DNA from: Oscillospiraceae bacterium
GTDB taxonomy: Bacteria; Bacillota; Clostridia; Oscillospirales; Ruminococcaceae
Assembly: GCA_016288755.1 (NCBI GenBank)
Contig: JAEELE010000139.1
Coordinates: forward strand, 1-63,568
Length of the DNA: 63,568 bases
Direction of reading: 5' to 3'
Positions 1 through 63,568 of this stretch are shown piece after piece. The notes under the pieces are model-generated. The model saw nothing but the letters and a program-made list of their open reading frames with translations. It did no database searches and had not been told where the DNA came from. Each line of letters starts with the position of its first letter. Position 1 is the first letter of the stretch. A program made the position numbers and the translations under genes.

Positions 1-342
1 GCGCGTTTTTCCGCCGGCGACAAATGCCGTCCCCGTGATGACGCGGTGCGTCTGCCCGGAGAGCGCCGTCAGCATGCGCACGCAGTCGGCGCGGTCATGC
101 GGCTTGCCGAGGATCGCACTGCCGAGCACGACGGTGGTGTCTGCGCCGATGACAACGGCGTCGGGATGCTCAGCCGCGACCGCCTCCGCCTTGCGCCTTG
201 CGAGCAGCTCGGCGGCGCGGTCCGCGGGGGTGTCGGGCGGCAAGGTCTCGTCACAGTCCGAGACGATCACTTCAAACGGGATGCCGAGCTTTGCGAGCAG
301 CTCTTTTCTGCGCGGCGATGCGGATGCGAGAATCCATTTCAT
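1..342 (-). CDS. maf: Maf family nucleotide pyrophosphatase (partial, C-terminus beyond window)
   Basis: The visible 114 codons begin MKWILASASPRRKELL, the N-terminal signature of Maf/YhdE proteins, which hydrolyse non-canonical or modified nucleoside triphosphates to monophosphates and so clean the nucleotide pool. The family motif with the conserved acidic pair (VIGADTTVVL) follows at about residues 64-73. The ATG at 340-342 is preceded by GGAG eight bases upstream. The gene is cut by the left window edge, so roughly the last 70-80 residues are missing. It lies downstream of ligA on the same strand with a purine-rich repeat between them. Family assignment is secure; the exact substrate (dTTP/UTP or m7GTP type) cannot be told from this part. 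Confidence 0.9.
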   Translation of the reverse strand, partial: MKWILASASPRRKELLAKLGIPFEVIVSDCDETLPPDTPADRAAELLARRKAEAVAAEHPDAVVIGADTTVVLGSAILGKPHDRADCVRMLTALSGQTHRVITGTAFVAGGKTR

Positions 343-356
343 GCGAATTTCTCCTT

Positions 357-2858
<2,502 letters not shown>

Positions 2859-2912
2859 GGCTTGTCCCCGATTCTGTAGTGAAATGTATCAATTTGCAAA
2901 TGCGTCTCTGCA

Positions 2913-3227
2913 TCACCGACGGTATTTCCTGCCCGCGATGATCAGCAGAATGAGCCCCGCGGCAAATCCGAGCGCAAAGCAGAGAAAGCTCCCGGAAGAA
3001 CCCGTGAAGCCGAAAATGACCGCCGTCAGCACCAGACTGACGCCGATGACCAGAATCCCGGTGCCGGACAGCGCACAGAAGGCGTTTCTGTTTTCCGGCG
3101 GGACCCGGTCGATATGATAATCGTGCAGCAGCCTGTGATTCTCACTGCGCCGGATCAAATGACCCAGCACGATCAGAATGACCCCGACGATTCCCGTAAC
3201 GCCGATTCCGATGACAGTTCCGGGCAT
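2913..3227 (-). CDS. Small membrane protein (DUF3784-like)
   Basis: The 104-residue product begins MPGTVIGIGVTG and has three hydrophobic segments, near residues 3-22, 56-76 and 80-98, separated by a short polar stretch rich in His and Arg. This layout resembles DUF3784 proteins of Firmicutes, which have no known function. I chose the internal ATG at 3225-3227 because AAGGAG lies at the right distance in front of it; an in-frame ATG at 3308 would add an arginine-rich extension without a ribosome binding site. The protein is probably an integral membrane protein. Its neighbours give no clear functional hint. Confidence 0.65.
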   Translation of the reverse strand: MPGTVIGIGVTGIVGVILIVLGHLIRRSENHRLLHDYHIDRVPPENRNAFCALSGTGILVIGVSLVLTAVIFGFTGSSGSFLCFALGFAAGLILLIIAGRKYRR

Positions 3228-3311
3228 GGCGACGCTCCTTTGCCGTTTCCGGCGGCAGATCAGGCAGATCGGGGCGGGTGTCCGCCCGCGACCGTGCCCG
3301 AAAAACATGTG

Positions 3312-4061
3312 TTACAGCGCATCTGCCCCGGAAACGCCGCTCTCCGGGGGAACGGCGCCTGCCGGCAGCACGGGCGCAAATTCCTCCGTCGGGAAGGAGA
3401 GCCTGCTGAAGATCTCGCAGGGCGAGTCGGTCTGTGCCGAGCAGGATTTCTCCGGGACGGTGTAGGGGAATGCAGCCGCCGTGACCGTAACAGGTCTGGT
3501 CAGCTCGACGACCGAGAACACGCCGAGCGTCAGCATGACGGTCCTGCGGCAGCCGCCCTCGGGCTGACCGGGGAACGGCGGCAGCTCGACGATCTTGGTC
3601 TCCAGCGCGATCGGGTCGACGCACTGGCAACTCGCGGTCGGCAGATTGACGACCTCGCAGCAGCTGTTTGTCTCGCCGATGCGGGCGCCGTTGCTGAAAA
3701 AGGTCTTGGTGCTCGATTCGCTGCCGTACAGGATCACGCTCTTGCCCGCCGCCGCAGTGCCCTGCAGAACGGTCGGGGTATCGCAGGCGCGCGCATAGCC
3801 CAGCAGCTCGACCCCGAAGGTATAGGTGATATCGACGGTGAAATAGCCGCGGTTGAAGGGCACGGGCTCGACCGTCATGCAGACGTTCTCGACAGTGCAG
3901 CAGCGCGTGCGCACCGAGGTGATCTCCGGCGGCAGCTCGGCACCGTCAGAAAGCACGACCCGCAGATTGGTGATGCAGTCCTTGTCGCTGCAGCTGTCGA
4001 ACACGCGGTCGACCTTGACGGGCACGGCACTGATGCTGTCGGCGTTTGGCATCTCATTCAT
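3312..4061 (-). CDS. Cysteine-rich protein of unknown function
   Basis: A 249-residue protein without signal peptide or membrane segment. I do not recognise a named family with certainty. It contains 13 cysteines, several in pairs (RCC, SCC) or close groups (DSCSDKDC, SCQC), and is rich in beta-prone sequence such as VFSVVELTRPVTVTAAAF. Paired cysteines of this kind occur in clostridial spore-coat-associated and structural proteins, but that is only an analogy. The ATG at 4059-4061 follows GGGAGGAATTCTT, an excellent ribosome binding site; a longer in-frame start at 4115 lacks one. It lies between hisE and the small membrane protein on the minus strand. Confidence 0.6.
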   Translation of the reverse strand: MNEMPNADSISAVPVKVDRVFDSCSDKDCITNLRVVLSDGAELPPEITSVRTRCCTVENVCMTVEPVPFNRGYFTVDITYTFGVELLGYARACDTPTVLQGTAAAGKSVILYGSESSTKTFFSNGARIGETNSCCEVVNLPTASCQCVDPIALETKIVELPPFPGQPEGGCRRTVMLTLGVFSVVELTRPVTVTAAAFPYTVPEKSCSAQTDSPCEIFSRLSFPTEEFAPVLPAGAVPPESGVSGADAL

Positions 4062-4149
4062 AAGAATTCCTCCCGAAACAGATTGGGCAGCGCTCTGGCT
4101 TTGCCCTCTCTGCAATGTATGCGCGGGAGGTCAATAATGTGCAGGAAAA

Positions 4150-4488
4150 TCAGGTGTTTTTATCGACCTGATGGGTCTCCTTGCGATTTCCGGTGATATT
4201 GTTGCGCTCGGCGAGCACGCGCTCGACCTCCGACCACTGCAGCCCCTGATTGGCAGCGAGCACCATCACATGATAGAGCAGGTCGTTGATCTCGTTCATG
4301 AGCTCGCCGTTGTCGCCGTTTTTGGCAGCGATGACCGTTTCGGTCGCCTCCTCGCCGACCTTCTTGCAGATCTTGTCCACGCCCTTCGAGAACAGGTAGG
4401 CGGTGTAGGAATTCTCCTCTGCGGTGCCCGCCTCAAAGGCAGCCTTTCTGGACATGATGACGTCAAAGATTTCCTGATAGATGTTCAT
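4150..4488 (-). CDS. hisE: Phosphoribosyl-ATP pyrophosphatase HisE
   Basis: The 112-residue protein performs the second step of histidine biosynthesis, splitting phosphoribosyl-ATP into phosphoribosyl-AMP and pyrophosphate. Typical family blocks are present: [21 protein letters not shown] (without its first residue a core MazG-like helix), the metal-binding EEATE region and [13 protein letters not shown]. Length fits stand-alone HisE. Its start overlaps the hisI stop by 4 bases, so the two consecutive enzymes are translationally coupled. The rest of the his pathway is not in the window, so hisI-hisE form a separate two-gene operon driven by the promoter at 4880-4908. Confidence 0.95.
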
Positions 4489-4841
4489 TCTGCATTCTCC
4501 TCTTCACTCTGATATAGTTCCTTGAAAAAGCAGCTGTATGCGCCCGTGTGGCAGGCGACACCGGTCTGCCTGACATTGACCAGCAGGGTATCGTCGTCGC
4601 AGTCGGCATAGACCGAGACGACCCTTTGCAGATGCCCGGAGGTCGCGCCCTTGTTCCAGAATTCCTGTCTCGAGCGGCTCCAGAACCATGTATAGCCGGT
4701 CTCGAGGGTACGGCGCAGGCTTTCCTCGTTCATGTAGGCGAGCATCAGCACGGTTTTCGTATCGACCTCATAGCAGATCGCCGGGATCAGCTCAGATTTG
4801 CGGAAAAACCGCCCGAGATCGTTCAGATCAACCTTGATCAT
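4485..4841 (-). CDS. hisI: Phosphoribosyl-AMP cyclohydrolase HisI
   Basis: The 118-residue enzyme catalyses the third step of histidine biosynthesis, opening the adenine ring of phosphoribosyl-AMP. It shows the family hallmarks: [32 protein letters not shown], the metal-binding aspartates of DCDDDT at about residues 80-85, and the zinc-binding cysteines around [13 protein letters not shown] near the C-terminus. AAAGGAG precedes the ATG at a normal distance. The gene starts about 40 bases downstream of a clear sigma-A promoter and is followed by overlapping hisE. Confidence 0.96.
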
Positions 4842-4879
4842 ATTGCAGGGCTCCTTTCGTCAGAAATTGCCATACTACC

Positions 4880-4908
4880 ATTATACCACAAATGCCGCAG
4901 AATTGCAA
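4880..4908 (-). promoter_or_regulatory. Sigma-A promoter for hisI-hisE
   Basis: On the minus strand TTGCAA and TATAAT are separated by exactly 17 bases, and the -10 is preceded by TGG (extended -10). It lies 39 bases upstream of the hisI start. Confidence 0.85.
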
Positions 4909-4916
4909 GGAGAAAT

Positions 4917-5180
4917 GAGAAGAGAGGGAGGAGGTAGGAGGTAGGAAGTAGGAGGTAGGAGTGAGGAGTGAGGAGTTGTTCCGTGCTTAAGCTGCTGAAA
5001 CAAGGTCACACACGGGCTTGGGCGAAGCCCATTCTGAATCATCCGCGAAGCGCATGTTTTGCAACGCAAAACTGCGCAGTTTGCTCGCAAACATGGGATA
5101 CCGCTGTTATTCATTATTCTTTCTTCTTTATTCTTTTCTATTTCTCATTTCTCATTTCACATTTCTCATTTCCACAGCGC
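4917..5180 (+). repeat. Dispersed intergenic repeat: purine-rich head, hairpin body and pyrimidine-rich tail
   Basis: This gap between hisI and the M6 protease gene has no gene. It opens with GAGGTAG/GAGGAGT units and GTTGTTCCG (to about 4983). A body follows with a perfect stem GGGCTT/AAGCCC (5014-5030) and further GC hairpins around 5040-5096, then a tail of TTTCTCATT-type units (5120-5175). A diverged copy of the body with the same order lies at 51318-51430, and a tail fragment at 58442-58540. Confidence 0.75.
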
Positions 5181-5183
5181 AAA

Positions 5184-5216
5184 CCGGGAGAAGCACCAGC
5201 GCAGTGCTTCTCCCGG
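5184..5216 (-). terminator. Hairpin downstream of the M6 protease gene
   Basis: A perfect 13-bp stem (5184-5196 with 5204-5216, 7-base loop) lies 9 bases after the protease stop. On the minus strand only TTTG follows, so it is a weak terminator or an RNA 3'-end stabiliser. Confidence 0.6.
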
Positions 5217-5224
5217 CGTACATA

Positions 5225-6793
5225 TCAGTTTTGTGAGACCGTGACGGTGTAGACGCCGTTTTCCAGCATGCCGACCGTGACGGTCACGCCCGGGTCGACG
5301 GTCTGATAGCCGCTGCTGTCATACCAGCGGAAGCCGCTGATGCTGCTGCTGACCGTGCTGCCCGCCGTGAAGAATCCGCCGCCCTCCTGCTCATTGACAA
5401 GGCGCAGCACGCGCTGCCGCTGATTGCTGCTGTCGTAATACTGCCCGTAGTTATTCCATTTCAGCTCGGGTCCCCACCAGCCGTTGTTGAGCTCGGCGTC
5501 GCAGTGCATCACGCGGATGCCGCCGTTTCGGAAGGTGGGGTACGCAATGTCGTTATAGAATGTGTATTTGTTGTTCGCGTCCGGCGTCGCATATTCCAGC
5601 AGGAAAAATTCGCTGTGACAGTCATTCAGGTCCCCCCGCGGGATGATGATGCAGCCCGGTGCTTTCTGTGAGCTTTCCAGTGTGAAGGTCTGTGTGCCGC
5701 CGGTATAGACCTGCGCCTCCTGATCGGTGTACCAGCCGAACATCAGCTTGGAGAAGGCGCACATGTCGCCGGATGCGTCGTCCATCATCTCGAGCCCCGC
5801 GTCGCCGTTCAGACCGTAATAGCCGTCCTGCGTGTTCTTGTATTTGTAGTAATCCGGCAGACCCATCGCGTGCCCAAGCTCGTGCACCCATGTGCTGTTG
5901 AAGCCGGAGCGGTCGCTCAGTGCCCATGCGCCGATGCAGAGGTTGCCGCCGCGGACGCCGTCGTAGGTGCGTTCGCCGCCGTAGCCGCCCGAGCACGGCC
6001 ACCAGTCCTCCTGATCGTCGCCGTTTGCATCGCGCCCTGCCGCATCGCCGGGCAGCGCCACGATCACCGTGTCCATGACGCCGTTGCCGTTGACGTCATA
6101 TTTTGTATAGTCGATCTCGCTGTCGAATGCTGAGAGCATTTCCTCCATCAGCGCGTTGGGGCTGCCGTAGCTTTCGACATAGTAGTCGATATTGTATTTT
6201 GCGGTGTACTGGTAGACATCGCCCTCCATGTGCAGCCGCCCGTAGGAGGCGCGCTCGTAGTAGGCGGCGATGCTCTCGAGCGGATATGCCTTGCTGGAGG
6301 TATCCTCCGGACCGAAGGACATCTCCCAGATCTGCTCGGTCGTGTAGCCCTCGCTGTGGGCACAGTCGGGGAAGCTGACCGCGAACATCAGGATATGGGT
6401 CGTGCCGGTGCAGGGGAGCGTCGGTCTCAAAGCCGAGATCGGCGGTGACATCAGCTCGGGCTCCGGGTCCGGGACCTCCTCGAAGATGCCCTCGGGCTCG
6501 GCGCCGGTGAGCAGCAGGCGCTTGAGCAGAGTCAGGTCGGCGGCGTTGATCGTGCCGTTTTTGTCGAGGTCGGAATAGGTCAGCGCCTCCTCGTCGGTGA
6601 GCGGCTGGCTGTTGACCAGATGTGCGGCGAGCGCCTTTGCGTCGTCGGCGCTGACTGTTCCGTCGCGGTTGACGTCACCGCGCTGCCCGATCTGCACCAT
6701 TGCAGCGGAGGCGGTGAACCCTGAGAGTCCCATGAGCGAGAGCGAGCAGGCAGCCAGTCCGGCTGCGAGCAGGCTGCGGAAGATGTGTTTCAT
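5225..6793 (-). CDS. Secreted M6-family metalloprotease with N-terminal type I dockerin
   Basis: A 522-residue secreted protein. Residues 1-31 form a signal peptide (hydrophobic core LLAAGLAACSLSLMGL). A type I dockerin with two calcium-loop repeats (GDVNRDGTVSADD and SDLDKNGTINAAD) spans about residues 38-96. A peptidase M6 (immune inhibitor A-like) domain follows from about 125 and contains the extended zinc motif HELGHAMGLPDYY at 304-316. Such proteases cut extracellular proteins; the dockerin should plug it into a cohesin on a scaffoldin. An N-terminal dockerin directly after the signal peptide is less common than a C-terminal one. It is preceded by its own promoter (6856-6884) and followed by a hairpin. 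Substrate and biological target are unknown. Confidence 0.93.
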   Translation of the reverse strand: MKHIFRSLLAAGLAACSLSLMGLSGFTASAAMVQIGQRGDVNRDGTVSADDAKALAAHLVNSQPLTDEEALTYSDLDKNGTINAADLTLLKRLLLTGAEPEGIFEEVPDPEPELMSPPISALRPTLPCTGTTHILMFAVSFPDCAHSEGYTTEQIWEMSFGPEDTSSKAYPLESIAAYYERASYGRLHMEGDVYQYTAKYNIDYYVESYGSPNALMEEMLSAFDSEIDYTKYDVNGNGVMDTVIVALPGDAAGRDANGDDQEDWWPCSGGYGGERTYDGVRGGNLCIGAWALSDRSGFNSTWVHELGHAMGLPDYYKYKNTQDGYYGLNGDAGLEMMDDASGDMCAFSKLMFGWYTDQEAQVYTGGTQTFTLESSQKAPGCIIIPRGDLNDCHSEFFLLEYATPDANNKYTFYNDIAYPTFRNGGIRVMHCDAELNNGWWGPELKWNNYGQYYDSSNQRQRVLRLVNEQEGGGFFTAGSTVSSSISGFRWYDSSGYQTVDPGVTVTVGMLENGVYTVTVSQN

Positions 6794-6855
6794 GTTTCTA
6801 CCCCTTTTTCTGTCTTTACTATCGGGTATACTGCCCGATACGATCCGATACTGCC

Positions 6856-6884
6856 ATTATATCAGAGATCTTGCTGCAAGTCAA
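6856..6884 (-). promoter_or_regulatory. Sigma-A promoter for the M6 protease gene
   Basis: On the minus strand TTGACT, a 17-base spacer and TATAAT, with TGA just before the -10 (extended -10). It is 63 bases upstream of the start codon. Confidence 0.8.
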
Positions 6885-6937
6885 TGGATATTTGTGCTTT
6901 CTGTTGTGCGATTGCACTTAAAAAGCCCTGCGGGGTA

Positions 6938-6966
6938 TTGAAATTTGTGCGGCTTTGTGGTATAAT
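6938..6966 (+). promoter_or_regulatory. Sigma-A promoter for the 1552-residue membrane protein gene
   Basis: TTGAAA, 17 bases, then TATAAT with TGG in front. It is divergent from the M6 protease promoter and lies about 47 bases upstream of the chosen GTG start. Confidence 0.85.
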
Positions 6967-7012
6967 GGCAGGGAAAAACAATTTCACGGTACAGAGAAGG
7001 GAGGGCGCTGCT

Positions 7013-10000
7013 GTGCTTCAGGCAATCGGAATTCTGTTCGCGGTCGGCTGGCTGATCTCGCCGATCGTTCTGCTCTGCATTCTCGCGGGGCGGAATACCA
7101 AGAAAATGAAGCTCGAAAACGCCCTGCGCAAGCTCTATTATTCCGGGCGCGCAACCCTCTCGGAGCTGATCGACGCGGGCATCGACCCGAAAACAGTTCC
7201 GCGTGAGGGCGGCGCCATCCGTGTGCAGCCGCCGGTGCAGACCGGTCAGCTGCCGGGTCCGCAGGCGCAGCAGCCCCCGATGCCGGGTGCATCCACGCAG
7301 ATGCTTCCGCCGCTCGCCGGGCAGACCGCCGTTCCGTCCGCTGTCGCGATTGCGGCACAGCGTACCGCGGCGGAGCGCGAGCTCGACAAGATCAAACAGC
7401 TCCGCGCAGACGGCGCACTGAGCGAGGAGGAGTTCGAGACGCTCGCCAATGTGCAGAGAATGCGGCTCGCGGCACTTCCTCCGGTGCCCGTGTCTCCCGC
7501 GCCGCAGTCGGTGCAGCTCCCTGCGGAAGCTGAAAATCCGGCGGTGTCGGTGCAGCCGGGAGAGGACAGTCAGAAGCCGCAGCCGGTTTCCGTACCGAAC
7601 ACCGAATCGCCCGCTGCTGTGTCTGAGCAGACCGAAAAAACCGAAACCCCGGTGCATACCCCGTCAATCGGCGGCGCAAATCATTCCCCGCTGCGTCCCG
7701 CCGTCAAGGAGGCGGAATTTGTTCCCGAGCAGCCGCGTGAGCTCCACATCTCCGCGATCACCGCGATGCTCTCGGTCGGCGTGGTGCTGATCGTCGTCGC
7801 GGGCGTGCTGCTGGTGCGCTCCAACTGGAGCACCATGTCCGATTTCAGCCGCCTGCTGCTGCTCGGCGCGGGCAGCGTGCTCTTCTTCGGCACCTCCTCG
7901 CTCGCGCGCCGGCTCTGGCACCTCGAGCGCACGGGTATGGCATTTTTCACGCTCGGTGCGGCGTTCCTGCCGATCTCGATCTGGGCTGCAGGCTATTTTA
8001 ATCTGCTCGGCGAGGGGCTCTCGGGCGCGGATAACCCGTGGACCGCCGCGCTGGCATTCGCAGCATTTACGGTCATTGCCGTGATCGCGCTGCGCATGTA
8101 TGACCAGCTCGGCTGGGCGATCGGTGCGCTCTGCGGCGGCATGCTCAGCTATCTCTACATGGCGGGCGGTCTCTTCTGGGACAATCAGCGCGCTGCGATG
8201 CTGCTTGCCGCTGCGATTCCGGCAGTCGTGCTCTCCTATACGGTCGACCGCCTGCAGATGCGGCTCCCCGAGCAGCTCTCCCGGGCGATTCTGCCCTTCA
8301 CGGTGATCTACACGGTCGCTGCGAGCCTTGCGATGGTCTCCGGCTTTACGCTCTCCGCAAAGGCGGTCTGCGGGCTTGCCGCGCTGCTCTGTGCGGCGGC
8401 ATGGCTCTCGCCGGTGCTCTCGGGTCTGATCGGCAATTATGCGGCGATCCCCACGGGGCTCGAGGTGCTGCTGGGCTTTGCGCTGATGCTGAATCCGCTG
8501 CTGGGCAGAGCCGGCGACACCGGCAGGATCGCGCAGGTGCTCACGCAGACGGAATATCACGCGCTGATCTGGATCGCCTCCGCAGCGGTATTCGCCGTGC
8601 TGATCCTGGTCGGTGCGGTCTCCGAGGACATGCAGCGCGGCTTCACGATCGGCGGTCTGGTGCTGACCGGCGGCGCCGTGCTGGTCGAGACCTTTGCATG
8701 CCTCACGCTCTATGACGGCTATCAGCGCAGCTCGCCGGTGCTGGTCATCCCGGCGCTGCTGCTGAGCGCGCTGCTCTGCACGGTCACCGTCCGGCGCGAT
8801 GCGTTCGGATACCGTCCGGCGTCCGCGGCACAGACATGGGCTGCGGCGTTCTGCAGCTCGGCACTGCTGCTTTCGGGAAACCATATCTCCGGCTGCCGGG
8901 GCTTTCTGCTCTGCGGCGCGCTGATGCTCGGTGCGTTTGCGCTCTTCCGCTTTGTCAGGGGGCTGCACACGGAAACCGCCGATGTGATCTTTTCGGCTTC
9001 GGCGGCGCTCTGCGGCATTGCGGCGGTCGCGCACCGCGCGCTTCCCGTTTGGCATATCGTTCTGGGCTATTCGCTCTGTGCGCTGAGCATGGCGGTCCTC
9101 TGGCTGCTCGCGGTCAGCCGGAAAAACGGTCAGCCGCTGCGGCTCGTCGCGGCGTTCGGCATCGCGGTGCAGCTCGGCGCGGTCGCTTTGGCTGCGGCGT
9201 CTGCGCAGCTCAGAAATCATACGGACTGGGCGATGCTCGGCTGGGCGATGCTCTCGCTCTGCATTGCCGCGCTGACCTATTTCCTCTGCATACGCCGCGA
9301 AAACGACAGCGTACGGACGCTGCTCTTCTGGCTCTGCACCGTTCCGCCGACGGCGGCAGCTGCGCTCTGCGGTTCGCTCTATGACGGCTGGCTGTTCCTC
9401 GTGCACGCGGGCACCTGCGCGGCGCTCTGCTGGGTCATCGCGGCATTCCGCGGCGGCGACCGGTTCTCGCAGCGCATCTTCGCGCTGTGGTGGGCGGTCA
9501 TTCTCTGGGCAGGCGCCGAGGCGACAGGCGATCGGGTCGCCCGCGTCCGCTCCGACTGGGTCGTGCTGGGCTGGGCGGGCATCTCGCTGCTGCTCGCGGG
9601 TCTGGCATTCTGGCTGATTCACAACAAGGATATCACCGCAAGACGGCTGCTCTTCTGGTCTGCGGTATTTCCGCCGGTCATAGCTGCGGTATTTGCTTCG
9701 TTCCTGTATCGCGGCGACCTGTTCTACGCGCACACCGGCGTCTGCCTTGTGCTCTGTTATCTGCTCCTGCGCACCCGCTGGACGGAGCATCCGCTTCGAT
9801 ACGTCTTTGCGGTGCTGACGCCGCTGATCATGCTCGTGATCGCTGCCGAAGCCTACAGCGGTCGGTTCACGGCAGTCAGCGACCGTGTTGCGCTGCTCTG
9901 GACGGCAGTCTCGCTCGGGACCGCGGTCTCGGTGTGGCTGCCCGGATCCTGCCGTGAGGATATGCCCTGCCGCCTGCTCTATGCGCTCTGTGCGCTGGCG

Positions 10001-11671
10001 CCGATGTCGGCAGCCTGCTTTGCGCCGATGCTGTTCAGCGGCGACCTGCTGTATCTCAACGCGCTGCTCTGCTGTGTGCTCTGCTATTTCTTCGCGCTGA
10101 CCTTCGACCGGCAGACCCCGCTGGAATTCTCCTTTGCGGCGCTGCTGCCGCTGATGCTGTTCCTCACGGCGAATTTCGCTGCCGGCGGTCGGCTCCGCGG
10201 GCATTCTGACGCGGCGCTGCTGATCTGGACGGGCATCTCCTTTGCGGTCGCGCTGACGGTCTATTTCACGACGAGACGCCGCTTCCATGCGGTGCGTCAG
10301 ACGCTCTTTGCGCTGTGCTCGGTGCCGCCGCTGCTGGCAGGCTTCTTCGGGCACTGGTATGTCCCGGGCAACCTGCTGTGGGCTGCCCAGCTGCTCTGCG
10401 CCGCATACGCGGTGCTGCTGTGGCTGATGTTCGCGTCGCGCGGCTTCAAACGGGTCTCGACGGGTGCCTTTGCCTGCTCCGTGCTGCTGATCTGCAATAC
10501 GGCGGGCGATGTCGCCGCGCAGAAGGTCTTTGACGGGCATTTCAATTATCCCGCGGGCATGCTCGGCGGTCTCTGGATCATGCTGATGAGCGTTGCGGCG
10601 GCGTTTATCGCAAGGAAGCTGTTCCGCTTTGTCGGCGCCGACGCGATCCCGCGCGTCATGCAGGTGATCACGCCCTGTTCTGCGATGTTCTTCGCGGTCT
10701 GGCTGCTGCGCCTGAACGCGGCAGTCTGGCAGCCGCTCTTCTTCCTCTATGCGCTGGCATTCTGCGTGCTCGGGTGGATCGTCACCAAGCCGACGCAGAT
10801 CGTATTCCCGGCGATTTCGATGATCTCGCTGATCCTTTCACTTGAGGCGCTGCGCAGGCACTTCATGACCACCCGCAACAGCACGGTCGCGGTCGTGATG
10901 TTCGGCTTTGCGGTGCTGACGCTCCTGCTGCCTTATCTCGGCATCGTGGAGCGCGAGGACCGCGCGGACCCCGCACAGAAGCGGCGCTCCTATGTTCTGA
11001 CCGCTGCCGGCGGCTTTGTGCCGGTCTGGACCTACTGTGTTTCGTGGGCTTCGGGCGTGACCGAGGCGCAGCACACATGGCTGCGGTTCTTCGTGCCGGT
11101 GCTGGCGGCGGGCTGGCTGCTGCACTTCACCTTTGAGCAGCACGATGAGCTGCTGCGCCGCAGAATCTTCACGGCGGCGGCGGTCTGCTGCACGGTGGCA
11201 TTCTGGCTCCAGCCGATCTATGAGGTGCAGACGGGCTCCTACTGGGACGGCAAGCTGCATCTGCTGCCGCTGATCGCGTTCGGCGTGGTCATCCGCAGGC
11301 TCTACGGCGCAAAGATCGGCGGGAATTTCCTCTTTGCGATCGGTGTGTATGCGATCCTGCGCATTGCGGGCGCGGCGCTGATGTATGAGCGCTCCGCAGA
11401 CCTTGTGACGATTCTGGTGCTCGGGCTTGCGATCTTCATTGTGTCGTTCTTTGTCAAGCAGAAGAAGTGGTTTTTGCTCGGCGGCGCAACGCTGGTCGGC
11501 ATCGCGGTCTATCTGCGCATGAAGCTGTTTATCGACATCCAGTGGTGGGTCTGGCTGCTGCTCGCGGGCATTTTGCTCATTGTCATCGCGGCTGCGAACG
11601 AGCGGCTGCGTGCGCGCGGCGATTCGCTCAAGGAGCGCGCCGGCAGACTGTGGGAAGACTGGACATGGTAA
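7013..11671 (+). CDS. Giant polytopic membrane protein with N-terminal SHOCT-like segment
   Basis: The 1552-residue product has one N-terminal hydrophobic helix (about residues 2-23), a short charged region and a proline-rich linker. A SHOCT-like helix follows (ELDKIKQLRADGALSEEEFE, about 122-141) with a second Pro/Glu-rich linker. From about residue 250 to the C-terminus dozens of hydrophobic helices follow in pairs, many containing Trp-rich loops. The opening of this part (VLLVRSNW...RLLLLGAGSVLFFGTSSLA) resembles DUF2157 / SCO7613-type multispan proteins, which have no established function. I start the gene at GTG 7013, after GGGAGG and downstream of a strong promoter; the open frame reaches back to 6785 but runs through that promoter. 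It stands alone, closed by a strong terminator. Function unknown; a transporter, sensor or polymer-handling role are all open. Confidence 0.8.
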   Translation: MLQAIGILFAVGWLISPIVLLCILAGRNTKKMKLENALRKLYYSGRATLSELIDAGIDPKTVPREGGAIRVQPPVQTGQLPGPQAQQPPMPGASTQMLPPLAGQTAVPSAVAIAAQRTAAERELDKIKQLRADGALSEEEFETLANVQRMRLAALPPVPVSPAPQSVQLPAEAENPAVSVQPGEDSQKPQPVSVPNTESPAAVSEQTEKTETPVHTPSIGGANHSPLRPAVKEAEFVPEQPRELHISAITAMLSVGVVLIVVAGVLLVRSNWSTMSDFSRLLLLGAGSVLFFGTSSLARRLWHLERTGMAFFTLGAAFLPISIWAAGYFNLLGEGLSGADNPWTAALAFAAFTVIAVIALRMYDQLGWAIGALCGGMLSYLYMAGGLFWDNQRAAMLLAAAIPAVVLSYTVDRLQMRLPEQLSRAILPFTVIYTVAASLAMVSGFTLSAKAVCGLAALLCAAAWLSPVLSGLIGNYAAIPTGLEVLLGFALMLNPLLGRAGDTGRIAQVLTQTEYHALIWIASAAVFAVLILVGAVSEDMQRGFTIGGLVLTGGAVLVETFACLTLYDGYQRSSPVLVIPALLLSALLCTVTVRRDAFGYRPASAAQTWAAAFCSSALLLSGNHISGCRGFLLCGALMLGAFALFRFVRGLHTETADVIFSASAALCGIAAVAHRALPVWHIVLGYSLCALSMAVLWLLAVSRKNGQPLRLVAAFGIAVQLGAVALAAASAQLRNHTDWAMLGWAMLSLCIAALTYFLCIRRENDSVRTLLFWLCTVPPTAAAALCGSLYDGWLFLVHAGTCAALCWVIAAFRGGDRFSQRIFALWWAVILWAGAEATGDRVARVRSDWVVLGWAGISLLLAGLAFWLIHNKDITARRLLFWSAVFPPVIAAVFASFLYRGDLFYAHTGVCLVLCYLLLRTRWTEHPLRYVFAVLTPLIMLVIAAEAYSGRFTAVSDRVALLWTAVSLGTAVSVWLPGSCREDMPCRLLYALCALAPMSAACFAPMLFSGDLLYLNALLCCVLCYFFALTFDRQTPLEFSFAALLPLMLFLTANFAAGGRLRGHSDAALLIWTGISFAVALTVYFTTRRRFHAVRQTLFALCSVPPLLAGFFGHWYVPGNLLWAAQLLCAAYAVLLWLMFASRGFKRVSTGAFACSVLLICNTAGDVAAQKVFDGHFNYPAGMLGGLWIMLMSVAAAFIARKLFRFVGADAIPRVMQVITPCSAMFFAVWLLRLNAAVWQPLFFLYALAFCVLGWIVTKPTQIVFPAISMISLILSLEALRRHFMTTRNSTVAVVMFGFAVLTLLLPYLGIVEREDRADPAQKRRSYVLTAAGGFVPVWTYCVSWASGVTEAQHTWLRFFVPVLAAGWLLHFTFEQHDELLRRRIFTAAAVCCTVAFWLQPIYEVQTGSYWDGKLHLLPLIAFGVVIRRLYGAKIGGNFLFAIGVYAILRIAGAALMYERSADLVTILVLGLAIFIVSFFVKQKKWFLLGGATLVGIAVYLRMKLFIDIQWWVWLLLAGILLIVIAAANERLRARGDSLKERAGRLWEDWTW

Positions 11672-11675
11672 CACA

Positions 11676-11711
11676 AAATCGGAGACCCCGGACTTTCGGG
11701 GTCTCCGATTT
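11676..11711. terminator. Bidirectional rho-independent terminator
   Basis: A perfect 15-bp stem (11676-11690 with 11697-11711) with a 6-base loop sits between two convergent genes. T-rich sequence follows on both strands, so it can end both the giant membrane protein and the beta-helix protein transcripts. Confidence 0.92.
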
Positions 11712-11743
11712 CTGTTTGTGATGCGTTGCTGCGGAATACCGAA

Positions 11744-13288
11744 TTACTGACACAGAACGCTGTCGAGCGTGACGGTATCGGGGTCCAGCGCGCCCTGGCT
11801 GCCGTCGTAATCCCAGATCTCCAGCGCGACGCGGGTGTCGTTCTCCGGCACCTCGACATGGATGACGACCTGCCCGTTTTCATCCGCGGTCATGCTGCCG
11901 AGCCCGACCGTATTCCATTTGCCCGTGCTGCCCGTCGATTCGTTGACCGCCGCCGGGTCCCAGTAGCCCCAGCCCATGTTGAGCGTGCTGCAGGGCTCCG
12001 CCGTCAGCGTGAAGGTCAGTGCTTTGCCGCCGAGCCCGTCGGTCATGCGCCACTTGCCCGCAGCCTCCTTGTCGTATTCGACCGAAATGACCGGCTGTTC
12101 CGCGCTGCCCTGCAAAATGCGCCGTTTCAGCAGCGTCAGGTCGGCGGCGTTTATTTTGCCGTCGCTGTTGAGATCGGCATTTTCCGCGTCGAGATACGGC
12201 ACCTCCTTTGTGATGAGCGCATCGCGCAGCGTGCTGGCGTCCTCGGGCAGCAGCTGCCCGTCGCCGGTCGCGTCGCCCGCGAGCAGAAAGCGCCTGACGC
12301 GCATGACCCTGTTGCCGTTCGAGGTGCATTCAGCGGGCTCGACCGTATTGCGGAAAACCTCTGCCGCGCAGTTCCAGCCCTTGACAACGTAAATATCAGC
12401 GCTGTCGAGAAAGAGCGTATTTCCGTAGATTTTCGTGCCCTGCCCCCAGCCGTCGAGCTGCACGTTCATGTCAAAGGCACAGAGCTGCTTTTCGCAGCCG
12501 TTCCGGTATCCGGTGTTATAGCGCACAATCGCGTCATTGCCCTTGACCTCGACGAAGCTGTCGCCGCCGTTCTCGCCCTGCATGCCTGTGCCGTCGAATG
12601 TGCAGTATTCGACGAGATTGCCGTAGGTGTATTCCTTGATATCGACATGATCTGCGGCGATATTCGGACCGAACCGGCAGCCGCGCACCGTGTTGTAATG
12701 GCACTCAAAGCCGTAGTCGGTCGCGTTTTTGGCACTGCCGATGTAGACCCCCTCGCCGTAGCGCGCCTCGACGGTTCCGGTGTCGTGCACCCAGCAGTTC
12801 TCGACGAGATTATAGCTCGAATCGTCGATGATGTGGATGCCCTCCGAGCCGATGCCGTAAACCTCGCAGCCGGAGATCACGCTGTGCTCGGACTGCGCGA
12901 GAAAAATGCCCTTTGCCGCGTTGGTGATTTTCAGGTCCCGGATCTCCCAGTAGGAGCCGATGATGTTGAGCGCGTATTTTTTCTCCTGCGTCGCGCCGCT
13001 GACCGTCGCGGGGTGCGCAGGGTCCTCGCTTCGGAGGATGATGTGACTGTCCGCGGTGCCGCTTGCCTCCGACCAGAACGCCGCCCATTTGCCGGTCCAC
13101 TTGTCGTTCTGATAGAGCCCCTCGCGCAGAATGATCTCATCGCCCGCCTTCGCGTTTTCGAGCGCGGCGAGCAGCTCCTCGGTGTCGGTGACGAACACCT
13201 GCGTGCTTTCTGCGGTCGCCGGAAATGCCGTACAGACGGTCATTGCGAGCGATGCGGCTGCGGCTGCCGCAAGGGCTTTGTGCTTCAT
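11744..13288 (-). CDS. Secreted right-handed beta-helix protein with internal dockerin (putative polysaccharide lyase or hydrolase)
   Basis: A 514-residue secreted protein beginning MKHKALAAAAAASLAMTVCT, a signal peptide cleaved near residue 27. Residues about 30-330 are a parallel beta-helix with repeated short strands and Asn/Cys ladders (EIRDLKITNAAKGIFLAQ, NLVENCWVHDTG, LVEYCTFDG), as in pectate-lyase-like and other polysaccharide-degrading enzymes. A type I dockerin lies at 338-393 (GDATGDGQLLPED and ADLNSDGKINAAD). A C-terminal beta domain (400-514) follows with W-rich motifs such as MGWGYWDP, plausibly carbohydrate binding. GGGGGA precedes the chosen ATG. The dockerin between two domains is unusual. 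The exact lyase or hydrolase family and substrate cannot be assigned by eye. Confidence 0.85.
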   Translation of the reverse strand: MKHKALAAAAAASLAMTVCTAFPATAESTQVFVTDTEELLAALENAKAGDEIILREGLYQNDKWTGKWAAFWSEASGTADSHIILRSEDPAHPATVSGATQEKKYALNIIGSYWEIRDLKITNAAKGIFLAQSEHSVISGCEVYGIGSEGIHIIDDSSYNLVENCWVHDTGTVEARYGEGVYIGSAKNATDYGFECHYNTVRGCRFGPNIAADHVDIKEYTYGNLVEYCTFDGTGMQGENGGDSFVEVKGNDAIVRYNTGYRNGCEKQLCAFDMNVQLDGWGQGTKIYGNTLFLDSADIYVVKGWNCAAEVFRNTVEPAECTSNGNRVMRVRRFLLAGDATGDGQLLPEDASTLRDALITKEVPYLDAENADLNSDGKINAADLTLLKRRILQGSAEQPVISVEYDKEAAGKWRMTDGLGGKALTFTLTAEPCSTLNMGWGYWDPAAVNESTGSTGKWNTVGLGSMTADENGQVVIHVEVPENDTRVALEIWDYDGSQGALDPDTVTLDSVLCQ

Positions 13289-13341
13289 GTCTATGTCCCC
13301 CTTTTTTGAGAAATGAGAAGTGAGAAATTGTTTCATTGTGT

Positions 13342-13376
13342 GAAAAAAGCACCGCGAAAGGAACTCCCGCGGTGCT
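13342..13376 (-). terminator. Terminator downstream of the flavin-reductase-like gene
   Basis: A 9-bp stem AGCACCGCG/CGCGGTGCT (13348-13356 with 13368-13376) is followed on the minus strand by TTTTTT. It lies only 54 bases before the beta-helix gene, so it could also act as an attenuator for that gene. Confidence 0.75.
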
Positions 13377-13410
13377 GAAATATTGCGGGCTTTGCCCAGA
13401 ATAAAGAATC

Positions 13411-13483
13411 AGAAATGCCTGCGCAGCCGAATCAGCAGCAGAAATGAAGGTGACGGAACAACTCCTCACTCCTCACTTCTCCT
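13411..13483 (-). repeat. Dispersed purine-rich repeat head (copy 3)
   Basis: On the minus strand GAAGTGAGGAGTGAGGAG, then TTGTTCCGTCACCTTCA and a short body containing CTGCTGATT, starting directly after the stop of the gene at 13484. The body matches the copies near 53945-53970 and 63270-63285. Confidence 0.75.
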
Positions 13484-13960
13484 TCACCGCTCTGTGACGC
13501 GCTTGCCGCAGATCTGCTCGGGCACGATCGCAAAGCAGAGCGTGCCGGGTCCCGACTTGCGGATCTCCTCCTCAATATAGGCGTCGTCTGCGGGGAATTT
13601 GGCACAGAGCGCGCGGGAGACCGCGATCATGCGGTCATAATCTTCCACCCACTCGATCCTGCCGAACACCACGACGCTGCGGAAGATCAGCCACCAGTGC
13701 CCGGGGTCGGGCGTGCCGCCGTCGAGCACGGTGAAGCAGACCTTCTCATGCTGCCGCATTGCGTCGATCTTGTGCCCGAATTTCGACCCGTGAAAATAGA
13801 TCTTGCCGTCAGCTTCGCAGTACCAGTGATTCATCGGCACGGCATAGGGATAGCCCTCCGCACCGATGACCGCGAGCGTGCCGCGCTTCTGTGTGCGGAG
13901 AATCTCAAGGCATTCCTCCGGTGAGAGCTGCTGCTTTTTGCGCTTCAGATCGGGGAGCAT
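13484..13960 (-). CDS. Pyridoxamine 5'-phosphate oxidase-like flavin-binding protein (NimA-type)
   Basis: A 158-residue split-barrel flavoprotein. The N-terminal EECLEILRTQKRGTLAVIG and AVPMNHWYCEADGKIYFHGS blocks are typical of the PNPOx-like group that includes 5-nitroimidazole reductases (Nim) and related FMN or F420-type proteins. HKIDAMRQHEKVCFTV and the aromatic W in the GHWWLIFRSVVVFG strand also fit. These cytoplasmic proteins usually bind FMN and reduce small aromatic or nitro compounds. It is followed by a terminator and a repeat. The physiological substrate is unknown, and a link to nitroimidazole resistance is not implied. Confidence 0.8.
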   Translation of the reverse strand: MLPDLKRKKQQLSPEECLEILRTQKRGTLAVIGAEGYPYAVPMNHWYCEADGKIYFHGSKFGHKIDAMRQHEKVCFTVLDGGTPDPGHWWLIFRSVVVFGRIEWVEDYDRMIAVSRALCAKFPADDAYIEEEIRKSGPGTLCFAIVPEQICGKRVTER

Positions 13961-13993
13961 GTGTTCACTTCCTTCGGTAGTCGCCGACCGGGC

Positions 13994-14875
13994 TCAATGG
14001 AATTCCGAATTGGGATTCAGCGTCGCCGGAGACTTCCAGTGAATGCCGTAGTCTGAGCGCAGAATCAGGCGCTTTGCCATCCAGTATTCCTTGCAGAAGT
14101 CGTAATAGCCGCGCTCGTGCTCGAGTGCCTCGTCGATCTTCTCCTCGAGCTCATAGCGGATCGCCAGATACTCCGGCGTCAGCTCGACCGGGTCGGTGAT
14201 GATATCGTCGTTTGCGTCCTGCGCCTCAAAGAGCACTGCGGCAAAGGTCTCGGCGCCGAGGTCCTCCTGCAGCTGCTCGCTCATTTCCTCGGTGACGCCC
14301 CCTGCCGTGTGCAGCGCACAGTTGCAGACGGTGAAGGCGCTGTCGCGCAGATCGAGCAGCTCGCCGTTCTCGAGCACGGTGACCTTCTGGCTCAGCAGCT
14401 GCTTGACGTCTTTGTGCGCACGCATCGCGTAATCGAGCGCCTCGGGCCAGAAGCGCGCGTCTGCGTAGGTGTCGGCGGTGTTCTGGCAATAGCGCAGGCA
14501 GTCGGACCATCTGCCCTCCGCCTCGAGCAGCAGCATGGCATTCACGCAGCTCTCGATCGCCGGGTGCGCGCGCCACGGGTCAAATGCCATCTGGTGGAAT
14601 TGCTGCAGCAGCATGCAGGCATAGAGCTGGTCGACAGCGAGATCGACGGTCGGGTGCGCAGAAAAGGCACTGCTGACGCGCTCGAGCATGCGCTCGCTGA
14701 ACCACACGCCGACGTCTGCGGCGCGCTGGGCATTCAGCAGATTGAGATAATCCATCAGCTCGGTCTGCTTCTCCTGCTCGGAATGACCGGCACTCTGAAG
14801 CACCTGCTCGAGCTGCTCGCCCTTTGTGCGGAGCTCTTCTTTTGTGAGATTTGCTGCGTCCTGAATATAGATCAT
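13994..14875 (-). CDS. Helical cytoplasmic protein of unknown function
   Basis: The 293-residue product has no signal peptide or membrane span and is predicted to be almost wholly alpha-helical. It has repeated 34-38-residue helix pairs (for instance LLLEAEGRWSDCLRYCQNTA and RFWPEALDYAMRAHKDV), which suggest a tetratricopeptide-like array near residues 70-190. I do not recognise a named family. It has its own strong promoter (14944-14972), divergent from the Wzz-like gene, so it is probably a single-gene transcript or co-transcribed with the flavin-reductase-like gene 34 bases downstream. Confidence 0.6.
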   Translation of the reverse strand: MIYIQDAANLTKEELRTKGEQLEQVLQSAGHSEQEKQTELMDYLNLLNAQRAADVGVWFSERMLERVSSAFSAHPTVDLAVDQLYACMLLQQFHQMAFDPWRAHPAIESCVNAMLLLEAEGRWSDCLRYCQNTADTYADARFWPEALDYAMRAHKDVKQLLSQKVTVLENGELLDLRDSAFTVCNCALHTAGGVTEEMSEQLQEDLGAETFAAVLFEAQDANDDIITDPVELTPEYLAIRYELEEKIDEALEHERGYYDFCKEYWMAKRLILRSDYGIHWKSPATLNPNSEFH

Positions 14876-14943
14876 GCGTAAAGCCTCCCTCGCGATTCGC
14901 GGGCTGTCCGGTCGGAGCAGAAGGCAAACCCGCTTTTTCGTAT

Positions 14944-14972
14944 ATCATACCATATTTTTGCGGTCCTGTCAA
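14944..14972 (-). promoter_or_regulatory. Sigma-A promoter for the helical unknown protein
   Basis: On the minus strand consensus TTGACA, 17 bases, TATGAT with TGG in front. The divergent gap 14876-15212 (337 bases) otherwise holds only the opposing promoter and AT-richer leader DNA. Confidence 0.85.
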
Positions 14973-15131
14973 GTAAATTTCAGTTTCTATAACAGAATTG
15001 TGAAGAATTTTTGAAAACAGCCCTTTGGCGGCATTTTCCGTGCTGTTTGGCAGGCAATCAGCATTCTCCGGAGCGCGATTCGCGTTTTTTGTGCAAAAAA
15101 GAGAAAATGCAGTGCGCACCGCGCGATTTGC

Positions 15132-15160
15132 TTGCATCTGTGCCGGAATCGTGTTATACT
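15132..15160 (+). promoter_or_regulatory. Sigma-A promoter for the Wzz-like gene
   Basis: TTGCAT, 17 bases, TATACT with TGT before the -10. It lies 52 bases upstream of the start codon. Confidence 0.8.
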
Positions 15161-15212
15161 GTAAATTAGCTGTGACGCGGAAAACAGCGCAATATGCGTT
15201 CGGAGGTGCCCT

Positions 15213-16757
15213 ATGGCAGAGAAAACAAAGGAAGACCGCAATCTGAATATCACTCTGAAAAATGAGGAGCGGCAGGAGGAGGAGCTGATCGTTTCGTTCC
15301 CGCATATCCTCCGCAAGATGAAAAAATTCTTTCTCCCGTGGCTGCTTGTCTCGATCATCGTCGGCGGCGCAGTCTCCGGCATCAGTATTTTCTTCAGCAC
15401 GACCTCCAGTACGCCGGTCAAGGCGCTGGTCAGCTTCAGCTATTCCGGGATCGAAAAGGGCAAGAACCCCGACGGCACCGATTTTGACGAATACGCACTG
15501 ATCAATCCGCAGGTCATCGACGACGCGCTGATCGCCTGCAATATGGATCGCGCACTGCTCGAGACCGTGCGGCAGGATATCGTGATCGACTGCAAGCTCC
15601 CCACCGACGCGATCGACCGCATCACCGCCTACAAGAGCATTTTTGACAGCGGCAACCAGCAGATCGCCGCGGCGGAAAAGCTGCTCGCGGAGACATGGTA
15701 TCCCACGCAGTTCGAGATCACCTTCCGCTATAAGGAGGCAGGGCTTTCCCGTACCGATGCCGTGCGCCTGATCAATGAGATCCTCGACCAGTACCGCCTG
15801 TTCTTCTACGGCAAGTACGGCTACAACAATCCGCTGGGCAATGCGCTGACCTCCGTGGACTATACGGAGTATGACTATTCCGCAGCGGTCGATATCTTCA
15901 GCACCAACCTCAATTCGCTCAAGCGCTATGTCAACAATCTTGCCAACGATGACAAGACGCACTTCCGCTCCTCCAAAACGGGCTACACCTTCTCCGATCT
16001 GCGCGAGGCCATCAACGCCGTGCAGAGCATCGACCTCTCGCTGATCGACTCCTATCTGCGCGTCAACAATATCGCGAAGAACAAGGAGCGGCTGCAGGCT
16101 TACTATGAATACCGCATCGAGGCGGAGAACCGCTCCCTGACGACCTACGAGGAGAACCTCGCGACGATCAAGGACCTGATCGACAAGTACGAGAAGGATC
16201 AGATCATCATCTTCACCGACGGCACGATCAACACCGAATCGAAGGTCGCCTCGGAGGAGTACGACAGACTGATCAACCGTCAGATCACCGCGCAGAACAA
16301 TGTGTCCGAGTCCAAGCAGCTCATCGCCTACTACAACGACCGCCTGACCGCTCTGCGCAGGAGCAGCGCGGACGGCTCCGCGAAGGTCGAGCGCGTCGAG
16401 AAGGACCTCGAGAACATCGACACGAAGGTCAAGACGCTGATCAAGGTGGTCGAGGATACCGCGACCGACTACTACGAGAATGTCTCGCTGGCAAACGCCT
16501 ACAACATCCTTGTGCCGGCAAATTCCGACGCAAAGACCAGTATCCGCAACGGTCTCAGCAATGTGCTCTTTCCGCTGATCGGTCTGGAGCTCCTGCTGCT
16601 GATGGGCTATATCGGCACAGCATTCTCGCAGGCGGTCTACGAGGACTACAGGAAGCGTCAGACCGCGAGGGAGGCGGCTTCCGGAGCCGCCGCGGCAGCG
16701 CAGCCGGAGCAGGAGCCTGCGACGGAAGCAGAGCCCGAGGATAAGAAGAAAAAATAA
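15213..16757 (+). CDS. Wzz-like polysaccharide chain-length / coiled-coil membrane protein
   Basis: The 514-residue protein has a cytoplasmic N-terminus, a membrane helix near residues 42-64 and a long extracellular region with extended coiled coil (about 200-440: repeated K/E/L heptads such as NKERLQAYYEYRIEAENRSL). A second membrane helix follows near 445-475, then an Ala/Glu-rich cytoplasmic tail. This two-helix hairpin around a coiled coil is the Wzz / capsular chain-length regulator design (polysaccharide co-polymerase). No tyrosine kinase or polysaccharide cluster is adjacent, so the polymer it would regulate is unknown. The start has GGAGG upstream. A hairpin terminator follows directly. 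Confidence 0.7.
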   Translation: MAEKTKEDRNLNITLKNEERQEEELIVSFPHILRKMKKFFLPWLLVSIIVGGAVSGISIFFSTTSSTPVKALVSFSYSGIEKGKNPDGTDFDEYALINPQVIDDALIACNMDRALLETVRQDIVIDCKLPTDAIDRITAYKSIFDSGNQQIAAAEKLLAETWYPTQFEITFRYKEAGLSRTDAVRLINEILDQYRLFFYGKYGYNNPLGNALTSVDYTEYDYSAAVDIFSTNLNSLKRYVNNLANDDKTHFRSSKTGYTFSDLREAINAVQSIDLSLIDSYLRVNNIAKNKERLQAYYEYRIEAENRSLTTYEENLATIKDLIDKYEKDQIIIFTDGTINTESKVASEEYDRLINRQITAQNNVSESKQLIAYYNDRLTALRRSSADGSAKVERVEKDLENIDTKVKTLIKVVEDTATDYYENVSLANAYNILVPANSDAKTSIRNGLSNVLFPLIGLELLLLMGYIGTAFSQAVYEDYRKRQTAREAASGAAAAAQPEQEPATEAEPEDKKKK

Positions 16758-16799
16758 ACCGCACTGCCCGCCGGGATCGTCAGCCGGCGGGCGGTTTTG
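16758..16799 (+). terminator. Terminator of the Wzz-like gene
   Basis: Stem CCCGCCGG/CCGGCGGG (16767-16774 with 16784-16791) is followed by CGGTTTTG, directly after the stop codon. Confidence 0.85.
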
Positions 16800-16847
16800 T
16801 ATTTTCTGCCGATTTTTCCGCCTTTGGCACGAACCGCCTGCAATCGC

Positions 16848-16876
16848 TTGCTTTTTTTCCGCGAAAATGGTATACT
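16848..16876 (+). promoter_or_regulatory. Sigma-A promoter for the recJ operon
   Basis: TTGCTT, 17 bases, TATACT with TGG in front. It is 53 bases upstream of the recJ start. Confidence 0.8.
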
Positions 16877-16928
16877 AGATAGATAAGAGAATTACGATCC
16901 GGCAAATGCCGGGAACGGAGGGTGAGAT

Positions 16929-18983
16929 ATGCGCAGACGCTGGGAGATCGGGGCGCCTGACCGGAAAAAGGCATCGCAGCTCGCGCGGCAGGGCGGCATC
17001 ACGCAGCTATGTGCGGAGGTGCTGGTCTCACGCGGCATCGAATCGGTGGAGGAGGCAGGGCGGCTGCTCGAGGTCCGTGAGCTCTCCGACCCGTTCCTGC
17101 TGACAGATATGCAGCGCGCGGCAGATCGCATTCTGGCGGCGGTCGATGCGGGCGAGCGGATCTGTGTCTACGGCGACTACGACTGCGACGGCGTGACCGC
17201 GACCGTCATGCTCACCGACTGGCTCACCAATGCCGGCGCAAATGTGTCGTGGTATGTGCCGACCCGCGCCGAGGGCTACGGCATGCGCGCCGATACCCTG
17301 CAGCGTCTGAAGGCGGAGGGCGTGCAGCTCATTGTCACCGTCGATACGGGCATTTCGGCGATCGCGGAGGCAAAGCTCGTCAAAGAGCTCGGCATGGAGC
17401 TGGTCATCACCGACCACCACCGCCCCGGCGACACGCTGCCCGAGGCGTATGCCGTTGTCGACCCCTACCGCCCGGACGATCTCTCTCCGTATAAGACGAT
17501 CTGCGGCGCGGGCGTCGTGCTGCGGCTGATCATCGCGATGGACGGCGACCCCGACATGGCGATCGAGCAGTTCGGCGACCTCGCGGCGCTGGGCACGGTC
17601 GGCGACGTCATGCCGCTGGACGGTGAGAACCGCTTTCTGGTGCGGCGCGGGCTCGAGCTCCTGCAGAACACCGAGCGCGCCGGGCTTCTGGCGCTGATGG
17701 AGGTCTGCGGCATCGAGCCGGGCACGCCGGTCAGTGCGGTGAACGCCTCCTTTCAGCTCATTCCCCGCATCAACGCAGCCGGGCGCTTCGCGACGGCGGC
17801 GCTGGCGGTCGAGCTCTTTCTCACGGACGATTACGACAATGCCGCGGCGCTGGCAGGGCAGATTCACGCGCTCAACAACGAGCGCCGGCAGACCGAGCAG
17901 GTCATTCTGGAGCAGATTCTCGCGGAGATCGCCGCGAACCCCGCGCTGCTCTGCGGCAGAGTGCTGACCTTTGCCGGCGAGGACTGGCACCACGGCGTGA
18001 TCGGCATTGTCGCGGCGCGGCTGACCGAGCGCTTCGGCAAGCCATGCTTTCTCATGTCGCGCGAGCCCGAGGGCTACCGCGGGTCGGCGCGCGGCTTCGG
18101 CGATTTCTCGGTCTTTGAGGCACTGCATGCCTGTGCGCCCCATCTCATCCGCTACGGCGGACACCCGGGCGCGGGCGGCTTCACCGTCTCGGAGGCGGAA
18201 AAGGACGCCTTCTGCGCCGCGCTGCAGGCTTATGCCGCAGAGCATCACCCGGTCATGCCCGTGCGGACCGTGCATGCGGAGCGCGTGGTCACGGCAAAGG
18301 ACCTGACTGTGGAGAATGTCGCGGGGCTTGCCGTGCTCGAGCCCTTCGGCAGCGGCAACGAAAAGCCGCTGTTTGTGCTGGAGGGCGTCACGGTCAGCGC
18401 GCTGATCCCGCTCTCGGGCGGCGCACACACCAAGCTGCAGGTGCGCGCCGGGCGCGATCCGCTCGATGTGCTGATGTTCCGCGTTTCGCCGCAGGAGACC
18501 GGCATTGTGCCGGGGATGACCGTCGATTTTCTGGTCGCGGCGGAGGTCCGCCCCTATCAGGGCAGACCGCAGCTCACGCTCCGCTGCGAGGACTGGCGCA
18601 TTTCCCAGTCGGCGCAGGAGCAGGCGATTGCCGCGCTCAATGCCTATGAGAGCTACCGCCGCGGAGAGGCGCTGCCGAGGCCCTATTATCTGCGGATGTG
18701 CCCGCACCGCGCCGATCTGGTCGCGGTCTACAGTGCCGTGCACGAGGCGCCGATGCCGGTCTCCGTGCTGTGCGAGACGCTGAAGCCGCAGGGGATGAAC
18801 TACTGCCGGGCGCGCATCTGCGGCGATATCTTCGCCGAGCTCGGGCTGATGCAGTACGATGCGGTCAGCGATGCGCTCGTGCGGCTGCGCGTGACCAAAA
18901 AGCGCGACCTGAGCGAATCGGAGACCTACCGGAATATCCGCGCGATGGCAGGTGCGGGCACGGCGAAGACGGGAGGTGCGTGA
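16929..18983 (+). CDS. recJ: Single-strand-specific exonuclease RecJ
   Basis: A 684-residue 5'-3' single-stranded DNA exonuclease acting in recombination and mismatch or base excision repair. The DHH phosphoesterase motifs are clear: DYDCDGVTA (about residues 82-90), VTVDTGIS, TDHHRPGD (about 161-168) and the DHHA1 glycine-rich GGHPGAGGF (about 408-416), followed by the OB-fold region and an extended C-terminal domain typical of Firmicutes RecJ. GGAGG lies upstream of the ATG. It is the first gene of a tightly packed run with a small membrane protein and rel. Confidence 0.96.
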   Translation: MRRRWEIGAPDRKKASQLARQGGITQLCAEVLVSRGIESVEEAGRLLEVRELSDPFLLTDMQRAADRILAAVDAGERICVYGDYDCDGVTATVMLTDWLTNAGANVSWYVPTRAEGYGMRADTLQRLKAEGVQLIVTVDTGISAIAEAKLVKELGMELVITDHHRPGDTLPEAYAVVDPYRPDDLSPYKTICGAGVVLRLIIAMDGDPDMAIEQFGDLAALGTVGDVMPLDGENRFLVRRGLELLQNTERAGLLALMEVCGIEPGTPVSAVNASFQLIPRINAAGRFATAALAVELFLTDDYDNAAALAGQIHALNNERRQTEQVILEQILAEIAANPALLCGRVLTFAGEDWHHGVIGIVAARLTERFGKPCFLMSREPEGYRGSARGFGDFSVFEALHACAPHLIRYGGHPGAGGFTVSEAEKDAFCAALQAYAAEHHPVMPVRTVHAERVVTAKDLTVENVAGLAVLEPFGSGNEKPLFVLEGVTVSALIPLSGGAHTKLQVRAGRDPLDVLMFRVSPQETGIVPGMTVDFLVAAEVRPYQGRPQLTLRCEDWRISQSAQEQAIAALNAYESYRRGEALPRPYYLRMCPHRADLVAVYSAVHEAPMPVSVLCETLKPQGMNYCRARICGDIFAELGLMQYDAVSDALVRLRVTKKRDLSESETYRNIRAMAGAGTAKTGGA

Positions 18984-18984
18984 G

Positions 18985-19410
18985 ATGGCAGTCCTCAAGC
19001 GGTCGGAACGGTATACCCGTTCACGCGCCGCACTGATATCCGGCATCGTGCTCGCGGTGATCGGCACCTATACGCTGATCGTCGGGCTGATCTCGGAGCC
19101 TGCCGACCCCCATCTGAACCTCTTTGACATCCTGTTTATCATTCCCGCGATCGTCAAGCTGGCGCTTGCGGAGCTCCGGTCGAAGAGCCTTGTCGCCGTC
19201 AGTGCCGCGGTGCTGGTGCTCGCCGTGTTTCTGATTGTGCTCGGCGCGGTCTCCATGCACAGATACCGGGACGACGGCGCGGAGATGGTCCCGCAGACGG
19301 AGGCGGAGATTCAGCACGCGCTGGATGAGCTGGAACGCCAGTATGCCGCCGGGGAGATCACAAGGGAGCAGTATGAACGGAAACAGCAGTCCGTCATTTG
19401 GCGGAGATGA
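18985..19410 (+). CDS. Small membrane protein with C-terminal SHOCT-like helix
   Basis: The 141-residue product has three hydrophobic segments (about residues 15-38, 45-62 and 66-90) and a cytoplasmic C-terminal helix. The sequence ALDELERQYAAGEITREQYE matches the short SHOCT motif found at the ends of many bacterial membrane proteins. The ATG begins 1 base after the recJ stop and has GGAGGTG upstream; an in-frame start at 18952 would overlap recJ by more than 30 bases. Function is unknown. Its place between recJ and rel suggests co-expression rather than a shared role. Confidence 0.7.
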   Translation: MAVLKRSERYTRSRAALISGIVLAVIGTYTLIVGLISEPADPHLNLFDILFIIPAIVKLALAELRSKSLVAVSAAVLVLAVFLIVLGAVSMHRYRDDGAEMVPQTEAEIQHALDELERQYAAGEITREQYERKQQSVIWRR

Positions 19411-19445
19411 ATTTCTGACAGCAGACAACAGAAAGGAGCGTGCTT

Positions 19446-21671
19446 ATGCCCGAATTTCATGACGAGATTTATACGATCGATATGATCGTCGGCAAGATTC
19501 TGAGCGATGACCGGCAGTACGATATCAGCAAGGTGGTCAGCGCCTATGAATTCGCCAACGAATGTCACAAGGGACAGGTCCGTTCCTCGGGGCAGCCCTA
19601 CATCATCCATCCGGTCTCCGTCGCGTACATTGTGCTGGAGCTCGGCATGGATACCGATACGCTCTGTGCCGCACTGCTGCACGACGTGGTAGAGGACACT
19701 GCCGCAACGCTCGACGACCTGAAAAAGCGCTTCGGGCAGGACGTCGCACTGCTGGTCGACGGCGTGACAAAGCTCGCCAAGGTGCCGACCTTCACGAAGG
19801 AGCAGATGGCGGCAGAGAATGTCATGAAGATTCTGCTCGCCATGTCGCAGGATATCCGCGTCATGATCATCAAGCTCGCCGACCGCCTTCACAACATGCG
19901 CACGCTGCAGTACCGCAACGCGCAGCAGCAGCACCGCACCGCCCTCGAAACCATGAATGTCTACGCGCCGATCGCGCGGCGGCTCGGCATCACCTCGGTG
20001 CAGGAGGAGCTCGAGGACCTCTCCTTCTTCTATCTCGACCCGTTTGCCTACAGCGAGATCGAAAAGCTGCTCGACAACCGCAAGGAGGAGCGTGAGGCGT
20101 TCATCGAGCAGATCAAGGAGCGCATCGCACAGCGCTTTCAGACGCTGGATTTTGTCGCACCCCCGCAGATCGACGGCAGAGTCAAGAGCATTTACGGCAT
20201 TTACAAGAAGGCATATATCAACCACAAAAGCTTCGACGAAATCTACGACAAATACGCAGTACGCGTGATCGTCACGACCGTGACCGAGTGCTACAGCGTG
20301 CTCGGTCTGGTGCACGATATGTTCCGCCCGATCCCGAACCGCTTCAAGGATTACATCGCGAACCCCAAACCGAACGGCTATCAGTCGCTGCACACCTCGG
20401 TGCTCGGCAAGGAGGGCATCCCCTTTGAGGTGCAGATCCGCACCTGGGAGATGCACGCCAACGCCGAATACGGCATCGCGGCACACTGGAAGTACAAGGA
20501 GCGCATTCAGGGCAAGACCGGCATGGATTCGCGCATGGCGTGGATCAGGCAGGTGCTCGAGACGCAGCAGGGGAGCGACGACCCCGAGGAGCTCGTCAAC
20601 ACGATCAAGAACGATCTCGCGCCCGAGGATATCGTCGTCATGACCCCGAAGGGCGATTCGGTCAGCCTGCCGGTCGGCTCGACCGTCATTGATTTCGCAT
20701 ACCACATCCACACCGACGTCGGGCACCGCATGACCGGTGCGAAGGTCGACGGGCGCATCGTGCAGCTCTCCTACACGCTCAACACCGGCGAGGTCTGCGA
20801 GATCATCACGAGCCGCGACCCGAACAAGGGACCCAACCGCAACTGGCTCGACATTGTCAAGACAAACGAGGCGCGTGCGAAGATCCGCGCATGGTTCAAG
20901 CATGAGCGCCGCCCGGAGAATATCGCGGCGGGCAGAGCGGCGATCGAGCACGAGTGCCGCCGCATGCGCATGCCGATGACCGCGGAGCAGCTGCAGGTCA
21001 TCGTGACGGAGGACCTCCGCCCGGCAAACTGCGCGACGGTCGAGGACTTCTTTGCGGCGATCGGCTACGGCGGTCTCTCCCTGACCAAGCTCCTGCCGCG
21101 TATGCGCGAGTGCTGGCTCAAGCGTTACGGCACGGCAGCAGAGCCGGTCCCGGTGAAGCCCGAGCCGGTGCGCACCCCGCAGAAGAGCAGCTCCGGCGTC
21201 ATTCTGGACGGTCTGGCGAATCTCGAGGTCAAGCTCGCGCGCTGCTGCTCGCCGCTGCAGGGCGAGGAGATCGTCGGCTTTGCGACGCAGGGGCACGGCG
21301 TGACCATCCACACGAAGGAATGTAAGAAATACCGCGAGGTCATCGCACGCAATGACCCCGCCGAGATGTCGCGCTGGATTCCGGCGCAGTGGGCGAGCAA
21401 TGCCCCGCAGACCGATATGCAGGTCAAGATCGAGGTGCTCTGCATCAACCGCATGGGGCTGCTCGGCGATATCACCACGGTGATCAACGAGGCACATGTG
21501 CCCGTTTCCAATTTCAATTTCCACCTGCTGAAAAACGGCAATGCGCTGCTCGAGGCGACGGTCACGGTCGGCTCGCGCGAGGTGCTCAACAGCCTGCTGC
21601 AGCGGCTCTGCACAGTGCGCGACGTGATCTCCGCAGACAGAGCAGGCGTTTCGGGAGAAGGGAAGAAATGA
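19446..21671 (+). CDS. rel: Bifunctional (p)ppGpp synthetase/hydrolase Rel
   Basis: A 741-residue long RelA/SpoT homologue that makes and degrades the stringent-response alarmones. The order is the HD hydrolase domain (HKGQVRSSGQPYIIHP, then HDVVEDT at about residues 79-85 and KLADRLHNMRT), the synthetase domain (GRVKSIYGIYKKAY, YAVRVIV, GYQSLHT), a TGS domain (about 390-450), helical and zinc-finger-like regions, and a C-terminal ACT domain (KIEVLCINRMGLLGDIT). The intact HD motif implies working hydrolase activity. AAAGGAG stands 7 bases before the ATG at 19446; a GTG two codons earlier is less likely. It overlaps the next gene by 4 bases. Confidence 0.96.
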   Translation: MPEFHDEIYTIDMIVGKILSDDRQYDISKVVSAYEFANECHKGQVRSSGQPYIIHPVSVAYIVLELGMDTDTLCAALLHDVVEDTAATLDDLKKRFGQDVALLVDGVTKLAKVPTFTKEQMAAENVMKILLAMSQDIRVMIIKLADRLHNMRTLQYRNAQQQHRTALETMNVYAPIARRLGITSVQEELEDLSFFYLDPFAYSEIEKLLDNRKEEREAFIEQIKERIAQRFQTLDFVAPPQIDGRVKSIYGIYKKAYINHKSFDEIYDKYAVRVIVTTVTECYSVLGLVHDMFRPIPNRFKDYIANPKPNGYQSLHTSVLGKEGIPFEVQIRTWEMHANAEYGIAAHWKYKERIQGKTGMDSRMAWIRQVLETQQGSDDPEELVNTIKNDLAPEDIVVMTPKGDSVSLPVGSTVIDFAYHIHTDVGHRMTGAKVDGRIVQLSYTLNTGEVCEIITSRDPNKGPNRNWLDIVKTNEARAKIRAWFKHERRPENIAAGRAAIEHECRRMRMPMTAEQLQVIVTEDLRPANCATVEDFFAAIGYGGLSLTKLLPRMRECWLKRYGTAAEPVPVKPEPVRTPQKSSSGVILDGLANLEVKLARCCSPLQGEEIVGFATQGHGVTIHTKECKKYREVIARNDPAEMSRWIPAQWASNAPQTDMQVKIEVLCINRMGLLGDITTVINEAHVPVSNFNFHLLKNGNALLEATVTVGSREVLNSLLQRLCTVRDVISADRAGVSGEGKK

Positions 21672-22477
21672 GAACGAAATACAGACTGATTCTGGTCGAG
21701 GGGCTGCCCGCCTCCGGCAAGAGCACGGCTGCAAAATACATCGCAGATGCGCTGCATTTCAACAATGTGGACGAGGGCACGGGCGATCACCCGGCAGACT
21801 GGGAAAACCATGCCCTGCTCGGCGACAGCGCCCTTGCCGAGGCGGAGGCACTGCTCACTGACGACGACGACCTGCGCGATTTCTGCGCCGCCGCGGATGT
21901 CTTTGAGATGGGGACCGTCGTACCGATCGAGGACTGGATGCCGGAGCCGCTGCAGGCATTTCTGATGCGGCATAAGATATATGATGTGCTGCCTTGGGAG
22001 CAGGAAAAGCCGGTCATGCTCGAAAAATGGCGCGTGTTTGCGGAAAGCTTCGGAAAAGAGCGCTATGTGTTCAACTGCGTTTTCCTGCAAAATCCCATGT
22101 GCGAGACCATGATGCGCTTCAATATGGAGATCGGCGAATCTGCGGCCTATATCGGTGAGATTGCGCAGATCATCGCGCCGCTGAAGCCCTTTGCCGTCTA
22201 CCTGCAGACGGACGATATCGCCGCGAGCATCGAAAGCGTGCGCGCCGAGCGCGGCGAGGAATGGCTCAGTGCCGTCATTGATTATCACTGCGGCGGCGCC
22301 TACGGCAGAGCGAACGGGCTTTCCGGGCTTGCGGGATATCTCGCGGCGCTGCGGGAGCGGCAAGACCGCGAGCTCACGATTCTTGAGGGGCTGCACATCC
22401 CGCATATCATTGTGAACGACCCGCAGGCGGATCGGGCTGCCGCCTATGCGCAGATTCTGGAGGCGCTGCGGGCATGA
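21668..22477 (+). CDS. P-loop kinase-like protein
   Basis: The 269-residue protein starts MRTKYRLILVEGLPASGKST, a textbook Walker A motif (GLPASGKST, residues 12-20), and belongs broadly to the small-molecule kinase-like P-loop NTPases. The rest includes acidic, tryptophan-containing segments and a C-terminal helix, without a recognisable Walker B partner that would name the substrate. The start codon overlaps the rel stop (ATGA), indicating translational coupling. A metallo-beta-lactamase-fold gene follows 27 bases later. Function is unknown. Confidence 0.8.
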   Translation: MRTKYRLILVEGLPASGKSTAAKYIADALHFNNVDEGTGDHPADWENHALLGDSALAEAEALLTDDDDLRDFCAAADVFEMGTVVPIEDWMPEPLQAFLMRHKIYDVLPWEQEKPVMLEKWRVFAESFGKERYVFNCVFLQNPMCETMMRFNMEIGESAAYIGEIAQIIAPLKPFAVYLQTDDIAASIESVRAERGEEWLSAVIDYHCGGAYGRANGLSGLAGYLAALRERQDRELTILEGLHIPHIIVNDPQADRAAAYAQILEALRA

Positions 22478-22504
22478 CCGCCGAATAACGCAAGGAGTGA
22501 AACC

Positions 22505-23155
22505 ATGCTGGAAGTGATTACCGTCGCGGTCGGCGAGCTGGAGGCAAACTGCCATATCGCCGCTGATTCGCAGAAAAACGCCGTGCTGATCGACCCGGGT
22601 GCCGAGCCGGAGCGGCTGCTTGCGGTGCTGGAGCATCACAGTCTGAAGCCGCTTGCGATGCTGCTGACCCATGCGCATTTTGACCACTTCGGTGCGGCGG
22701 CGCAGATCGGCAGGCAGTGCGGGCTTCCGCTCTATGTGCACCCGCTGGATGAGCCGATGCTGATGGACGTCGCGGCGTCGCTCGCAGAGAGCCTCGGGAT
22801 GCCCGAGTGCTATCACAGACCCGATGCCGACAGCATCCGGCACATTGCCGAGGGCGATGTGCTGGAATTATCGCCGGAGCTGACCTTCACCGTGCTGCAC
22901 ACGCCGGGGCATTCGCCAGGCGGCTGCTGCTTTCTGCACGGTGAGCAGCTTTTCACGGGCGATACGCTCTTCCGCGACAGCGTCGGGCGGATCGACTTCC
23001 CCGGCGGCAATATCAAGGATATGCGCGCCTCGCTCGCAAGGCTCGGAAGGCTCGAGGGCGACTGCACCTGCTACTGCGGGCACTACGGCAATACGACGCT
23101 CTCGCACGAGCGCCGCTATAACCACTACGTCAACCCGGGGCTGCTGCAATGGTGA
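22505..23155 (+). CDS. Metallo-beta-lactamase-fold hydrolase (glyoxalase II-like)
   Basis: A 216-residue protein of the YcbL/glyoxalase II-like group. The binuclear metal site begins with THAHFDH at residues 55-61, followed by HTPGHSPGG near 132-140, a conserved Asp in FTGDTLFRDSVG and the final His in YCGHYGNTT. Such enzymes hydrolyse thioesters or related bonds in the cytoplasm; glyoxalase II activity is possible but not proven. The stop overlaps the hemZ start by 7 bases, and the two are often linked in Firmicutes after rel. Confidence 0.9.
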   Translation: MLEVITVAVGELEANCHIAADSQKNAVLIDPGAEPERLLAVLEHHSLKPLAMLLTHAHFDHFGAAAQIGRQCGLPLYVHPLDEPMLMDVAASLAESLGMPECYHRPDADSIRHIAEGDVLELSPELTFTVLHTPGHSPGGCCFLHGEQLFTGDTLFRDSVGRIDFPGGNIKDMRASLARLGRLEGDCTCYCGHYGNTTLSHERRYNHYVNPGLLQW

Positions 23156-24588
23156 TCCACACCGTCGGGCATGCCCGTACCTATGAGATGGAGGCGCTCT
23201 TAAAGCTCTTTCGCCCGGCGGAGCGCTTTGATTTTTCGTCGGAGCCGGAGATTCCGGCGGGGGAGGTGCTCTCTGCCGTGCTGGCAGACGGGCATCTGAC
23301 CTGTGTGACCCGCATCGGGCGGGAGGAGCTGTGCGCCGAGACCGACGTGCCTGCGGATATTCCGAACAATCTGCTCGACCGCACGCTCTCGTCGCTGCTC
23401 TATCCGCAGCTCTGCGCGCTGACCGGTCTGCGTCCGGCATGGGGCATGCTGACCGGCATCCGACCGGTGAATCTGCTGCGGAAATTCCGTGAACGCACGG
23501 GGAGCCTTGCGGCGGCACAGTCGGAATTCCGCGATGTCTGGCATGTGACGGAGGAGAAGATTCAGCTCGCCTCCGATATCCTCGCGGTGCAGCAGCCGAT
23601 TCTCGATGCAGCGCCGGAAAACGGTGTCGGCATTTATCTGTCGGTGCCGTTCTGCCCGACCCGCTGCAAATATTGCTCATTCGTCAGCAATTCGGTCGCG
23701 CAGATGGGCAGGCTGATCCCGGATTATCTGCAGTGTGTGCACCGGGAGATGCAGCTGGTCAGTCAGATCATCGACGAATGCGGGCTGCGGGTCGATTCGG
23801 TGTATATCGGCGGCGGTACCCCGACCGCGATCGACCTTTATCAGCCGCTGGACTGGATCGACCGCTATCTGCTGCCGGAGCCGGGCAGCCTGCGCGAATT
23901 CACGGTCGAGGCGGGGCGCCCCGACACGATCACGCGGGAGAATCTCGCGGTGCTTCGGCAGTTCGGCGTCACGCGCATCTCGGTCAATCCGCAGAGCTTT
24001 CAGGATCATGTGCTGAAAGCGGCGGGGCGTCCGCACACCGCGCAGGATGCCGTTGACAAATTCCTGCTCGCGCGGGAAATGGGCTTTTCCAATATCAACA
24101 TGGATTTCATCGCGGGGCTGCCGGAGGATACCGTGCAGGGCTTCCGCGGGAGCATCGACAGGGCGGTCGCGCTTTCGCCGGAGAGCATCACCGTGCACTG
24201 CCTGTCGCTGAAAAAGGCGGCGGACTTCTATCAGAGCCTTGCGATGCCCGAGCCGGCAGCCGTCAGCGAGATGGTCGCCTATGCACAGGAAACGCTGACC
24301 CAAGCGGGCTACCGGCCGTACTATCTCTACCGGCAGAAGAACATGGCGGCGAATCTCGAAAACGTCGGCTATGCGAAGCCCGGCTTTGAGAGCCCCTACA
24401 ACGTCATGATGATGGACGATTCGCAGACCATCCTCGGCATCGGGGCGGGCGCTTCGACGAAGGTGCTCGGCGGCAGACGCGGCATCGAGCGGCTGACCGA
24501 GTGCAAGTACCCCTATGACTATCTGGCGCGCTTTGACGGGCTGATGCAGCAGAAGGAGCGCGATCTGCGCGCGCTGCTGAAAAAATAA
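23149..24588 (+). CDS. hemZ: Coproporphyrinogen III oxidase-like radical SAM protein HemZ
   Basis: A 479-residue radical SAM enzyme. An N-terminal domain of about 150 residues precedes the SAM core with the 4Fe-4S motif CPTRCKYC (cysteines near residues 169, 173 and 176), the GGGTPT motif near 220 and the MDFIAGLP strand. The layout matches HemZ, the oxygen-independent coproporphyrinogen dehydrogenase homologue of Bacillus and clostridia. Whether it works in haem synthesis is uncertain here, because no other haem gene is in the window and HemZ/HemW-like proteins can be haem chaperones. It overlaps the upstream hydrolase gene and ends the rel run. Confidence 0.88.
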   Translation: MVIHTVGHARTYEMEALLKLFRPAERFDFSSEPEIPAGEVLSAVLADGHLTCVTRIGREELCAETDVPADIPNNLLDRTLSSLLYPQLCALTGLRPAWGMLTGIRPVNLLRKFRERTGSLAAAQSEFRDVWHVTEEKIQLASDILAVQQPILDAAPENGVGIYLSVPFCPTRCKYCSFVSNSVAQMGRLIPDYLQCVHREMQLVSQIIDECGLRVDSVYIGGGTPTAIDLYQPLDWIDRYLLPEPGSLREFTVEAGRPDTITRENLAVLRQFGVTRISVNPQSFQDHVLKAAGRPHTAQDAVDKFLLAREMGFSNINMDFIAGLPEDTVQGFRGSIDRAVALSPESITVHCLSLKKAADFYQSLAMPEPAAVSEMVAYAQETLTQAGYRPYYLYRQKNMAANLENVGYAKPGFESPYNVMMMDDSQTILGIGAGASTKVLGGRRGIERLTECKYPYDYLARFDGLMQQKERDLRALLKK

Positions 24589-24590
24589 GG

Positions 24591-24660
24591 TGTCTCCGAC
24601 GGATTTGTGATGAGGGCTCTGCCCTCAAACTCCCGCCAAAGGGCTACTAGCCCTTTGGAA
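24591..24660 (+). repeat. Two-hairpin dispersed element, copy A
   Basis: TGTCTCCGACGGA is followed by a 7-bp hairpin with a 3-base loop (24611-24627), CTCCCG, a 10-bp perfect hairpin with a 3-base loop (24636-24658) and GAATCCC. Copy B at 44631-44700 has the same boxes and stem geometry but different stem bases. It starts 3 bases after the hemZ stop. Confidence 0.75.
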
Positions 24661-24735
24661 TCCCGATTTGAGACAGATTAGGCGTGAGACACACCGATAA
24701 CCAAGATACTCACGGCTACTCAACACAAAAGTTTT

Positions 24736-24950
24736 GGTCGAGCTTTTTCAAAAGCTCGCGGGTCGAGGGCAGAGCCCTCGTCGCCCTCCGCAGAGGGCGA
24801 AACTCCCCGCGAGATTCGCTGAAAGCGAATCGTAGCAAAGCGCCCGCAGGGCAAGCGCGCGTCAGCGCGCAAAGTCGCTTCAAGCGCTCGGCGGGCTTGG
24901 GGACCTGCAAGAGAGGTCCCCATTCAAAATTGCAGCGCGAAGCGCTGCCG
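24736..24950. repeat. Cascade of perfect short hairpins
   Basis: The 501-base gap between hemZ and yfhO has no gene. After copy A of the two-hairpin element it holds successive near-abutting inverted repeats: 24740-24757, 24764-24780, 24781-24800, 24813-24831, 24842-24852, 24855-24870, 24899-24921 and 24932-24948. Stems are 4-8 bp with 2-7-base loops. Nothing resembles a tRNA or known riboswitch. The yfhO promoter lies at its right edge. Confidence 0.8.
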
Positions 24951-25006
24951 CCTTATCCGATCAAGCTGCCCGTGCGCACCTCATACGAATTTCCGAACAA
25001 ATGCTC

Positions 25007-25035
25007 TTTACAAGCGGCAGGATTTGTGCTATAAT
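25007..25035 (+). promoter_or_regulatory. Sigma-A promoter for yfhO
   Basis: TTTACA, 17 bases, TATAAT with TGC in front; 54 bases upstream of the start codon. Confidence 0.85.
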
Positions 25036-25089
25036 AGAACTGGCGCCGCGACCGATCTGACTTTTGCGGCGAAACGAGGTTGAACATCC

Positions 25090-27645
25090 ATGAAACGATT
25101 CCGGAATCCGCTCTCGGCACCGCTGCTGGAGAGCAGAAGGCGTGAGCCCTATCTGCTGGTTTTTCTGCTCGGCTTTGCGATCATTCTGCTGATCATGGCG
25201 CCGGTGATGATCATGACCGGCGGCTATTTTGTCTATTACGGCGATTTCAATTCCCAGCAGATTCCGTTTTATCATCTGGCGCATCAGGCGGTGACAAACG
25301 GTGAATTCGGCTGGAACTGGCGCACCGATCTGGGCGCAAATTTCATCGGCTCCTATTCGTTCTATCTGCTCGGCAGCCCGTTCTTCTGGCTGACGGCGCT
25401 CTTCCCGGAGAAATGCGTGCTCTATCTGATGCCATATCTGCTGGCGATGAAGCACGGCTTTGCCGCGATGACCGCCTATGCCTATCTGCGGCGGTTTGTC
25501 CGCGGGCGCGTGCCGGCGATGATCGGCGGTCTGCTCTATGCCTATTCCGGCTTCCAGCTCTTCAATATCTTCTTCAATCATTTTCAGGACGTGACCGCCT
25601 TTTTCCCGCTGATGCTGATCGCGATGGAGCAGCGCGTCAATGAGAACCGCCGCGGCGTTTTTGCGCTGGTCGTCGGCTTCATGGCAGTGCTCAACTATTA
25701 CTTCTTCACCGGGCAGGCAGTCTTTCTCGTGCTGTATTTCATCGTGCGCTGCGGCTCGGAGGATTTCCGCGCAAATCTGCGCAAACTCCTCAGCCTTGCG
25801 CTGGAGGCGGTGCTCGGCGGGCTGATGGCGGCGTTCATGCTGCTGCCCTCGGCACTTGCCATTCTCGGCAATGACCGCGTCGGCACCTTCCTCTTCGGGC
25901 TGGATATGGTCAGCTATTACGACCGCACCCGTCTGCTGCATATCGTGCAGAGCTTCTTCATGCTGCCCGATGTGCCCGCGCGCCCGAATCTCTTCCAGAC
26001 CGATTACGGCAAATGGGCTTCGATCGGCGGCTATCTGCCGCTCTACTCGATGGCGGGCGTGCTTGCCTTCATGAAGCAGAAGCGCAGCCACTGGGCGACC
26101 CGCCTGACCGTCATCTGCATCGTCTGTGCGTTCGTGCCGATCCTCAATACGATGTTCTACACCTTCAACAGCTCGTATTACGCGCGCTGGTACTACATGC
26201 CGATCCTGATCATGGCGCTGATGACCGCCTATGCGCTCGACAACCCGCAGATCAGATGGCGCAGCGGCGTAACTGTCTGCGGCATCTTCCTCGCGGCATT
26301 CGCCGTGATCTCGTTCTTCCCCGTCAAGGAGGAGAACACGGTCAAATGGTTCAAATTCGCGAAATTCCCGTGGTTCCACTGGCTCTCGGTCGCCGCCTGC
26401 GCCGTGATGCTCTATCTGCTCTGCATGCTGCTGGTCTCCCGCAAGCGCGGCTGGCACTATCAGGGGCATGCGCTCGGGCTGACCGTTCTGAGCTGTGTCG
26501 TCTGCACGGGCATGACAGTCTATTTCGGCATCGGAATGGGCATGTATCCGGAGTATTACGTCGGCTATGCGATCAGGGGCGGGCGGGAGATCTCGCTGCC
26601 CGAGGCGGAAAACCAGTTCTACCGCATCGACATTTCTGAGGATTACGACAATTATCCGATGCTGTGGGGAAATTATCCCAATATGCGCTGCTTCCAGAGC
26701 ATCGTGCCGGTGTCGGTCATGGATTTCTACGACGCGGTCGATGTGCAGCGTGACGTTGCCTCCCGCGCCGATAAGAAGAATTACCCGCTGCGTGCGCTGT
26801 TCAATGTCAAATACTATTTTGACAAGGCGGATTCGGAGAATACGGATGCCGAGCATAAGCTCGACATGCCGGGCTTCAAATATCTGAAAAAGGAAAACGG
26901 CTTCTATATCTACGAGAACGAAGCGTATATTCCGATGGGCGTTGCATATGACAGCTATATCGACACCGAGTCGCTCAACAAGCTGACCGCTCTGGGCAAG
27001 GAGCGCACGATGCTGCAGGCGCTCGGGCTCGATCAGGAGCAGATTGCCAAATACGGCGATATTCTGACCGAGCTCGCCGAGAGCGACCGCTACGGGCAGG
27101 ACGAGGAGGCGTATCTGCAGCTCTGCAGCGAGATCGCCGCGAACAGGACCTGCAAGACCTTCACCTACGATTCCTACGGCTTCGAGGCGGAGATCACCCT
27201 CGAAAAGCCCGCGCTGGTGTTCTTCTCCGTGCCCTATGAATCGGGCTGGTCGGCGACGGTCAACGGCGGCAGCATGGACGTCGAGCGCGTGAGCTACGGC
27301 TTCATGGCGGTGCGCTGCGAGGCGGGCGACAATCAGATCGCATTTCACTATGAGACACCGGGGCTGAAAACCGGTATACTGATCTCGCTCTGCGCGTTCG
27401 GCGCACTGCTGCTGTATCTGCTGATCATGTGGATTGCCTGCAGAAAGCAGCGTGAATCCGTCCCGCGGACAAAATACTGCTATGACTACAGCCGCGGCGA
27501 TCTGCTGCCGCTGCACTCGGTCTACGCACGCTACACCTATCTGAAGACCGCCGGACATGTGCTCGGCGACGACGGTGACGATACACCGCCCCCGGTTCCC
27601 GAGGACGGCGGCACGACAGATGATACGGAAGAAGAGAAGGAGTGA
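25090..27645 (+). CDS. yfhO: YfhO family membrane glycosyltransferase-like protein
   Basis: The 851-residue protein has about 12 membrane helices in its first 480 residues, an extracellular beta-rich region (about 500-750) and a last helix near 760-782, followed by an acidic, proline-rich tail. The N-terminal GGYFVYYGDFNSQQIPFYH loop with acidic residues, and the SYYARWYYMPI block, are typical of YfhO proteins. These are GT-C-fold enzymes proposed to glycosylate lipoteichoic acids or other wall polymers from lipid-linked sugars. The gene has its own promoter. A NUDIX gene follows 6 bases after its stop. Confidence 0.88.
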   Translation: MKRFRNPLSAPLLESRRREPYLLVFLLGFAIILLIMAPVMIMTGGYFVYYGDFNSQQIPFYHLAHQAVTNGEFGWNWRTDLGANFIGSYSFYLLGSPFFWLTALFPEKCVLYLMPYLLAMKHGFAAMTAYAYLRRFVRGRVPAMIGGLLYAYSGFQLFNIFFNHFQDVTAFFPLMLIAMEQRVNENRRGVFALVVGFMAVLNYYFFTGQAVFLVLYFIVRCGSEDFRANLRKLLSLALEAVLGGLMAAFMLLPSALAILGNDRVGTFLFGLDMVSYYDRTRLLHIVQSFFMLPDVPARPNLFQTDYGKWASIGGYLPLYSMAGVLAFMKQKRSHWATRLTVICIVCAFVPILNTMFYTFNSSYYARWYYMPILIMALMTAYALDNPQIRWRSGVTVCGIFLAAFAVISFFPVKEENTVKWFKFAKFPWFHWLSVAACAVMLYLLCMLLVSRKRGWHYQGHALGLTVLSCVVCTGMTVYFGIGMGMYPEYYVGYAIRGGREISLPEAENQFYRIDISEDYDNYPMLWGNYPNMRCFQSIVPVSVMDFYDAVDVQRDVASRADKKNYPLRALFNVKYYFDKADSENTDAEHKLDMPGFKYLKKENGFYIYENEAYIPMGVAYDSYIDTESLNKLTALGKERTMLQALGLDQEQIAKYGDILTELAESDRYGQDEEAYLQLCSEIAANRTCKTFTYDSYGFEAEITLEKPALVFFSVPYESGWSATVNGGSMDVERVSYGFMAVRCEAGDNQIAFHYETPGLKTGILISLCAFGALLLYLLIMWIACRKQRESVPRTKYCYDYSRGDLLPLHSVYARYTYLKTAGHVLGDDGDDTPPPVPEDGGTTDDTEEEKE

Positions 27646-27651
27646 AGGCTC

Positions 27652-28275
27652 ATGTCTGAGATCACGGAAGGACTCTGTGCCGGCTGCACCGATGCCTCCG
27701 CGTGCGCGGGCTGCCCGGGCGCGGAGGGGCTGCATCTGCGGGAGGAGCAGATCGGCTCGGAGGAGATATACAACGGAAAAATCCTGCATGTGACGCGCGA
27801 CACCGTGCGTCTGGAGGACGGCACGGAGGCAGTCCGCGAGGTGGTGCATCACCCGGGCGGCGCATGCGTCGTGCCGCTGACCGATGACGGTCAGGTGTTC
27901 ATGGTGCGGCAGTTCCGCTACCCGCAGGGCACCGTGACGCTCGAAATCCCCGCGGGCAAGCTCGAATACGGCGAGGACCCGAAGGAATGCGCCGTGCGCG
28001 AGCTCAAAGAGGAGGTCGGTGCCGAGGCGGATATGATCTACCCGCTGGGGCATCTCTTCCCGACGCCCGCCTACGACAAGGAGATCATCTATATGTATCT
28101 CGCGCAGGGGCTGCACTTCTCGGAGCAGCATCTGGACGAGGACGAATTCCTCGATGTGGTGAAAATGCCGCTGCACAAGGCGATCAGAATGGTCATGGAG
28201 GACGCGCTGCCCGATGCAAAGACGCAGATCGCACTGCTGAAAACGCTGCAGCTCATCACCGGCGATATCGGGTAA
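27652..28275 (+). CDS. NUDIX hydrolase with N-terminal cysteine-rich extension (ADP-ribose pyrophosphatase-like)
   Basis: A 207-residue enzyme with a complete Nudix box GKLEYGEDPKECAVRELKEE (plus VGAE; about residues 103-126) in an ADP-ribose pyrophosphatase-like frame: VVHHPGGACVVPLTDDG before it and FPTPAYDKEIIYMYLA after it. Such enzymes cleave ADP-sugars to AMP and sugar phosphate. The first 30 residues carry four cysteines in a CxxC-x6-CxxC array (CAGC...CAGC), which is not part of the standard fold and could bind zinc. The gene follows yfhO within 6 bases, so they share a transcript. A hairpin follows the stop. Confidence 0.92.
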   Translation: MSEITEGLCAGCTDASACAGCPGAEGLHLREEQIGSEEIYNGKILHVTRDTVRLEDGTEAVREVVHHPGGACVVPLTDDGQVFMVRQFRYPQGTVTLEIPAGKLEYGEDPKECAVRELKEEVGAEADMIYPLGHLFPTPAYDKEIIYMYLAQGLHFSEQHLDEDEFLDVVKMPLHKAIRMVMEDALPDAKTQIALLKTLQLITGDIG

Positions 28276-28284
28276 AACAAAAAA

Positions 28285-28307
28285 CCGTGCGCATAATATG
28301 CACACGG
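28285..28307. terminator. Hairpin after the NUDIX gene
   Basis: A 10-bp stem with one mismatch (28285-28294 with 28298-28307). The A-rich flank on its left gives a T-tract only on the minus strand, so it may serve as a second terminator for spoVG. Confidence 0.5.
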
Positions 28308-28338
28308 AGCGTTTCATCAGATCACATTTCACAGGAAA

Positions 28339-28377
28339 CAAAAGATGCTGTCCGGCATGGATTCCAGACCGGACAGC
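28339..28377 (-). terminator. Terminator of spoVG
   Basis: Stem GCTGTCCGG/CCGGACAGC (28347-28355 with 28369-28377) is followed on the minus strand by ATCTTTTGTTT. It lies 5 bases after the spoVG stop. Confidence 0.85.
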
Positions 28378-28382
28378 GGCAG

Positions 28383-28706
28383 TCAGAACGTCTCGGATGC
28401 GTCTGCGGACCCGGCGCCGAGCTCGGCTGCGGCAGCCTCCGCCTGCATGAGCTTCAGCTGCTCCTGATAGGCGGCGAGGATCGTCGTCTCGAGGTAATCT
28501 CTCGCCTGCGGGGCGATCGGGTGGACGATATCGCGGAAGATGCCGCCCTCGTCCTTGCGGCTGGGCATTGCGACGAAGAGGCGGGATTCGCCCTGAACGA
28601 CCTTGATGTCATGCACTGCGAGCATGTTGTCGAGCGTGATCGAAACGATTGCGCGCAGTCTTCCGTCTGTCATCATTTTGCGGATTTTCAGATCTGTGAT
28701 TTCCAT
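28383..28706 (-). CDS. spoVG: Regulatory RNA/DNA-binding protein SpoVG
   Basis: The 107-residue protein begins MEITDLKIRKM and has the highly conserved core RAIVSITLDNMLAVHDIKVV (up to residue 39 or so) and MPSRKDEGG...DIVHPI typical of SpoVG. It is a small nucleic-acid-binding regulator that in Firmicutes affects septation, sporulation, capsule and virulence genes. Its C-terminal tail is acidic and alanine-rich. AAGGAAGG precedes the ATG; the open frame extends upstream to 28853 but would overlap murC and its promoter. It is divergent from murC, with -10-like boxes of the two genes only about 25 bases apart. Confidence 0.95.
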   Translation of the reverse strand: MEITDLKIRKMMTDGRLRAIVSITLDNMLAVHDIKVVQGESRLFVAMPSRKDEGGIFRDIVHPIAPQARDYLETTILAAYQEQLKLMQAEAAAAELGAGSADASETF

Positions 28707-28844
28707 TTCGGTAGCCTTCCTTTCGGTTTGAATCAGTCGTCGGAGCATGCAGAGGAGCAGACTGTCTCCACAGTCCGGATTGATTATAACATAGAAATGT
28801 GTTCGTTTTGTGTATAATATACGACAGAAAGGGATGAATTGATT

Positions 28845-30266
28845 ATGAATCATAAGTTAAAAGGAAAAAAACATATTCATATGATCGGCATAGGCGGGAG
28901 CGGCATGTATCCGCTCGCGCAGGTGCTCCATGCCAAGGGCTACTATCTGACCGGCTCGGACAACAACGAGACCGACACGCTGCAGGCGGTCCGCGCAATG
29001 GGCATCCCGGTGATGCTCGGGCAGCGTCCGGAGAATCTCGGTGACGCCGATCTCGTGGTCTATTCGGCTGCGATCGCGCGGACGAACCCCGAGCGTGCGG
29101 CGGCAGAGGCAAGCGGCGTCGAGATGATGGAGCGCAGCGAGCTGCTCGGTCTGGTCTCGGAGTGGTATGCCGACGCGGTCTGCATCGCGGGCACGCACGG
29201 CAAGACGACCGTCACCTCAATGCTCACGCAGATCCTCTTCACCGCGGGTATTGACGTCTCCGCGGTCATCGGCGGCAAGCTCCCGAGCATCGGCGGCAGC
29301 GGCAGAGTGGGCAAGAGCGAGGTGTTCGTCTGCGAGGCATGCGAATATGTCGACACCTTCCTGAAGCTCTCGCCCGATATCGCCGTGATCCTCAACATCG
29401 ACGAGGACCACATGGAGTATTTCAAGACGCTGGAGAACCTCAAGGCGTCGTTCACGAAATTTGCAGAAAAAGCGAGCAGAACCGTGCTTTACAACGGAGA
29501 CGACGCGAACACCTGCGACGCGGTCCGGGGCATCACCGGCAAGGAGATGGTCCGCTTCGGCACCAAGCCCGAATGCGAATGGCGCGCCGCGGAGATCGAG
29601 CACGGCAAGGAGGGCAGAACGTCCTTTGCGGTGTATCACAACGGCGAGCTGCTCGGGCGCGCGGAGATGCTCGTCCCGGGCGAGCACAATGTGCTCAACG
29701 CGCTCGCGGCGATCGCGGCGGCTTGCGCGACGGGTCTGGACTTCGCGCAGTGCTGCGAGGGGCTGCTGACCTTCCACGGCGCCAAGCGCAGATTTGAGGT
29801 GCACGCCAATGTCAGCGGCATCACGGTAGCGGACGACTACGGGCACCACCCGGCGGAGATCGCTGCGACGCTGCGTGCGGCAAAGGCAATGCCCTACCGC
29901 CGCGTGATTGCGGTGCACCAGCCCTTCACCTATTCCCGCACCGCCCGCCTGCTCGACGACTTCGCAGAGGCGCTGCAGATCGCCGATATCGTCGCGCTGA
30001 CCGATATCATGGGCGGCAGAGAGGAAAATGACCTTCACGTCTTCACACGCCAGCTTGCAGAGAAGATCCCGGGCTGCATCTGGTATCCGCAGGACGAGAG
30101 TGTCCCGTGGACGGATGAACGCAAATACAAGAATTTCGATGATATCTGCGCTGCGGTCTGCCGCGTGGCACTGCCCGGCGACCTGATCATCACGCTCGGC
30201 TGCGGCGACGTCAACAAGCTCTCAAAGCAGATCGCACAGCGCCTCAAGGCGCGCGCAGAGGGCTGA
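28845..30266 (+). CDS. murC: UDP-N-acetylmuramate--L-alanine ligase MurC
   Basis: The 473-residue cytoplasmic ligase adds L-alanine to UDP-N-acetylmuramic acid, the first peptide step of peptidoglycan synthesis. The N-terminal Rossmann GIGGSGM motif, the ATP-binding GTHGKTT P-loop (about residues 110-116), the YNGDDAN block and the C-terminal DDYGHHPAEI motif are all present. The ATG at 28845 has AAAGGG upstream; an in-frame TTG two codons earlier is possible. It begins an operon-like run with lexA, zapA and the U32 peptidase. Confidence 0.96.
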   Translation: MNHKLKGKKHIHMIGIGGSGMYPLAQVLHAKGYYLTGSDNNETDTLQAVRAMGIPVMLGQRPENLGDADLVVYSAAIARTNPERAAAEASGVEMMERSELLGLVSEWYADAVCIAGTHGKTTVTSMLTQILFTAGIDVSAVIGGKLPSIGGSGRVGKSEVFVCEACEYVDTFLKLSPDIAVILNIDEDHMEYFKTLENLKASFTKFAEKASRTVLYNGDDANTCDAVRGITGKEMVRFGTKPECEWRAAEIEHGKEGRTSFAVYHNGELLGRAEMLVPGEHNVLNALAAIAAACATGLDFAQCCEGLLTFHGAKRRFEVHANVSGITVADDYGHHPAEIAATLRAAKAMPYRRVIAVHQPFTYSRTARLLDDFAEALQIADIVALTDIMGGREENDLHVFTRQLAEKIPGCIWYPQDESVPWTDERKYKNFDDICAAVCRVALPGDLIITLGCGDVNKLSKQIAQRLKARAEG

Positions 30267-30299
30267 TGCGATGCGGACGTGCAGAGAAAGGAACATCAT

Positions 30300-30884
30300 A
30301 TGCTGAACGAAAAGGCACAGGCGATCTACCGCTATATCCGGCAGCGGATCGAGGACGGCTATGCGCCGACCGTGCGCGAAATCTGCCGGGCACTTGACAT
30401 TCCCTCCACATCCACCGTGCACCACTATATCAACAAGCTCGTCGAGGAGGGCTATCTCGACAAGATGGACAATCAGAACCGCGCGATCCGCCTGCACGGG
30501 CGCGGGACGGTCCGCGTGCCGCTGCTGGGCACGGTCACGGCAGGGCTGCCGATCTCGGCGATCGAGCATATCACCGACTATCTGAGCTTTGCGCCCGACC
30601 GGCACTATGACGGCGAGCTGTTCGCGCTCAATGTCCGCGGCGAGAGCATGATCAACGCAGGCATTCTGGACGGCGATGTGGTGATCGTCGAGCAGTGCGA
30701 GACCGTTGAGAACGGCGAGATCGCAGTCGTCATGACCGAGGACGGCGAGGCGACGGTCAAGCGGTTTTACAGGGAAAACGGGCACTACAGGCTCCAGCCC
30801 GAGAACGATACAATGGAGCCGATCATCACAGGCTACGCCGTGATCCTCGGCAGGGTCGTGGCACTGATGCGTTATTTTGACTGA
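30300..30884 (+). CDS. lexA: SOS repressor LexA
   Basis: The 194-residue repressor has an N-terminal winged helix (YAPTVREICRALDIPSTSTV, about residues 21-40), the Ala-Gly self-cleavage site in GTVTAGLP near residue 81, the catalytic serine in GESMINAGIL near 115 and the catalytic lysine in TVKRFYRENG near 155. RecA-stimulated cleavage releases SOS genes. AAAGGA precedes the ATG, 33 bases after the murC stop. No convincing LexA operator was found in front of the operon (a half-site is listed under rejected items). Confidence 0.95.
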   Translation: MLNEKAQAIYRYIRQRIEDGYAPTVREICRALDIPSTSTVHHYINKLVEEGYLDKMDNQNRAIRLHGRGTVRVPLLGTVTAGLPISAIEHITDYLSFAPDRHYDGELFALNVRGESMINAGILDGDVVIVEQCETVENGEIAVVMTEDGEATVKRFYRENGHYRLQPENDTMEPIITGYAVILGRVVALMRYFD

Positions 30885-30905
30885 CAAAAGAAAGGATGGA
30901 AGCAA

Positions 30906-31364
30906 ATGAAAACGAGAGTCAAGGTCGTGCTCTGCGGCAAGGAGTATATCCTCGAGACGGAGGATTCGCCGAGCTATGTCTATCAGGTAGCCAAGAATCT
31001 GGAGCGCCGCATCTCCGATATCACCGAGCGCGATCCGCGCATTTCGCCGCATTCCGCGGTGATCATGGCGGCGTATACCGCAATGGATGAGCTGACGAAG
31101 GCGACCAGCGCGGTCGAGGTCATCCGCTCGCAGGTGAAGGAGTATGTCGACGAGGCAGGCAAGGCGCGGCTCGAGCGCGACGCCGCGCTGCGCGAGATCG
31201 ACGCGCTCAAGGCAAAGGTCGAGCAGCTGGAGAATCTCTCGAAGCTGCGGGAGCTCCGCGACAGTGCCGGCGGCGAGAAGCCCGCTGCAAAGCCCGCACC
31301 GGCGGCAGAGCCCGCAAAGCCCGCCAAGCCCGATGACGGTCAGCTGAGCTTAACCGAGACATGA
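30906..31364 (+). CDS. zapA: Cell division protein ZapA-like
   Basis: The 152-residue protein matches the ZapA family: the N-terminal KVVLCGKEYILETEDSPSYV strand-helix region, LERRISDITERDPRIS and a long coiled-coil dimerisation helix (about residues 55-115). ZapA bundles FtsZ filaments at the division site. After the coiled coil there is a flexible Ala/Pro/Lys linker ending GQLSLTET. The upstream AAAGGATGG is a good ribosome binding site. The stop overlaps the start of the U32 gene by 4 bases; a zapA-U32 pairing is common in Firmicutes. Confidence 0.9.
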   Translation: MKTRVKVVLCGKEYILETEDSPSYVYQVAKNLERRISDITERDPRISPHSAVIMAAYTAMDELTKATSAVEVIRSQVKEYVDEAGKARLERDAALREIDALKAKVEQLENLSKLRELRDSAGGEKPAAKPAPAAEPAKPAKPDDGQLSLTET

Positions 31365-33454
31365 CCGCAAAGCAGAACAGCCGTCCCGAGCTGCTCGCGC
31401 CTGCGGGGAGCATGGCGGCGCTTGAGGCAGCCGTGCGCTGCGGCGCTGATGCCGTGTATCTGGGCGGCGCACAGTTTTCGGCGCGTGCCCATGCAGAAAA
31501 TTTTGACGAAAATGCCCTTCGCGCCGCTGCCCTGCTCTGCCACCGCAGCGGCGTGCGTGTCTATCCGGCAGTGAACACGCTGCTTGCCGATGCGGAATTC
31601 TCCGCGCTGGACGAGCTCCTGCTGCTGCTCGCCGAGATCGGCGCGGACGGCGTGATCGTGCAGGACCTCGGAGTCGCAGCATACATCGCAAGGCGCGTGC
31701 CGACGCTCCCGCTGCACGCCTCGACGCAGATGACGATTCATTCGCCCGCGGGCATCCGCTATGCGCATGAAGCTGGCTTCCGCAGAGCAGTCGCCGCCAG
31801 AGAGCTCTCGAGGACGCAGCTGCAGGCGGTCTGCGAAGAGGCTGCGCGCTGCGGCATCGAGGTCGAGGTGTTCGTGCACGGCGCACACTGTATGTCCGTC
31901 TCGGGGCAGTGCTGGCTCTCCGCCGCGATGGGCGGCAGAAGCGCAAACCGCGGCTGCTGCGCGCAGCCCTGCCGACTGCCCTTTCACGCACCGGGCGCCC
32001 CGGCAGACGCCTGCGCGCTCTCGCTGAAGGATATGTCGCTGACGGCGCATTTGCAGGCGCTCGCGGAGATGGGTGTGCATTCGCTGAAAATCGAGGGGCG
32101 CATGAAGCGTCCGGAGTATGTCGCAGCCGCCGTGACCGCCTGCCGCCGCGCGCTGGACGGTCTGCCTGCCGACACGGAAACACTGCGGGCGGTCTTTTCG
32201 CGCAGCGGCTTCACCGACGGCTATTTCACGGGAAAGCGCCGCGCGATGTTCGGCACGCGCACCCGCGAGGATGTCACCGCGGCACAGAGCGTGCTCGGGA
32301 CACTGCGCCAAAGCTATCAGACACCGCGGAAATGTGCGGTGCTGCATGCACACTATGTATTGCAGCCGGACACCCCGGCGACCCTCACGGTCAGCGATGA
32401 TGCGGGCTACAGCGTCACGGTCACGGGCGATATCCCGCAGACCGCGCAGACCCGCCCGACCGATCTGTCCGCGCTGCAAAGACAGTTTGATAAGCTCGGC
32501 GACACTATCTATTCGCCGGGCACGGTCACGGCAGAGATCGCCGCGGGGCTGATGCTCCCGGCTTCGGCGCTCAACGCGATGCGCCGCGATGCCGTCGCCG
32601 AAATGGACCGCACGCGCGCGGACGATCTCGCGCCGCCGCACTGCCCGGGCGAGATTCCGCTGCTGCCCGATTATCCGCCGCAGGACAGCACCGACGCGAT
32701 CCGCGTGCAGCTGCACAGCATCGACCAGCTCGAGGCGGTTTTGCCCTTTGCAGACCGGCTTGACGCGCTCTGCCTGCCGCTGTCGCTCGTGCCGGCGTAT
32801 CTGAGCACGGGCGTGCCGATCGCGCGGGAACGCTGCATCGTTGTGCCGCCGCGCTTTGTCTGCGATGAGGAAACAATCGCCGGGCTGCTGCGCTCCGCCC
32901 ATGAAAACGGGCTCCGGCGGCTCGCGTGTCAGCATGTCGGCGATATCGCACTGGGCAAGGCACTCGGCTTTACGCTGCACGGCTCGCTCGGGCTGCACAT
33001 CACCAATTCCCGCGCTGCCGCGGAGCTCGCCGGAGACGGTCTTCACGACGCGCTGCTTTCGCCCGCCGTGCCGCAGAGCGCAAGGCTGCATACCGTCCTG
33101 CCGCTGGGTCGGCTGATCTACGGGCGGCTGCCGCTGATGCTGATGCGGAACTGTCCCGTGCAGGCGCAGGTCGGGTGCAAAGGCTGCCGGCATCAGCTGA
33201 TCGACCGCAGGGGCGCCGTGCTGTTCCATGACTGCATGCGCATCACGGAGCAGCCCGATTACGCCGAGCTGTTCAATTCGGCAGTGCTGTGGCTCGCCGA
33301 CCGCCCCGCTGAGCGCAGAGCGGCATTCGGGCTCATGCTGCTGACGGACGAGACCCCGGCGCGTGCGCAGGCGGTGCTGCGGGCATATTTCGACGGCAGA
33401 GAGACAGAGCCGCCCGACCCGATGACGCGCGGGCTCCGTATCGCGGATGCGTGA
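31361..33454 (+). CDS. U32 family peptidase / tRNA- or rRNA-hydroxylation-type protein
   Basis: A 697-residue member of the U32 (collagenase-like) family. The opening ELLAPAGSMAALEAAVRCGA is diagnostic, followed by DAVYLGG and the signature region EVFVHGAHCMSVSGQCW (about residues 167-183). The conserved cysteine set (GCCAQPC near 197-203) could hold an iron-sulfur cluster, as in RlhA and TrhP, which hydroxylate rRNA or tRNA. It has the long form with a DUF3656-like extension and a late CKGCRHQLIDRRG motif. The name peptidase is historical, and an RNA-modifying role is equally plausible. Coupled to zapA. Confidence 0.88.
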   Translation: MTAKQNSRPELLAPAGSMAALEAAVRCGADAVYLGGAQFSARAHAENFDENALRAAALLCHRSGVRVYPAVNTLLADAEFSALDELLLLLAEIGADGVIVQDLGVAAYIARRVPTLPLHASTQMTIHSPAGIRYAHEAGFRRAVAARELSRTQLQAVCEEAARCGIEVEVFVHGAHCMSVSGQCWLSAAMGGRSANRGCCAQPCRLPFHAPGAPADACALSLKDMSLTAHLQALAEMGVHSLKIEGRMKRPEYVAAAVTACRRALDGLPADTETLRAVFSRSGFTDGYFTGKRRAMFGTRTREDVTAAQSVLGTLRQSYQTPRKCAVLHAHYVLQPDTPATLTVSDDAGYSVTVTGDIPQTAQTRPTDLSALQRQFDKLGDTIYSPGTVTAEIAAGLMLPASALNAMRRDAVAEMDRTRADDLAPPHCPGEIPLLPDYPPQDSTDAIRVQLHSIDQLEAVLPFADRLDALCLPLSLVPAYLSTGVPIARERCIVVPPRFVCDEETIAGLLRSAHENGLRRLACQHVGDIALGKALGFTLHGSLGLHITNSRAAAELAGDGLHDALLSPAVPQSARLHTVLPLGRLIYGRLPLMLMRNCPVQAQVGCKGCRHQLIDRRGAVLFHDCMRITEQPDYAELFNSAVLWLADRPAERRAAFGLMLLTDETPARAQAVLRAYFDGRETEPPDPMTRGLRIADA

Positions 33455-33527
33455 TCTGAATGCGGCACGGAGTACTTTTTCCGCGGCAGCGGCATATCAT
33501 AACTATCATGATCTATGGGAGGATACT

Positions 33528-33932
33528 ATGGAGATTACTTACCGCGAAACGCATGATTTCACAAGGGAGCAGCTCGAGGCGCTGTTTCTGTCTGTCAAGT
33601 GGTCGTCGGGCGCATATCCGGATAAGCTCGTGCGTGCGATGCAGGGCTTTTCGACGGTCATCTCGGCATGGGCAGGGGAGCAGCTCGTCGGGATGGTCTG
33701 CGCAATGGACGACGGCGTGATGAACGCCTATGTGCACTATCTGCTCGTGCACCCCGACTTTCAGGACGCGGGCATCGGGCGGCAGCTCATGCAGCGCATC
33801 AAGGAGATCTACGCGGATTATCTGCGCATCTGCCTGATCGCCTACAACGACGAGATTCACTTTTACGAAAACTGCGGCTTTCACCGCTCCGACGAATCCT
33901 CACCGATGCATCTGACCTCACTCTGGACATAA
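33528..33932 (+). CDS. GNAT family N-acetyltransferase
   Basis: A 134-residue single-domain acetyltransferase. The acetyl-CoA-binding segment is VHPDFQDAGIGRQLMQRI (Q-x-x-G-I-G at about residues 81-86), and the C-terminal NDEIHFYENCGFHR is the usual last motif. GGGAGG precedes the ATG; the frame extends further upstream to 33447 without a ribosome binding site. It is the last gene of the murC run, 73 bases after the U32 gene. Substrate unknown. Confidence 0.85.
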   Translation: MEITYRETHDFTREQLEALFLSVKWSSGAYPDKLVRAMQGFSTVISAWAGEQLVGMVCAMDDGVMNAYVHYLLVHPDFQDAGIGRQLMQRIKEIYADYLRICLIAYNDEIHFYENCGFHRSDESSPMHLTSLWT

Positions 33933-33944
33933 TCATAATAAAAA

Positions 33945-33978
33945 ACGCCCGCACAGACATGAAAGCCTGTGCGGGCGT
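33945..33978. terminator. Shared terminator between GNAT and lipoprotein genes
   Basis: A perfect 12-bp stem (33945-33956 with 33967-33978). The A-rich left flank gives a T-tract on the minus strand, so it is strongest for the lipoprotein gene; it can also stop plus-strand readthrough. Confidence 0.85.
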
Positions 33979-33988
33979 GCTGTATCTG

Positions 33989-36109
33989 TCAGGACAGATT
34001 GCTCAGATAGGCGCTGCCGTAGCATTCTGTCAGAAGCTGCTCCATGTAATCGAGCTTTGCCCTGACATGCGGATATTTCCGAACGATGTCATAGCCCTTC
34101 TCACCGAACCATTCGCCAAAGCAGTATTCTGCGATCGCTGCGCGGTCCTCCATTGCGTTTGTCATGCCGTAGGGTCTCGAAAAATAGGCAGTGTTCTCAT
34201 GATTGTCACCCATGATCGGCAGTTTGTCATTTGGCAGATCGGGAATATTGCCGTATACAAAACCGGCAGGATTCAGCGCATTCCAGCGGCTCTCATCAAA
34301 AGATTTGCCCAGATCCGCCATTGCCTGTTCGACAGCGTGGAAGATCTCGTGGTGCAGTGTGCTGGAAATCGGGATGAGCTCTGAAGAAATCATAGCCGCA
34401 TTGTACCAATCGTCGGACACAAATGCGATGCCTGCGGGTCCGGCGCGGTTGGGATCCGCGTCCAGCAGTTCGCCTGTCAGCGAGATGCGCAGACCCTTTT
34501 TGCCGTTCTTGCGGAAGCTGCCGAAGAATGAAGCCGGGTAGTGTGCGAGCTTATTGTCCAGCTCACTGAGGGCGTATTCGGTGTCTGCTGCAATGTTGTT
34601 CGAGGAGGTACGCGCCTCAGAGGAGACAATGCGGAAATACGAGACGGGGAGTGCATTGACCTCATTGCCGATCAGAATGCGGATGCCGTATTTCTTCTCG
34701 ATCGCATCCGCCTTTTCTCTGGCGTTCTTCAGATTGCTGCCGAGCTCGGTCGATGACATTGCCTCGGACACATAGAGCGCCTTTGCATTCCGGCTGAACT
34801 TCGCCTGCTTCGGGTCGATGCGAATGAGCACAGAGGTGTATTTGTCAGTTTTCTGCTCGCTTGTGACAGCGCCCGCCCAGCAGCCGAGCGCAGGCAGATA
34901 GGCTGCCTTTGCTTCGTTCGCTTTTTTCACGCTGAGGGGAAGCGCTTCGGTTTTTCCGGACTGCGTGTCGATGAGCAGCAGCTCCTTCAGGGTGTACGGC
35001 TCACTGTTCATGCTGCTGACGATCATATAGCGGCTTTCTGCATCTGCGAAGAAAGCCGGAAAACCGCCCTCACAGACACCGAAGGAACGCAGCTTTGCGC
35101 CGGTCTGCTGACTGAGGACATAGCAGTCTGTCTGGACTGTTGACGAACCGTAGGGCATATTGGTATCGAACCGGAGCAGCCCTCCGCCGCAGAGACCGAA
35201 TTGGCTGCCGCTGCCGGACGGGACGGTGAACAGCGCATTTCCGTCCGGATAACGGTGGATCACCTCGGAAAATGTGCTGGAATCGTCGATCGGATGCGAT
35301 TCTGCAAACAGCCCATTCTGCGGAAAGCAATCCGAGATGAAATCCTTTGCTTTGTTGCCGACCGTGTAGAGCACGGTTTCGGCGCCGTTTTTCGTGATCC
35401 GGCTGACAGACAGGTTGTCCGTTCCGCATAATGTGTCGGTGCGGCGGTCATAGAAGAAGCTGTGGCAGCTGCCGGTGTAGGGGATGTCGGTGCAGCGTCC
35501 GTTTGCAATGTCATAGCGGCGGAGTCCGGATTCCTCCGCGTTCGCGTACATCGTGAACAGCTCGGTTCCGTTTGAATTGACGCCGATCGCGCGCTCAAAA
35601 TCGGTTTTGAGCTTCAGTTTTGTGACGAGCCTGTCCTCTCCCAGATCAACGAGATAGCAGTTCCCGTCATAGGCAGTGACTGCTGCCTTGCTGCCGCCTG
35701 CGGGCACGATCGCGGAAACGCCTGCAGGAATGCTGACAGACTGCATTTTTTTCAGGAGCGCGGGCGTCTCGCCGGCGGGCAGTGTGACCGTCACTTCCGG
35801 AGCGGCGGTCTGTTGTTCGGGTGCTGTCGTCGTGATCCCGGCGTCGGAATCCGGAGCGGAGTCCTGCTCAGACAGTTCGGCGGAGCTGTCGGCTCCTGCG
35901 GATGTGGTTTCGGCGGTGCTGAGGCTTTCAACGGGTGCGGGCTCTGCGGCGGAAGAGCCGCTGTCGGCTCCTGCGGATGTGGTTTCGGCGTTGCCGAGGC
36001 TTTCAACGGGTGCGGGCTCTGCGGCGGAAGAGCCGCTGTCGGCGCAGGCGGTCACGCTCAGGAGTGTGCCGAGTGCGAGGAGCATTGCTGTGATCTTTCT
36101 GTGTTTCAT
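33989..36109 (-). CDS. Lipoprotein with predicted beta-propeller and C-terminal zinc-protease domain
   Basis: A 706-residue lipoprotein with lipobox VTAC (lipidated Cys at about residue 22). A low-complexity linker of two nearly identical 25-residue repeats follows (ADSGSSAAEPAPVESL...). Residues about 130-430 show repeated short beta-blades (GNCYLVDLGEDRLVTKLKL, RYDIANGRC, TDNLSVSRITKNG), which suggests a beta-propeller. The C-terminal quarter has LHHEIFHAVEQAM, an HExxH zinc motif (about residue 585), and downstream NAMEDRAAIAEY, whose Glu could be the third ligand of a gluzincin. The protein is probably anchored outside the cell. Family name and substrate are not recognised. Confidence 0.75.
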   Translation of the reverse strand: MKHRKITAMLLALGTLLSVTACADSGSSAAEPAPVESLGNAETTSAGADSGSSAAEPAPVESLSTAETTSAGADSSAELSEQDSAPDSDAGITTTAPEQQTAAPEVTVTLPAGETPALLKKMQSVSIPAGVSAIVPAGGSKAAVTAYDGNCYLVDLGEDRLVTKLKLKTDFERAIGVNSNGTELFTMYANAEESGLRRYDIANGRCTDIPYTGSCHSFFYDRRTDTLCGTDNLSVSRITKNGAETVLYTVGNKAKDFISDCFPQNGLFAESHPIDDSSTFSEVIHRYPDGNALFTVPSGSGSQFGLCGGGLLRFDTNMPYGSSTVQTDCYVLSQQTGAKLRSFGVCEGGFPAFFADAESRYMIVSSMNSEPYTLKELLLIDTQSGKTEALPLSVKKANEAKAAYLPALGCWAGAVTSEQKTDKYTSVLIRIDPKQAKFSRNAKALYVSEAMSSTELGSNLKNAREKADAIEKKYGIRILIGNEVNALPVSYFRIVSSEARTSSNNIAADTEYALSELDNKLAHYPASFFGSFRKNGKKGLRISLTGELLDADPNRAGPAGIAFVSDDWYNAAMISSELIPISSTLHHEIFHAVEQAMADLGKSFDESRWNALNPAGFVYGNIPDLPNDKLPIMGDNHENTAYFSRPYGMTNAMEDRAAIAEYCFGEWFGEKGYDIVRKYPHVRAKLDYMEQLLTECYGSAYLSNLS
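35886..36035 (-). repeat. In-frame 75-bp tandem duplication in the lipoprotein linker
   Basis: Units 35886-35960 and 35961-36035 are identical except for a 5-base patch (GTGCT versus TTGCC on the plus strand), and a partial third unit starts at 36036. The near identity points to a recent duplication. Confidence 0.9.
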
Positions 36110-36216
36110 GATGATTCATCCTCCGTTTCTGTGCGGGCACGGTGCCCTTCTGATACGATAGACAACAAATCTGCCGTCCGGATTACATTGCCTGCAAAGT
36201 TCGGTCTGATATTCCG

Positions 36217-36927
36217 TCACTGCTCTGCCGGAGGCTCCTCCTTCTCCTTCTCGCGGCTGCGGCGAATCTCATCCATATAGCCGGCGGTCACGATACCGGC
36301 GGGGAGCGCCACGATCGCGATGCCGAGCAGTGCAGAGAGCATCGTGAAGAACCGCCCGACCGGCGTGACGGGATAGATATCGCCGTAGCCCATCGTCGTC
36401 AGCGAAACGGTCGCCCAGTAGACTGCCTCGAAGAAGGTGTCGAAGGTTTCGGGCTCGACATTGTAGACGATCAGCGCGGAGATGAGGATATAGGCAAGCG
36501 CCATCAGGCAGACGGTCAGCAGCGACTCGCGCTGCTCGCGGAACACGTTCGCGATCATCTGCATGCTGCGGGAATAGCGCGCGAGCTTGAGGGCGCGCAG
36601 CACGCGGAGAATGCGCACCAGACGCAGCAGCTTGAGCCCGTCCCAGAGCATCGTGAAGGAGGGCAGCAGGGAGATCAGGTCGATCACTGCCATGGCGCTG
36701 AACGGATACGCCACAAAGGGCATTTTCCGCTCCGGCAGTGCGAAATCGGCAGTGCACCAGCGGACGGCGTAATCGAGCAGAAACAGCGCCGTGCTGACCT
36801 TCTCGATGATATCGAAGACCGGGTAGTTCTCGCGGAATGCGAGCGGCACGATGCTCACGATAATCATCAGCACCATCACCGCGATGTAGGGTGCGGATTC
36901 GACGGCGCGAAAGAGTTTTTTTCGCAT
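36217..36927 (-). CDS. Voltage-gated potassium channel-like protein
   Basis: The 236-residue protein has a six-helix ion-channel layout. S1-S3 occupy about residues 13-95, and the S4 sensor carries regularly spaced arginines (RLVRILRVLRALKLAR, about 100-115). S5, pore helix and selectivity filter TTMGYGD (about 189-195) and S6 (MLSALLGIAIVALPAGIV) follow. It should conduct K+ across the cytoplasmic membrane. AAGGAGGG precedes the ATG at 36925-36927; the longer frame upstream runs through the promoter. It has no RCK domain, and the C-terminal tail is short and charged. Confidence 0.93.
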   Translation of the reverse strand: MRKKLFRAVESAPYIAVMVLMIIVSIVPLAFRENYPVFDIIEKVSTALFLLDYAVRWCTADFALPERKMPFVAYPFSAMAVIDLISLLPSFTMLWDGLKLLRLVRILRVLRALKLARYSRSMQMIANVFREQRESLLTVCLMALAYILISALIVYNVEPETFDTFFEAVYWATVSLTTMGYGDIYPVTPVGRFFTMLSALLGIAIVALPAGIVTAGYMDEIRRSREKEKEEPPAEQ

Positions 36928-36958
36928 GCGAAACCCTCCTTTTTCAGGGAATAATACA

Positions 36959-36987
36959 ATTATAGCAGGGATTCGGGGAAATGTCAA
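36959..36987 (-). promoter_or_regulatory. Sigma-A promoter for the K+ channel gene
   Basis: On the minus strand consensus TTGACA, 17 bases, TATAAT with TGC in front; 31 bases upstream of the start codon. Confidence 0.87.
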
Positions 36988-37098
36988 ATTTGCTGCAGGA
37001 CGTGTTCTCTGCGGGGAAGGTATTCCGGAAACCGTGATTTTGCACAAGAACGCCGGAGAATCCGACCGAAATTTCTGCACTGCCCGGAAGAATGCCGC

Positions 37099-37127
37099 TT
37101 GCAATCCGGCGAAAAATATGGTATAAT
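37099..37127 (+). promoter_or_regulatory. Sigma-A promoter for rpsB-tsf
   Basis: TTGCAA, 17 bases, TATAAT with TGG in front. A leader of about 120 bases follows and contains a possible long-range pairing GGCTGC (37153-37158) with GCAGCC (37193-37198), so an autoregulatory S2 leader is possible but unproven. The gap 36928-37256 otherwise holds only this and the divergent promoter. Confidence 0.85.
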
Positions 37128-37256
37128 AATAGCGCACTTCGCACGGAATGGCATGGCTGCACGGTCTGAACGCCCGGAAAACGGCATCAGCGCAGCCGAT
37201 CCTTGTGCCGTCCGGAGGTCAAAACCAAATCTACATTTTTCAAGGAGGATCTACCC

Positions 37257-38000
37257 ATGAGCGTTGTTTCCATGAAGCAGCTGCTGGAGGCTGGCGTCCA
37301 CTTCGGTCACCAGACCCGCCGCTGGAACCCGAAAATGGCTCCGTACATCTTTACGGAGCGCAACGGCATCTACATTATCGACCTGCAGAAGACCGTCCGC
37401 AAGCTGGAGGAGGCTTATAACTTCGTCCGCGAGCTCTCCGCAGAGGGCAAGTCGGTCCTGTTCGTCGGCACCAAGAAGCAGGCAGCCGATTCCATCAAGG
37501 AGGAGGCACTCCGCTCCGGCTCCTACTACGTCAATGCACGCTGGCTCGGCGGCATGATGACCAACTACAAGACCATCCAGCAGAGAATCAAGCGTCTCGA
37601 GCAGCTCCACGCAATGGAGACCGACGGCACCTTCAATCTGCTCCCGAAGAAGGAGGTCGCAAAGCTCTCCCTTGAGATCGAGAAGCTCGAGAAGTTCCTC
37701 GGCGGCATCAAGGGCATGAAGCAGCTCCCGGGCGCACTGTTCATCGTCGACCCGCGCAAGGAGAAGATCGCTGTCGCTGAGGCAAAGCGCCTCTGCATCC
37801 CGATCGTCGCGATCGTCGACACCAACTGCGACCCGGACGATGTGGACTACGTCATTCCGGGCAACGATGACGCGATCCGTGCGGTCAAGCTGATCGCCGG
37901 CACCATCGCAAATGCCGTGATCGAGGGCAGACAGGGCGCAGATGCGCAGGCTGCCGAGGAAGCTGCAGCTGCGGAAGAGACCGCTGCTGCTGCCGAGTAA
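37257..38000 (+). CDS. rpsB: 30S ribosomal protein S2
   Basis: The 247-residue small-subunit protein S2. [20 protein letters not shown] is the canonical N-terminus, and [25 protein letters not shown] and [13 protein letters not shown] are family blocks. It stabilises the platform of the 30S subunit with S1. CAAGGAGG precedes the ATG. An Ala/Glu-rich tail follows residue 225. Codon choice is strongly biased, as expected for a highly expressed gene. It is followed by tsf 22 bases later, the universal bacterial pair. Confidence 0.98.
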
Positions 38001-38022
38001 TCATCAGAGAGGAGAAACCACG

Positions 38023-38946
38023 ATGGCAAATTTCACCGCAAAGGACGTCAATGATCTCCGCAAGTCGACCGGCGTCGGTCTGATGGACTGCAAGAAGGCT
38101 CTGACCGAGGCAGACGGCGATGTCGAGAAGGCAATCGTCATTCTCCGTGAGCGCGGTCTGGCAAATCAGGCGAAGAAGGCTGACAGAGTCGCAGCTGAGG
38201 GCGCAGTCGTCGCCGTGACCAACGCGGATCACAGCGCAGGCGCGATCGTCGAGGTCAATTCCGAGACCGATTTCGTCGCACAGAATGAGGAGTTCGTCGC
38301 ATTCTGCGAGGGTCTGGCACAGACCGTTCTTGAGGTCGCACCGGCTGATCTCGACGCACTCAAGGCTGCAAAGTTCGCAGGCAAGGAGATGACCGTCGAG
38401 GAGGCACTGCAGGAGATCTTCCTCAAGTTCCGCGAGAACCTCCAGATTCGCCGCTTCGCACGCCTCGAGGGCGTTGTGCAGGCTTATGTGCACTTCAACA
38501 AGAAGGAGGGCGTCATCGTCGCTGCTTCCTGCGAGGCAGGCGCGACCGACGCTGTGCTCGAGTGCCTCAACGACGTCGCGCTGCAGGCAGATGCAATGAA
38601 GGCGACCTACCTGACCAAGGAAGAGGTCCCGGCAGACATCATCGAGCAGGAGAAGCAGATCGTCATGGCACAGATGGCTGACGATCCCAAGATGGCAAAT
38701 AAGCCCGAGCAGGTCCGCGCAAAGATCGCGGAGGGCAAGCTCGGCGTGTACTATAAGGACAACTGCCTGCTCTGCCAGGAGTTCGTCAAGGGCGAGGGCG
38801 AGAGCGTGGAGCAGTATGTCGCACAGTGCTCCAAGAAGGTCGGCAGCCCGATCGTCATCAAGAGCTTCGTCCGCTTCATCTGCGGCGAGGGCATCGAGAA
38901 GCGTCAGGACGACCTCGCAAGCGAAGTCGCCAGCATGCTCAAGTAA
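38023..38946 (+). CDS. tsf: Translation elongation factor Ts
   Basis: A 307-residue guanine-nucleotide exchange factor for EF-Tu. The N-terminal UBA-like domain (VNDLRKSTGVGLMDCKKALT), the TDFVA motif near residue 83 (SETDFVAQNEEF) and the duplicated core domain are present. GAGAGGAG precedes the ATG. It shares the rpsB promoter and is followed by a hairpin at 38963-38991. Length is normal. Confidence 0.98.
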   Translation: MANFTAKDVNDLRKSTGVGLMDCKKALTEADGDVEKAIVILRERGLANQAKKADRVAAEGAVVAVTNADHSAGAIVEVNSETDFVAQNEEFVAFCEGLAQTVLEVAPADLDALKAAKFAGKEMTVEEALQEIFLKFRENLQIRRFARLEGVVQAYVHFNKKEGVIVAASCEAGATDAVLECLNDVALQADAMKATYLTKEEVPADIIEQEKQIVMAQMADDPKMANKPEQVRAKIAEGKLGVYYKDNCLLCQEFVKGEGESVEQYVAQCSKKVGSPIVIKSFVRFICGEGIEKRQDDLASEVASMLK

Positions 38947-38962
38947 TATCCGAAGAATATTG

Positions 38963-38991
38963 CGCACCGCTGTCAGCACGGCAGCGGTGCG
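38963..38991 (+). terminator. Hairpin after tsf
   Basis: A 10-bp stem (38963-38972 with 38982-38991) lies 16 bases after the tsf stop. No T-tract follows, so termination may be inefficient. Confidence 0.55.
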
Positions 38992-39171
38992 TGATACAAA
39001 AAACGATCCTGACTGAATCTGAATGTATTTTCGTGGGCTTGCACAGAAGCAAACGGCGTGATCCGAAGAAGGATTGGTATTATCTTGCAGATTTATTGCA
39101 ATGTAAGACAAAACTGTCGGAAAATGCCGTGAGAAATGCGCAATCAGTCAAAAAGATGCGACAATAAGTCA

Positions 39172-39200
39172 TTGCTTTTTCTTTCAGATTCAGTTAAGAT
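39172..39200 (+). promoter_or_regulatory. Possible promoter for the cohesin-dockerin gene
   Basis: TTGCTT, 17 bases, TAAGAT. It lacks the TGn extension seen at other promoters of the window. The 375-base gap 38947-39321 also contains a leader hairpin pairing ATGCGG with CCGCAT (about 39252-39283). Confidence 0.4.
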
Positions 39201-39321
39201 ATAAGTGGTATCATGTGATGGTGGAAGGATGAAGGGGACATCCGGCATCACAGATGCGGCAGAGGGTCTCTCCTTTGTCCGCATGTGGACCAACACATAA
39301 TATTTTGGAGGAGTATGAATC

Positions 39322-40152
39322 ATGAAAAGAATGAAACTCATTTCCGGTATCATCGCAGCGGCTATGGCTGTCACTTCGATGAGCGCAGTGACTGCTTTCG
39401 CAGCAGACGTTGCCGTCAAGGTCGGCACCGACACCAAGAACCCGGGGGAAGAATTCAGCGTGACCGTTGATCTGTCCGGCGTTCCGTCGTCCGGTCTGAG
39501 CACCATCGACTTCGCAATCAGCTACGACGCCAGCCTGATCGATATCACCGGCGTCACGCTCGGCTCGATCGGCAGCACCGGCGCAGCAGCACAGGAAGGC
39601 TCCGATCTGGGCGACACCGTGTTCAACTGGTACAAGAACGACGGCGAGATCGAGATCGTCTGGGCAACCGGTCTGACCGATTCGTCCTACTGGGTCAGCA
39701 AGGACGGCACGCTCGCAACCATTTCCGGTACTGTCAAGTCTGATGCCGCAAAGGGCAGCAAGGCTGACCTGAAGGTCAAGGCAGTCGGCCGTGAGGCATA
39801 TCCGGGCGGCTCCGCAAACGCTGACATTCTGTTCACTGCAATCGGTGAGTCCAGCACCACCGACTACACCGCAGCACCGACCAACGGCTATGTCCAGATC
39901 GGCGGCGGCACCGTGAATCCGACCGTGACCTACGGCGACGTCGACTGCAACGGCGATGTGAACGTCGCAGACGCAGTTCTGCTCGCACGTCTCGAGGCAG
40001 AAGACAAGGAAGTCACCGTTACCGCACAGGGCAAGCTGAATGCAGACTGCTCCAACGACGGCAAGGGCGCGCTTACCGCTGAGGACCTGAACGCACTGCT
40101 GTCCTATCTGGCAGGCATCTACAAGTACGATCAGCTTCCGATCGCCGAGTAA
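39322..40152 (+). CDS. Cohesin-dockerin adaptor scaffoldin (ScaC-like)
   Basis: The 276-residue secreted protein has a signal peptide (residues 1-28, ending AFAAD), one cohesin domain (about 29-180) and a C-terminal type I dockerin (about 204-266). The cohesin shows the usual pattern: VKVGTDTKNPGEEFSVTVDL at the start, then DFAISYDASLIDITGV and the later GEIEIVWAT strand. The dockerin repeats are GDVDCNGDVNVADAVLLAR and CSNDGKGALTAEDLNALL. A single cohesin plus dockerin is the design of ScaC-type adaptors in Ruminococcus flavefaciens and R. champanellensis: they dock on a larger scaffoldin and change which enzyme is carried. GGAGGAG precedes the ATG. It stands alone between tsf and glyA, with its own strong terminator. 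Confidence 0.9.
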   Translation: MKRMKLISGIIAAAMAVTSMSAVTAFAADVAVKVGTDTKNPGEEFSVTVDLSGVPSSGLSTIDFAISYDASLIDITGVTLGSIGSTGAAAQEGSDLGDTVFNWYKNDGEIEIVWATGLTDSSYWVSKDGTLATISGTVKSDAAKGSKADLKVKAVGREAYPGGSANADILFTAIGESSTTDYTAAPTNGYVQIGGGTVNPTVTYGDVDCNGDVNVADAVLLARLEAEDKEVTVTAQGKLNADCSNDGKGALTAEDLNALLSYLAGIYKYDQLPIAE

Positions 40153-40184
40153 TTCTCGGACAGGCACACATCTGAAGGGAAAAC

Positions 40185-40218
40185 TCCGCGCTGCTTCGCT
40201 GCAGCGCGGATGTTTTTT
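40185..40218 (+). terminator. Terminator of the cohesin-dockerin gene
   Basis: A 10-bp GC-rich stem (40185-40194 with 40201-40210) and 6-base loop is followed by TGTTTTTT, 33 bases after the stop. Confidence 0.93.
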
Positions 40219-40238
40219 GCAAAGATTCCGAAAAGGTC

Positions 40239-40267
40239 TTGCATATCGGCAGGAAATGTGTTATAAT
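40239..40267 (+). promoter_or_regulatory. Sigma-A promoter for glyA
   Basis: TTGCAT, 17 bases, TATAAT with TGT in front; 53 bases upstream of the start codon. Confidence 0.87.
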
Positions 40268-40320
40268 AAAATATATGCGCCTGTGATGAGCGGGCAGAAA
40301 ACCGAAAGGACGATAGAAGA

Positions 40321-41574
40321 ATGTTTAGTGATCTGATGGATACGATCGGGTTTGTCGGTCAGTATGACGCGGATGTCGCGGCTGCGATGCAGCAGGAGCT
40401 CGCGCGTCAGAGACGCAACCTCGAGCTGATTGCGAGCGAGAACATCGTTTCGCCCGCTGTGATGGCGGCGCTGGGCTCCGTGCTGACCAACAAATATGCC
40501 GAGGGCTACAGCGGCAAGCGCTATTACGGCGGCTGCGAGTGCGTCGATATCGTTGAGGATATCGCGGTCTCGCGCGCGAAGGAGCTCTTCGGTGCGCAGT
40601 TTGCCAATGTGCAGGCACACTCGGGCTCGCAGGCGAATACCGCTGTGTATTTCGCGCTGCTGCAGCCGGGCGACACCGTGCTCGGCATGAGCCTTGCGCA
40701 CGGCGGTCACCTGACCCACGGTTCTCCCGTCAACCTCTCCGGCAAGTATTTCAACTTTGTCTCCTACGGGCTCGGCGATGACGAGTACATCGACTACGAC
40801 AAGGTCGAGGCGCTCGCGAAGGAGCACAGCCCGAAGCTGATCGTTGCGGGTGCTTCCGCATATCCGCGCGCGATCGACTTCAAGCGTCTCGCAGAGATCG
40901 CACATTCCGTCGGCGCGCTGCTCATGGTCGATATGGCGCACATTGCAGGTCTGGTCGCAGCGGGTCTGCATCAGACGCCGGTCGGTGTCGCGGATGTGGT
41001 CACCACCACGACCCACAAGACCCTCCGCGGTCCGCGCGGCGGTCTGATCCTCACCAACGACGAGGAGATCGCAAAGAAGATCAACAAGGCGATTTTCCCG
41101 GGCATTCAGGGCGGTCCGCTCATGCATGTGATCGCGGCGAAGGCGGTCTGCTTCGGCGAGGCTCTGAAGCCTGAGTTCAAGGCATATCAGCAGCAGGTCG
41201 TCGACAACGCACAGGCGCTCGCGAAGGGGCTGCTCGCAAGGGGCTTTGATCTGGTCTCCGGCGGCACGGACAACCACCTGATGCTCGTCGATCTCCGCCC
41301 GGTGCACATCACCGGCAAGGAGCTCGAGCACCGTCTCGACGAGGTCTACATCACCGTCAACAAGAACGCGATCCCGAATGACCCGGAGAAGCCCTCGATC
41401 ACGAGCGGCATCCGCGTCGGTACGCCGGCTGTCACAAGCCGCGGACTGGTCTGCGAGGATATGGAGAAGATCGCAGAGTTCATGTTCCTCGCTGCAACGC
41501 AGTTTGAGGAGAAGGCAGATGCGATCCGCGAGGGCGTCAACGCACTCTGCGCAAAGTATCCGCTCTATCAGTAA
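40321..41574 (+). CDS. glyA: Serine hydroxymethyltransferase
   Basis: The 417-residue PLP enzyme interconverts serine and glycine with tetrahydrofolate and is the main source of one-carbon units. Key blocks are [33 protein letters not shown], the PLP-lysine motif [14 protein letters not shown] (Lys near residue 230) and [14 protein letters not shown]. Length is normal. GAAAGGA stands upstream. The gene has its own promoter and a terminator, so it is monocistronic. Confidence 0.98.
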
Positions 41575-41590
41575 TTCAAATTTTAGCCGG

Positions 41591-41614
41591 GCAGGACAGC
41601 AATGTCCTGCTTTT
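41591..41614 (+). terminator. Terminator of glyA
   Basis: Stem GCAGGACA/TGTCCTGC (41591-41598 with 41603-41610) with a 4-base loop is followed by TTTT. Confidence 0.88.
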
Positions 41615-41638
41615 GGCGCGTTATAGGGGTATGACTGA

Positions 41639-42952
41639 ATGGAATTTGATGTCATGAATATCCTGCTCTACTGCGGCATCATCCTGTTCGCGACGAAGGC
41701 GATCGGCATGGTGACCCGCAAGCTTGGGCTTCCGCAGGTCGTCGGTATGATTCTTGCAGGACTGCTGATCGGTCCTGCGCTCTTTGTGCACACCTCGTTT
41801 CACGGGCTGATCTCACCTTCGCCGGTCGAGATGAACGTCCTCAAGAGCTTCTCGCAGATCGGCGTGGTGTTTATCCTGTTTTCAAGCGGCTTGGAAACCG
41901 ATTTCCGCGAGATGAAGCGCAGCGGCGCGGCGGCGACATGTATCGCGCTGGCGGGGGTGTTTCTGCCGCTGGTGCTCGGCACGGTCACGGCGATGCTCTT
42001 CATGGGCTGGGACAGCGTGCTGCACGACCGCGCACTGATGATGAACGCGCTCTTTGTCGGATGTATTTTGACAGCGACGAGCGTCGGCATCACCGTGGAG
42101 ACGCTGCGCGAGCTCGGCAAGCTGAAAACGAAGATCGGCACGACCGTCCTGAGCGCCGCCATCATCGACGACGTGATCGGCATTATCGTGCTGAGCATCA
42201 TCACCGGCATCGGCGGCGAGGGCAGCATCTGGCTGACGCTGCTGCATGTCGCGGGATTTTTCATATTTACGTCGGTGATCGGCGTGCTGATGCGCAAGGC
42301 ATTCCGGATGCTGGTCCGCATTTATCCGCACAAGCGCCGCACGAGTATTTTCGCCTTTGCTGCGTGCTTTTTCTTCGCCTATGCGGCGGAGCGCTTCTTC
42401 GGCATCGCGGCGATCACCGGCGCCTACATGGCAGGTCTGATGCTCTCGGGGCTCGGCGACAGTCAGTTTGTTGACCGCAAGGTCATCGTCAGCGGCTACA
42501 TGTTCTTCACGCCGATGTTCTTCGCGTATATCGGCATCAGCGCGGATTTCAGCAGCTTCCGCGTGTCGGGGCTGTGGTTCGTGCTCGCGTTTGTGGCGGT
42601 CGGCATTCTCGGCAAGATCGTCGGATGCAGCGCCGTGGCAAGGGCCTTCAAATACAGCAAGCGGGAATCGGCTGCGGCAGGCGTCGGCATGATCGCGCGC
42701 GGCGAGGTGGCACTGGCGGTCTACGCGACCGGCGCCCCGATGATCGCGGCAAACGGCGGCATCGACCCGCTGGTCGCGACGATCTTCCTCATCATCACCA
42801 GCTCGATCTGCTGCCCGGTGCTGCTCAAGCTCGTCTTTCAGAATCAGCAGATCGCCGATGTCAGCGTGCCGGCGCACTCGGTCACGATCTCCGCGGAGGC
42901 GATCGAGAATGTGCACCACGACCTGAAGCCCGATGACACGGACAAAGGCTGA
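41639..42952 (+). CDS. Cation:proton antiporter (CPA2/Kef-type)
   Basis: The 437-residue protein has about 12 membrane helices in the Na+/H+ exchanger fold of the CPA2 family. Marker segments are LGLPQVVGMILAGLLIGP near the N-terminus, GLETDFREMKR (the GLE-x-D motif), the conserved acidic pair in AAIIDDVIGIIVLS near residue 180 that normally carries the ion, and ARGEVALAVYATG. No TrkA-N regulatory domain follows, and the C-terminus is short. It should exchange Na+ or K+ for protons. The ribosome binding site is weak (AGGGG) and no promoter was seen. A GC-rich hairpin follows the gene. Confidence 0.9.
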   Translation: MEFDVMNILLYCGIILFATKAIGMVTRKLGLPQVVGMILAGLLIGPALFVHTSFHGLISPSPVEMNVLKSFSQIGVVFILFSSGLETDFREMKRSGAAATCIALAGVFLPLVLGTVTAMLFMGWDSVLHDRALMMNALFVGCILTATSVGITVETLRELGKLKTKIGTTVLSAAIIDDVIGIIVLSIITGIGGEGSIWLTLLHVAGFFIFTSVIGVLMRKAFRMLVRIYPHKRRTSIFAFAACFFFAYAAERFFGIAAITGAYMAGLMLSGLGDSQFVDRKVIVSGYMFFTPMFFAYIGISADFSSFRVSGLWFVLAFVAVGILGKIVGCSAVARAFKYSKRESAAAGVGMIARGEVALAVYATGAPMIAANGGIDPLVATIFLIITSSICCPVLLKLVFQNQQIADVSVPAHSVTISAEAIENVHHDLKPDDTDKG

Positions 42953-42965
42953 ACCTATACAAAGA

Positions 42966-42994
42966 ACGCCCCCGGGAACGGAACCCGGGGGCGT
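42966..42994 (+). terminator. Terminator of the antiporter gene
   Basis: Stem ACGCCCCCGGG with CCCGGGGGCGT around a short loop, 13 bases after the stop, followed by CAGTTTGT. Confidence 0.8.
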
Positions 42995-43096
42995 CAGTTT
43001 GTCGGGAAACCGGAAAAGTCTCGGTCAGTCCATTTTCAAAGGCTCGCAGGAGTCCGGCGGGCGGCGGCTTCAAAAACCTTTAATTTTCCGCACCCA

Positions 43097-43125
43097 TTGC
43101 TTTTTCCGCGTCAATATGTTATAAT
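43097..43125 (+). promoter_or_regulatory. Sigma-A promoter for glmU
   Basis: TTGCTT, 17 bases, TATAAT with TGT in front; 65 bases upstream of the start codon. Confidence 0.85.
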
Positions 43126-43190
43126 ATAAAAGTGAAAACTGTTTTGGTAAGGAAATGAAATGCAATAACCGACAGAAAGGACTATGATAA

Positions 43191-44588
43191 ATGAATCAGG
43201 CTGTGATTTTGGCAGGCGGGCAGGGCAAGCGGATGCATGCACCGATCCCGAAGCCGATGTTCCGCGTGCTCGGAGAACCGATGCTCGAATGGGTGCTGGG
43301 CGCCTGCGAAGCGGCAGGGCTGCCGCGCATCTGCGTCGTGACGGGCTACGAGGCGAAGCAGATCGAGGATTATCTCGGCGACCGCTGTGCGACCGCGTAT
43401 CAGGCGGAGCGCCTCGGCACCGGGCACGCCGTCATGCAGGCGATCCCGTTTCTGGAGGAGGATACCGACGGCAGCACGCTCGTGCTCTGCGGCGACGCGC
43501 CCTTCATCGACAGCGAGACCATTCAGGAGGCGCTGAAGCTGCACATCGCCGGGGAGAATGCCGTCACCGTCATCACCGCGAAGGTCGCCGAGCCCTTCGG
43601 CTACGGCAGAATTCTCCGGACAGAGAACGGCATCTCCGGCATCGTCGAGGAGAAGGACGCGACCGACGTGCAGCGGCAGATTCGCGAGATCAACTCCGGC
43701 TGCTACTGGTTCCGCACCGCCGACCTCATCACGCTGCTCGGGCGCATCACGAACGAGAACAACCAGCATGAGTATTATCTGACCGACACCATCGCGATCG
43801 CGCTGGAGAGCGGGCTGCGCGCGGGCGCCTACTGCTCGGACAATCCCAATGTCGTGCTCGGCGCGAATGACCGTCAGGGGCTGCTGCGGCTCAACGAGGC
43901 AGCGCGCATGGCAGAGCTGCGCCGTCACATGGCAAACGGCGTCGGTCTGGTCTGCACCGACGGAATCATCATTGAGCGCGGCGTGGAGATCGGCGCGGGC
44001 ACGGAGATCCTGCCGGGCACGATCATGCGCGGCAAAACGACCGTCGGCGAAAACTGCACGGTCGGACCGAACTGCCTGCTCGAAAATACGACCGTCGGCG
44101 ACAATGTGCAGCTCAACACCGTGCAGGCGTATGACTCGGTGATCGACTCGGGTGTGACCGTAGGTCCGTTCGTGCATATCCGACCGGGCAGCCATATCCA
44201 TTCGGGCGTACACATCGGCGACTTTGTCGAGATCAAGAACAGCGAGATCGGAGAGGGCACCGCGATCGCGCATCTTGCCTATATCGGCGACAGCGACGTC
44301 GGGCGCAGGGTCAATATCGGCTGCGGCACAGTCACGGTCAATTTCGACGGCGTGAAGAAATCGCGCTGCACGATCGGCGATCACGCATTTGTCGGCTGCA
44401 ACACGAATCTGATCGCGCCGGTGTCGCTCGGCAAGGATTGCTATACCGCAGCGGGCACGACGGTCACGACGGATATTCCCGACTACGCGCTGGCGATCGA
44501 CCGCGGCGTGCTCCAGATCAAGGAGGGCTATTCGCTCCGCAAATACGCGAAGAAAAAAGCCGCTTCGGAGGAAGACGGCACAGTGTAA
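43191..44588 (+). CDS. glmU: Bifunctional UDP-N-acetylglucosamine pyrophosphorylase / GlcN-1-P acetyltransferase
   Basis: The 465-residue enzyme makes UDP-N-acetylglucosamine for peptidoglycan and wall polymers. The N-terminal uridyltransferase domain starts with LAGGQGKRMHAPIPKPM, a variant of the usual AAGxGTRM loop, and has LCGDAPFI and EEKDAT...EINSGCYW. From about residue 255 a left-handed beta-helix of hexapeptide repeats follows (VGENCTVGPNCLLENTTVGD), with acetyltransferase residues near HLAYIGDSDVG. Length is normal. AGAAAGGA precedes the ATG. Monocistronic with its own promoter. Confidence 0.95.
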   Translation: MNQAVILAGGQGKRMHAPIPKPMFRVLGEPMLEWVLGACEAAGLPRICVVTGYEAKQIEDYLGDRCATAYQAERLGTGHAVMQAIPFLEEDTDGSTLVLCGDAPFIDSETIQEALKLHIAGENAVTVITAKVAEPFGYGRILRTENGISGIVEEKDATDVQRQIREINSGCYWFRTADLITLLGRITNENNQHEYYLTDTIAIALESGLRAGAYCSDNPNVVLGANDRQGLLRLNEAARMAELRRHMANGVGLVCTDGIIIERGVEIGAGTEILPGTIMRGKTTVGENCTVGPNCLLENTTVGDNVQLNTVQAYDSVIDSGVTVGPFVHIRPGSHIHSGVHIGDFVEIKNSEIGEGTAIAHLAYIGDSDVGRRVNIGCGTVTVNFDGVKKSRCTIGDHAFVGCNTNLIAPVSLGKDCYTAAGTTVTTDIPDYALAIDRGVLQIKEGYSLRKYAKKKAASEEDGTV

Positions 44589-44591
44589 CAG

Positions 44592-44626
44592 AACCGCCGC
44601 ACGGCTTTGCATGCCGGGCGGCGGTT
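44592..44626 (+). terminator. Hairpin after glmU
   Basis: Stem AACCGCCGC/GCGGCGGTT (44592-44600 with 44618-44626), 3 bases after the stop. No T-tract follows; the two-hairpin element starts 4 bases later and may complete termination. Confidence 0.65.
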
Positions 44627-44630
44627 AATG

Positions 44631-44700
44631 TGTCTCCGACGGATGATAATGGGGCGCTGCCCCATACCCCGCTTAAGGGACAATGTCCCTTAAGAATCCC
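44631..44700 (+). repeat. Two-hairpin dispersed element, copy B
   Basis: It shares TGTCTCCGACGGAT, CCCCG and GAATCCC with copy A (24591-24660). Both hairpins (7 bp with 3-base loop at 44649-44665; 10 bp with 3-base loop at 44672-44694) have different stem sequences but identical geometry. A further segment ATAATGGG at 44646-44653 can pair with CCCATTAT at 44698-44705. Confidence 0.75.
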
Positions 44701-44837
44701 ATTATGATGGAATTGACCATCAGCGTGAAATTCATACATAATGGGAGTCTTGTGTCCCAACGCTGTGCAATGCGAATCAATCAGTGTCCCTGGCATCAAC
44801 CTCCTCCCTCCTACTTCCTCCCTTTGCAGAAATCATA

Positions 44838-45968
44838 TCATGGCTTCTCGAAGTGCTGATAGTCCTTCGGGTTTGACCAGCTGCCGCCCCAAGTGAAGCC
44901 GTGCGCGAGAAACAGCCTGCAGCAGAGGTCGTCCGCGGTGATCTTCATCGGGAAATCGGCTGTGCGGTCGGCATAGGGCTCGGCACCGGCGGGCGCGATC
45001 TGTTCCGTGCCGTCGCTGCGCCGCGTGATGTACGGATTGTACAGCGGGTTGACATCGACCGCCATGCCGCGCGCGTGCCGCGAGAGCGTGTCGGTGTTCG
45101 CGATTTTGCGGTAGTTGAAGGCGGAGGTGTTGTTCGCTGCCATCGAGGCGTTGTCGTCGGCGCCGTATTCGTCGATCAGCACCATGCGCGCGATCGGGTA
45201 GTCCGCGTCAAACAGTGCGCGGAAAATCTCGAGCACATCGTCCGAAATGCGCGCATTGACGATCATTTCGCCGATCTGAATCTGCCCCTCGGCATTGCGG
45301 TGCAGCATCCGCAAATAATGCAGCTCGTCCGGCTGAATATCCGGGTTTTCGCGGTAGGAGACGCCCGTGATGCGCAGGAGCAATGCCTCGGAGAGCGGCT
45401 CCGCGAAAAAGAGCGCATCGATTGCATCGGCGGAGAGTTCCCCCTCGATCACGGTGCCTGCGGGCATCGCGCCGATCTGCTGCACGGTCAGGAGTGCGTC
45501 GCTCTGAGCATCCGTGCGGGCGGTCTGTACGGTCGTGCTCTGCGCGGTCGTCGTGCTGACTGCCGTGGATGTAGCGGTCTCCGTCTGCGCCGAGGTCGTG
45601 TCAGGCGAGGTTGAAGCTGTCGAAACTGTTGATGCAGTCGAAACGGTTGAAACGGTCGAAACGGTCGAAACGGTCGAAGCGATCGGCGCCGTGACGGCGG
45701 TGCTTTCGGCTGTTTCGGTCGGCGCCGCCGCGGATGTGGTCGTGCGCGGCGCGGTCTGCGTCCGGGCTTCGGCGGTCGTCTCCGGCGCGGATGCGGTCGT
45801 GTCGGATGCGGCCGTTTCCGTCACGGTGCGCCCGGTCGGTGCAGCGGCTGTCGCTGCGTGTACAGCACCTTCGGTCTCTGCCTGTGCCGGATGCACCTGC
45901 GCAGCGCGCCCGGTGCCGCAGCCTGTCAGCAGGCAGAGTGCAAGCAGCGTGCAGATACACTTTTTCAT
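44838..45968 (-). CDS. Lipoprotein M15-family peptidoglycan peptidase (VanY / M15C-like)
   Basis: A 376-residue lipoprotein starting MKKCICTLLALCLLTGCGTG (lipobox LTGC, Cys near residue 17). A long Thr/Ser/Ala/Val-rich linker to about residue 150 contains repeated STV units. The C-terminal catalytic domain has SRHARGMAVDVNPLYNPYI (zinc ligands His and Asp), an IAPAGAEPYADR loop and the final DYQHFEKP, where His is the third ligand. M15C enzymes cut peptide cross-bridges in peptidoglycan. GGAGGG precedes the ATG. It is divergent from a wall amidase gene, which supports a role in wall remodelling. Confidence 0.9.
   Translation of the reverse strand: MKKCICTLLALCLLTGCGTGRAAQVHPAQAETEGAVHAATAAAPTGRTVTETAASDTTASAPETTAEARTQTAPRTTTSAAAPTETAESTAVTAPIASTVSTVSTVSTVSTASTVSTASTSPDTTSAQTETATSTAVSTTTAQSTTVQTARTDAQSDALLTVQQIGAMPAGTVIEGELSADAIDALFFAEPLSEALLLRITGVSYRENPDIQPDELHYLRMLHRNAEGQIQIGEMIVNARISDDVLEIFRALFDADYPIARMVLIDEYGADDNASMAANNTSAFNYRKIANTDTLSRHARGMAVDVNPLYNPYITRRSDGTEQIAPAGAEPYADRTADFPMKITADDLCCRLFLAHGFTWGGSWSNPKDYQHFEKP
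45630..45678 (-). repeat. 9-bp tandem repeat coding for Ser-Thr-Val in the M15 lipoprotein linker
   Basis: Four to five copies of a GTCGAAACG-type unit on the plus strand, coding STV repeats on the minus strand. Such a tract is prone to slippage in steps of three residues without frame loss. Confidence 0.85.
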
Positions 45969-46002
45969 GCGGCATCCCTCCGTTCGCGCAAAATCTACAT
46001 CT

Positions 46003-46031
46003 ATCATAGCATATTACAAGTTTTTTTGCAA
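46003..46031 (-). promoter_or_regulatory. Sigma-A promoter for the M15 lipoprotein gene
   Basis: On the minus strand TTGCAA, 17 bases, TATGAT with TGC in front; 34 bases upstream of the start codon. Confidence 0.82.
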
Positions 46032-46110
46032 GCGGTTTTGCAAATTTGGCAGGATTCACATGCCCGGAGCTGCCTATCTGCTCCATTCAGGCATTTTTTC
46101 GCATTTTCTA

Positions 46111-46139
46111 TTGAAATACCCGTCGAAATATGCTATAAT
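46111..46139 (+). promoter_or_regulatory. Sigma-A promoter for the wall amidase gene
   Basis: TTGAAA, 17 bases, TATAAT with TGC in front. It is divergent from the M15 lipoprotein promoter. Confidence 0.85.
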
Positions 46140-46192
46140 ATAAGCTGTATGACCTCCTGCAGGTCGTGAGTGAAAATCATAGGAGCTGAAAT

Positions 46193-47065
46193 ATGGCATA
46201 TCAAAACAGCAATCCGACGGGAAGACGGCGGCGGCGGCATATCCGCTGGGACAGAGTCATTCTCGTCTTCGGACCGATCATTCTGCTGATTATCTTCCTC
46301 TGCGTGAAATGCGGCAAGAACGAAAACGATCCCGCCGGGAGCAGCAGTCTCCCGGAGAGCAGCATCGTCATCCCGACGGCGGATTCTCAGCCCGCACCCG
46401 AATCCGCGCCCGATTCCGCGCCCGAGACCTCCGAGGCAGTGCCCTCGGTGCTGCCGGTGGAGCACGAGTATACCATCGTGATCGACCCGGGGCACGGCGG
46501 CAACGACGGCGGCGCGACCAATGCGGAGGGGACCCGCTTTGAGAAGGACGACAATCTGCGGCTCTCGCTCGCAGTACGCGACCGGCTGCTCCAATATCCC
46601 CATGTGCGCGTGATTATGACGCGCGAGACCGACGTCTTTGTCGAGCTCTCCGAGCGCTGCAAAATCGCGAATGCATCCGGTGCGGACTTCTTCGTCTCGA
46701 TCCACCGCAACAGCGCCAAGGACGGCAACGGCGTGGAGATCTGGGTCAACAACAACGCGACCGACAACAGCATGGACAAGCTGCTGGCGGGCTACATCCT
46801 CGAGCTGCTCGACAAGGAGGGCATCTCCTCCAACCGCGGCGTGCAGCTCGGCTACCGCGGCTCGACCCGCGAGACCGTCGGCAACAACTACTACGTCAAC
46901 CGCAACACCGACATGCCCAGCTGCCTTGTGGAAATGGGCTTCATGTCCTCGACGATCGACAACAACAATTTTGACAGCAAGCTCGACAACTATGCCGATG
47001 CGATCGCGACCGCGATCATTGAGCTCGGCACCGACAAGCAGATCTACAACGCATCGGCACAGTGA
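46193..47065 (+). CDS. N-acetylmuramoyl-L-alanine amidase (Amidase_3)
   Basis: A 290-residue membrane-anchored wall hydrolase. A basic N-terminus (GRRRRRHIRW) is followed by a membrane helix (about residues 19-38) and a Ser/Pro-rich linker. The Amidase_3 domain has the zinc ligands in DPGHGGNDGGA, the Glu of TRFEKDDNL, the His of SIHRNSA and the catalytic Glu of CLVEMGFMSS. It cleaves the bond between muramic acid and the stem peptide outside the cell. AGGAG precedes the ATG. Its divergent partner is an M15 peptidase, another wall hydrolase. Confidence 0.93.
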   Translation: MAYQNSNPTGRRRRRHIRWDRVILVFGPIILLIIFLCVKCGKNENDPAGSSSLPESSIVIPTADSQPAPESAPDSAPETSEAVPSVLPVEHEYTIVIDPGHGGNDGGATNAEGTRFEKDDNLRLSLAVRDRLLQYPHVRVIMTRETDVFVELSERCKIANASGADFFVSIHRNSAKDGNGVEIWVNNNATDNSMDKLLAGYILELLDKEGISSNRGVQLGYRGSTRETVGNNYYVNRNTDMPSCLVEMGFMSSTIDNNNFDSKLDNYADAIATAIIELGTDKQIYNASAQ

Positions 47066-47150
47066 ACCCACAGACGAAACGCGATTTGTCTGAAGGTGTC
47101 TGACGGCGCTTTTCACCCATAAATAAACAGAACAGTAAGGAACACACAAA

Positions 47151-48875
47151 ATGGAAACAGTGACCTATCAGACGCTGCGGCGTCTGGCAAAGCAGTGCGG
47201 GAATGCACAGAAGACTCTTGCCATTCTCGGTGACTGCGCGACCCAGCAGCTTGCCGCGGCGATCAGCGGCGAATCGGTGCGCAGAGGCTTTCCCCTGCGC
47301 ATTTTCGATGCGGACTACGACCAGATGGAGGCGCAGCTGCTCGACGCAGACTCCGCGCTCTACCGCGCACAGCCCGCATACATCCTGTTTTTCGCGTGCA
47401 CCGAAAAGCTGAAGCTGCGCTATATGCAGACCCTGCCCGCAGAGCGCACGGCATTTGCGGAGCGTGAGGCGGAGCGCTTCTGTATGCTCTGGCAGGCGGC
47501 ACACGCGCACTGCGGCGCCAAGCTCCTGATGTTCGATTTTCCCGAGACAGAGGATGCGGTCTTCGGCAGCTTCGCGAACCGCACCGTTTCGTCGTTCGGG
47601 TATCAGCTCCGGCGGCTCAATCTGCTGCTGGGCGAGCGCATGGCGTCAGAGCATCCGTATGTCTGCCCGGTCGCGCTGAGTGCCGTGCAGACCGCAATGG
47701 GCAGAGCGGCATTCTTCGATGCGCGGATGTGGTATCTCGCGAAAATGCCGATGACCACCGAGGCGCTGCCCTACGCGGCAGCGAGAGTGCTCGATACCGT
47801 GACCGCCCTCGCGGGAAAAATCAAAAAATGCGTGATCTGCGACCTCGACAACACGCTCTGGGGCGGCGTCATCGGCGATGACGGCATCGACGGCATTCTG
47901 CTGGGCGAGCTCGGCGACGGTCCGGCGTTCACGGCGCTCCAGCGCTGGCTGCTCGAGCTGAAGCGCCGCGGCATTCTGCTCGCCGTGTGCAGCAAAAACG
48001 ACGAAGCCGTCGCGAAGGAGCCCTTTGAAAAGCACCCGGAGACGGTGCTGCGGCTCGAGGATTTTGTGTGCTTCGTCGCCAACTGGGAGAACAAGGCGGA
48101 CAACATCCGCCGCATTCAGCAGACGCTCAATCTGGGCCTTGACAGCTTCGTCTTCCTCGACGACAACGCCTTTGAGCGCGGGGTCGTCCGCGAGCTGCTG
48201 CCCGAGGTGACCGTGCCCGAGCTGCCCGAGGACCCCGCGCGCGTGCCCGAATATCTCGAATCGCTGCATCTGTTCGAGGCGGTCAGCTTCTCGGAGGAGG
48301 ACCTTGCACGCACCGCGCAGTATCAGGCGGAGGCGAGCCGCACGCAGGCGCAGGCGAAATTTGCCGATTTCAACGAATTTCTGCGCTCGCTGGAGATGGA
48401 GGCGGAGATCAAGCCCTTTGACAGCTTCCACAATCCGCGCATTGCCCAGCTGACGCAGCGCTCGAATCAGTTCAACCTGCGCACGCAGCGCTACACCGAG
48501 GCGGAGATCGCGCAGATCGCCGCATCCGACCGCTATATTACGCGCTACATGACCCTCTCCGACCGCTTCGGCGAGCACGGGCTGATCTCTCTGGTGATTC
48601 TTGAAAAGCAAGCAGATGCGCTCTTTATCGACACATGGATCATGAGCTGCCGCGTGCTCAGGCGCGGCGTGGAGGATGCGCTGTTCAATGCGGTCGCCGG
48701 GATCGCGAAGGAATGCGGCGCGAAAAAGCTGATCGGCGAATATCTGCCGACCGCGAAAAACCGCATGGTCGAGGGCTTTTATGCGGGCTATGGCATGACC
48801 CCGGTCGGCGGCGGGCGATACGAGCTGAACCCGGAAGACTATCAGCCGCGGGCACACCTGATCCATGTTCGCTGA
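47151..48875 (+). CDS. FkbH-like HAD-IIIC phosphatase-family protein
   Basis: The 574-residue protein contains the HAD-IIIC core CVICDLDNTLWGGVIGDDG (nucleophile Asp near residue 231), preceded by a GDSL-like or unassigned region of about 220 residues and followed by an acetyltransferase-like C-terminal part (about 400-574). This is the FkbH architecture. FkbH proteins load glyceryl groups from 1,3-bisphosphoglycerate onto acyl carrier proteins in polyketide pathways; homologues also occur in surface-polysaccharide loci. No carrier protein or polyketide gene is nearby, so its partner is unknown. No clear promoter was found; it may be read through from the amidase gene. Confidence 0.88.
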   Translation: METVTYQTLRRLAKQCGNAQKTLAILGDCATQQLAAAISGESVRRGFPLRIFDADYDQMEAQLLDADSALYRAQPAYILFFACTEKLKLRYMQTLPAERTAFAEREAERFCMLWQAAHAHCGAKLLMFDFPETEDAVFGSFANRTVSSFGYQLRRLNLLLGERMASEHPYVCPVALSAVQTAMGRAAFFDARMWYLAKMPMTTEALPYAAARVLDTVTALAGKIKKCVICDLDNTLWGGVIGDDGIDGILLGELGDGPAFTALQRWLLELKRRGILLAVCSKNDEAVAKEPFEKHPETVLRLEDFVCFVANWENKADNIRRIQQTLNLGLDSFVFLDDNAFERGVVRELLPEVTVPELPEDPARVPEYLESLHLFEAVSFSEEDLARTAQYQAEASRTQAQAKFADFNEFLRSLEMEAEIKPFDSFHNPRIAQLTQRSNQFNLRTQRYTEAEIAQIAASDRYITRYMTLSDRFGEHGLISLVILEKQADALFIDTWIMSCRVLRRGVEDALFNAVAGIAKECGAKKLIGEYLPTAKNRMVEGFYAGYGMTPVGGGRYELNPEDYQPRAHLIHVR

Positions 48876-48914
48876 AATAAACCGTGAAAAATTTCTGAAA
48901 AGTGTCAAAAACGC

Positions 48915-48943
48915 TTGAAATATTCCGCAGACTGTGGTATAAT
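48915..48943 (+). promoter_or_regulatory. Sigma-A promoter for the acidic anchor protein gene
   Basis: TTGAAA, 17 bases, TATAAT with TGG in front; 87 bases upstream of the start codon. Confidence 0.85.
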
Positions 48944-49030
48944 AGGAACATGGAGACCGCTGCTGCCGCAAGGGCACGGTCAGTCGGCGCTGCCGATTCA
49001 GAATCAACCTGCGGAGAAAGAGGATTGACT

Positions 49031-49354
49031 ATGAAAAAACTTACTGCTTTTGCTCTGCTTGCTGCTGCTGCTGCGGGTGCTGCTGTCGCTGTGGCGCTCT
49101 GGAAGCGCAGCCAGGACGATGCCGCTCTTCGCTATGATTCCGATGAGTTTGATGATGAGGACGATGATTACAGCGCAGAGGACTGCAACGCATGCGGTGC
49201 CTGTGAGACGGAAGACGCCGGTGAGGCTGCCGAGGCAGTTGAGGAAGCTGCTGAGGAGGTCGCCGATGCAGTCGAGGACGCAGCTGAGGATATCGCCGAT
49301 GCAGTGAAGGACGCTGCCGGGGATATCGCGGACGCAGCCGACGACGAGGAGTAA
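49031..49354 (+). CDS. Small membrane-anchored acidic protein (YtxH-like layout)
   Basis: The 107-residue protein has an N-terminal membrane helix (FALLAAAAAGAAVAVALW, residues 7-24) and a very acidic remainder. Residues about 60-105 form an alanine- and acid-rich repeat (VADAVEDAAEDIADAVKDAA) typical of long amphipathic helices in YtxH-like or general-stress proteins. A CNACGACE patch near residue 53 is unusual for such a protein. The start follows GAAAGAGG. It has its own promoter and a strong terminator. Function is unknown. Confidence 0.7.
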   Translation: MKKLTAFALLAAAAAGAAVAVALWKRSQDDAALRYDSDEFDDEDDDYSAEDCNACGACETEDAGEAAEAVEEAAEEVADAVEDAAEDIADAVKDAAGDIADAADDEE

Positions 49355-49377
49355 TCCGCTCCGCAAAAGTGAAGCCT

Positions 49378-49413
49378 GAAAACGGGATCGCGGGTCGCCG
49401 CATCCCGTTTTTC
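49378..49413 (+). terminator. Terminator of the acidic anchor protein gene
   Basis: Stem AAACGGGAT/ATCCCGTTT (49380-49388 with 49402-49410) followed by a T-rich run. Confidence 0.87.
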
Positions 49414-49435
49414 TCTGTCCGGGAAAGGAGGCAGC

Positions 49436-50266
49436 ATGCAGAAGATTCTCGGCTATCTGCGCAGAGCCGTGCAGGAATATGACCTGATCCGCGACGGTGA
49501 CAGGATCGCAGTCGGCATCTCGGGCGGCAAGGACAGCCTCATGCTGCTGACCGCCCTGCGCGAATTCCAGCGCTTCGGGCTGATCGGATATGAGCTCTGC
49601 GGCATCACGGTCGACCCGCAGTTTCAGGGCATCCCGACGGACTATTCCGCCGTGACCGACTACTGCGCACAGCTCGGCGTGCCCTATCATCTCTACCGCA
49701 CGCACATTGGGGAGATCGTGTTCGGGCACCGCAAGGAGAAGCATCCCTGCTCGCTCTGCGCAAAGCTCCGGCGCGGTGCGCTGCACGATTATGCCGGACA
49801 GCTCGGCTGCAGGACCCTTGCGCTCGGGCACCACATGGACGACGCGGTCGAGACCTTCCTGATGAATCTGTTCATCGAGGGGCGCATCGGCTGCTTTGCG
49901 CCGAAATCCTATCTGAAACGGCGCGATATCACGGTGATCCGCCCGCTCTGCTTTGCGCCGGAATATGAGATCGTGCGCGCGGCGAAGGAGACCGTGCCGG
50001 AGATCGTCCGGTCGCGCTGCCCGGTCGACGGACACACGGCGCGCGAGGAGATGAAGCAGTTCATCCGGACGCAGGAGCAGCTGCACCGGGGCTATAAAAA
50101 CCGCGTGTTCGGGGCGATGCGCCGCGCCAATGTCGACGGCTGGGGCGGCGTGACCTACAAGCGAGATCTCGCGATGGACGACCCCGCGACCAACGGCAAG
50201 CCCGAGCGGTTCCATCTGCTCGAGAAACAGCAACAGGAGGAGAGCCATGCGGATTCTGGGAATTGA
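49436..50266 (+). CDS. TtcA-like PP-loop tRNA thiolation protein
   Basis: A 276-residue member of the PP-loop ATPase family. The ATP motif SGGKDS lies at residues 29-34, the CSLC pair near residue 103 (HPCSLCAKLRRGAL) and GHHMDDAVET near 132. In TtcA and related proteins these cysteines hold an iron-sulfur cluster for 2-thiolation of cytidine 32 in tRNA. The protein is a little shorter than E. coli TtcA and resembles the Firmicutes branch. AAAGGAGG precedes the ATG. It overlaps tsaD by 20 bases, so both are translated from one transcript; both modify the tRNA anticodon loop. Confidence 0.88.
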   Translation: MQKILGYLRRAVQEYDLIRDGDRIAVGISGGKDSLMLLTALREFQRFGLIGYELCGITVDPQFQGIPTDYSAVTDYCAQLGVPYHLYRTHIGEIVFGHRKEKHPCSLCAKLRRGALHDYAGQLGCRTLALGHHMDDAVETFLMNLFIEGRIGCFAPKSYLKRRDITVIRPLCFAPEYEIVRAAKETVPEIVRSRCPVDGHTAREEMKQFIRTQEQLHRGYKNRVFGAMRRANVDGWGGVTYKRDLAMDDPATNGKPERFHLLEKQQQEESHADSGN

Positions 50267-51260
50267 GAGCTCCTGCGACGAGACCGCAGCCGCAGTCATC
50301 GAGGACGGGCGGCGCATTCTCTCGAATGTGATCGCATCGCAGGCAGGGGAGCACATGCAGTACGGCGGCGTCGTGCCGGAGCTGGCATCGCGGCGGCACT
50401 GCGAGAATATTCTGCCGGTCGTGCGGCAGGCGCTCGCCGACGCGGACATGACCGTCTCTGAGCTCGACGGCATTGCCGTGACTTATGCGCCCGGACTGAT
50501 CGGCGCACTGCTGGTCGGCGTGAGCTTTGCGAAGGGGCTCGCGATGATGACCGGCAAGCCGCTGATCCCCGTGCACCACACCGAGGGGCATGCGGCTGCG
50601 AATTACCTCGCGCACCCCGATCTCGAGCCGCCCTATCTCGGGATCATCGTCAGCGGCGGGCACACGCGCATTGCCGAGGTGACCGATTACACGACCTTCC
50701 GCACCGTCGGCAGGACGCGCGACGACGCGGCGGGGGAGTGCTTTGACAAGTGCGCGCGCGCGATGGGCTTTCCGTATCCCGGCGGGCTACATGTCGACAA
50801 AGCGGCACAGCGCGGCGACGCCTCGCGCTTTCATCTGCCGAAAACCAAGATCAGCGGCAACCCCTACGATTTCAGCTTTTCGGGGCTGAAAACCTACATC
50901 GTGAATTTCCTGCACAACGCAGCGCAGCGCGGCGAGACCGTGAATACGGACGATCTTGCAGCGGCTTTGCAGGCGGAGATCGCCGCGACTGTGACGGAGA
51001 AAACGATCGCGGCGGCAAAGGCGCTGGGCTACAGGAGAATTGCGCTTTCGGGCGGTGTATCGGCAAATTCCGGCGTGCGTGCGGCACTGCAGCGCGCCTG
51101 CGACAACAACGGCTTCACGCTCTGTATGCCGCCGCTCGCGCTCTGCGGCGACAATGCTGCAATGATCGGCGCACAGGGATATTATAACTATCTTGCGGGC
51201 ATCACCGCTGACGAATCGCTCAACGCACAGGCATCGAAGGAGCTGAGAAGCGGAGATTAA
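50247..51260 (+). CDS. tsaD: tRNA N6-adenosine threonylcarbamoyltransferase TsaD
   Basis: A 337-residue protein that, with TsaB and TsaE, transfers the threonylcarbamoyl group to adenosine 37 of tRNAs reading ANN codons. The ASKHA fold motifs are complete: GIESSCDETAAAV at the start, the metal ligands in VHHTEGHAAANYL (about residues 110-121), ISGGHT near 135 and the late GDNAAMIGAQG near 300. The gene start lies inside the end of the TtcA-like gene and has CAGGAGGAG upstream. A dispersed repeat begins about 10 bases after the stop. Confidence 0.97.
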   Translation: MRILGIESSCDETAAAVIEDGRRILSNVIASQAGEHMQYGGVVPELASRRHCENILPVVRQALADADMTVSELDGIAVTYAPGLIGALLVGVSFAKGLAMMTGKPLIPVHHTEGHAAANYLAHPDLEPPYLGIIVSGGHTRIAEVTDYTTFRTVGRTRDDAAGECFDKCARAMGFPYPGGLHVDKAAQRGDASRFHLPKTKISGNPYDFSFSGLKTYIVNFLHNAAQRGETVNTDDLAAALQAEIAATVTEKTIAAAKALGYRRIALSGGVSANSGVRAALQRACDNNGFTLCMPPLALCGDNAAMIGAQGYYNYLAGITADESLNAQASKELRSGD

Positions 51261-51267
51261 CAGGTTG

Positions 51268-51480
51268 GAGGGAGCAGGTAGGAAGTAGATTGAGGAGTGC
51301 GCAGTGAGGAGTTGTTCCTTCACTTTCATCCCTGCCGCTGAAACGACAGGAGCACAAGGGTTGGGACGAAGCCCATTCAGAATCATCTGCGCAAGCAGAT
51401 ACCGCCATTATTCTTTATTCTTTTTTCTTTTCTCCGCCCCTACCTCCTACCTCCTCCTTCCAACCTGCTCCTTCCTCCTC
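51268..51480 (+). repeat. Dispersed intergenic repeat after tsaD
   Basis: The gap 51261-51506 has no gene. It holds the purine-rich head (GGAGGGAG, GAGGAGTGCGCAGTGAGGAG, TTGTTCC), a body with GGGTTGGGACGAAGCCC and ATCTGCGCAAGCAGAT, and a pyrimidine-rich tail (TATTCTTT, then CCTACCTCCTACCTCC). The order and body match the element at 4917-5180. Confidence 0.75.
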
Positions 51481-51506
51481 CCTCACAGAAGCAAAGGTGG
51501 TCGGAT

Positions 51507-52223
51507 ATGGAATATGAACTATTGTCTCCGGGGCTTTGGGTCTGCCGGAGCGCGGCACACAGCTTCGGGACGGATGCCTTTCTGCTCACCGATTTTGCGC
51601 GGCGGCACCCGGGCGACCGCATCTGCGACCTCGGCACCGGCTGCGGCATCATTCCGCTGCTGATGCAGAGAGCACGCCCGCCGAAAATGATCTGGGCGGT
51701 CGATATCCAGCCCGATGCAGTCGCACAGCTCGAAGCGGCACTTGACCGCTGCGACCCGCGCCCCGATATCGTGCCGGTCTGTGCCGATCTGCGCGATTTG
51801 CCTGACACGATCCCGGCGGGGCTGGAGCTCGTCACCTGCAACCCGCCCTATTTTGCCGCAGATGCGGGGTTTGTATCAGATTCGGACGCCGCACGCATCG
51901 CCCGGCACGAGACCCTTTGCAGCATTTCCGATGTCTGCAAAGCTGCGGCAGGACTGCTGAAATTTCACGGGCGGTTCTGCATGTGCTGCCGCCCGGAGCG
52001 TCTCGCAGATGTGATCTGCGCGATGCGGGAAGCGGGGCTGGAGCCCAAACGCCTGCGCACCGTGCACAAAACGCCGTCGCATGCGCCGTGGCTCTTTCTG
52101 ATCGAGGGGCAGAAGGGCGCAAAGCCGTTTCTGCGCATCGAGCCGCCGCTGATCCTGCGCTCCGGCGCCGACCTGACCGAGGAGGCGGCAAAAATCTGTC
52201 ACTACGGCGAATCCTATCCCTGA
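51507..52223 (+). CDS. tRNA1(Val) adenine-N6-methyltransferase-like (YfiC/YabB family)
   Basis: The 238-residue SAM-dependent methyltransferase has motif I DLGTGCGIIP (residues 41-50) and the N6-adenine motif NPPY (residues 112-115, TCNPPYFA). The N-terminal GTDAFLLTDF and C-terminal GRFCMCCRPERL blocks match the YfiC/YabB group, which methylates A37 of tRNA1(Val) in E. coli. In Firmicutes it usually sits next to rsmI, as here, with only an M24 peptidase gene between. The upstream sequence AAAGGTGG is a ribosome binding site. Confidence 0.88.
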   Translation: MEYELLSPGLWVCRSAAHSFGTDAFLLTDFARRHPGDRICDLGTGCGIIPLLMQRARPPKMIWAVDIQPDAVAQLEAALDRCDPRPDIVPVCADLRDLPDTIPAGLELVTCNPPYFAADAGFVSDSDAARIARHETLCSISDVCKAAAGLLKFHGRFCMCCRPERLADVICAMREAGLEPKRLRTVHKTPSHAPWLFLIEGQKGAKPFLRIEPPLILRSGADLTEEAAKICHYGESYP

Positions 52224-52242
52224 CGGGCTTTCGGAGGCGCAT

Positions 52243-52932
52243 ATGGAATACAGAGAGGTACAGCAGATCGCGAAGGACACGGTCGCATATCTGAAAACGG
52301 TGATCGCGCCGGGGATGCAGCTGCGGGAACTGCGGCGGCTCTGCGAGGCGTATATGCTGTCGCACGGCTGCGAATCGTTCTGGTACTGGGATATCGGCGC
52401 GTTTGTCTTCGCGGGCGACGAAACAGCAGTTTCGGTCTCCGGGCGGGAATACCGCACCTCGGACAGGCTGATCGCGGAGAACGACATTGTCACGGTCGAC
52501 CTGAGCCCGCAACACGGCGATATCTGGGGCGACTATGCGCGCACGGTCGTGCTCTGGCACGGCAAAGTCGCCGAAAGCACCGACCGGATACAAAACAGCG
52601 AATGGCGGCGCGGTCTGCAGACGGAGGAGCTGCTGCACCGCGAGCTCCTTGCCTTTGCGTCGCCGCAGACGACCTTTGCGTCGCTCTGGCAGCATTTCAA
52701 CGGCATGATCGCGGCGCAGGGCTTTCAGAATCTCGATTTTCACGGCAATCTCGGGCATTCGATCGCCAAACGCAGGGAGGACCGCATCTATATCGAACAG
52801 GGAAACCATGCCCCGCTCTCCGCGGTCGAATACTTCACATTCGAGCCGCATATCGGTCTGCCGGGCTCCGGATACGGCTGCAAAATGGAGAACATCTATT
52901 CTTTTCAGGACGGGCAGCTGACAGAATTATAA
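52243..52932 (+). CDS. M24 family metallopeptidase (Xaa-Pro aminopeptidase-like)
   Basis: A 229-residue pita-bread-fold protein. All five metal ligands can be seen: Asp in VTVDLSPQ, Asp in WGDYART, His in GNLGHSI, Glu in TFEPHIG and Glu in KMENIYSF. It therefore should be an active aminopeptidase or related hydrolase. It is shorter than aminopeptidase P because it lacks the N-terminal creatinase-like domain. It lies 19 bases after the methyltransferase gene and 17 bases before rsmI, all in one run. The natural substrate is unknown. Confidence 0.85.
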   Translation: MEYREVQQIAKDTVAYLKTVIAPGMQLRELRRLCEAYMLSHGCESFWYWDIGAFVFAGDETAVSVSGREYRTSDRLIAENDIVTVDLSPQHGDIWGDYARTVVLWHGKVAESTDRIQNSEWRRGLQTEELLHRELLAFASPQTTFASLWQHFNGMIAAQGFQNLDFHGNLGHSIAKRREDRIYIEQGNHAPLSAVEYFTFEPHIGLPGSGYGCKMENIYSFQDGQLTEL

Positions 52933-52949
52933 CTGCGAAAGGAACAATC

Positions 52950-53780
52950 ATGAGCGGAACGATGTATCTGGTCGGCACACCGATCGGCAATCTTGGCGAT
53001 ATCACGCAGCGGCAGCTCGAAATCCTCGGGTCGGTCGATTTCATCGCGGCGGAGGACACCCGCGTCACGCGCGGTCTGCTGACGCATTTTGATCTGCACA
53101 CGCCGCTGGTCAGCTATCACGAGCACAGCCCGGAGTCGGTCGTCAGCCGGATTACGGAGCGGCTGCTGAACGGGGAATCCTGCGCGGTCGTCACCGATGC
53201 GGGCATGCCGTGCATCTCCGACCCGGGCGCCGTGCTGGTCAGCCGCGCAATCGGGCTGCAGATCCCGATGCAGGTCGTGCCCGGGCCGAGTGCGGTGATC
53301 TCGGCGCTGGCGGTGTCCGGGCAGGATACCGGGCGCTTCACGTTCGAGGGCTTTCTGTCGGTCAACAAAAAGCAGCGGCACGCGCATCTGGAATCGCTGC
53401 GCCGCGAGCCCCGCACGATGGTCTTCTACGAGGCACCGCACAAGCTGGTCAACACGCTCAGCGATATGCTGGCGGCATTCGGCGACCGCTCCGTGACGCT
53501 CTGCCGCGAGCTGACGAAGCTCCACGAGGAGGTCTGGAAAACGACGCTTGCCGAGGCGCTCGCGCATTATGAAGTCCATGCGCCGCGCGGCGAATTTGTG
53601 CTGGTGCTCGCCGGTGCGCCCGCAGAGGAATCCGCTGGCACGCCCGATCTGAGAGAGGTCGCGGCGATCGCGCGGGCGAGAGTGGCAGGCGGTGAGCGCG
53701 CGTCGGACGTCTGCCGGGAGCTTGCCGCCGAGACCGGCATCCCCAAGCGCACGCTCTATGCGGCAGTGCTCGACGACTGA
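52950..53780 (+). CDS. rsmI: 16S rRNA (cytidine-1402-2'-O)-methyltransferase RsmI
   Basis: A 276-residue SAM-dependent tetrapyrrole-methylase-fold enzyme that methylates the ribose of C1402 in the 30S decoding centre. The N-terminal LYLVGTPIGNLGDIT-like signature (here MYLVGTPIGNLGDIT), AEDTRVT, TDAGMPCISDPG and VVPGPSAV are diagnostic. GAAAGGA precedes the ATG at 52950; a longer frame upstream is a shadow of the M24 gene. The stop is followed at once by a purine-rich dispersed repeat. Confidence 0.96.
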   Translation: MSGTMYLVGTPIGNLGDITQRQLEILGSVDFIAAEDTRVTRGLLTHFDLHTPLVSYHEHSPESVVSRITERLLNGESCAVVTDAGMPCISDPGAVLVSRAIGLQIPMQVVPGPSAVISALAVSGQDTGRFTFEGFLSVNKKQRHAHLESLRREPRTMVFYEAPHKLVNTLSDMLAAFGDRSVTLCRELTKLHEEVWKTTLAEALAHYEVHAPRGEFVLVLAGAPAEESAGTPDLREVAAIARARVAGGERASDVCRELAAETGIPKRTLYAAVLDD

Positions 53781-53782
53781 AG

Positions 53783-54070
53783 GAAGGGAGGAAGTCAAGT
53801 GAGGAGTGAGCAGTGAGGAGTGAGGAGTTGGTGCGGTCACCTACGCTGGCATTTCCCTCCGGGCACATTTTGCGAAGCCTCCCAATTCGCGTGATTGCAC
53901 GGCGCGAAAGCCCCTTCCGAAAGGTCAACGCTCCCAGCGCATTACACAATCAGCAGAAGAAGTGAAGGTGACGGAACACCTCCTCCCTCCTCTCTCCTCC
54001 CTGCTCCCTTTCGTGACGGCAACGGGACCATTTCTCATTTCTCATTCCGCATTCCGCATTCCGCATTTCC
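53783..54070. repeat. Composite dispersed repeat with inverted heads and a 106-bp-unit relative
   Basis: The 383-base gap between rsmI and the dockerin gene has no gene. It holds a plus-strand purine-rich head right after the rsmI stop (53783-53830), a minus-strand copy related to the 106-bp unit of 63293-63568 (about 53829-53945; shared words GGGAGGCTTCGC, CCCGGAGGGAA, CGCCGTGCA), a minus-strand head (about 53945-53990) and TTTCTCATT / ATTCCGC tail units (54028-54070). Confidence 0.75.
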
Positions 54071-54082
54071 TCCCTCATCTGC

Positions 54083-54117
54083 AAAAAAACGCCCCCGCAG
54101 TTGTGTTCTGCGGGGGC
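54083..54117 (-). terminator. Terminator of the sigma/anti-sigma/dockerin operon
   Basis: Stem GCCCCCGCAG/CTGCGGGGGC (54091-54100 with 54108-54117), followed on the minus strand by seven T. It lies 46 bases after the dockerin gene stop. Confidence 0.93.
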
Positions 54118-54163
54118 TGATCTGTGCGCGGTATGTGTGCAGCTGCATACCGTCGGGAGAATG

Positions 54164-55189
54164 TTATTCGGGACAGACCGGCAGCTCTGCGGCTTTGCGG
54201 ATGCCCGCGAGCAGCTGCAGGATCACGTTGAGGTCGTCGCTGTCGAGAATGCCGTCCGCATCGGCAAAGCAGGCAGCATTGCGCTTGCCCTGCGGCGTGA
54301 CCGTGACCGCAGTGTCCTCGGCAAGATACCGCGCCAGCAGCACCGCATCTGCGATATCCGCGCGCCCGGTGCAATCCGCGTCTCCCCAGACCGTCCTGAT
54401 GATCGGGTCGGAAACAGTCGTGCAGTCAGTTGTCGTTTCAGCGGGGTAATCCAGATGCTCCACGACCCTGACCGTGCAGGAGCAGGATCTTCCGTCTGCG
54501 GCAGTCGCCGTCAGCACGGTTTCGCCGGGGCGAAGCGGGTTGAACTGCAGGAGCCGGTAGTATTCTGCATCGTAGTCCATCGACAGCTCCGCGACGGTCG
54601 GGTCGGAGAAGGTATAGCTGATCTCCGATTCCCATGTGCCGATCAGCTTCACATCGGTGCTGTTTATCAAATCAAGCGGGATCGGGATCGGCGCGCCGTC
54701 TGCAATGCGCGGATCGGTCGGTTCGAAGCGCAGGTCGCTGCCGTTCGATTGCAGCACGACATAGTAGCTGATGCGATCGCCTTTCAGCTTGACGCGGATC
54801 TTGCCGTCCTTTGCCTTATCAAGCGGCAGGTCGGTGCTGCATTCGATCACGCCGGGCTCCGATCTGACGGAGAGGAGATAGCCGCCCGGTGTGCTGAAAT
54901 CCACTTTGGTCATGTCGATGGTGTAGCTGTCTGCGAATTCACCGGAGCCGACCGTGAACCGGCACGGCTGTACCTGCAAATTCTGATCGTCCGGGTCGGC
55001 ATAGACGGAGAGAACGAGCACCGCATTGCTGAGATCCGGTTCCTGCCCGGTATAGAGCGTGTCGGGACAGTCATCCATGTAGAAGTAGCCGATGTAGTCA
55101 TAGTCCTCCGTATCCGCTGCCGCGGGGAAGCTGCCGGGCAGCAGCGCCGTCACCGCTGCGGTCAGGCATGCAAGGAACCGCTTTTTCAT
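54164..55189 (-). CDS. Secreted dockerin protein sharing Ig-like domains with the adjacent sensor
   Basis: The 341-residue product has a signal peptide (residues 1-25, ending PAAAD), an Ig-like domain around residues 30-150 (TKVDFSTPGGYLLSVRS), a Big-type domain around 175-243 (SEISYTFSDPTVAEL and GETVLTATAADGRSCS) and a C-terminal type I dockerin (269-330, GDADCTGRADIADAVLLAR and DADGILDSDDLNVIL). No catalytic motif was seen. Both non-dockerin domains resemble parts of the membrane sensor encoded just upstream. The gene starts 14 bases after the sensor gene stop, so they are co-transcribed. It is probably a cellulosome-borne binding or signalling partner. Confidence 0.85.
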   Translation of the reverse strand: MKKRFLACLTAAVTALLPGSFPAAADTEDYDYIGYFYMDDCPDTLYTGQEPDLSNAVLVLSVYADPDDQNLQVQPCRFTVGSGEFADSYTIDMTKVDFSTPGGYLLSVRSEPGVIECSTDLPLDKAKDGKIRVKLKGDRISYYVVLQSNGSDLRFEPTDPRIADGAPIPIPLDLINSTDVKLIGTWESEISYTFSDPTVAELSMDYDAEYYRLLQFNPLRPGETVLTATAADGRSCSCTVRVVEHLDYPAETTTDCTTVSDPIIRTVWGDADCTGRADIADAVLLARYLAEDTAVTVTPQGKRNAACFADADGILDSDDLNVILQLLAGIRKAAELPVCPE

Positions 55190-55203
55190 GGGGATCCCTC
55201 CCT

Positions 55204-57840
55204 TCAGTCTGTGGTCGTTTCACCGCTCAGGTCGTCGTTGACATATTTCACCGTGATCCGGATGCTCTTGCTTCTGCCGTCGGATGTGCGGACGGTCAGC
55301 GTCGTGGTGCCGTTCTTTTTGCCCGTCATCGCGATGCGGAGCGTTCTGCCCATGTTCAGGTATTTCGTGTCCGGCGTGTCGATCTCCAGCACAGCGCTGT
55401 CGCCGATCTCATAGGTTACGTCGGCGCCCCAGACGTTTTCGAGCTTCAGATAGCCGGTCCAGATCGGGTTGAAGGTGTACGAGCTCACGTCGGTGTTTCC
55501 GTATTCATCGGTGAAGGAGAGCACATCGGAGCGCTGCTCGAGCGTGATCTGCACCGCCTGCCGCGCGCGCTGAACGAACCCGTTGAAGTGCAGCTTTTCC
55601 AGCGTGCCGTTGGTGCGGTAGTAGCTGAAATCGCCCATTTCTCCGCCGATGCTCTCAAAATAGACCGTATAGGTGCCGGGCTTTGAGAAGTCCACGCCGC
55701 TTGTGTCGATGCGCCAGCACTGCTGCAGTGATTCGTCATAAGGGGAGACGTTTGCAGAGACATCTGCCGTGACGCCGTATTTGTCTGTGACATTTGCTTT
55801 CGCGCTGACACAGAGCCCCGAGAAATCCAGCGGCTTGCCGACAAACTGCCTTGTGTTCCATTCGGTCAGCACGAGTGTTGCGCCGAACACCGTCTGCTGA
55901 ATCTTCAGCGACGCGGGCGTTTCGAGGTATTTCAGCACGCCGTCGTAGATTTCCAGCCGTCCGAGCGGATAGGTGCCCAGGTCCACGGAATCCTGGATCG
56001 CTGTCATATAGGGCAGTGTCCGCGCGTACAGCACGCCGCTGACGGAATCGAGGATATAGTCATACTTTCCGCGGTCGCTGAGCGAATAGGTCTTGCTGTT
56101 GTGCAGATCGCAGACCGCGATGCGTTCGTCAATGATGCCGCTGCCGCAGCTGAGTGTGGTGCACAGCTCGGGATAGCCGTCGTAATTGAGATCGCAGAAA
56201 TACGCGTTGACCGGGACTGTCGGGAGACCGTCGGTATCGAGCTGAAGCGCCGCAGCTTTGCCGTTTTTCAGCAGACCGATGCCGGCGTGATCGCTGTAGG
56301 TGAAGACCAGATCGGGGAATGCCGCGACCTTGACCTGTGCCGGAGCATCGGCTTTTTTGGTGCTGCCGCCGAACCACTCGCACGCCTGATTGCCCTTCGG
56401 GAAGAGCTCGGAGGGATTCAGCACCCGCGGCGTTGTTTCGGTCATTTTTCCGGTGTCCGCCGTTGTGCTGCCGGTCGTTCCGCCGGATGCGGTGCCCTTC
56501 GTGCCCGCGGTCGTCACGCCGCTGAACGGGTCGGGCGTGGTTTTGTCTTCGCCGTGTGCGGGGTCTGTCGTGACGGTCGTGCCGGGGACGACCGTGCCGC
56601 CGCGCGGTTCGAGCGTGACCGAAAATGCCGAACGCTGTGCGAGCATTGCGGCAGTACAGCTTTTCTGTTCGCCCGTATCCGATGCGGTATACGAGAATTT
56701 CGCCGTTTCGCCCGTCATGGAGCAGAGATACACAGGATAGGTGCCGGGTCGCGTGAAATCGACCGCGCTCGTGTCAAGGCGCCAGCAGTTCCAATACTGC
56801 TTATTGCTTGCATAGAACCGGGCAAATTCCTGCCGGAAGGAATACGACTCCGTGCCGGGCACTTTGATATCCAGCCGCGCCTGAATGTCCATGCCCTCGA
56901 GGTCGAGCGGCTCGCCGACATACTGCTTCGTGTCCCATTTACTGATGACAAGCGCGCCCTCGGCGTCGGGCTGCACGGACTCGCCGTATTTCGACTGTAA
57001 CATAAACACGACCTCGCCGCCGCGAATCTCCACTCTGCCGGTATCGCCGCTGAACTCTCTCCGCACATAGAGTGTCCCGTCCTCGGAGAAGAGCTGATAG
57101 CTGAGCGCCAGATTTTCGATCAGCACATGCGGCTCCTTCGCACGGACGTCATACGCGACAAAATAGGTTTCATCGGGCATCTGCCTGTTGACCATGATGA
57201 AGCAGAGCTCGGGGAAGCCGTCGAAATTCAGGTCGCCGAAATAGGCGCATTTTGCATAGGAACCGAGATGTCCGTCGTTGACGTATTTTATTTCAGAATC
57301 CATGCCGCAGATCAGGGTCTCTCCGCCGTTCTGCACCATTGAGATCTCGTTGTTTTCGCTGCGGAGAAACACGGTGTCGGGGAATGCCGCGACCTTGACC
57401 TCCGGGCGTTCGCGGCTCTCCGGGTTGAGATCGGTGTCAAACCACATGCACGCCTGACTGTTCTCCGGGAAGAGCTGCACGGCGTTGGGGTAGAGCTCCG
57501 AAATCTGCACGGTGTCTGCCGTGGTGACGGTCAGGTCGGTCTCATCGGTCTGTGTCTGCCCGGCGGAGATGCTGTCCGCGGTCGAGGTCGGCGTCGCGGG
57601 TGCGCGCCCGATTTTGCCGATCAGTACGATCAGACCTGCCACGATCGCGATGCTTGCTGCCGACGCGACCAAAGTCTCTGCGATGCGCAGCGGGCTCCTG
57701 CGAATTGCGGGCATCTCATCGGGAACGGGCTGTTCTTCGGCATCGTCGGCGGGGTCTGCATCGGGCTGCGGGTGCAGTGCACGCGCGACCTCCTCCTCGG
57801 GCAGTGCGCCGAATGCCTCCATCAGATTCATCGGTTTCAT
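55204..57840 (-). CDS. Membrane-anchored anti-sigma-like sensor with duplicated ectodomain
   Basis: An 878-residue protein. Residues 1-50 are cytoplasmic (MKPMNLMEAFGALPEEEVARA), a membrane helix spans about 55-77, and the rest is outside. The ectodomain has two homologous 298-residue modules (about 114-411 and 474-771), each with an acidic FG-GAP/VCBS-like calcium loop (DLNFDGFPEL, DLNYDGYPEL), a KW-TKQYVGEPLDL / EWNTRQFVGKPLDF block and an Ig-like VDF-PGTY segment. They are split by a Thr/Gly linker. A Big-type domain ends the protein (about 790-868). The start overlaps the stop of an ECF sigma gene by 4 bases; this order and topology are those of an anti-sigma factor. No classical zinc anti-sigma motif is visible. 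Confidence 0.82.
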   Translation of the reverse strand: MKPMNLMEAFGALPEEEVARALHPQPDADPADDAEEQPVPDEMPAIRRSPLRIAETLVASAASIAIVAGLIVLIGKIGRAPATPTSTADSISAGQTQTDETDLTVTTADTVQISELYPNAVQLFPENSQACMWFDTDLNPESRERPEVKVAAFPDTVFLRSENNEISMVQNGGETLICGMDSEIKYVNDGHLGSYAKCAYFGDLNFDGFPELCFIMVNRQMPDETYFVAYDVRAKEPHVLIENLALSYQLFSEDGTLYVRREFSGDTGRVEIRGGEVVFMLQSKYGESVQPDAEGALVISKWDTKQYVGEPLDLEGMDIQARLDIKVPGTESYSFRQEFARFYASNKQYWNCWRLDTSAVDFTRPGTYPVYLCSMTGETAKFSYTASDTGEQKSCTAAMLAQRSAFSVTLEPRGGTVVPGTTVTTDPAHGEDKTTPDPFSGVTTAGTKGTASGGTTGSTTADTGKMTETTPRVLNPSELFPKGNQACEWFGGSTKKADAPAQVKVAAFPDLVFTYSDHAGIGLLKNGKAAALQLDTDGLPTVPVNAYFCDLNYDGYPELCTTLSCGSGIIDERIAVCDLHNSKTYSLSDRGKYDYILDSVSGVLYARTLPYMTAIQDSVDLGTYPLGRLEIYDGVLKYLETPASLKIQQTVFGATLVLTEWNTRQFVGKPLDFSGLCVSAKANVTDKYGVTADVSANVSPYDESLQQCWRIDTSGVDFSKPGTYTVYFESIGGEMGDFSYYRTNGTLEKLHFNGFVQRARQAVQITLEQRSDVLSFTDEYGNTDVSSYTFNPIWTGYLKLENVWGADVTYEIGDSAVLEIDTPDTKYLNMGRTLRIAMTGKKNGTTTLTVRTSDGRSKSIRITVKYVNDDLSGETTTD

Positions 57841-58397
57841 AGGAATCCCTCCTCCTGCAAATAGGTCCTCAGCTTTTTCCGGGTGCGGTGCAGCAGCATT
57901 TTGACGGCGCCGCTCTGCATGCCGCATTCCTCGGCGATCTCTTTGACAGGCTTTGCGAAATAATAGCGCGCCATAAAGACCTGCCTAGTCTGCGGCGGGA
58001 GCGTGCCGAGAAATGCCCGCAGTGCGCGGTTGAGTTCATTCTGCTCAGCCTGCGAGACGACGTCGGTGCTGTCGGGCAGGACCTCGGCGAGCTCGTCGAG
58101 CGCCTGTGTGAAGTGCCTGCCGCCGCGCTTTTGCCGCTCAGCTGCCTTGATGCGGTCGAGTGCATGGCGCCGCACGACCGTGACGAGATAGGCTTCGAGA
58201 CTCTGCGGCGAATTCGGCGGGATGCTGTTCCACAGCGAGAGCAGCGCGTCGTTGAGGCACTCCTCGGCATCCTCTCTGCTGCCGAGCATACGGTCGGCAA
58301 GCGCGATGCAGAGTGCCCCCCATCGGTCGCGGATCGCCTGCAAAGCGTCCTCGCGCCGCTCGTGCAGCATCGCGATGATTGCACGTTCTCCGGGCAT
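57837..58397 (-). CDS. ECF-family RNA polymerase sigma factor
   Basis: The 186-residue sigma-70 family protein has only regions 2 and 4. Region 2 spans about residues 15-90 (WGALCIALADRMLGSREDAEE, then AYLVTVVRRHALDRIK). Region 4 spans about 120-175 (LPPQTRQVFMARYYFAKPVKEI-type helices, here split: LPPQTRQVFMARYYF and KPVKEIAEECG), with the DNA-binding helix SGAVKMLLHRTRKKL. The ATG at 58395-58397 has GGGGGTGAG upstream. Its stop overlaps the start of the anti-sigma-like gene, so they are made together. An ECF-type promoter lies in front, suggesting autoregulation. Confidence 0.93.
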   Translation of the reverse strand: MPGERAIIAMLHERREDALQAIRDRWGALCIALADRMLGSREDAEECLNDALLSLWNSIPPNSPQSLEAYLVTVVRRHALDRIKAAERQKRGGRHFTQALDELAEVLPDSTDVVSQAEQNELNRALRAFLGTLPPQTRQVFMARYYFAKPVKEIAEECGMQSGAVKMLLHRTRKKLRTYLQEEGFL

Positions 58398-58422
58398 ATG
58401 CTCACCCCCTTCTGTATTCTGA

Positions 58423-58448
58423 GACGACAAATTGCCGGAAAGGTAACA
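58423..58448 (-). promoter_or_regulatory. Predicted ECF sigma promoter in front of the sigma gene
   Basis: On the minus strand TGTTAC and CGTC are separated by 16 bases, the spacing and form of ECF promoters (for example TGAAAC-N16-CGTA/CGTC of Bacillus sigma-W type). It is 26 bases upstream of the start codon. No sigma-A promoter was found here. Confidence 0.6.
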
Positions 58449-58540
58449 ATGAAAAATGAGAAATGAGAAATATTTCAGGGCGGACGAAAGCCTCATCCGG
58501 ATCATCCGCTCCGGCGGATGCCGCCATTTCTCATTATGTT
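58442..58540. repeat. Fragment of the dispersed-repeat tail
   Basis: AAATGAGAAATGAGAAAT units (58451-58472), ATCATCCGCTCCGGCGGAT hairpin (58500-58519) and CCGCCATTTCTCATT resemble the body and tail of the elements at 4917-5180 and 51268-51480. Confidence 0.55.
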
Positions 58541-58575
58541 AAAATAGCCCGCACCGGCGGTGAACCGATGCGGGC
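58541..58575 (-). terminator. Terminator of the GH5 cellulase gene
   Basis: Stem GCCCGCA/TGCGGGC (58547-58553 with 58569-58575), followed on the minus strand by TATTTT, 16 bases after the stop. Confidence 0.8.
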
Positions 58576-58590
58576 ATTGCTTTGATGAGA

Positions 58591-60462
58591 TTACTTCCCG
58601 GGAGCGAGCTGCTCCTTCGTGATGAGATTCGCAAGGAAGTTGAGAACCTTTGCGGTGTCATCCGCATCAATATTGTTGTCACCGGTCACGTCGGCATTCG
58701 CCTTGCCCTTTGTGCTCACGGTGATCTCCTTGTCCTCCGCGCAGAAGCGCGCCAGCAGAACCGCGTCTGCCACGTCGACCGAGCCGTTGCAGTCCACGTC
58801 GCCCCAGTCTGCCTCGGGGATCGGTGCCGCTGTGGTGTCCTGCGGCGTGGTGGTGGTTTCGGGCTGCGAAGTCGTGGTCTCCTTCGGCGTATCGGAGATC
58901 ACAACGTGGGAGCCGTGATTGCCGCCGACCGTGCCGCCGTCGAGGTTCGAGCCCTCGGTGTTGGCATAGCTGGAATAGAACTCGCTCAGCGAGAGACCGG
59001 TGCCGTTGATGCCCAGCGGATGCTGGTGATCCAGACCGATGTACTTGCCGGTCGTCTGGGTCTGCCAGAGCGCCTTCTCAAAGAGCGCGTACTTGTCCTC
59101 TTCCCATGTGATCGTGGTGCCGTTGCTCTTTTCGGAGACACCGTTGATGCTGTAGGAGAAGCCTGCCCAGAGTCCGCCGGTATCGCCGGAGTTGGTGTTC
59201 AGGCACCAGAAGGTGTGGTTGATGTGGTGATTGATCATGTAGTCACGCAGCAGCGTCATCCACTTCTGGTTCTCTGCGCCGTCCATATGACCGCCCCACT
59301 CGCCGATCAGCAGCGGTGCGATGTCCTCGTGGTTGATGAACTCCCATGTGTCGCGCCAGTAGTCTGCGAGCAGCGTCTCGGTGGTGAAGTTCTTGTCAAA
59401 CCAGGTCTGTGCGTAGACGGAAGGACCGTAGTCGTGCGGAGAGTAGACGATCTGCGAATTGCCGGTGCCGTCGAGCTTGATCGGCCATTCGCGGACGCCG
59501 CGGAGGTTGCCGCCCCACCATGCACCGATGTACGGCGAATTGTCGCGGCGGTCGCCCATGCCCCAGTAGTCGCCCTCCATCGCGCCGCTCATCGACTGCT
59601 CAACGCCTTCGATAAGGATCAGTGCGTTCGGGTTGACCTTGAGAATGGCATTTGCGCACTTTGTTGCGGCATAAGCCCAGTTGTTTTCGTCGGTGGAGCC
59701 GTCCCACTTGGCAGCTTCGTCGCCCTCCTGACCCTTGCCGTGCGGCTCATTCTCGAGGTCGAAGCCGAGCAGCGTGTCGTCGTTCTTGTACTCGTTTGCC
59801 ATCCAGACCAGCGAGTCGATCCATACCTGGGTCGTGACGCCTGCCTTGCCGTACCAGAGATTGTAGTTGTGACCGGAGTTGTCCGCGTGCGGGCTGTGCA
59901 CGTCGATGAAGCACTTCATGCCGTACTTCTTCAGCTTGCTGAGAATGATTTCAAAGCCCTTTTTGCTGTTGACATGGGTCTTGCCGTCCGCTTCGACGAA
60001 ATCCTTGTTGATGCTGCCGTAGGTGCCTGCCTTGGTAATCGTTCCGTCCTCACCCTTCACGTCTGTCGGCGGGTTGTAGCACGCCTGCAGACCGCCGCCG
60101 GAGATCGGCGGATCCTCGCCGTTCATCATTTCGACCAGCAGCTCGGAGGAGAACGGGAAGCGGATGATGTTGATGCCTCTGTCGGAGCATTCCCGCAGCA
60201 GATCGTCGCAGTCGGCGGCGTAGAGATAGTGCGGGCAGCGCTCGGAGCAGTTGAAGCCGAACCAGTTTGCGCCGGTCAGCCAGACCTCGTTGCCGTCCTT
60301 GTCGAACAGGCGGCTGCCCTCCGCGTGCAGCCAGTCGTCGTTGGTGTCGTCGGCAGCTGCTGCAGAAAAGCTCTGCTTCACGGTGTCACCCGTCAGCGAG
60401 AGCGTTCCCGTCGCTGCGACGACTGCTGCCATCATCAGTGACAGCCAGTGCTTTGCTTTCAT
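58591..60462 (-). CDS. Glycoside hydrolase family 5 endoglucanase with C-terminal dockerin
   Basis: A 623-residue secreted enzyme expected to cut beta-1,4-glucan (cellulose). A signal peptide (about residues 1-37) precedes the GH5 barrel (about 45-500). The acid/base Glu lies in LENEP (E239), the nucleophile Glu in IGEWGG (E388), and the substrate-site motifs NIIRFPFS, FIDVHSPH and PHDYGP are present. A Thr/Pro-rich linker (about 520-550) leads to a type I dockerin (553-613: GDVDCNGSVDVADAVLLAR, GDNNIDADDTAKVL). This is a classical cellulosomal cellulase. The substrate call is from family resemblance; other beta-glucans are possible. GGGGGAA precedes the ATG. No promoter was identified. Confidence 0.94.
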   Translation of the reverse strand: MKAKHWLSLMMAAVVAATGTLSLTGDTVKQSFSAAAADDTNDDWLHAEGSRLFDKDGNEVWLTGANWFGFNCSERCPHYLYAADCDDLLRECSDRGINIIRFPFSSELLVEMMNGEDPPISGGGLQACYNPPTDVKGEDGTITKAGTYGSINKDFVEADGKTHVNSKKGFEIILSKLKKYGMKCFIDVHSPHADNSGHNYNLWYGKAGVTTQVWIDSLVWMANEYKNDDTLLGFDLENEPHGKGQEGDEAAKWDGSTDENNWAYAATKCANAILKVNPNALILIEGVEQSMSGAMEGDYWGMGDRRDNSPYIGAWWGGNLRGVREWPIKLDGTGNSQIVYSPHDYGPSVYAQTWFDKNFTTETLLADYWRDTWEFINHEDIAPLLIGEWGGHMDGAENQKWMTLLRDYMINHHINHTFWCLNTNSGDTGGLWAGFSYSINGVSEKSNGTTITWEEDKYALFEKALWQTQTTGKYIGLDHQHPLGINGTGLSLSEFYSSYANTEGSNLDGGTVGGNHGSHVVISDTPKETTTSQPETTTTPQDTTAAPIPEADWGDVDCNGSVDVADAVLLARFCAEDKEITVSTKGKANADVTGDNNIDADDTAKVLNFLANLITKEQLAPGK

Positions 60463-60511
60463 GGTAAATTCCCCCTCATTGAAATTTGCGCCGTTTCCGG
60501 CACTGGTTTAG

Positions 60512-60547
60512 CCGGTGCCCGCGCGCCCTCTCTGCGCGGGACAGCCG
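60512..60547 (-). terminator. Hairpin between the SseB-like gene and the GH5 gene
   Basis: Stem CCCGCGC/GCGCGGG (60518-60524 with 60534-60540) inside GGTG-rich flanks, shortly after the stop at 60560 on the minus strand. No T-tract is seen, so it may only partly terminate and could regulate GH5 readthrough. Confidence 0.45.
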
Positions 60548-60559
60548 GTGAAAGCCGAA

Positions 60560-61459
60560 TCAGAAAATGCCGAACCGCTTCTTCTCGTAGAAGGGCTTGC
60601 CCTCCGTGACGAGCTGCTTCGCGCGGATATTGCCCGCGGGTACGCACTCCAGCGGCAGATCGGTATAATCCGCACACTCGGTGGAGACAGCCTCGCTCAC
60701 TGCGCTGATGTCGTCGTCCTCTGCGGCGGTCTCCAGCGCGACGAGCAGAAAGCGCTCGCCGTTCTCGCGCTCCTCGCCGATATATGCCTTCTTGACGAAC
60801 TTGAACTTTTTGATGCAGCTCTTGACCGCGCCGAGCAGGTCCTCGGTGATCGCGGACTCCTCGGGCTCAGCAGCCTCGTCGGCAGCCTTCTTCGCCTCGA
60901 GGTCTGCCATTGCCTGCCGGATGGCGTCCTGCTGGGCAGCCTGCATCTGCTCGGGCGTGGGACCCGCGGGCTGCTGCGAGACCGGCTGGGGCGGGGGCGG
61001 TGCGAGCGGGACATTGGTCAGGTCGCCGCCGCGCTCGCCGATCGCGATGATCTGCTGGCGCACAAGGCACAGTGCCGACCCGAACGGGTTGATGACTACG
61101 CCGTTGATTGCCTCGTTGCTGCGGATAAACTGATACAGATCCATGAAGCTCATGACGATGATCTGCGGCTTGTCCTCGGGGCTGCGGTTTTTGCGCAGCT
61201 CGATCTCGTCGGTGTAGGCGGGCATGAATTTGTCGCCCTTGCCGTTGGTCATGATCTGGAATGCGATCTGGACGCGCACCTGCTCGCCGGGCTTCGGGGT
61301 CTCGTCGGGGCGCTTGACCAGCGCGGGCACGAGATATTTCGCCTCGACAGCTGCCTGCAGGAATGCGAGCTCGTGTTCACGGTTGTGGAGATCGAGCTTA
61401 AAGGTCGCCATAGCGTCCACAAGAACCGGATTGGTTACCGGTTTCATCGGTTCTGGCAT
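60560..61459 (-). CDS. SseB-like protein
   Basis: A 299-residue cytoplasmic protein. Residues about 1-150 match the SseB N-terminal domain (HNREHELAFLQAAVEAKYLVP, FMPAYTDEIEL and an AINGVVINPFG segment), and residues about 205-299 a second, C-terminal SseB-like domain. The two are joined by a Pro/Gln linker (PPPPQPVSQQPAGP) and a Glu/Ala coiled helix. SseB proteins have no firmly known function; in E. coli the name comes from serine sensitivity, and type VII-like or effector-linked uses are also known. It has its own promoter with a GGAGGAA ribosome binding site. Confidence 0.8.
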   Translation of the reverse strand: MPEPMKPVTNPVLVDAMATFKLDLHNREHELAFLQAAVEAKYLVPALVKRPDETPKPGEQVRVQIAFQIMTNGKGDKFMPAYTDEIELRKNRSPEDKPQIIVMSFMDLYQFIRSNEAINGVVINPFGSALCLVRQQIIAIGERGGDLTNVPLAPPPPQPVSQQPAGPTPEQMQAAQQDAIRQAMADLEAKKAADEAAEPEESAITEDLLGAVKSCIKKFKFVKKAYIGEERENGERFLLVALETAAEDDDISAVSEAVSTECADYTDLPLECVPAGNIRAKQLVTEGKPFYEKKRFGIF

Positions 61460-61535
61460 GGGGGTTCCTCCTTAAAAATAAAATGAAATTGTGATCAGGT
61501 ATCACGGCACAGAATTGTGCTGTGCTGTTCTCCTT

Positions 61536-61564
61536 ATTGTACCATATCGGGCGCGAAAATGCAA
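61536..61564 (-). promoter_or_regulatory. Sigma-A promoter for the SseB-like gene
   Basis: On the minus strand TTGCAT, 17 bases, TACAAT with TGG in front; 76 bases upstream of the start codon. Confidence 0.82.
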
Positions 61565-61577
61565 GGCTTTCGCGGAA

Positions 61578-62276
61578 TTATTCGGCAAAGTGCCTGTCCT
61601 GCCCGTCCACGATCAGCCCGCAGATGCCGTTTTCCTTCACGCATGCCGCATAATCCTCGGTGCAGGTGAGCGTGCGCTCGGTGAGGATGCCGCCGCGGAA
61701 GGCGGATTCCCAGTGCGCGTCCGACCCGGACGTCCGCAGCAGCCCGAAGCTGTCCGCATACCACTGTGCACGCTCGTTGAAGACCTCGAGCCGGTTGCCG
61801 GCATTCCAGACCTCTGCCGCATCGACCTTGTCGGGCAGCAGCCGGATCGCCTGCACATACCATTCCTCGCGGAAGGGATGCGCCTGTACCAGACAGCCGC
61901 CCTCTGCGCGGATCAGCGCGAGATAATCAGTCGGCGAAACGGCAGTGACCTCCGGATGTGCCGCAAGCCACTGCGGGGAAAGCCCGTAGGTGAGAAAATC
62001 GGTGCCCTCCCAGCTGTATTCCCAGCCGAACGCGACGGTCAGCCCGATCGCACTGCCCGCTTCCTTTGCGTGATAGTACCCGAGACAGAACTGCCGCACC
62101 CATTCCTCCCACGGCAGTGCGCGGTCGACGCAGGTGTTGCCGTGATAGAAGTGGTCGGTGACGATCATGCCGTCGTAGCCTGCCGCTCTGCATGCTCTTG
62201 CCATGTCGGCTGCGGATGCCCTGCCGCAGCGGCTTGCTTCTGCGGTATGTGTGTGCGTTTCCCAACGCATAATCAT
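61578..62276 (-). CDS. PHP domain metal-dependent phosphoesterase
   Basis: The 232-residue protein has the PHP motifs: METHTHTAE-like opening (WETHTHTAEAS), VTDHFYHGN, the later FGWEYSW, QAHPF and the final GSDAHWESA. These place three metals for phosphate-ester hydrolysis. The family includes histidinol phosphatase and nucleotide 5'-phosphatases, so its substrate is open; histidinol phosphatase is one possibility. The start at 62276 has AGAGGAA six bases upstream. It lies 18 bases after the DUF4321 gene, so the two are probably co-transcribed. Confidence 0.85.
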   Translation of the reverse strand: MIMRWETHTHTAEASRCGRASAADMARACRAAGYDGMIVTDHFYHGNTCVDRALPWEEWVRQFCLGYYHAKEAGSAIGLTVAFGWEYSWEGTDFLTYGLSPQWLAAHPEVTAVSPTDYLALIRAEGGCLVQAHPFREEWYVQAIRLLPDKVDAAEVWNAGNRLEVFNERAQWYADSFGLLRTSGSDAHWESAFRGGILTERTLTCTEDYAACVKENGICGLIVDGQDRHFAE

Positions 62277-62294
62277 GGATGTTCCTCTTTTCTG

Positions 62295-62564
62295 TCAGCT
62301 TGTCTTGATCGCCTTTGCGATCTTCGGTGCGAGCACAAGTGCCAGCGCGATGAGCAGGACCTGCAGGATGTTGATATCGACATGCAGCCCGAGGTTCATC
62401 TGCAGCACATGCAGATCGAGCGCTTTGGTGTCAAATCCGAAGGTCGCGCCCAGACCGAGCCAGGAGACGGATTTGTAGGTGGATTTTGCGCAGAGGTCGC
62501 CGAGAAACGAGCCGGTGAGAACGGCAGCGACGAGGCAAAAGAACAGTGTCAGCTTGAATTTCAT
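62295..62564 (-). CDS. Small membrane protein (DUF4321-like)
   Basis: An 89-residue protein with two membrane helices, near residues 5-22 and 65-83, joined by a conserved-looking loop (SWLGLGATFGFDTKALDLHV). This matches the layout of DUF4321 proteins of Firmicutes, whose role is unknown; they often lie beside maf, radC or rod-shape genes. AAGGAAGGG precedes the ATG. It is followed closely by the PHP gene. Confidence 0.75.
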   Translation of the reverse strand: MKFKLTLFFCLVAAVLTGSFLGDLCAKSTYKSVSWLGLGATFGFDTKALDLHVLQMNLGLHVDINILQVLLIALALVLAPKIAKAIKTS

Positions 62565-62661
62565 GATTGTTTCCCTTCCTTTTCTTTGTTCTGTGTGTCT
62601 GTATCTTTGTTTCTCCGGAGTACTCCGAACGTGCGTTCTGATTCTCCGTCAGAGCCGAAAT

Positions 62662-63099
62662 TCAGTGTCCCGTGGAGCCGAAGCCGCCCTGACCGCGTGC
62701 GGTGTCCGGGAGGGTCTCCGCCTCGCAGACCTCGGGCAGCAGAACGGGCACGGCGATGAGCTGTGCGATGCGCATGCCGTCGGTGACGGTGAAGGGCATG
62801 TCGCTCTGGTTGATCAGCGGGACGCGGATCTCGCCGCGGTAGTCGCTGTCGATGATGCCGACGCCGTTTGCCATGCCGATGCCGTGCTTGGTCGAGAGCC
62901 CGGAGCGTGCACAGAGCATCAGCATGATGTCGGCACGGTCGGGGGCGGCAGCCAGCCCGGTCGGAATGAGGCAGATCGCATGCGGTTCAATGGTGACAGG
63001 CTGATCGAGACATGCGGAGAGGTCGAGCCCGGCGCTGCAAGCCGTCGCGCGCACGGGCAGAACAGCACCCGCTTTCAGGCGCTGAAAGGTGAGCTTCAT
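62662..63099 (-). CDS. dut: dUTP diphosphatase
   Basis: A 145-residue trimeric dUTPase, which keeps uracil out of DNA by hydrolysing dUTP to dUMP. The five motifs can be seen: SAGLDLSA (1), CARSGLSTKHGIG (2), GIIDSDYRGEI (3), RIAQLI (4) and GQGGFGSTG (5) at the C-terminus. The ATG at 63097-63099 has an AAAGG...GGAG stretch upstream; an alternative ATG seven codons earlier is possible. It has its own promoter. Confidence 0.95.
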   Translation of the reverse strand: MKLTFQRLKAGAVLPVRATACSAGLDLSACLDQPVTIEPHAICLIPTGLAAAPDRADIMLMLCARSGLSTKHGIGMANGVGIIDSDYRGEIRVPLINQSDMPFTVTDGMRIAQLIAVPVLLPEVCEAETLPDTARGQGGFGSTGH

Positions 63100-63133
63100 C
63101 GCTCCACCGCCTTTCATGGTACATATTTCTTTT

Positions 63134-63162
63134 ATTATAGCACAATTCCTCGAAGAATGCAA
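63134..63162 (-). promoter_or_regulatory. Sigma-A promoter for dut
   Basis: On the minus strand TTGCAT, 17 bases, TATAAT with TGC in front; 34 bases upstream of the chosen start codon. Confidence 0.87.
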
Positions 63163-63184
63163 GCAGTAGACGAAAAATAAAGAA

Positions 63185-63292
63185 ACAAGAAGGGAGGAGG
63201 GAGGAGGGAGCAGGGAGGAGGGCAAGTTATGAGTGAGGAGTGAGAAGTGAGGAGTTGTTCCGTTCAACCGTCTGCTGATTGAAAGAAGCATT
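63185..63292 (+). repeat. Dispersed purine-rich repeat head leading into the tandem array
   Basis: GGGAGGAG and GAGGAGTGAGAAGTGAGGAG units, TTGTTCCG, then CTGCTGATTGAAAGAAGCA, in the same order as the inverted copy at 53945-53990. No gene lies between the dut promoter and the right window edge (63163-63568). Confidence 0.75.
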
Positions 63293-63568
63293 GGGAGCAT
63301 TGACCGATCAGAAGGCGCGCCAGCGCCGTGCAGTTACGCGACTTGGGAGGCTCCGCGAACATGTACCCGGAGGGAATCGCCCGCCCGGGCTCCGGGCTGG
63401 GAGCATTGACCGATCAGAAGGCGCGTCAGCGCCGTGCAGTTACGTGACTTGGGAGGCTCCGCAAAAATGTACCCGGAGGGAATCGCCCGCCCGGGCTCCG
63501 GGCTGGGAGCATTGACCGATCAGAAGGCGCGCCGGCGCCGTGCAGTTACGCGACTTGGGAGGCTCCGC
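63293..63568 (+). repeat. 106-bp tandem repeat (at least 2.6 copies, continues past window)
   Basis: Units start at 63293, 63399 and 63505, each opening GGGAGCATTGACCGATCAGA. The units differ at only a few bases. They contain short inverted repeats (AAGGCGCG...CGCC; GGGAGGCTCCGC; CCGCCCGGGCTCCGGGC). A diverged single copy lies inverted at about 53829-53945. Confidence 0.9.

Follow-up and report, generated by a model that had tools for sequence, protein, structure and literature searches.

The window analyzed here, the whole 63,568-nucleotide stretch of Oscillospiraceae bacterium DNA that forms contig 32 of a 3.47-Mb genome, probably that of a cellulosome-making Ruminococcus, carries in series on its minus strand the genes of an ECF sigma factor, a one-pass membrane sensor and a secreted dockerin protein (Table 1). 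The preliminary description of the locus had these genes overlapping or abutting and ending at one terminator, and its layout was confirmed throughout: the sigma and sensor genes overlap by 4 bases, 14 bases separate the sensor from the dockerin gene, and stem pairing and RNA folding agree on a single strong terminator 3' of the three genes, with a stem of 10 pairs, 9 of them G-C, followed by a T run and a fold of -27.6 kcal/mol (z -6.44) equalled by none of 200 shuffles. Upstream of the operon lies a gene encoding GH5 and dockerin domains (58594-60462), to which a further terminator-like stem at 58575-58547 belongs. Short repeats similar to TTCTCATTTCTCATT flank the operon (54030-54060 and 58448-58471) and are also found upstream of sigma genes at two other loci of the same genome (L132 and L134). 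Elsewhere in the window, the plus-strand gene at 39322-40152 encodes 276 aa that begin with a cohesin (E 1.9e-18) and end with a dockerin (below threshold in Pfam, strong with our own model), and its product resembles the adaptor scaffoldin ScaC (PMC5429695). In the dockerin protein encoded at 5228-6793 on the minus strand, Pfam also finds an M6-like peptidase domain (E 1.5e-5).

Table 1. Features of the sigma-sensor-dockerin operon, in window coordinates
Feature	Start	End	Strand	Basis
Candidate ECF-type promoter, TGTTACC-N15-CGTC	58423	58448	-	Single exact motif match in window
ECF sigma factor, 186 aa	57837	58397	-	Pfam Sigma70_r2, Sigma70_r4_2; TIGR02937
One-pass membrane sensor, presumed anti-sigma, 878 aa	55204	57840	-	In-frame 4-base overlap, N-terminal membrane segment
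Transmembrane segment, about residues 58-76	57613	57669	-	Hydropathy
Sensor FG-GAP-like domain, first copy, approximate ends	56950	57507	-	Internal duplicate of 56433-55885
Sensor Ig-like domain, first copy, approximate ends	56596	56949	-	Module search, E 2.5e-26
Sensor FG-GAP-like domain, second copy, approximate ends	55885	56433	-	Sub-threshold Pfam FG-GAP_3
Sensor Ig+Big module	55222	55881	-	Profile comparison with partners, blastp to window partner
Secreted dockerin-bearing partner, 341 aa	54164	55189	-	Hydrophobic signal-like N-terminus
Partner Ig+Big module	54446	55111	-	Blastp, profile comparison, structure model
Divergent dockerin, residues 269-328	54206	54385	-	Seed HMM, PDB match
Intrinsic terminator	54083	54117	-	Stem 54117-54091, RNA fold

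The sigma factor consists of regions 2 and 4 only and is of the ordinary ECF type; its matches to Pfam ECF region 2 (E 1.7e-11), region 4 (E 4.3e-16) and TIGR02937 (E 1.3e-28) uphold its earlier assignment to the ECF rather than the SigI kind. The sensor starts with a short N-terminal tail, a membrane segment and a threonine-rich linker and continues with two successive pairs of an FG-GAP-like and an Ig-like domain, the second pair being followed by a Big-like domain. That it is internally duplicated, as previously suggested, is borne out by a repeat spacing of 1065-1068 bp and an identity of 34% between the two fragments. Pfam recognizes FG-GAP_3 alone in the sensor, below threshold at E 5.2e-4, and neither a dockerin nor a cohesin; the structure model of residues 486-878 has a mean pLDDT of 86. 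We presume from gene arrangement and topology that the sensor is the anti-sigma factor for the adjoining sigma: within the sigma family, the 4-base overlap with an in-frame sensor start recurs in 119 of 123 sigma-sensor pairs, and the N-terminal membrane segment is found in all 119 sensors scored. The NCBIfam anti-sigma match of the sensor is far under the cut-off (16 of 100 bits), and NCBIfam and Pfam applied to the same six sensors returned nothing informative.

The partner has no Pfam family at E <= 1 and is absent among the Pfam dockerin matches of its genome, which number at least 134 with 150 of 227 candidates scored. An HMM built from dockerins of this genome and of relatives, the window partner not being among the seeds, nevertheless aligns with it from end to end of the model, which spans two EF-hand-like repeats, at E 3.9e-13. 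In the PDB, this dockerin matches 5n5p_B best (E 1.6e-7), an entry annotated as a putative cellulosomal scaffoldin protein in which a similar NA-x-CF stretch occurs; 5m2o_B was also matched. On inspection of the sequence, the second calcium loop seems to have lost its first acidic ligand, and the region is poorly modeled (pLDDT about 37-54) within a structure of mean pLDDT 71, in which the Ig+Big residues 31-250 reach 70-97 per ten-residue block. As for possible binding sites of dockerins, cohesins are present in the genome, with 9 matches at E <= 0.01, of which 8 exceed the cut-off.

The sensor and the dockerin protein have a tandem Ig+Big module in common. Proposed earlier from shared sequence patterns, this was substantiated by blastp within the window pair (E 3.9e-5) and by hhalign of a four-sensor profile against a seven-partner profile (99.9%, E 5.7e-37, 218 columns); judged from these alignments, the likeness is far beyond chance. 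The Foldseek matches listed are mostly generic Ig tandems (S-layer SbsC, intimin D00-D0 and cadherins), with low TM-scores, and glycosidase Ig domains, and they pointed to no ligand type; there is no carbohydrate-binding module (CBM) among those listed for the module or, by Pfam, in the window pair. Searching 30 genomes of the genus with the module gave 32 matches at E <= 0.001, 18 of them weak and partial and 14 strong (E < 1e-25), and the strong ones are confined to seven of the 30 genomes. Twelve of the strong matches lie in sigma operons; of the other two, one is the LPxTG gene on contig 39 of our own genome, described below, and the other a dockerin gene of genome G022 that is an orphan. 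The search query itself contains eleven of the 14 as rows; the three from outside it are the G022 gene, the first Ig copy of the window sensor, which was absent from the query alignment, and a second copy in the partner of G004. Among 297 genomes of the family, the module passes E 1e-12 in three: our own, G022 and, as one partial match, G167. In the module tree, the sensors of the window, G004 and G023 group together (99/99), and in the tree of another module type five sensors do so (100/100). As sensor copies thus cluster with sensor copies, these duplicates predate the species concerned and were retained next to each other, with the qualification that the G006 sensor, on a long branch, and several partners fall in no firm place in the Ig+Big tree and that the L054 sensor lies on a very long branch outside the sensor group of the second tree.

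By sequence similarity, the window operon is one member of a large family. The sigma family is present at E <= 1e-25 in all 30 genus genomes, with 2-35 copies each and 21 in our own, and sensor matches were found in 13 of the 30 at E <= 0.001. Neighborhoods were taken from 80 of 584 confirmed scan loci, 18 + 60 further stretches and the window; the 176 sigma ORFs reduced to 163 different sequences, of which 125 fall within E 1e-66, and among these 125 loci two have no sensor in view, 13 show the sensor only and 110 are readable further. A dockerin gene lies at most two genes past the sensor in 47 of the 110 readable loci, immediately past it in 45 (the window included) and one gene later in two, so that the expectation of a three-gene order kept in relatives came true; in the other 63 no dockerin gene adjoins. 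These counts are of longest ORFs, many of the operons are orthologous between species and hence non-independent, and the dockerins were counted with a model that had been iterated on these very loci. In our own genome, five of the 21 sigma neighborhoods were read (the window and those on contigs 2, 112, 119 and 34); two have a dockerin partner, and the other three show the sensor only, the stretch ending there. The second operon, on contig 112 (L132, 608-3865), belongs to the largest uniform class. Sigma and dockerin counts correlate across the 30 genomes (rho 0.89, or 0.64 with genome size removed), a weak relation in which the dockerin counts saturate, at most 149 candidates having been scored per genome.

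Sharing of a module between sensor and partner recurs in some of these operons. With dockerin-like domains masked, sensor and partner match outside the dockerin (blastp E <= 1e-3) in 12 of 48 operons, namely the 47 dockerin triads and the G004 operon L034; shuffled pairs give an expectation of 1.16 and a maximum of 6 in 10000 shuffles, a margin that is optimistic as the test takes related operons as exchangeable, the safer count being five module types and not twelve events. No module sharing was detected by blastp in the other 36. The Ig+Big module is shared in the window, L034, L035 and L037, a GGSG/IEYW domain in L061, L068, L148, L150 and L159, a Big_3-like domain in L043, and a module of its own kind in L142. 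At L171 (1067-3927), the fifth kind, the sensor and the secreted partner are 90% identical over 273 residues, which may reflect a recent copy or gene conversion between a receptor ectodomain and a secreted protein. In the partner at L034 (6004-7902), the Ig+Big module occurs twice, and a sorting-like LPQTG end takes the place of a dockerin. A dockerin or dockerin-like domain is also present on the sensor in some relatives, clearly in L039 (3755-4681) and L060 (8558-9889), where scaffoldins might bind the receptor, and weakly in L036, L186 and L177; the L060 sensor and its first partner share the dockerin-like domain (blastp E 2.1e-6), as on reading do, apparently, those of L174. For the two classes that are cleanest, the class of the sensor tracks that of the partner: sensor cluster 1 is joined with partner cluster 0 in 15 of 15 operons, and the other class is consistent in four of four. 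On the other hand, the largest sensor cluster, heterogeneous with 19 operons, goes with many partner types, and in L036, L039 and L043 other sensors are joined with partners of the Ig+Big cluster.

The pattern TGTNACC-N15-CGTC has one exact match within the window, upstream of the sigma gene. Of 124 family sigma genes, 22 are preceded by a spaced motif, TGTNA[CG][CT]-N15-[CT]G[TA][CT], that was composed after inspection of 40 upstream regions (shuffling gives a mean of 0.13 and a maximum of 2), and the other 102 lack this strict motif; among the 47 triads it precedes 17 (shuffle mean 0.08). The short motif is not enriched across the genome, with 25 sites against 19 in the reversed control, and we rejected genome-wide enrichment as evidence. 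Six of the 25 sites were read besides that of the window. The site at 30415-30390 of contig 39 ends 123 bp before the start of an Ig+Big gene, and by arithmetic over the 25 sites the probability of such a placement by chance is about 1e-3. The product, of 440 aa, is secreted and carries Ig+Big; at its end, LPQTG is followed by a hydrophobic stretch and then by basic residues. Beyond those of the window, this is the only other strong module gene found in the genome, in a search that included it among the query rows; a search with the whole sensor recovered the sensor itself and the N-terminus of one other sensor and missed it. An extended promoter pattern, composed with both sites in view, has exactly two sites in the genome at three mismatches or fewer, those of the window and contig 39, and none in the control. 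The Ig+Big module thus recurs on another contig, in a gene whose promoter is nearly identical and whose product has a wall-anchor-like end, and the idea of a self-contained operon, put forward in the preliminary description, had to be given up. The orphan Ig+Big dockerin gene of G022 has TGTAACC-N15-CGTT upstream. A comparable TGTTACC motif lies before a further ECF sigma gene of our own genome (L192, contig 3, 3943-3917, minus strand), and cross-talk is possible.

Our preferred reading, in which we place moderate confidence, is an autoregulated switch of an ECF sigma and a membrane anti-sigma whose output includes surface proteins with the sensor's own recognition module; probably, the switch displays this module on the membrane, the cellulosome and the wall. 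The cytoplasmic N-terminal tail of the sensor would hold the sigma until the ectodomain binds an extracellular ligand, upon which the sigma would be freed, probably via regulated proteolysis, and would transcribe both the operon that encodes it and the gene of the wall protein. Of the products, the dockerin partner would then become part of the cellulosome, and the LPxTG protein would be attached to the wall. As the sensor, the partner and the LPxTG protein all carry Ig+Big, all three probably bind the same ligand; the output would consequently capture that ligand on the cellulosome and the wall and compete with the sensor, and the response would be damped.

Alternatively, as the preliminary description had it, the two proteins may meet without an intermediary: the dockerin partner could itself be the ligand of the sensor through Ig+Big, the cell sensing the export, the assembly or the wall presence of its cellulosome. 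We regard this as possible but clearly less probable than the switch with an extracellular ligand. Such contact would fit the co-encoded pairs with matched modules, the near confinement of strong module matches to the circuit and the dockerin-like domains on the sensors of some relatives, which could potentially bind scaffoldin cohesins; it would also fit the class paired in 15 of 15 operons, though sensor and partner there lack detectable homology. Vertical inheritance of operons, however, likewise holds classes together, and Pfam finds neither a dockerin nor a cohesin in the window sensor. A doubtful reading is substrate sensing of the RsgI type, with Ig+Big an unrecognized CBM and the dockerin protein a cellulosomal adhesin outside the signaling. 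It draws on a parallel, PMC3413522 describing RsgI ectodomains with CBMs and other binding modules; against it, no protein with a strong module match looks enzyme-fused (by sequence reading, and by Pfam for the window pair and the contig 39 protein), and the structural matches listed include no CBM. Finally, mere accident of neighborhood is very improbable: dockerin genes are indeed abundant in the genome, Ig and Big domains are generic surface modules and more than half of the readable loci have no adjoining dockerin gene, but the module-sharing shuffle test and the 47 loci in which position +2 or +3 is occupied by a dockerin gene largely refute accident as the origin of the three-gene order, and the window-type module is strong in so few genomes of the genus.

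Among known systems, the closest in outline is SigI/RsgI of Clostridium thermocellum, Acetivibrio and Pseudobacteroides cellulosolvens, which likewise combines a membrane anti-sigma of modular ectodomain with an alternative sigma, has many paralogues per genome and is linked to cellulosome genes. Some RsgI-type ectodomain modules are also present on cellulosome proteins. The differences are that the sigma here is an ECF sigma (classed by ECF models), that a dockerin protein is co-encoded and that the module of the sensor is common to the dockerin protein and an LPxTG protein. RsgI_N (PF12791) was not found in the window sensor at E <= 1 and exceeds the cut-off in none of the 30 genus genomes, with two weak matches in G012 and G018; this and the ECF matches of the sigma led us to reject membership of SigI/RsgI. 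Pairs of an ECF sigma and a one-pass anti-sigma in Clostridia share the 4-base overlap, the short N-terminal tail, the single membrane segment and, before some of the sigma genes, the spaced promoter motif, whereas here there is a third gene, with a dockerin and homologous to the ectodomain of the second. The dockerin proteins of unknown function of R. flavefaciens FD-1, as far as PMC2930009 describes them in its main text, resemble the partner in their signal peptide and modules of unknown function; no word starting with "sigma" occurs in that text, and hence no link so named of dockerin proteins to sigma or anti-sigma genes. Passages of open-access literature, a scope that leaves subscription papers and preprints aside, describe no such Ruminococcus system. 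On these comparisons and this reading, we take the system to be RsgI-like in outline yet not RsgI, and to be a novel form of ECF/anti-sigma signaling.

A broader and more tentative proposal, to which we give limited credence, is a closed loop between machine assembly and expression. The expanded ECF switches of cellulosome-making Ruminococcus would monitor the condition of the cell's own cellulosome. Every sensor would carry the module or, in some operons, the dockerin-like domain of the protein that it induces, and the receptor and the secreted part would meet directly or via one ligand. According to a 2024 survey (PMC11557425), RsgI receptors regulate composition only in bacteria with Acetivibrio-type cellulosomes. 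This leaves open Ruminococcus, makers of elaborate rumen cellulosomes, and the ECF family is a concrete candidate for their regulator. The module common to the sensor and its secreted product makes the question of what is sensed directly testable, and with so many such switches in the relatives, they may be how these bacteria tune their plant-digesting machine.
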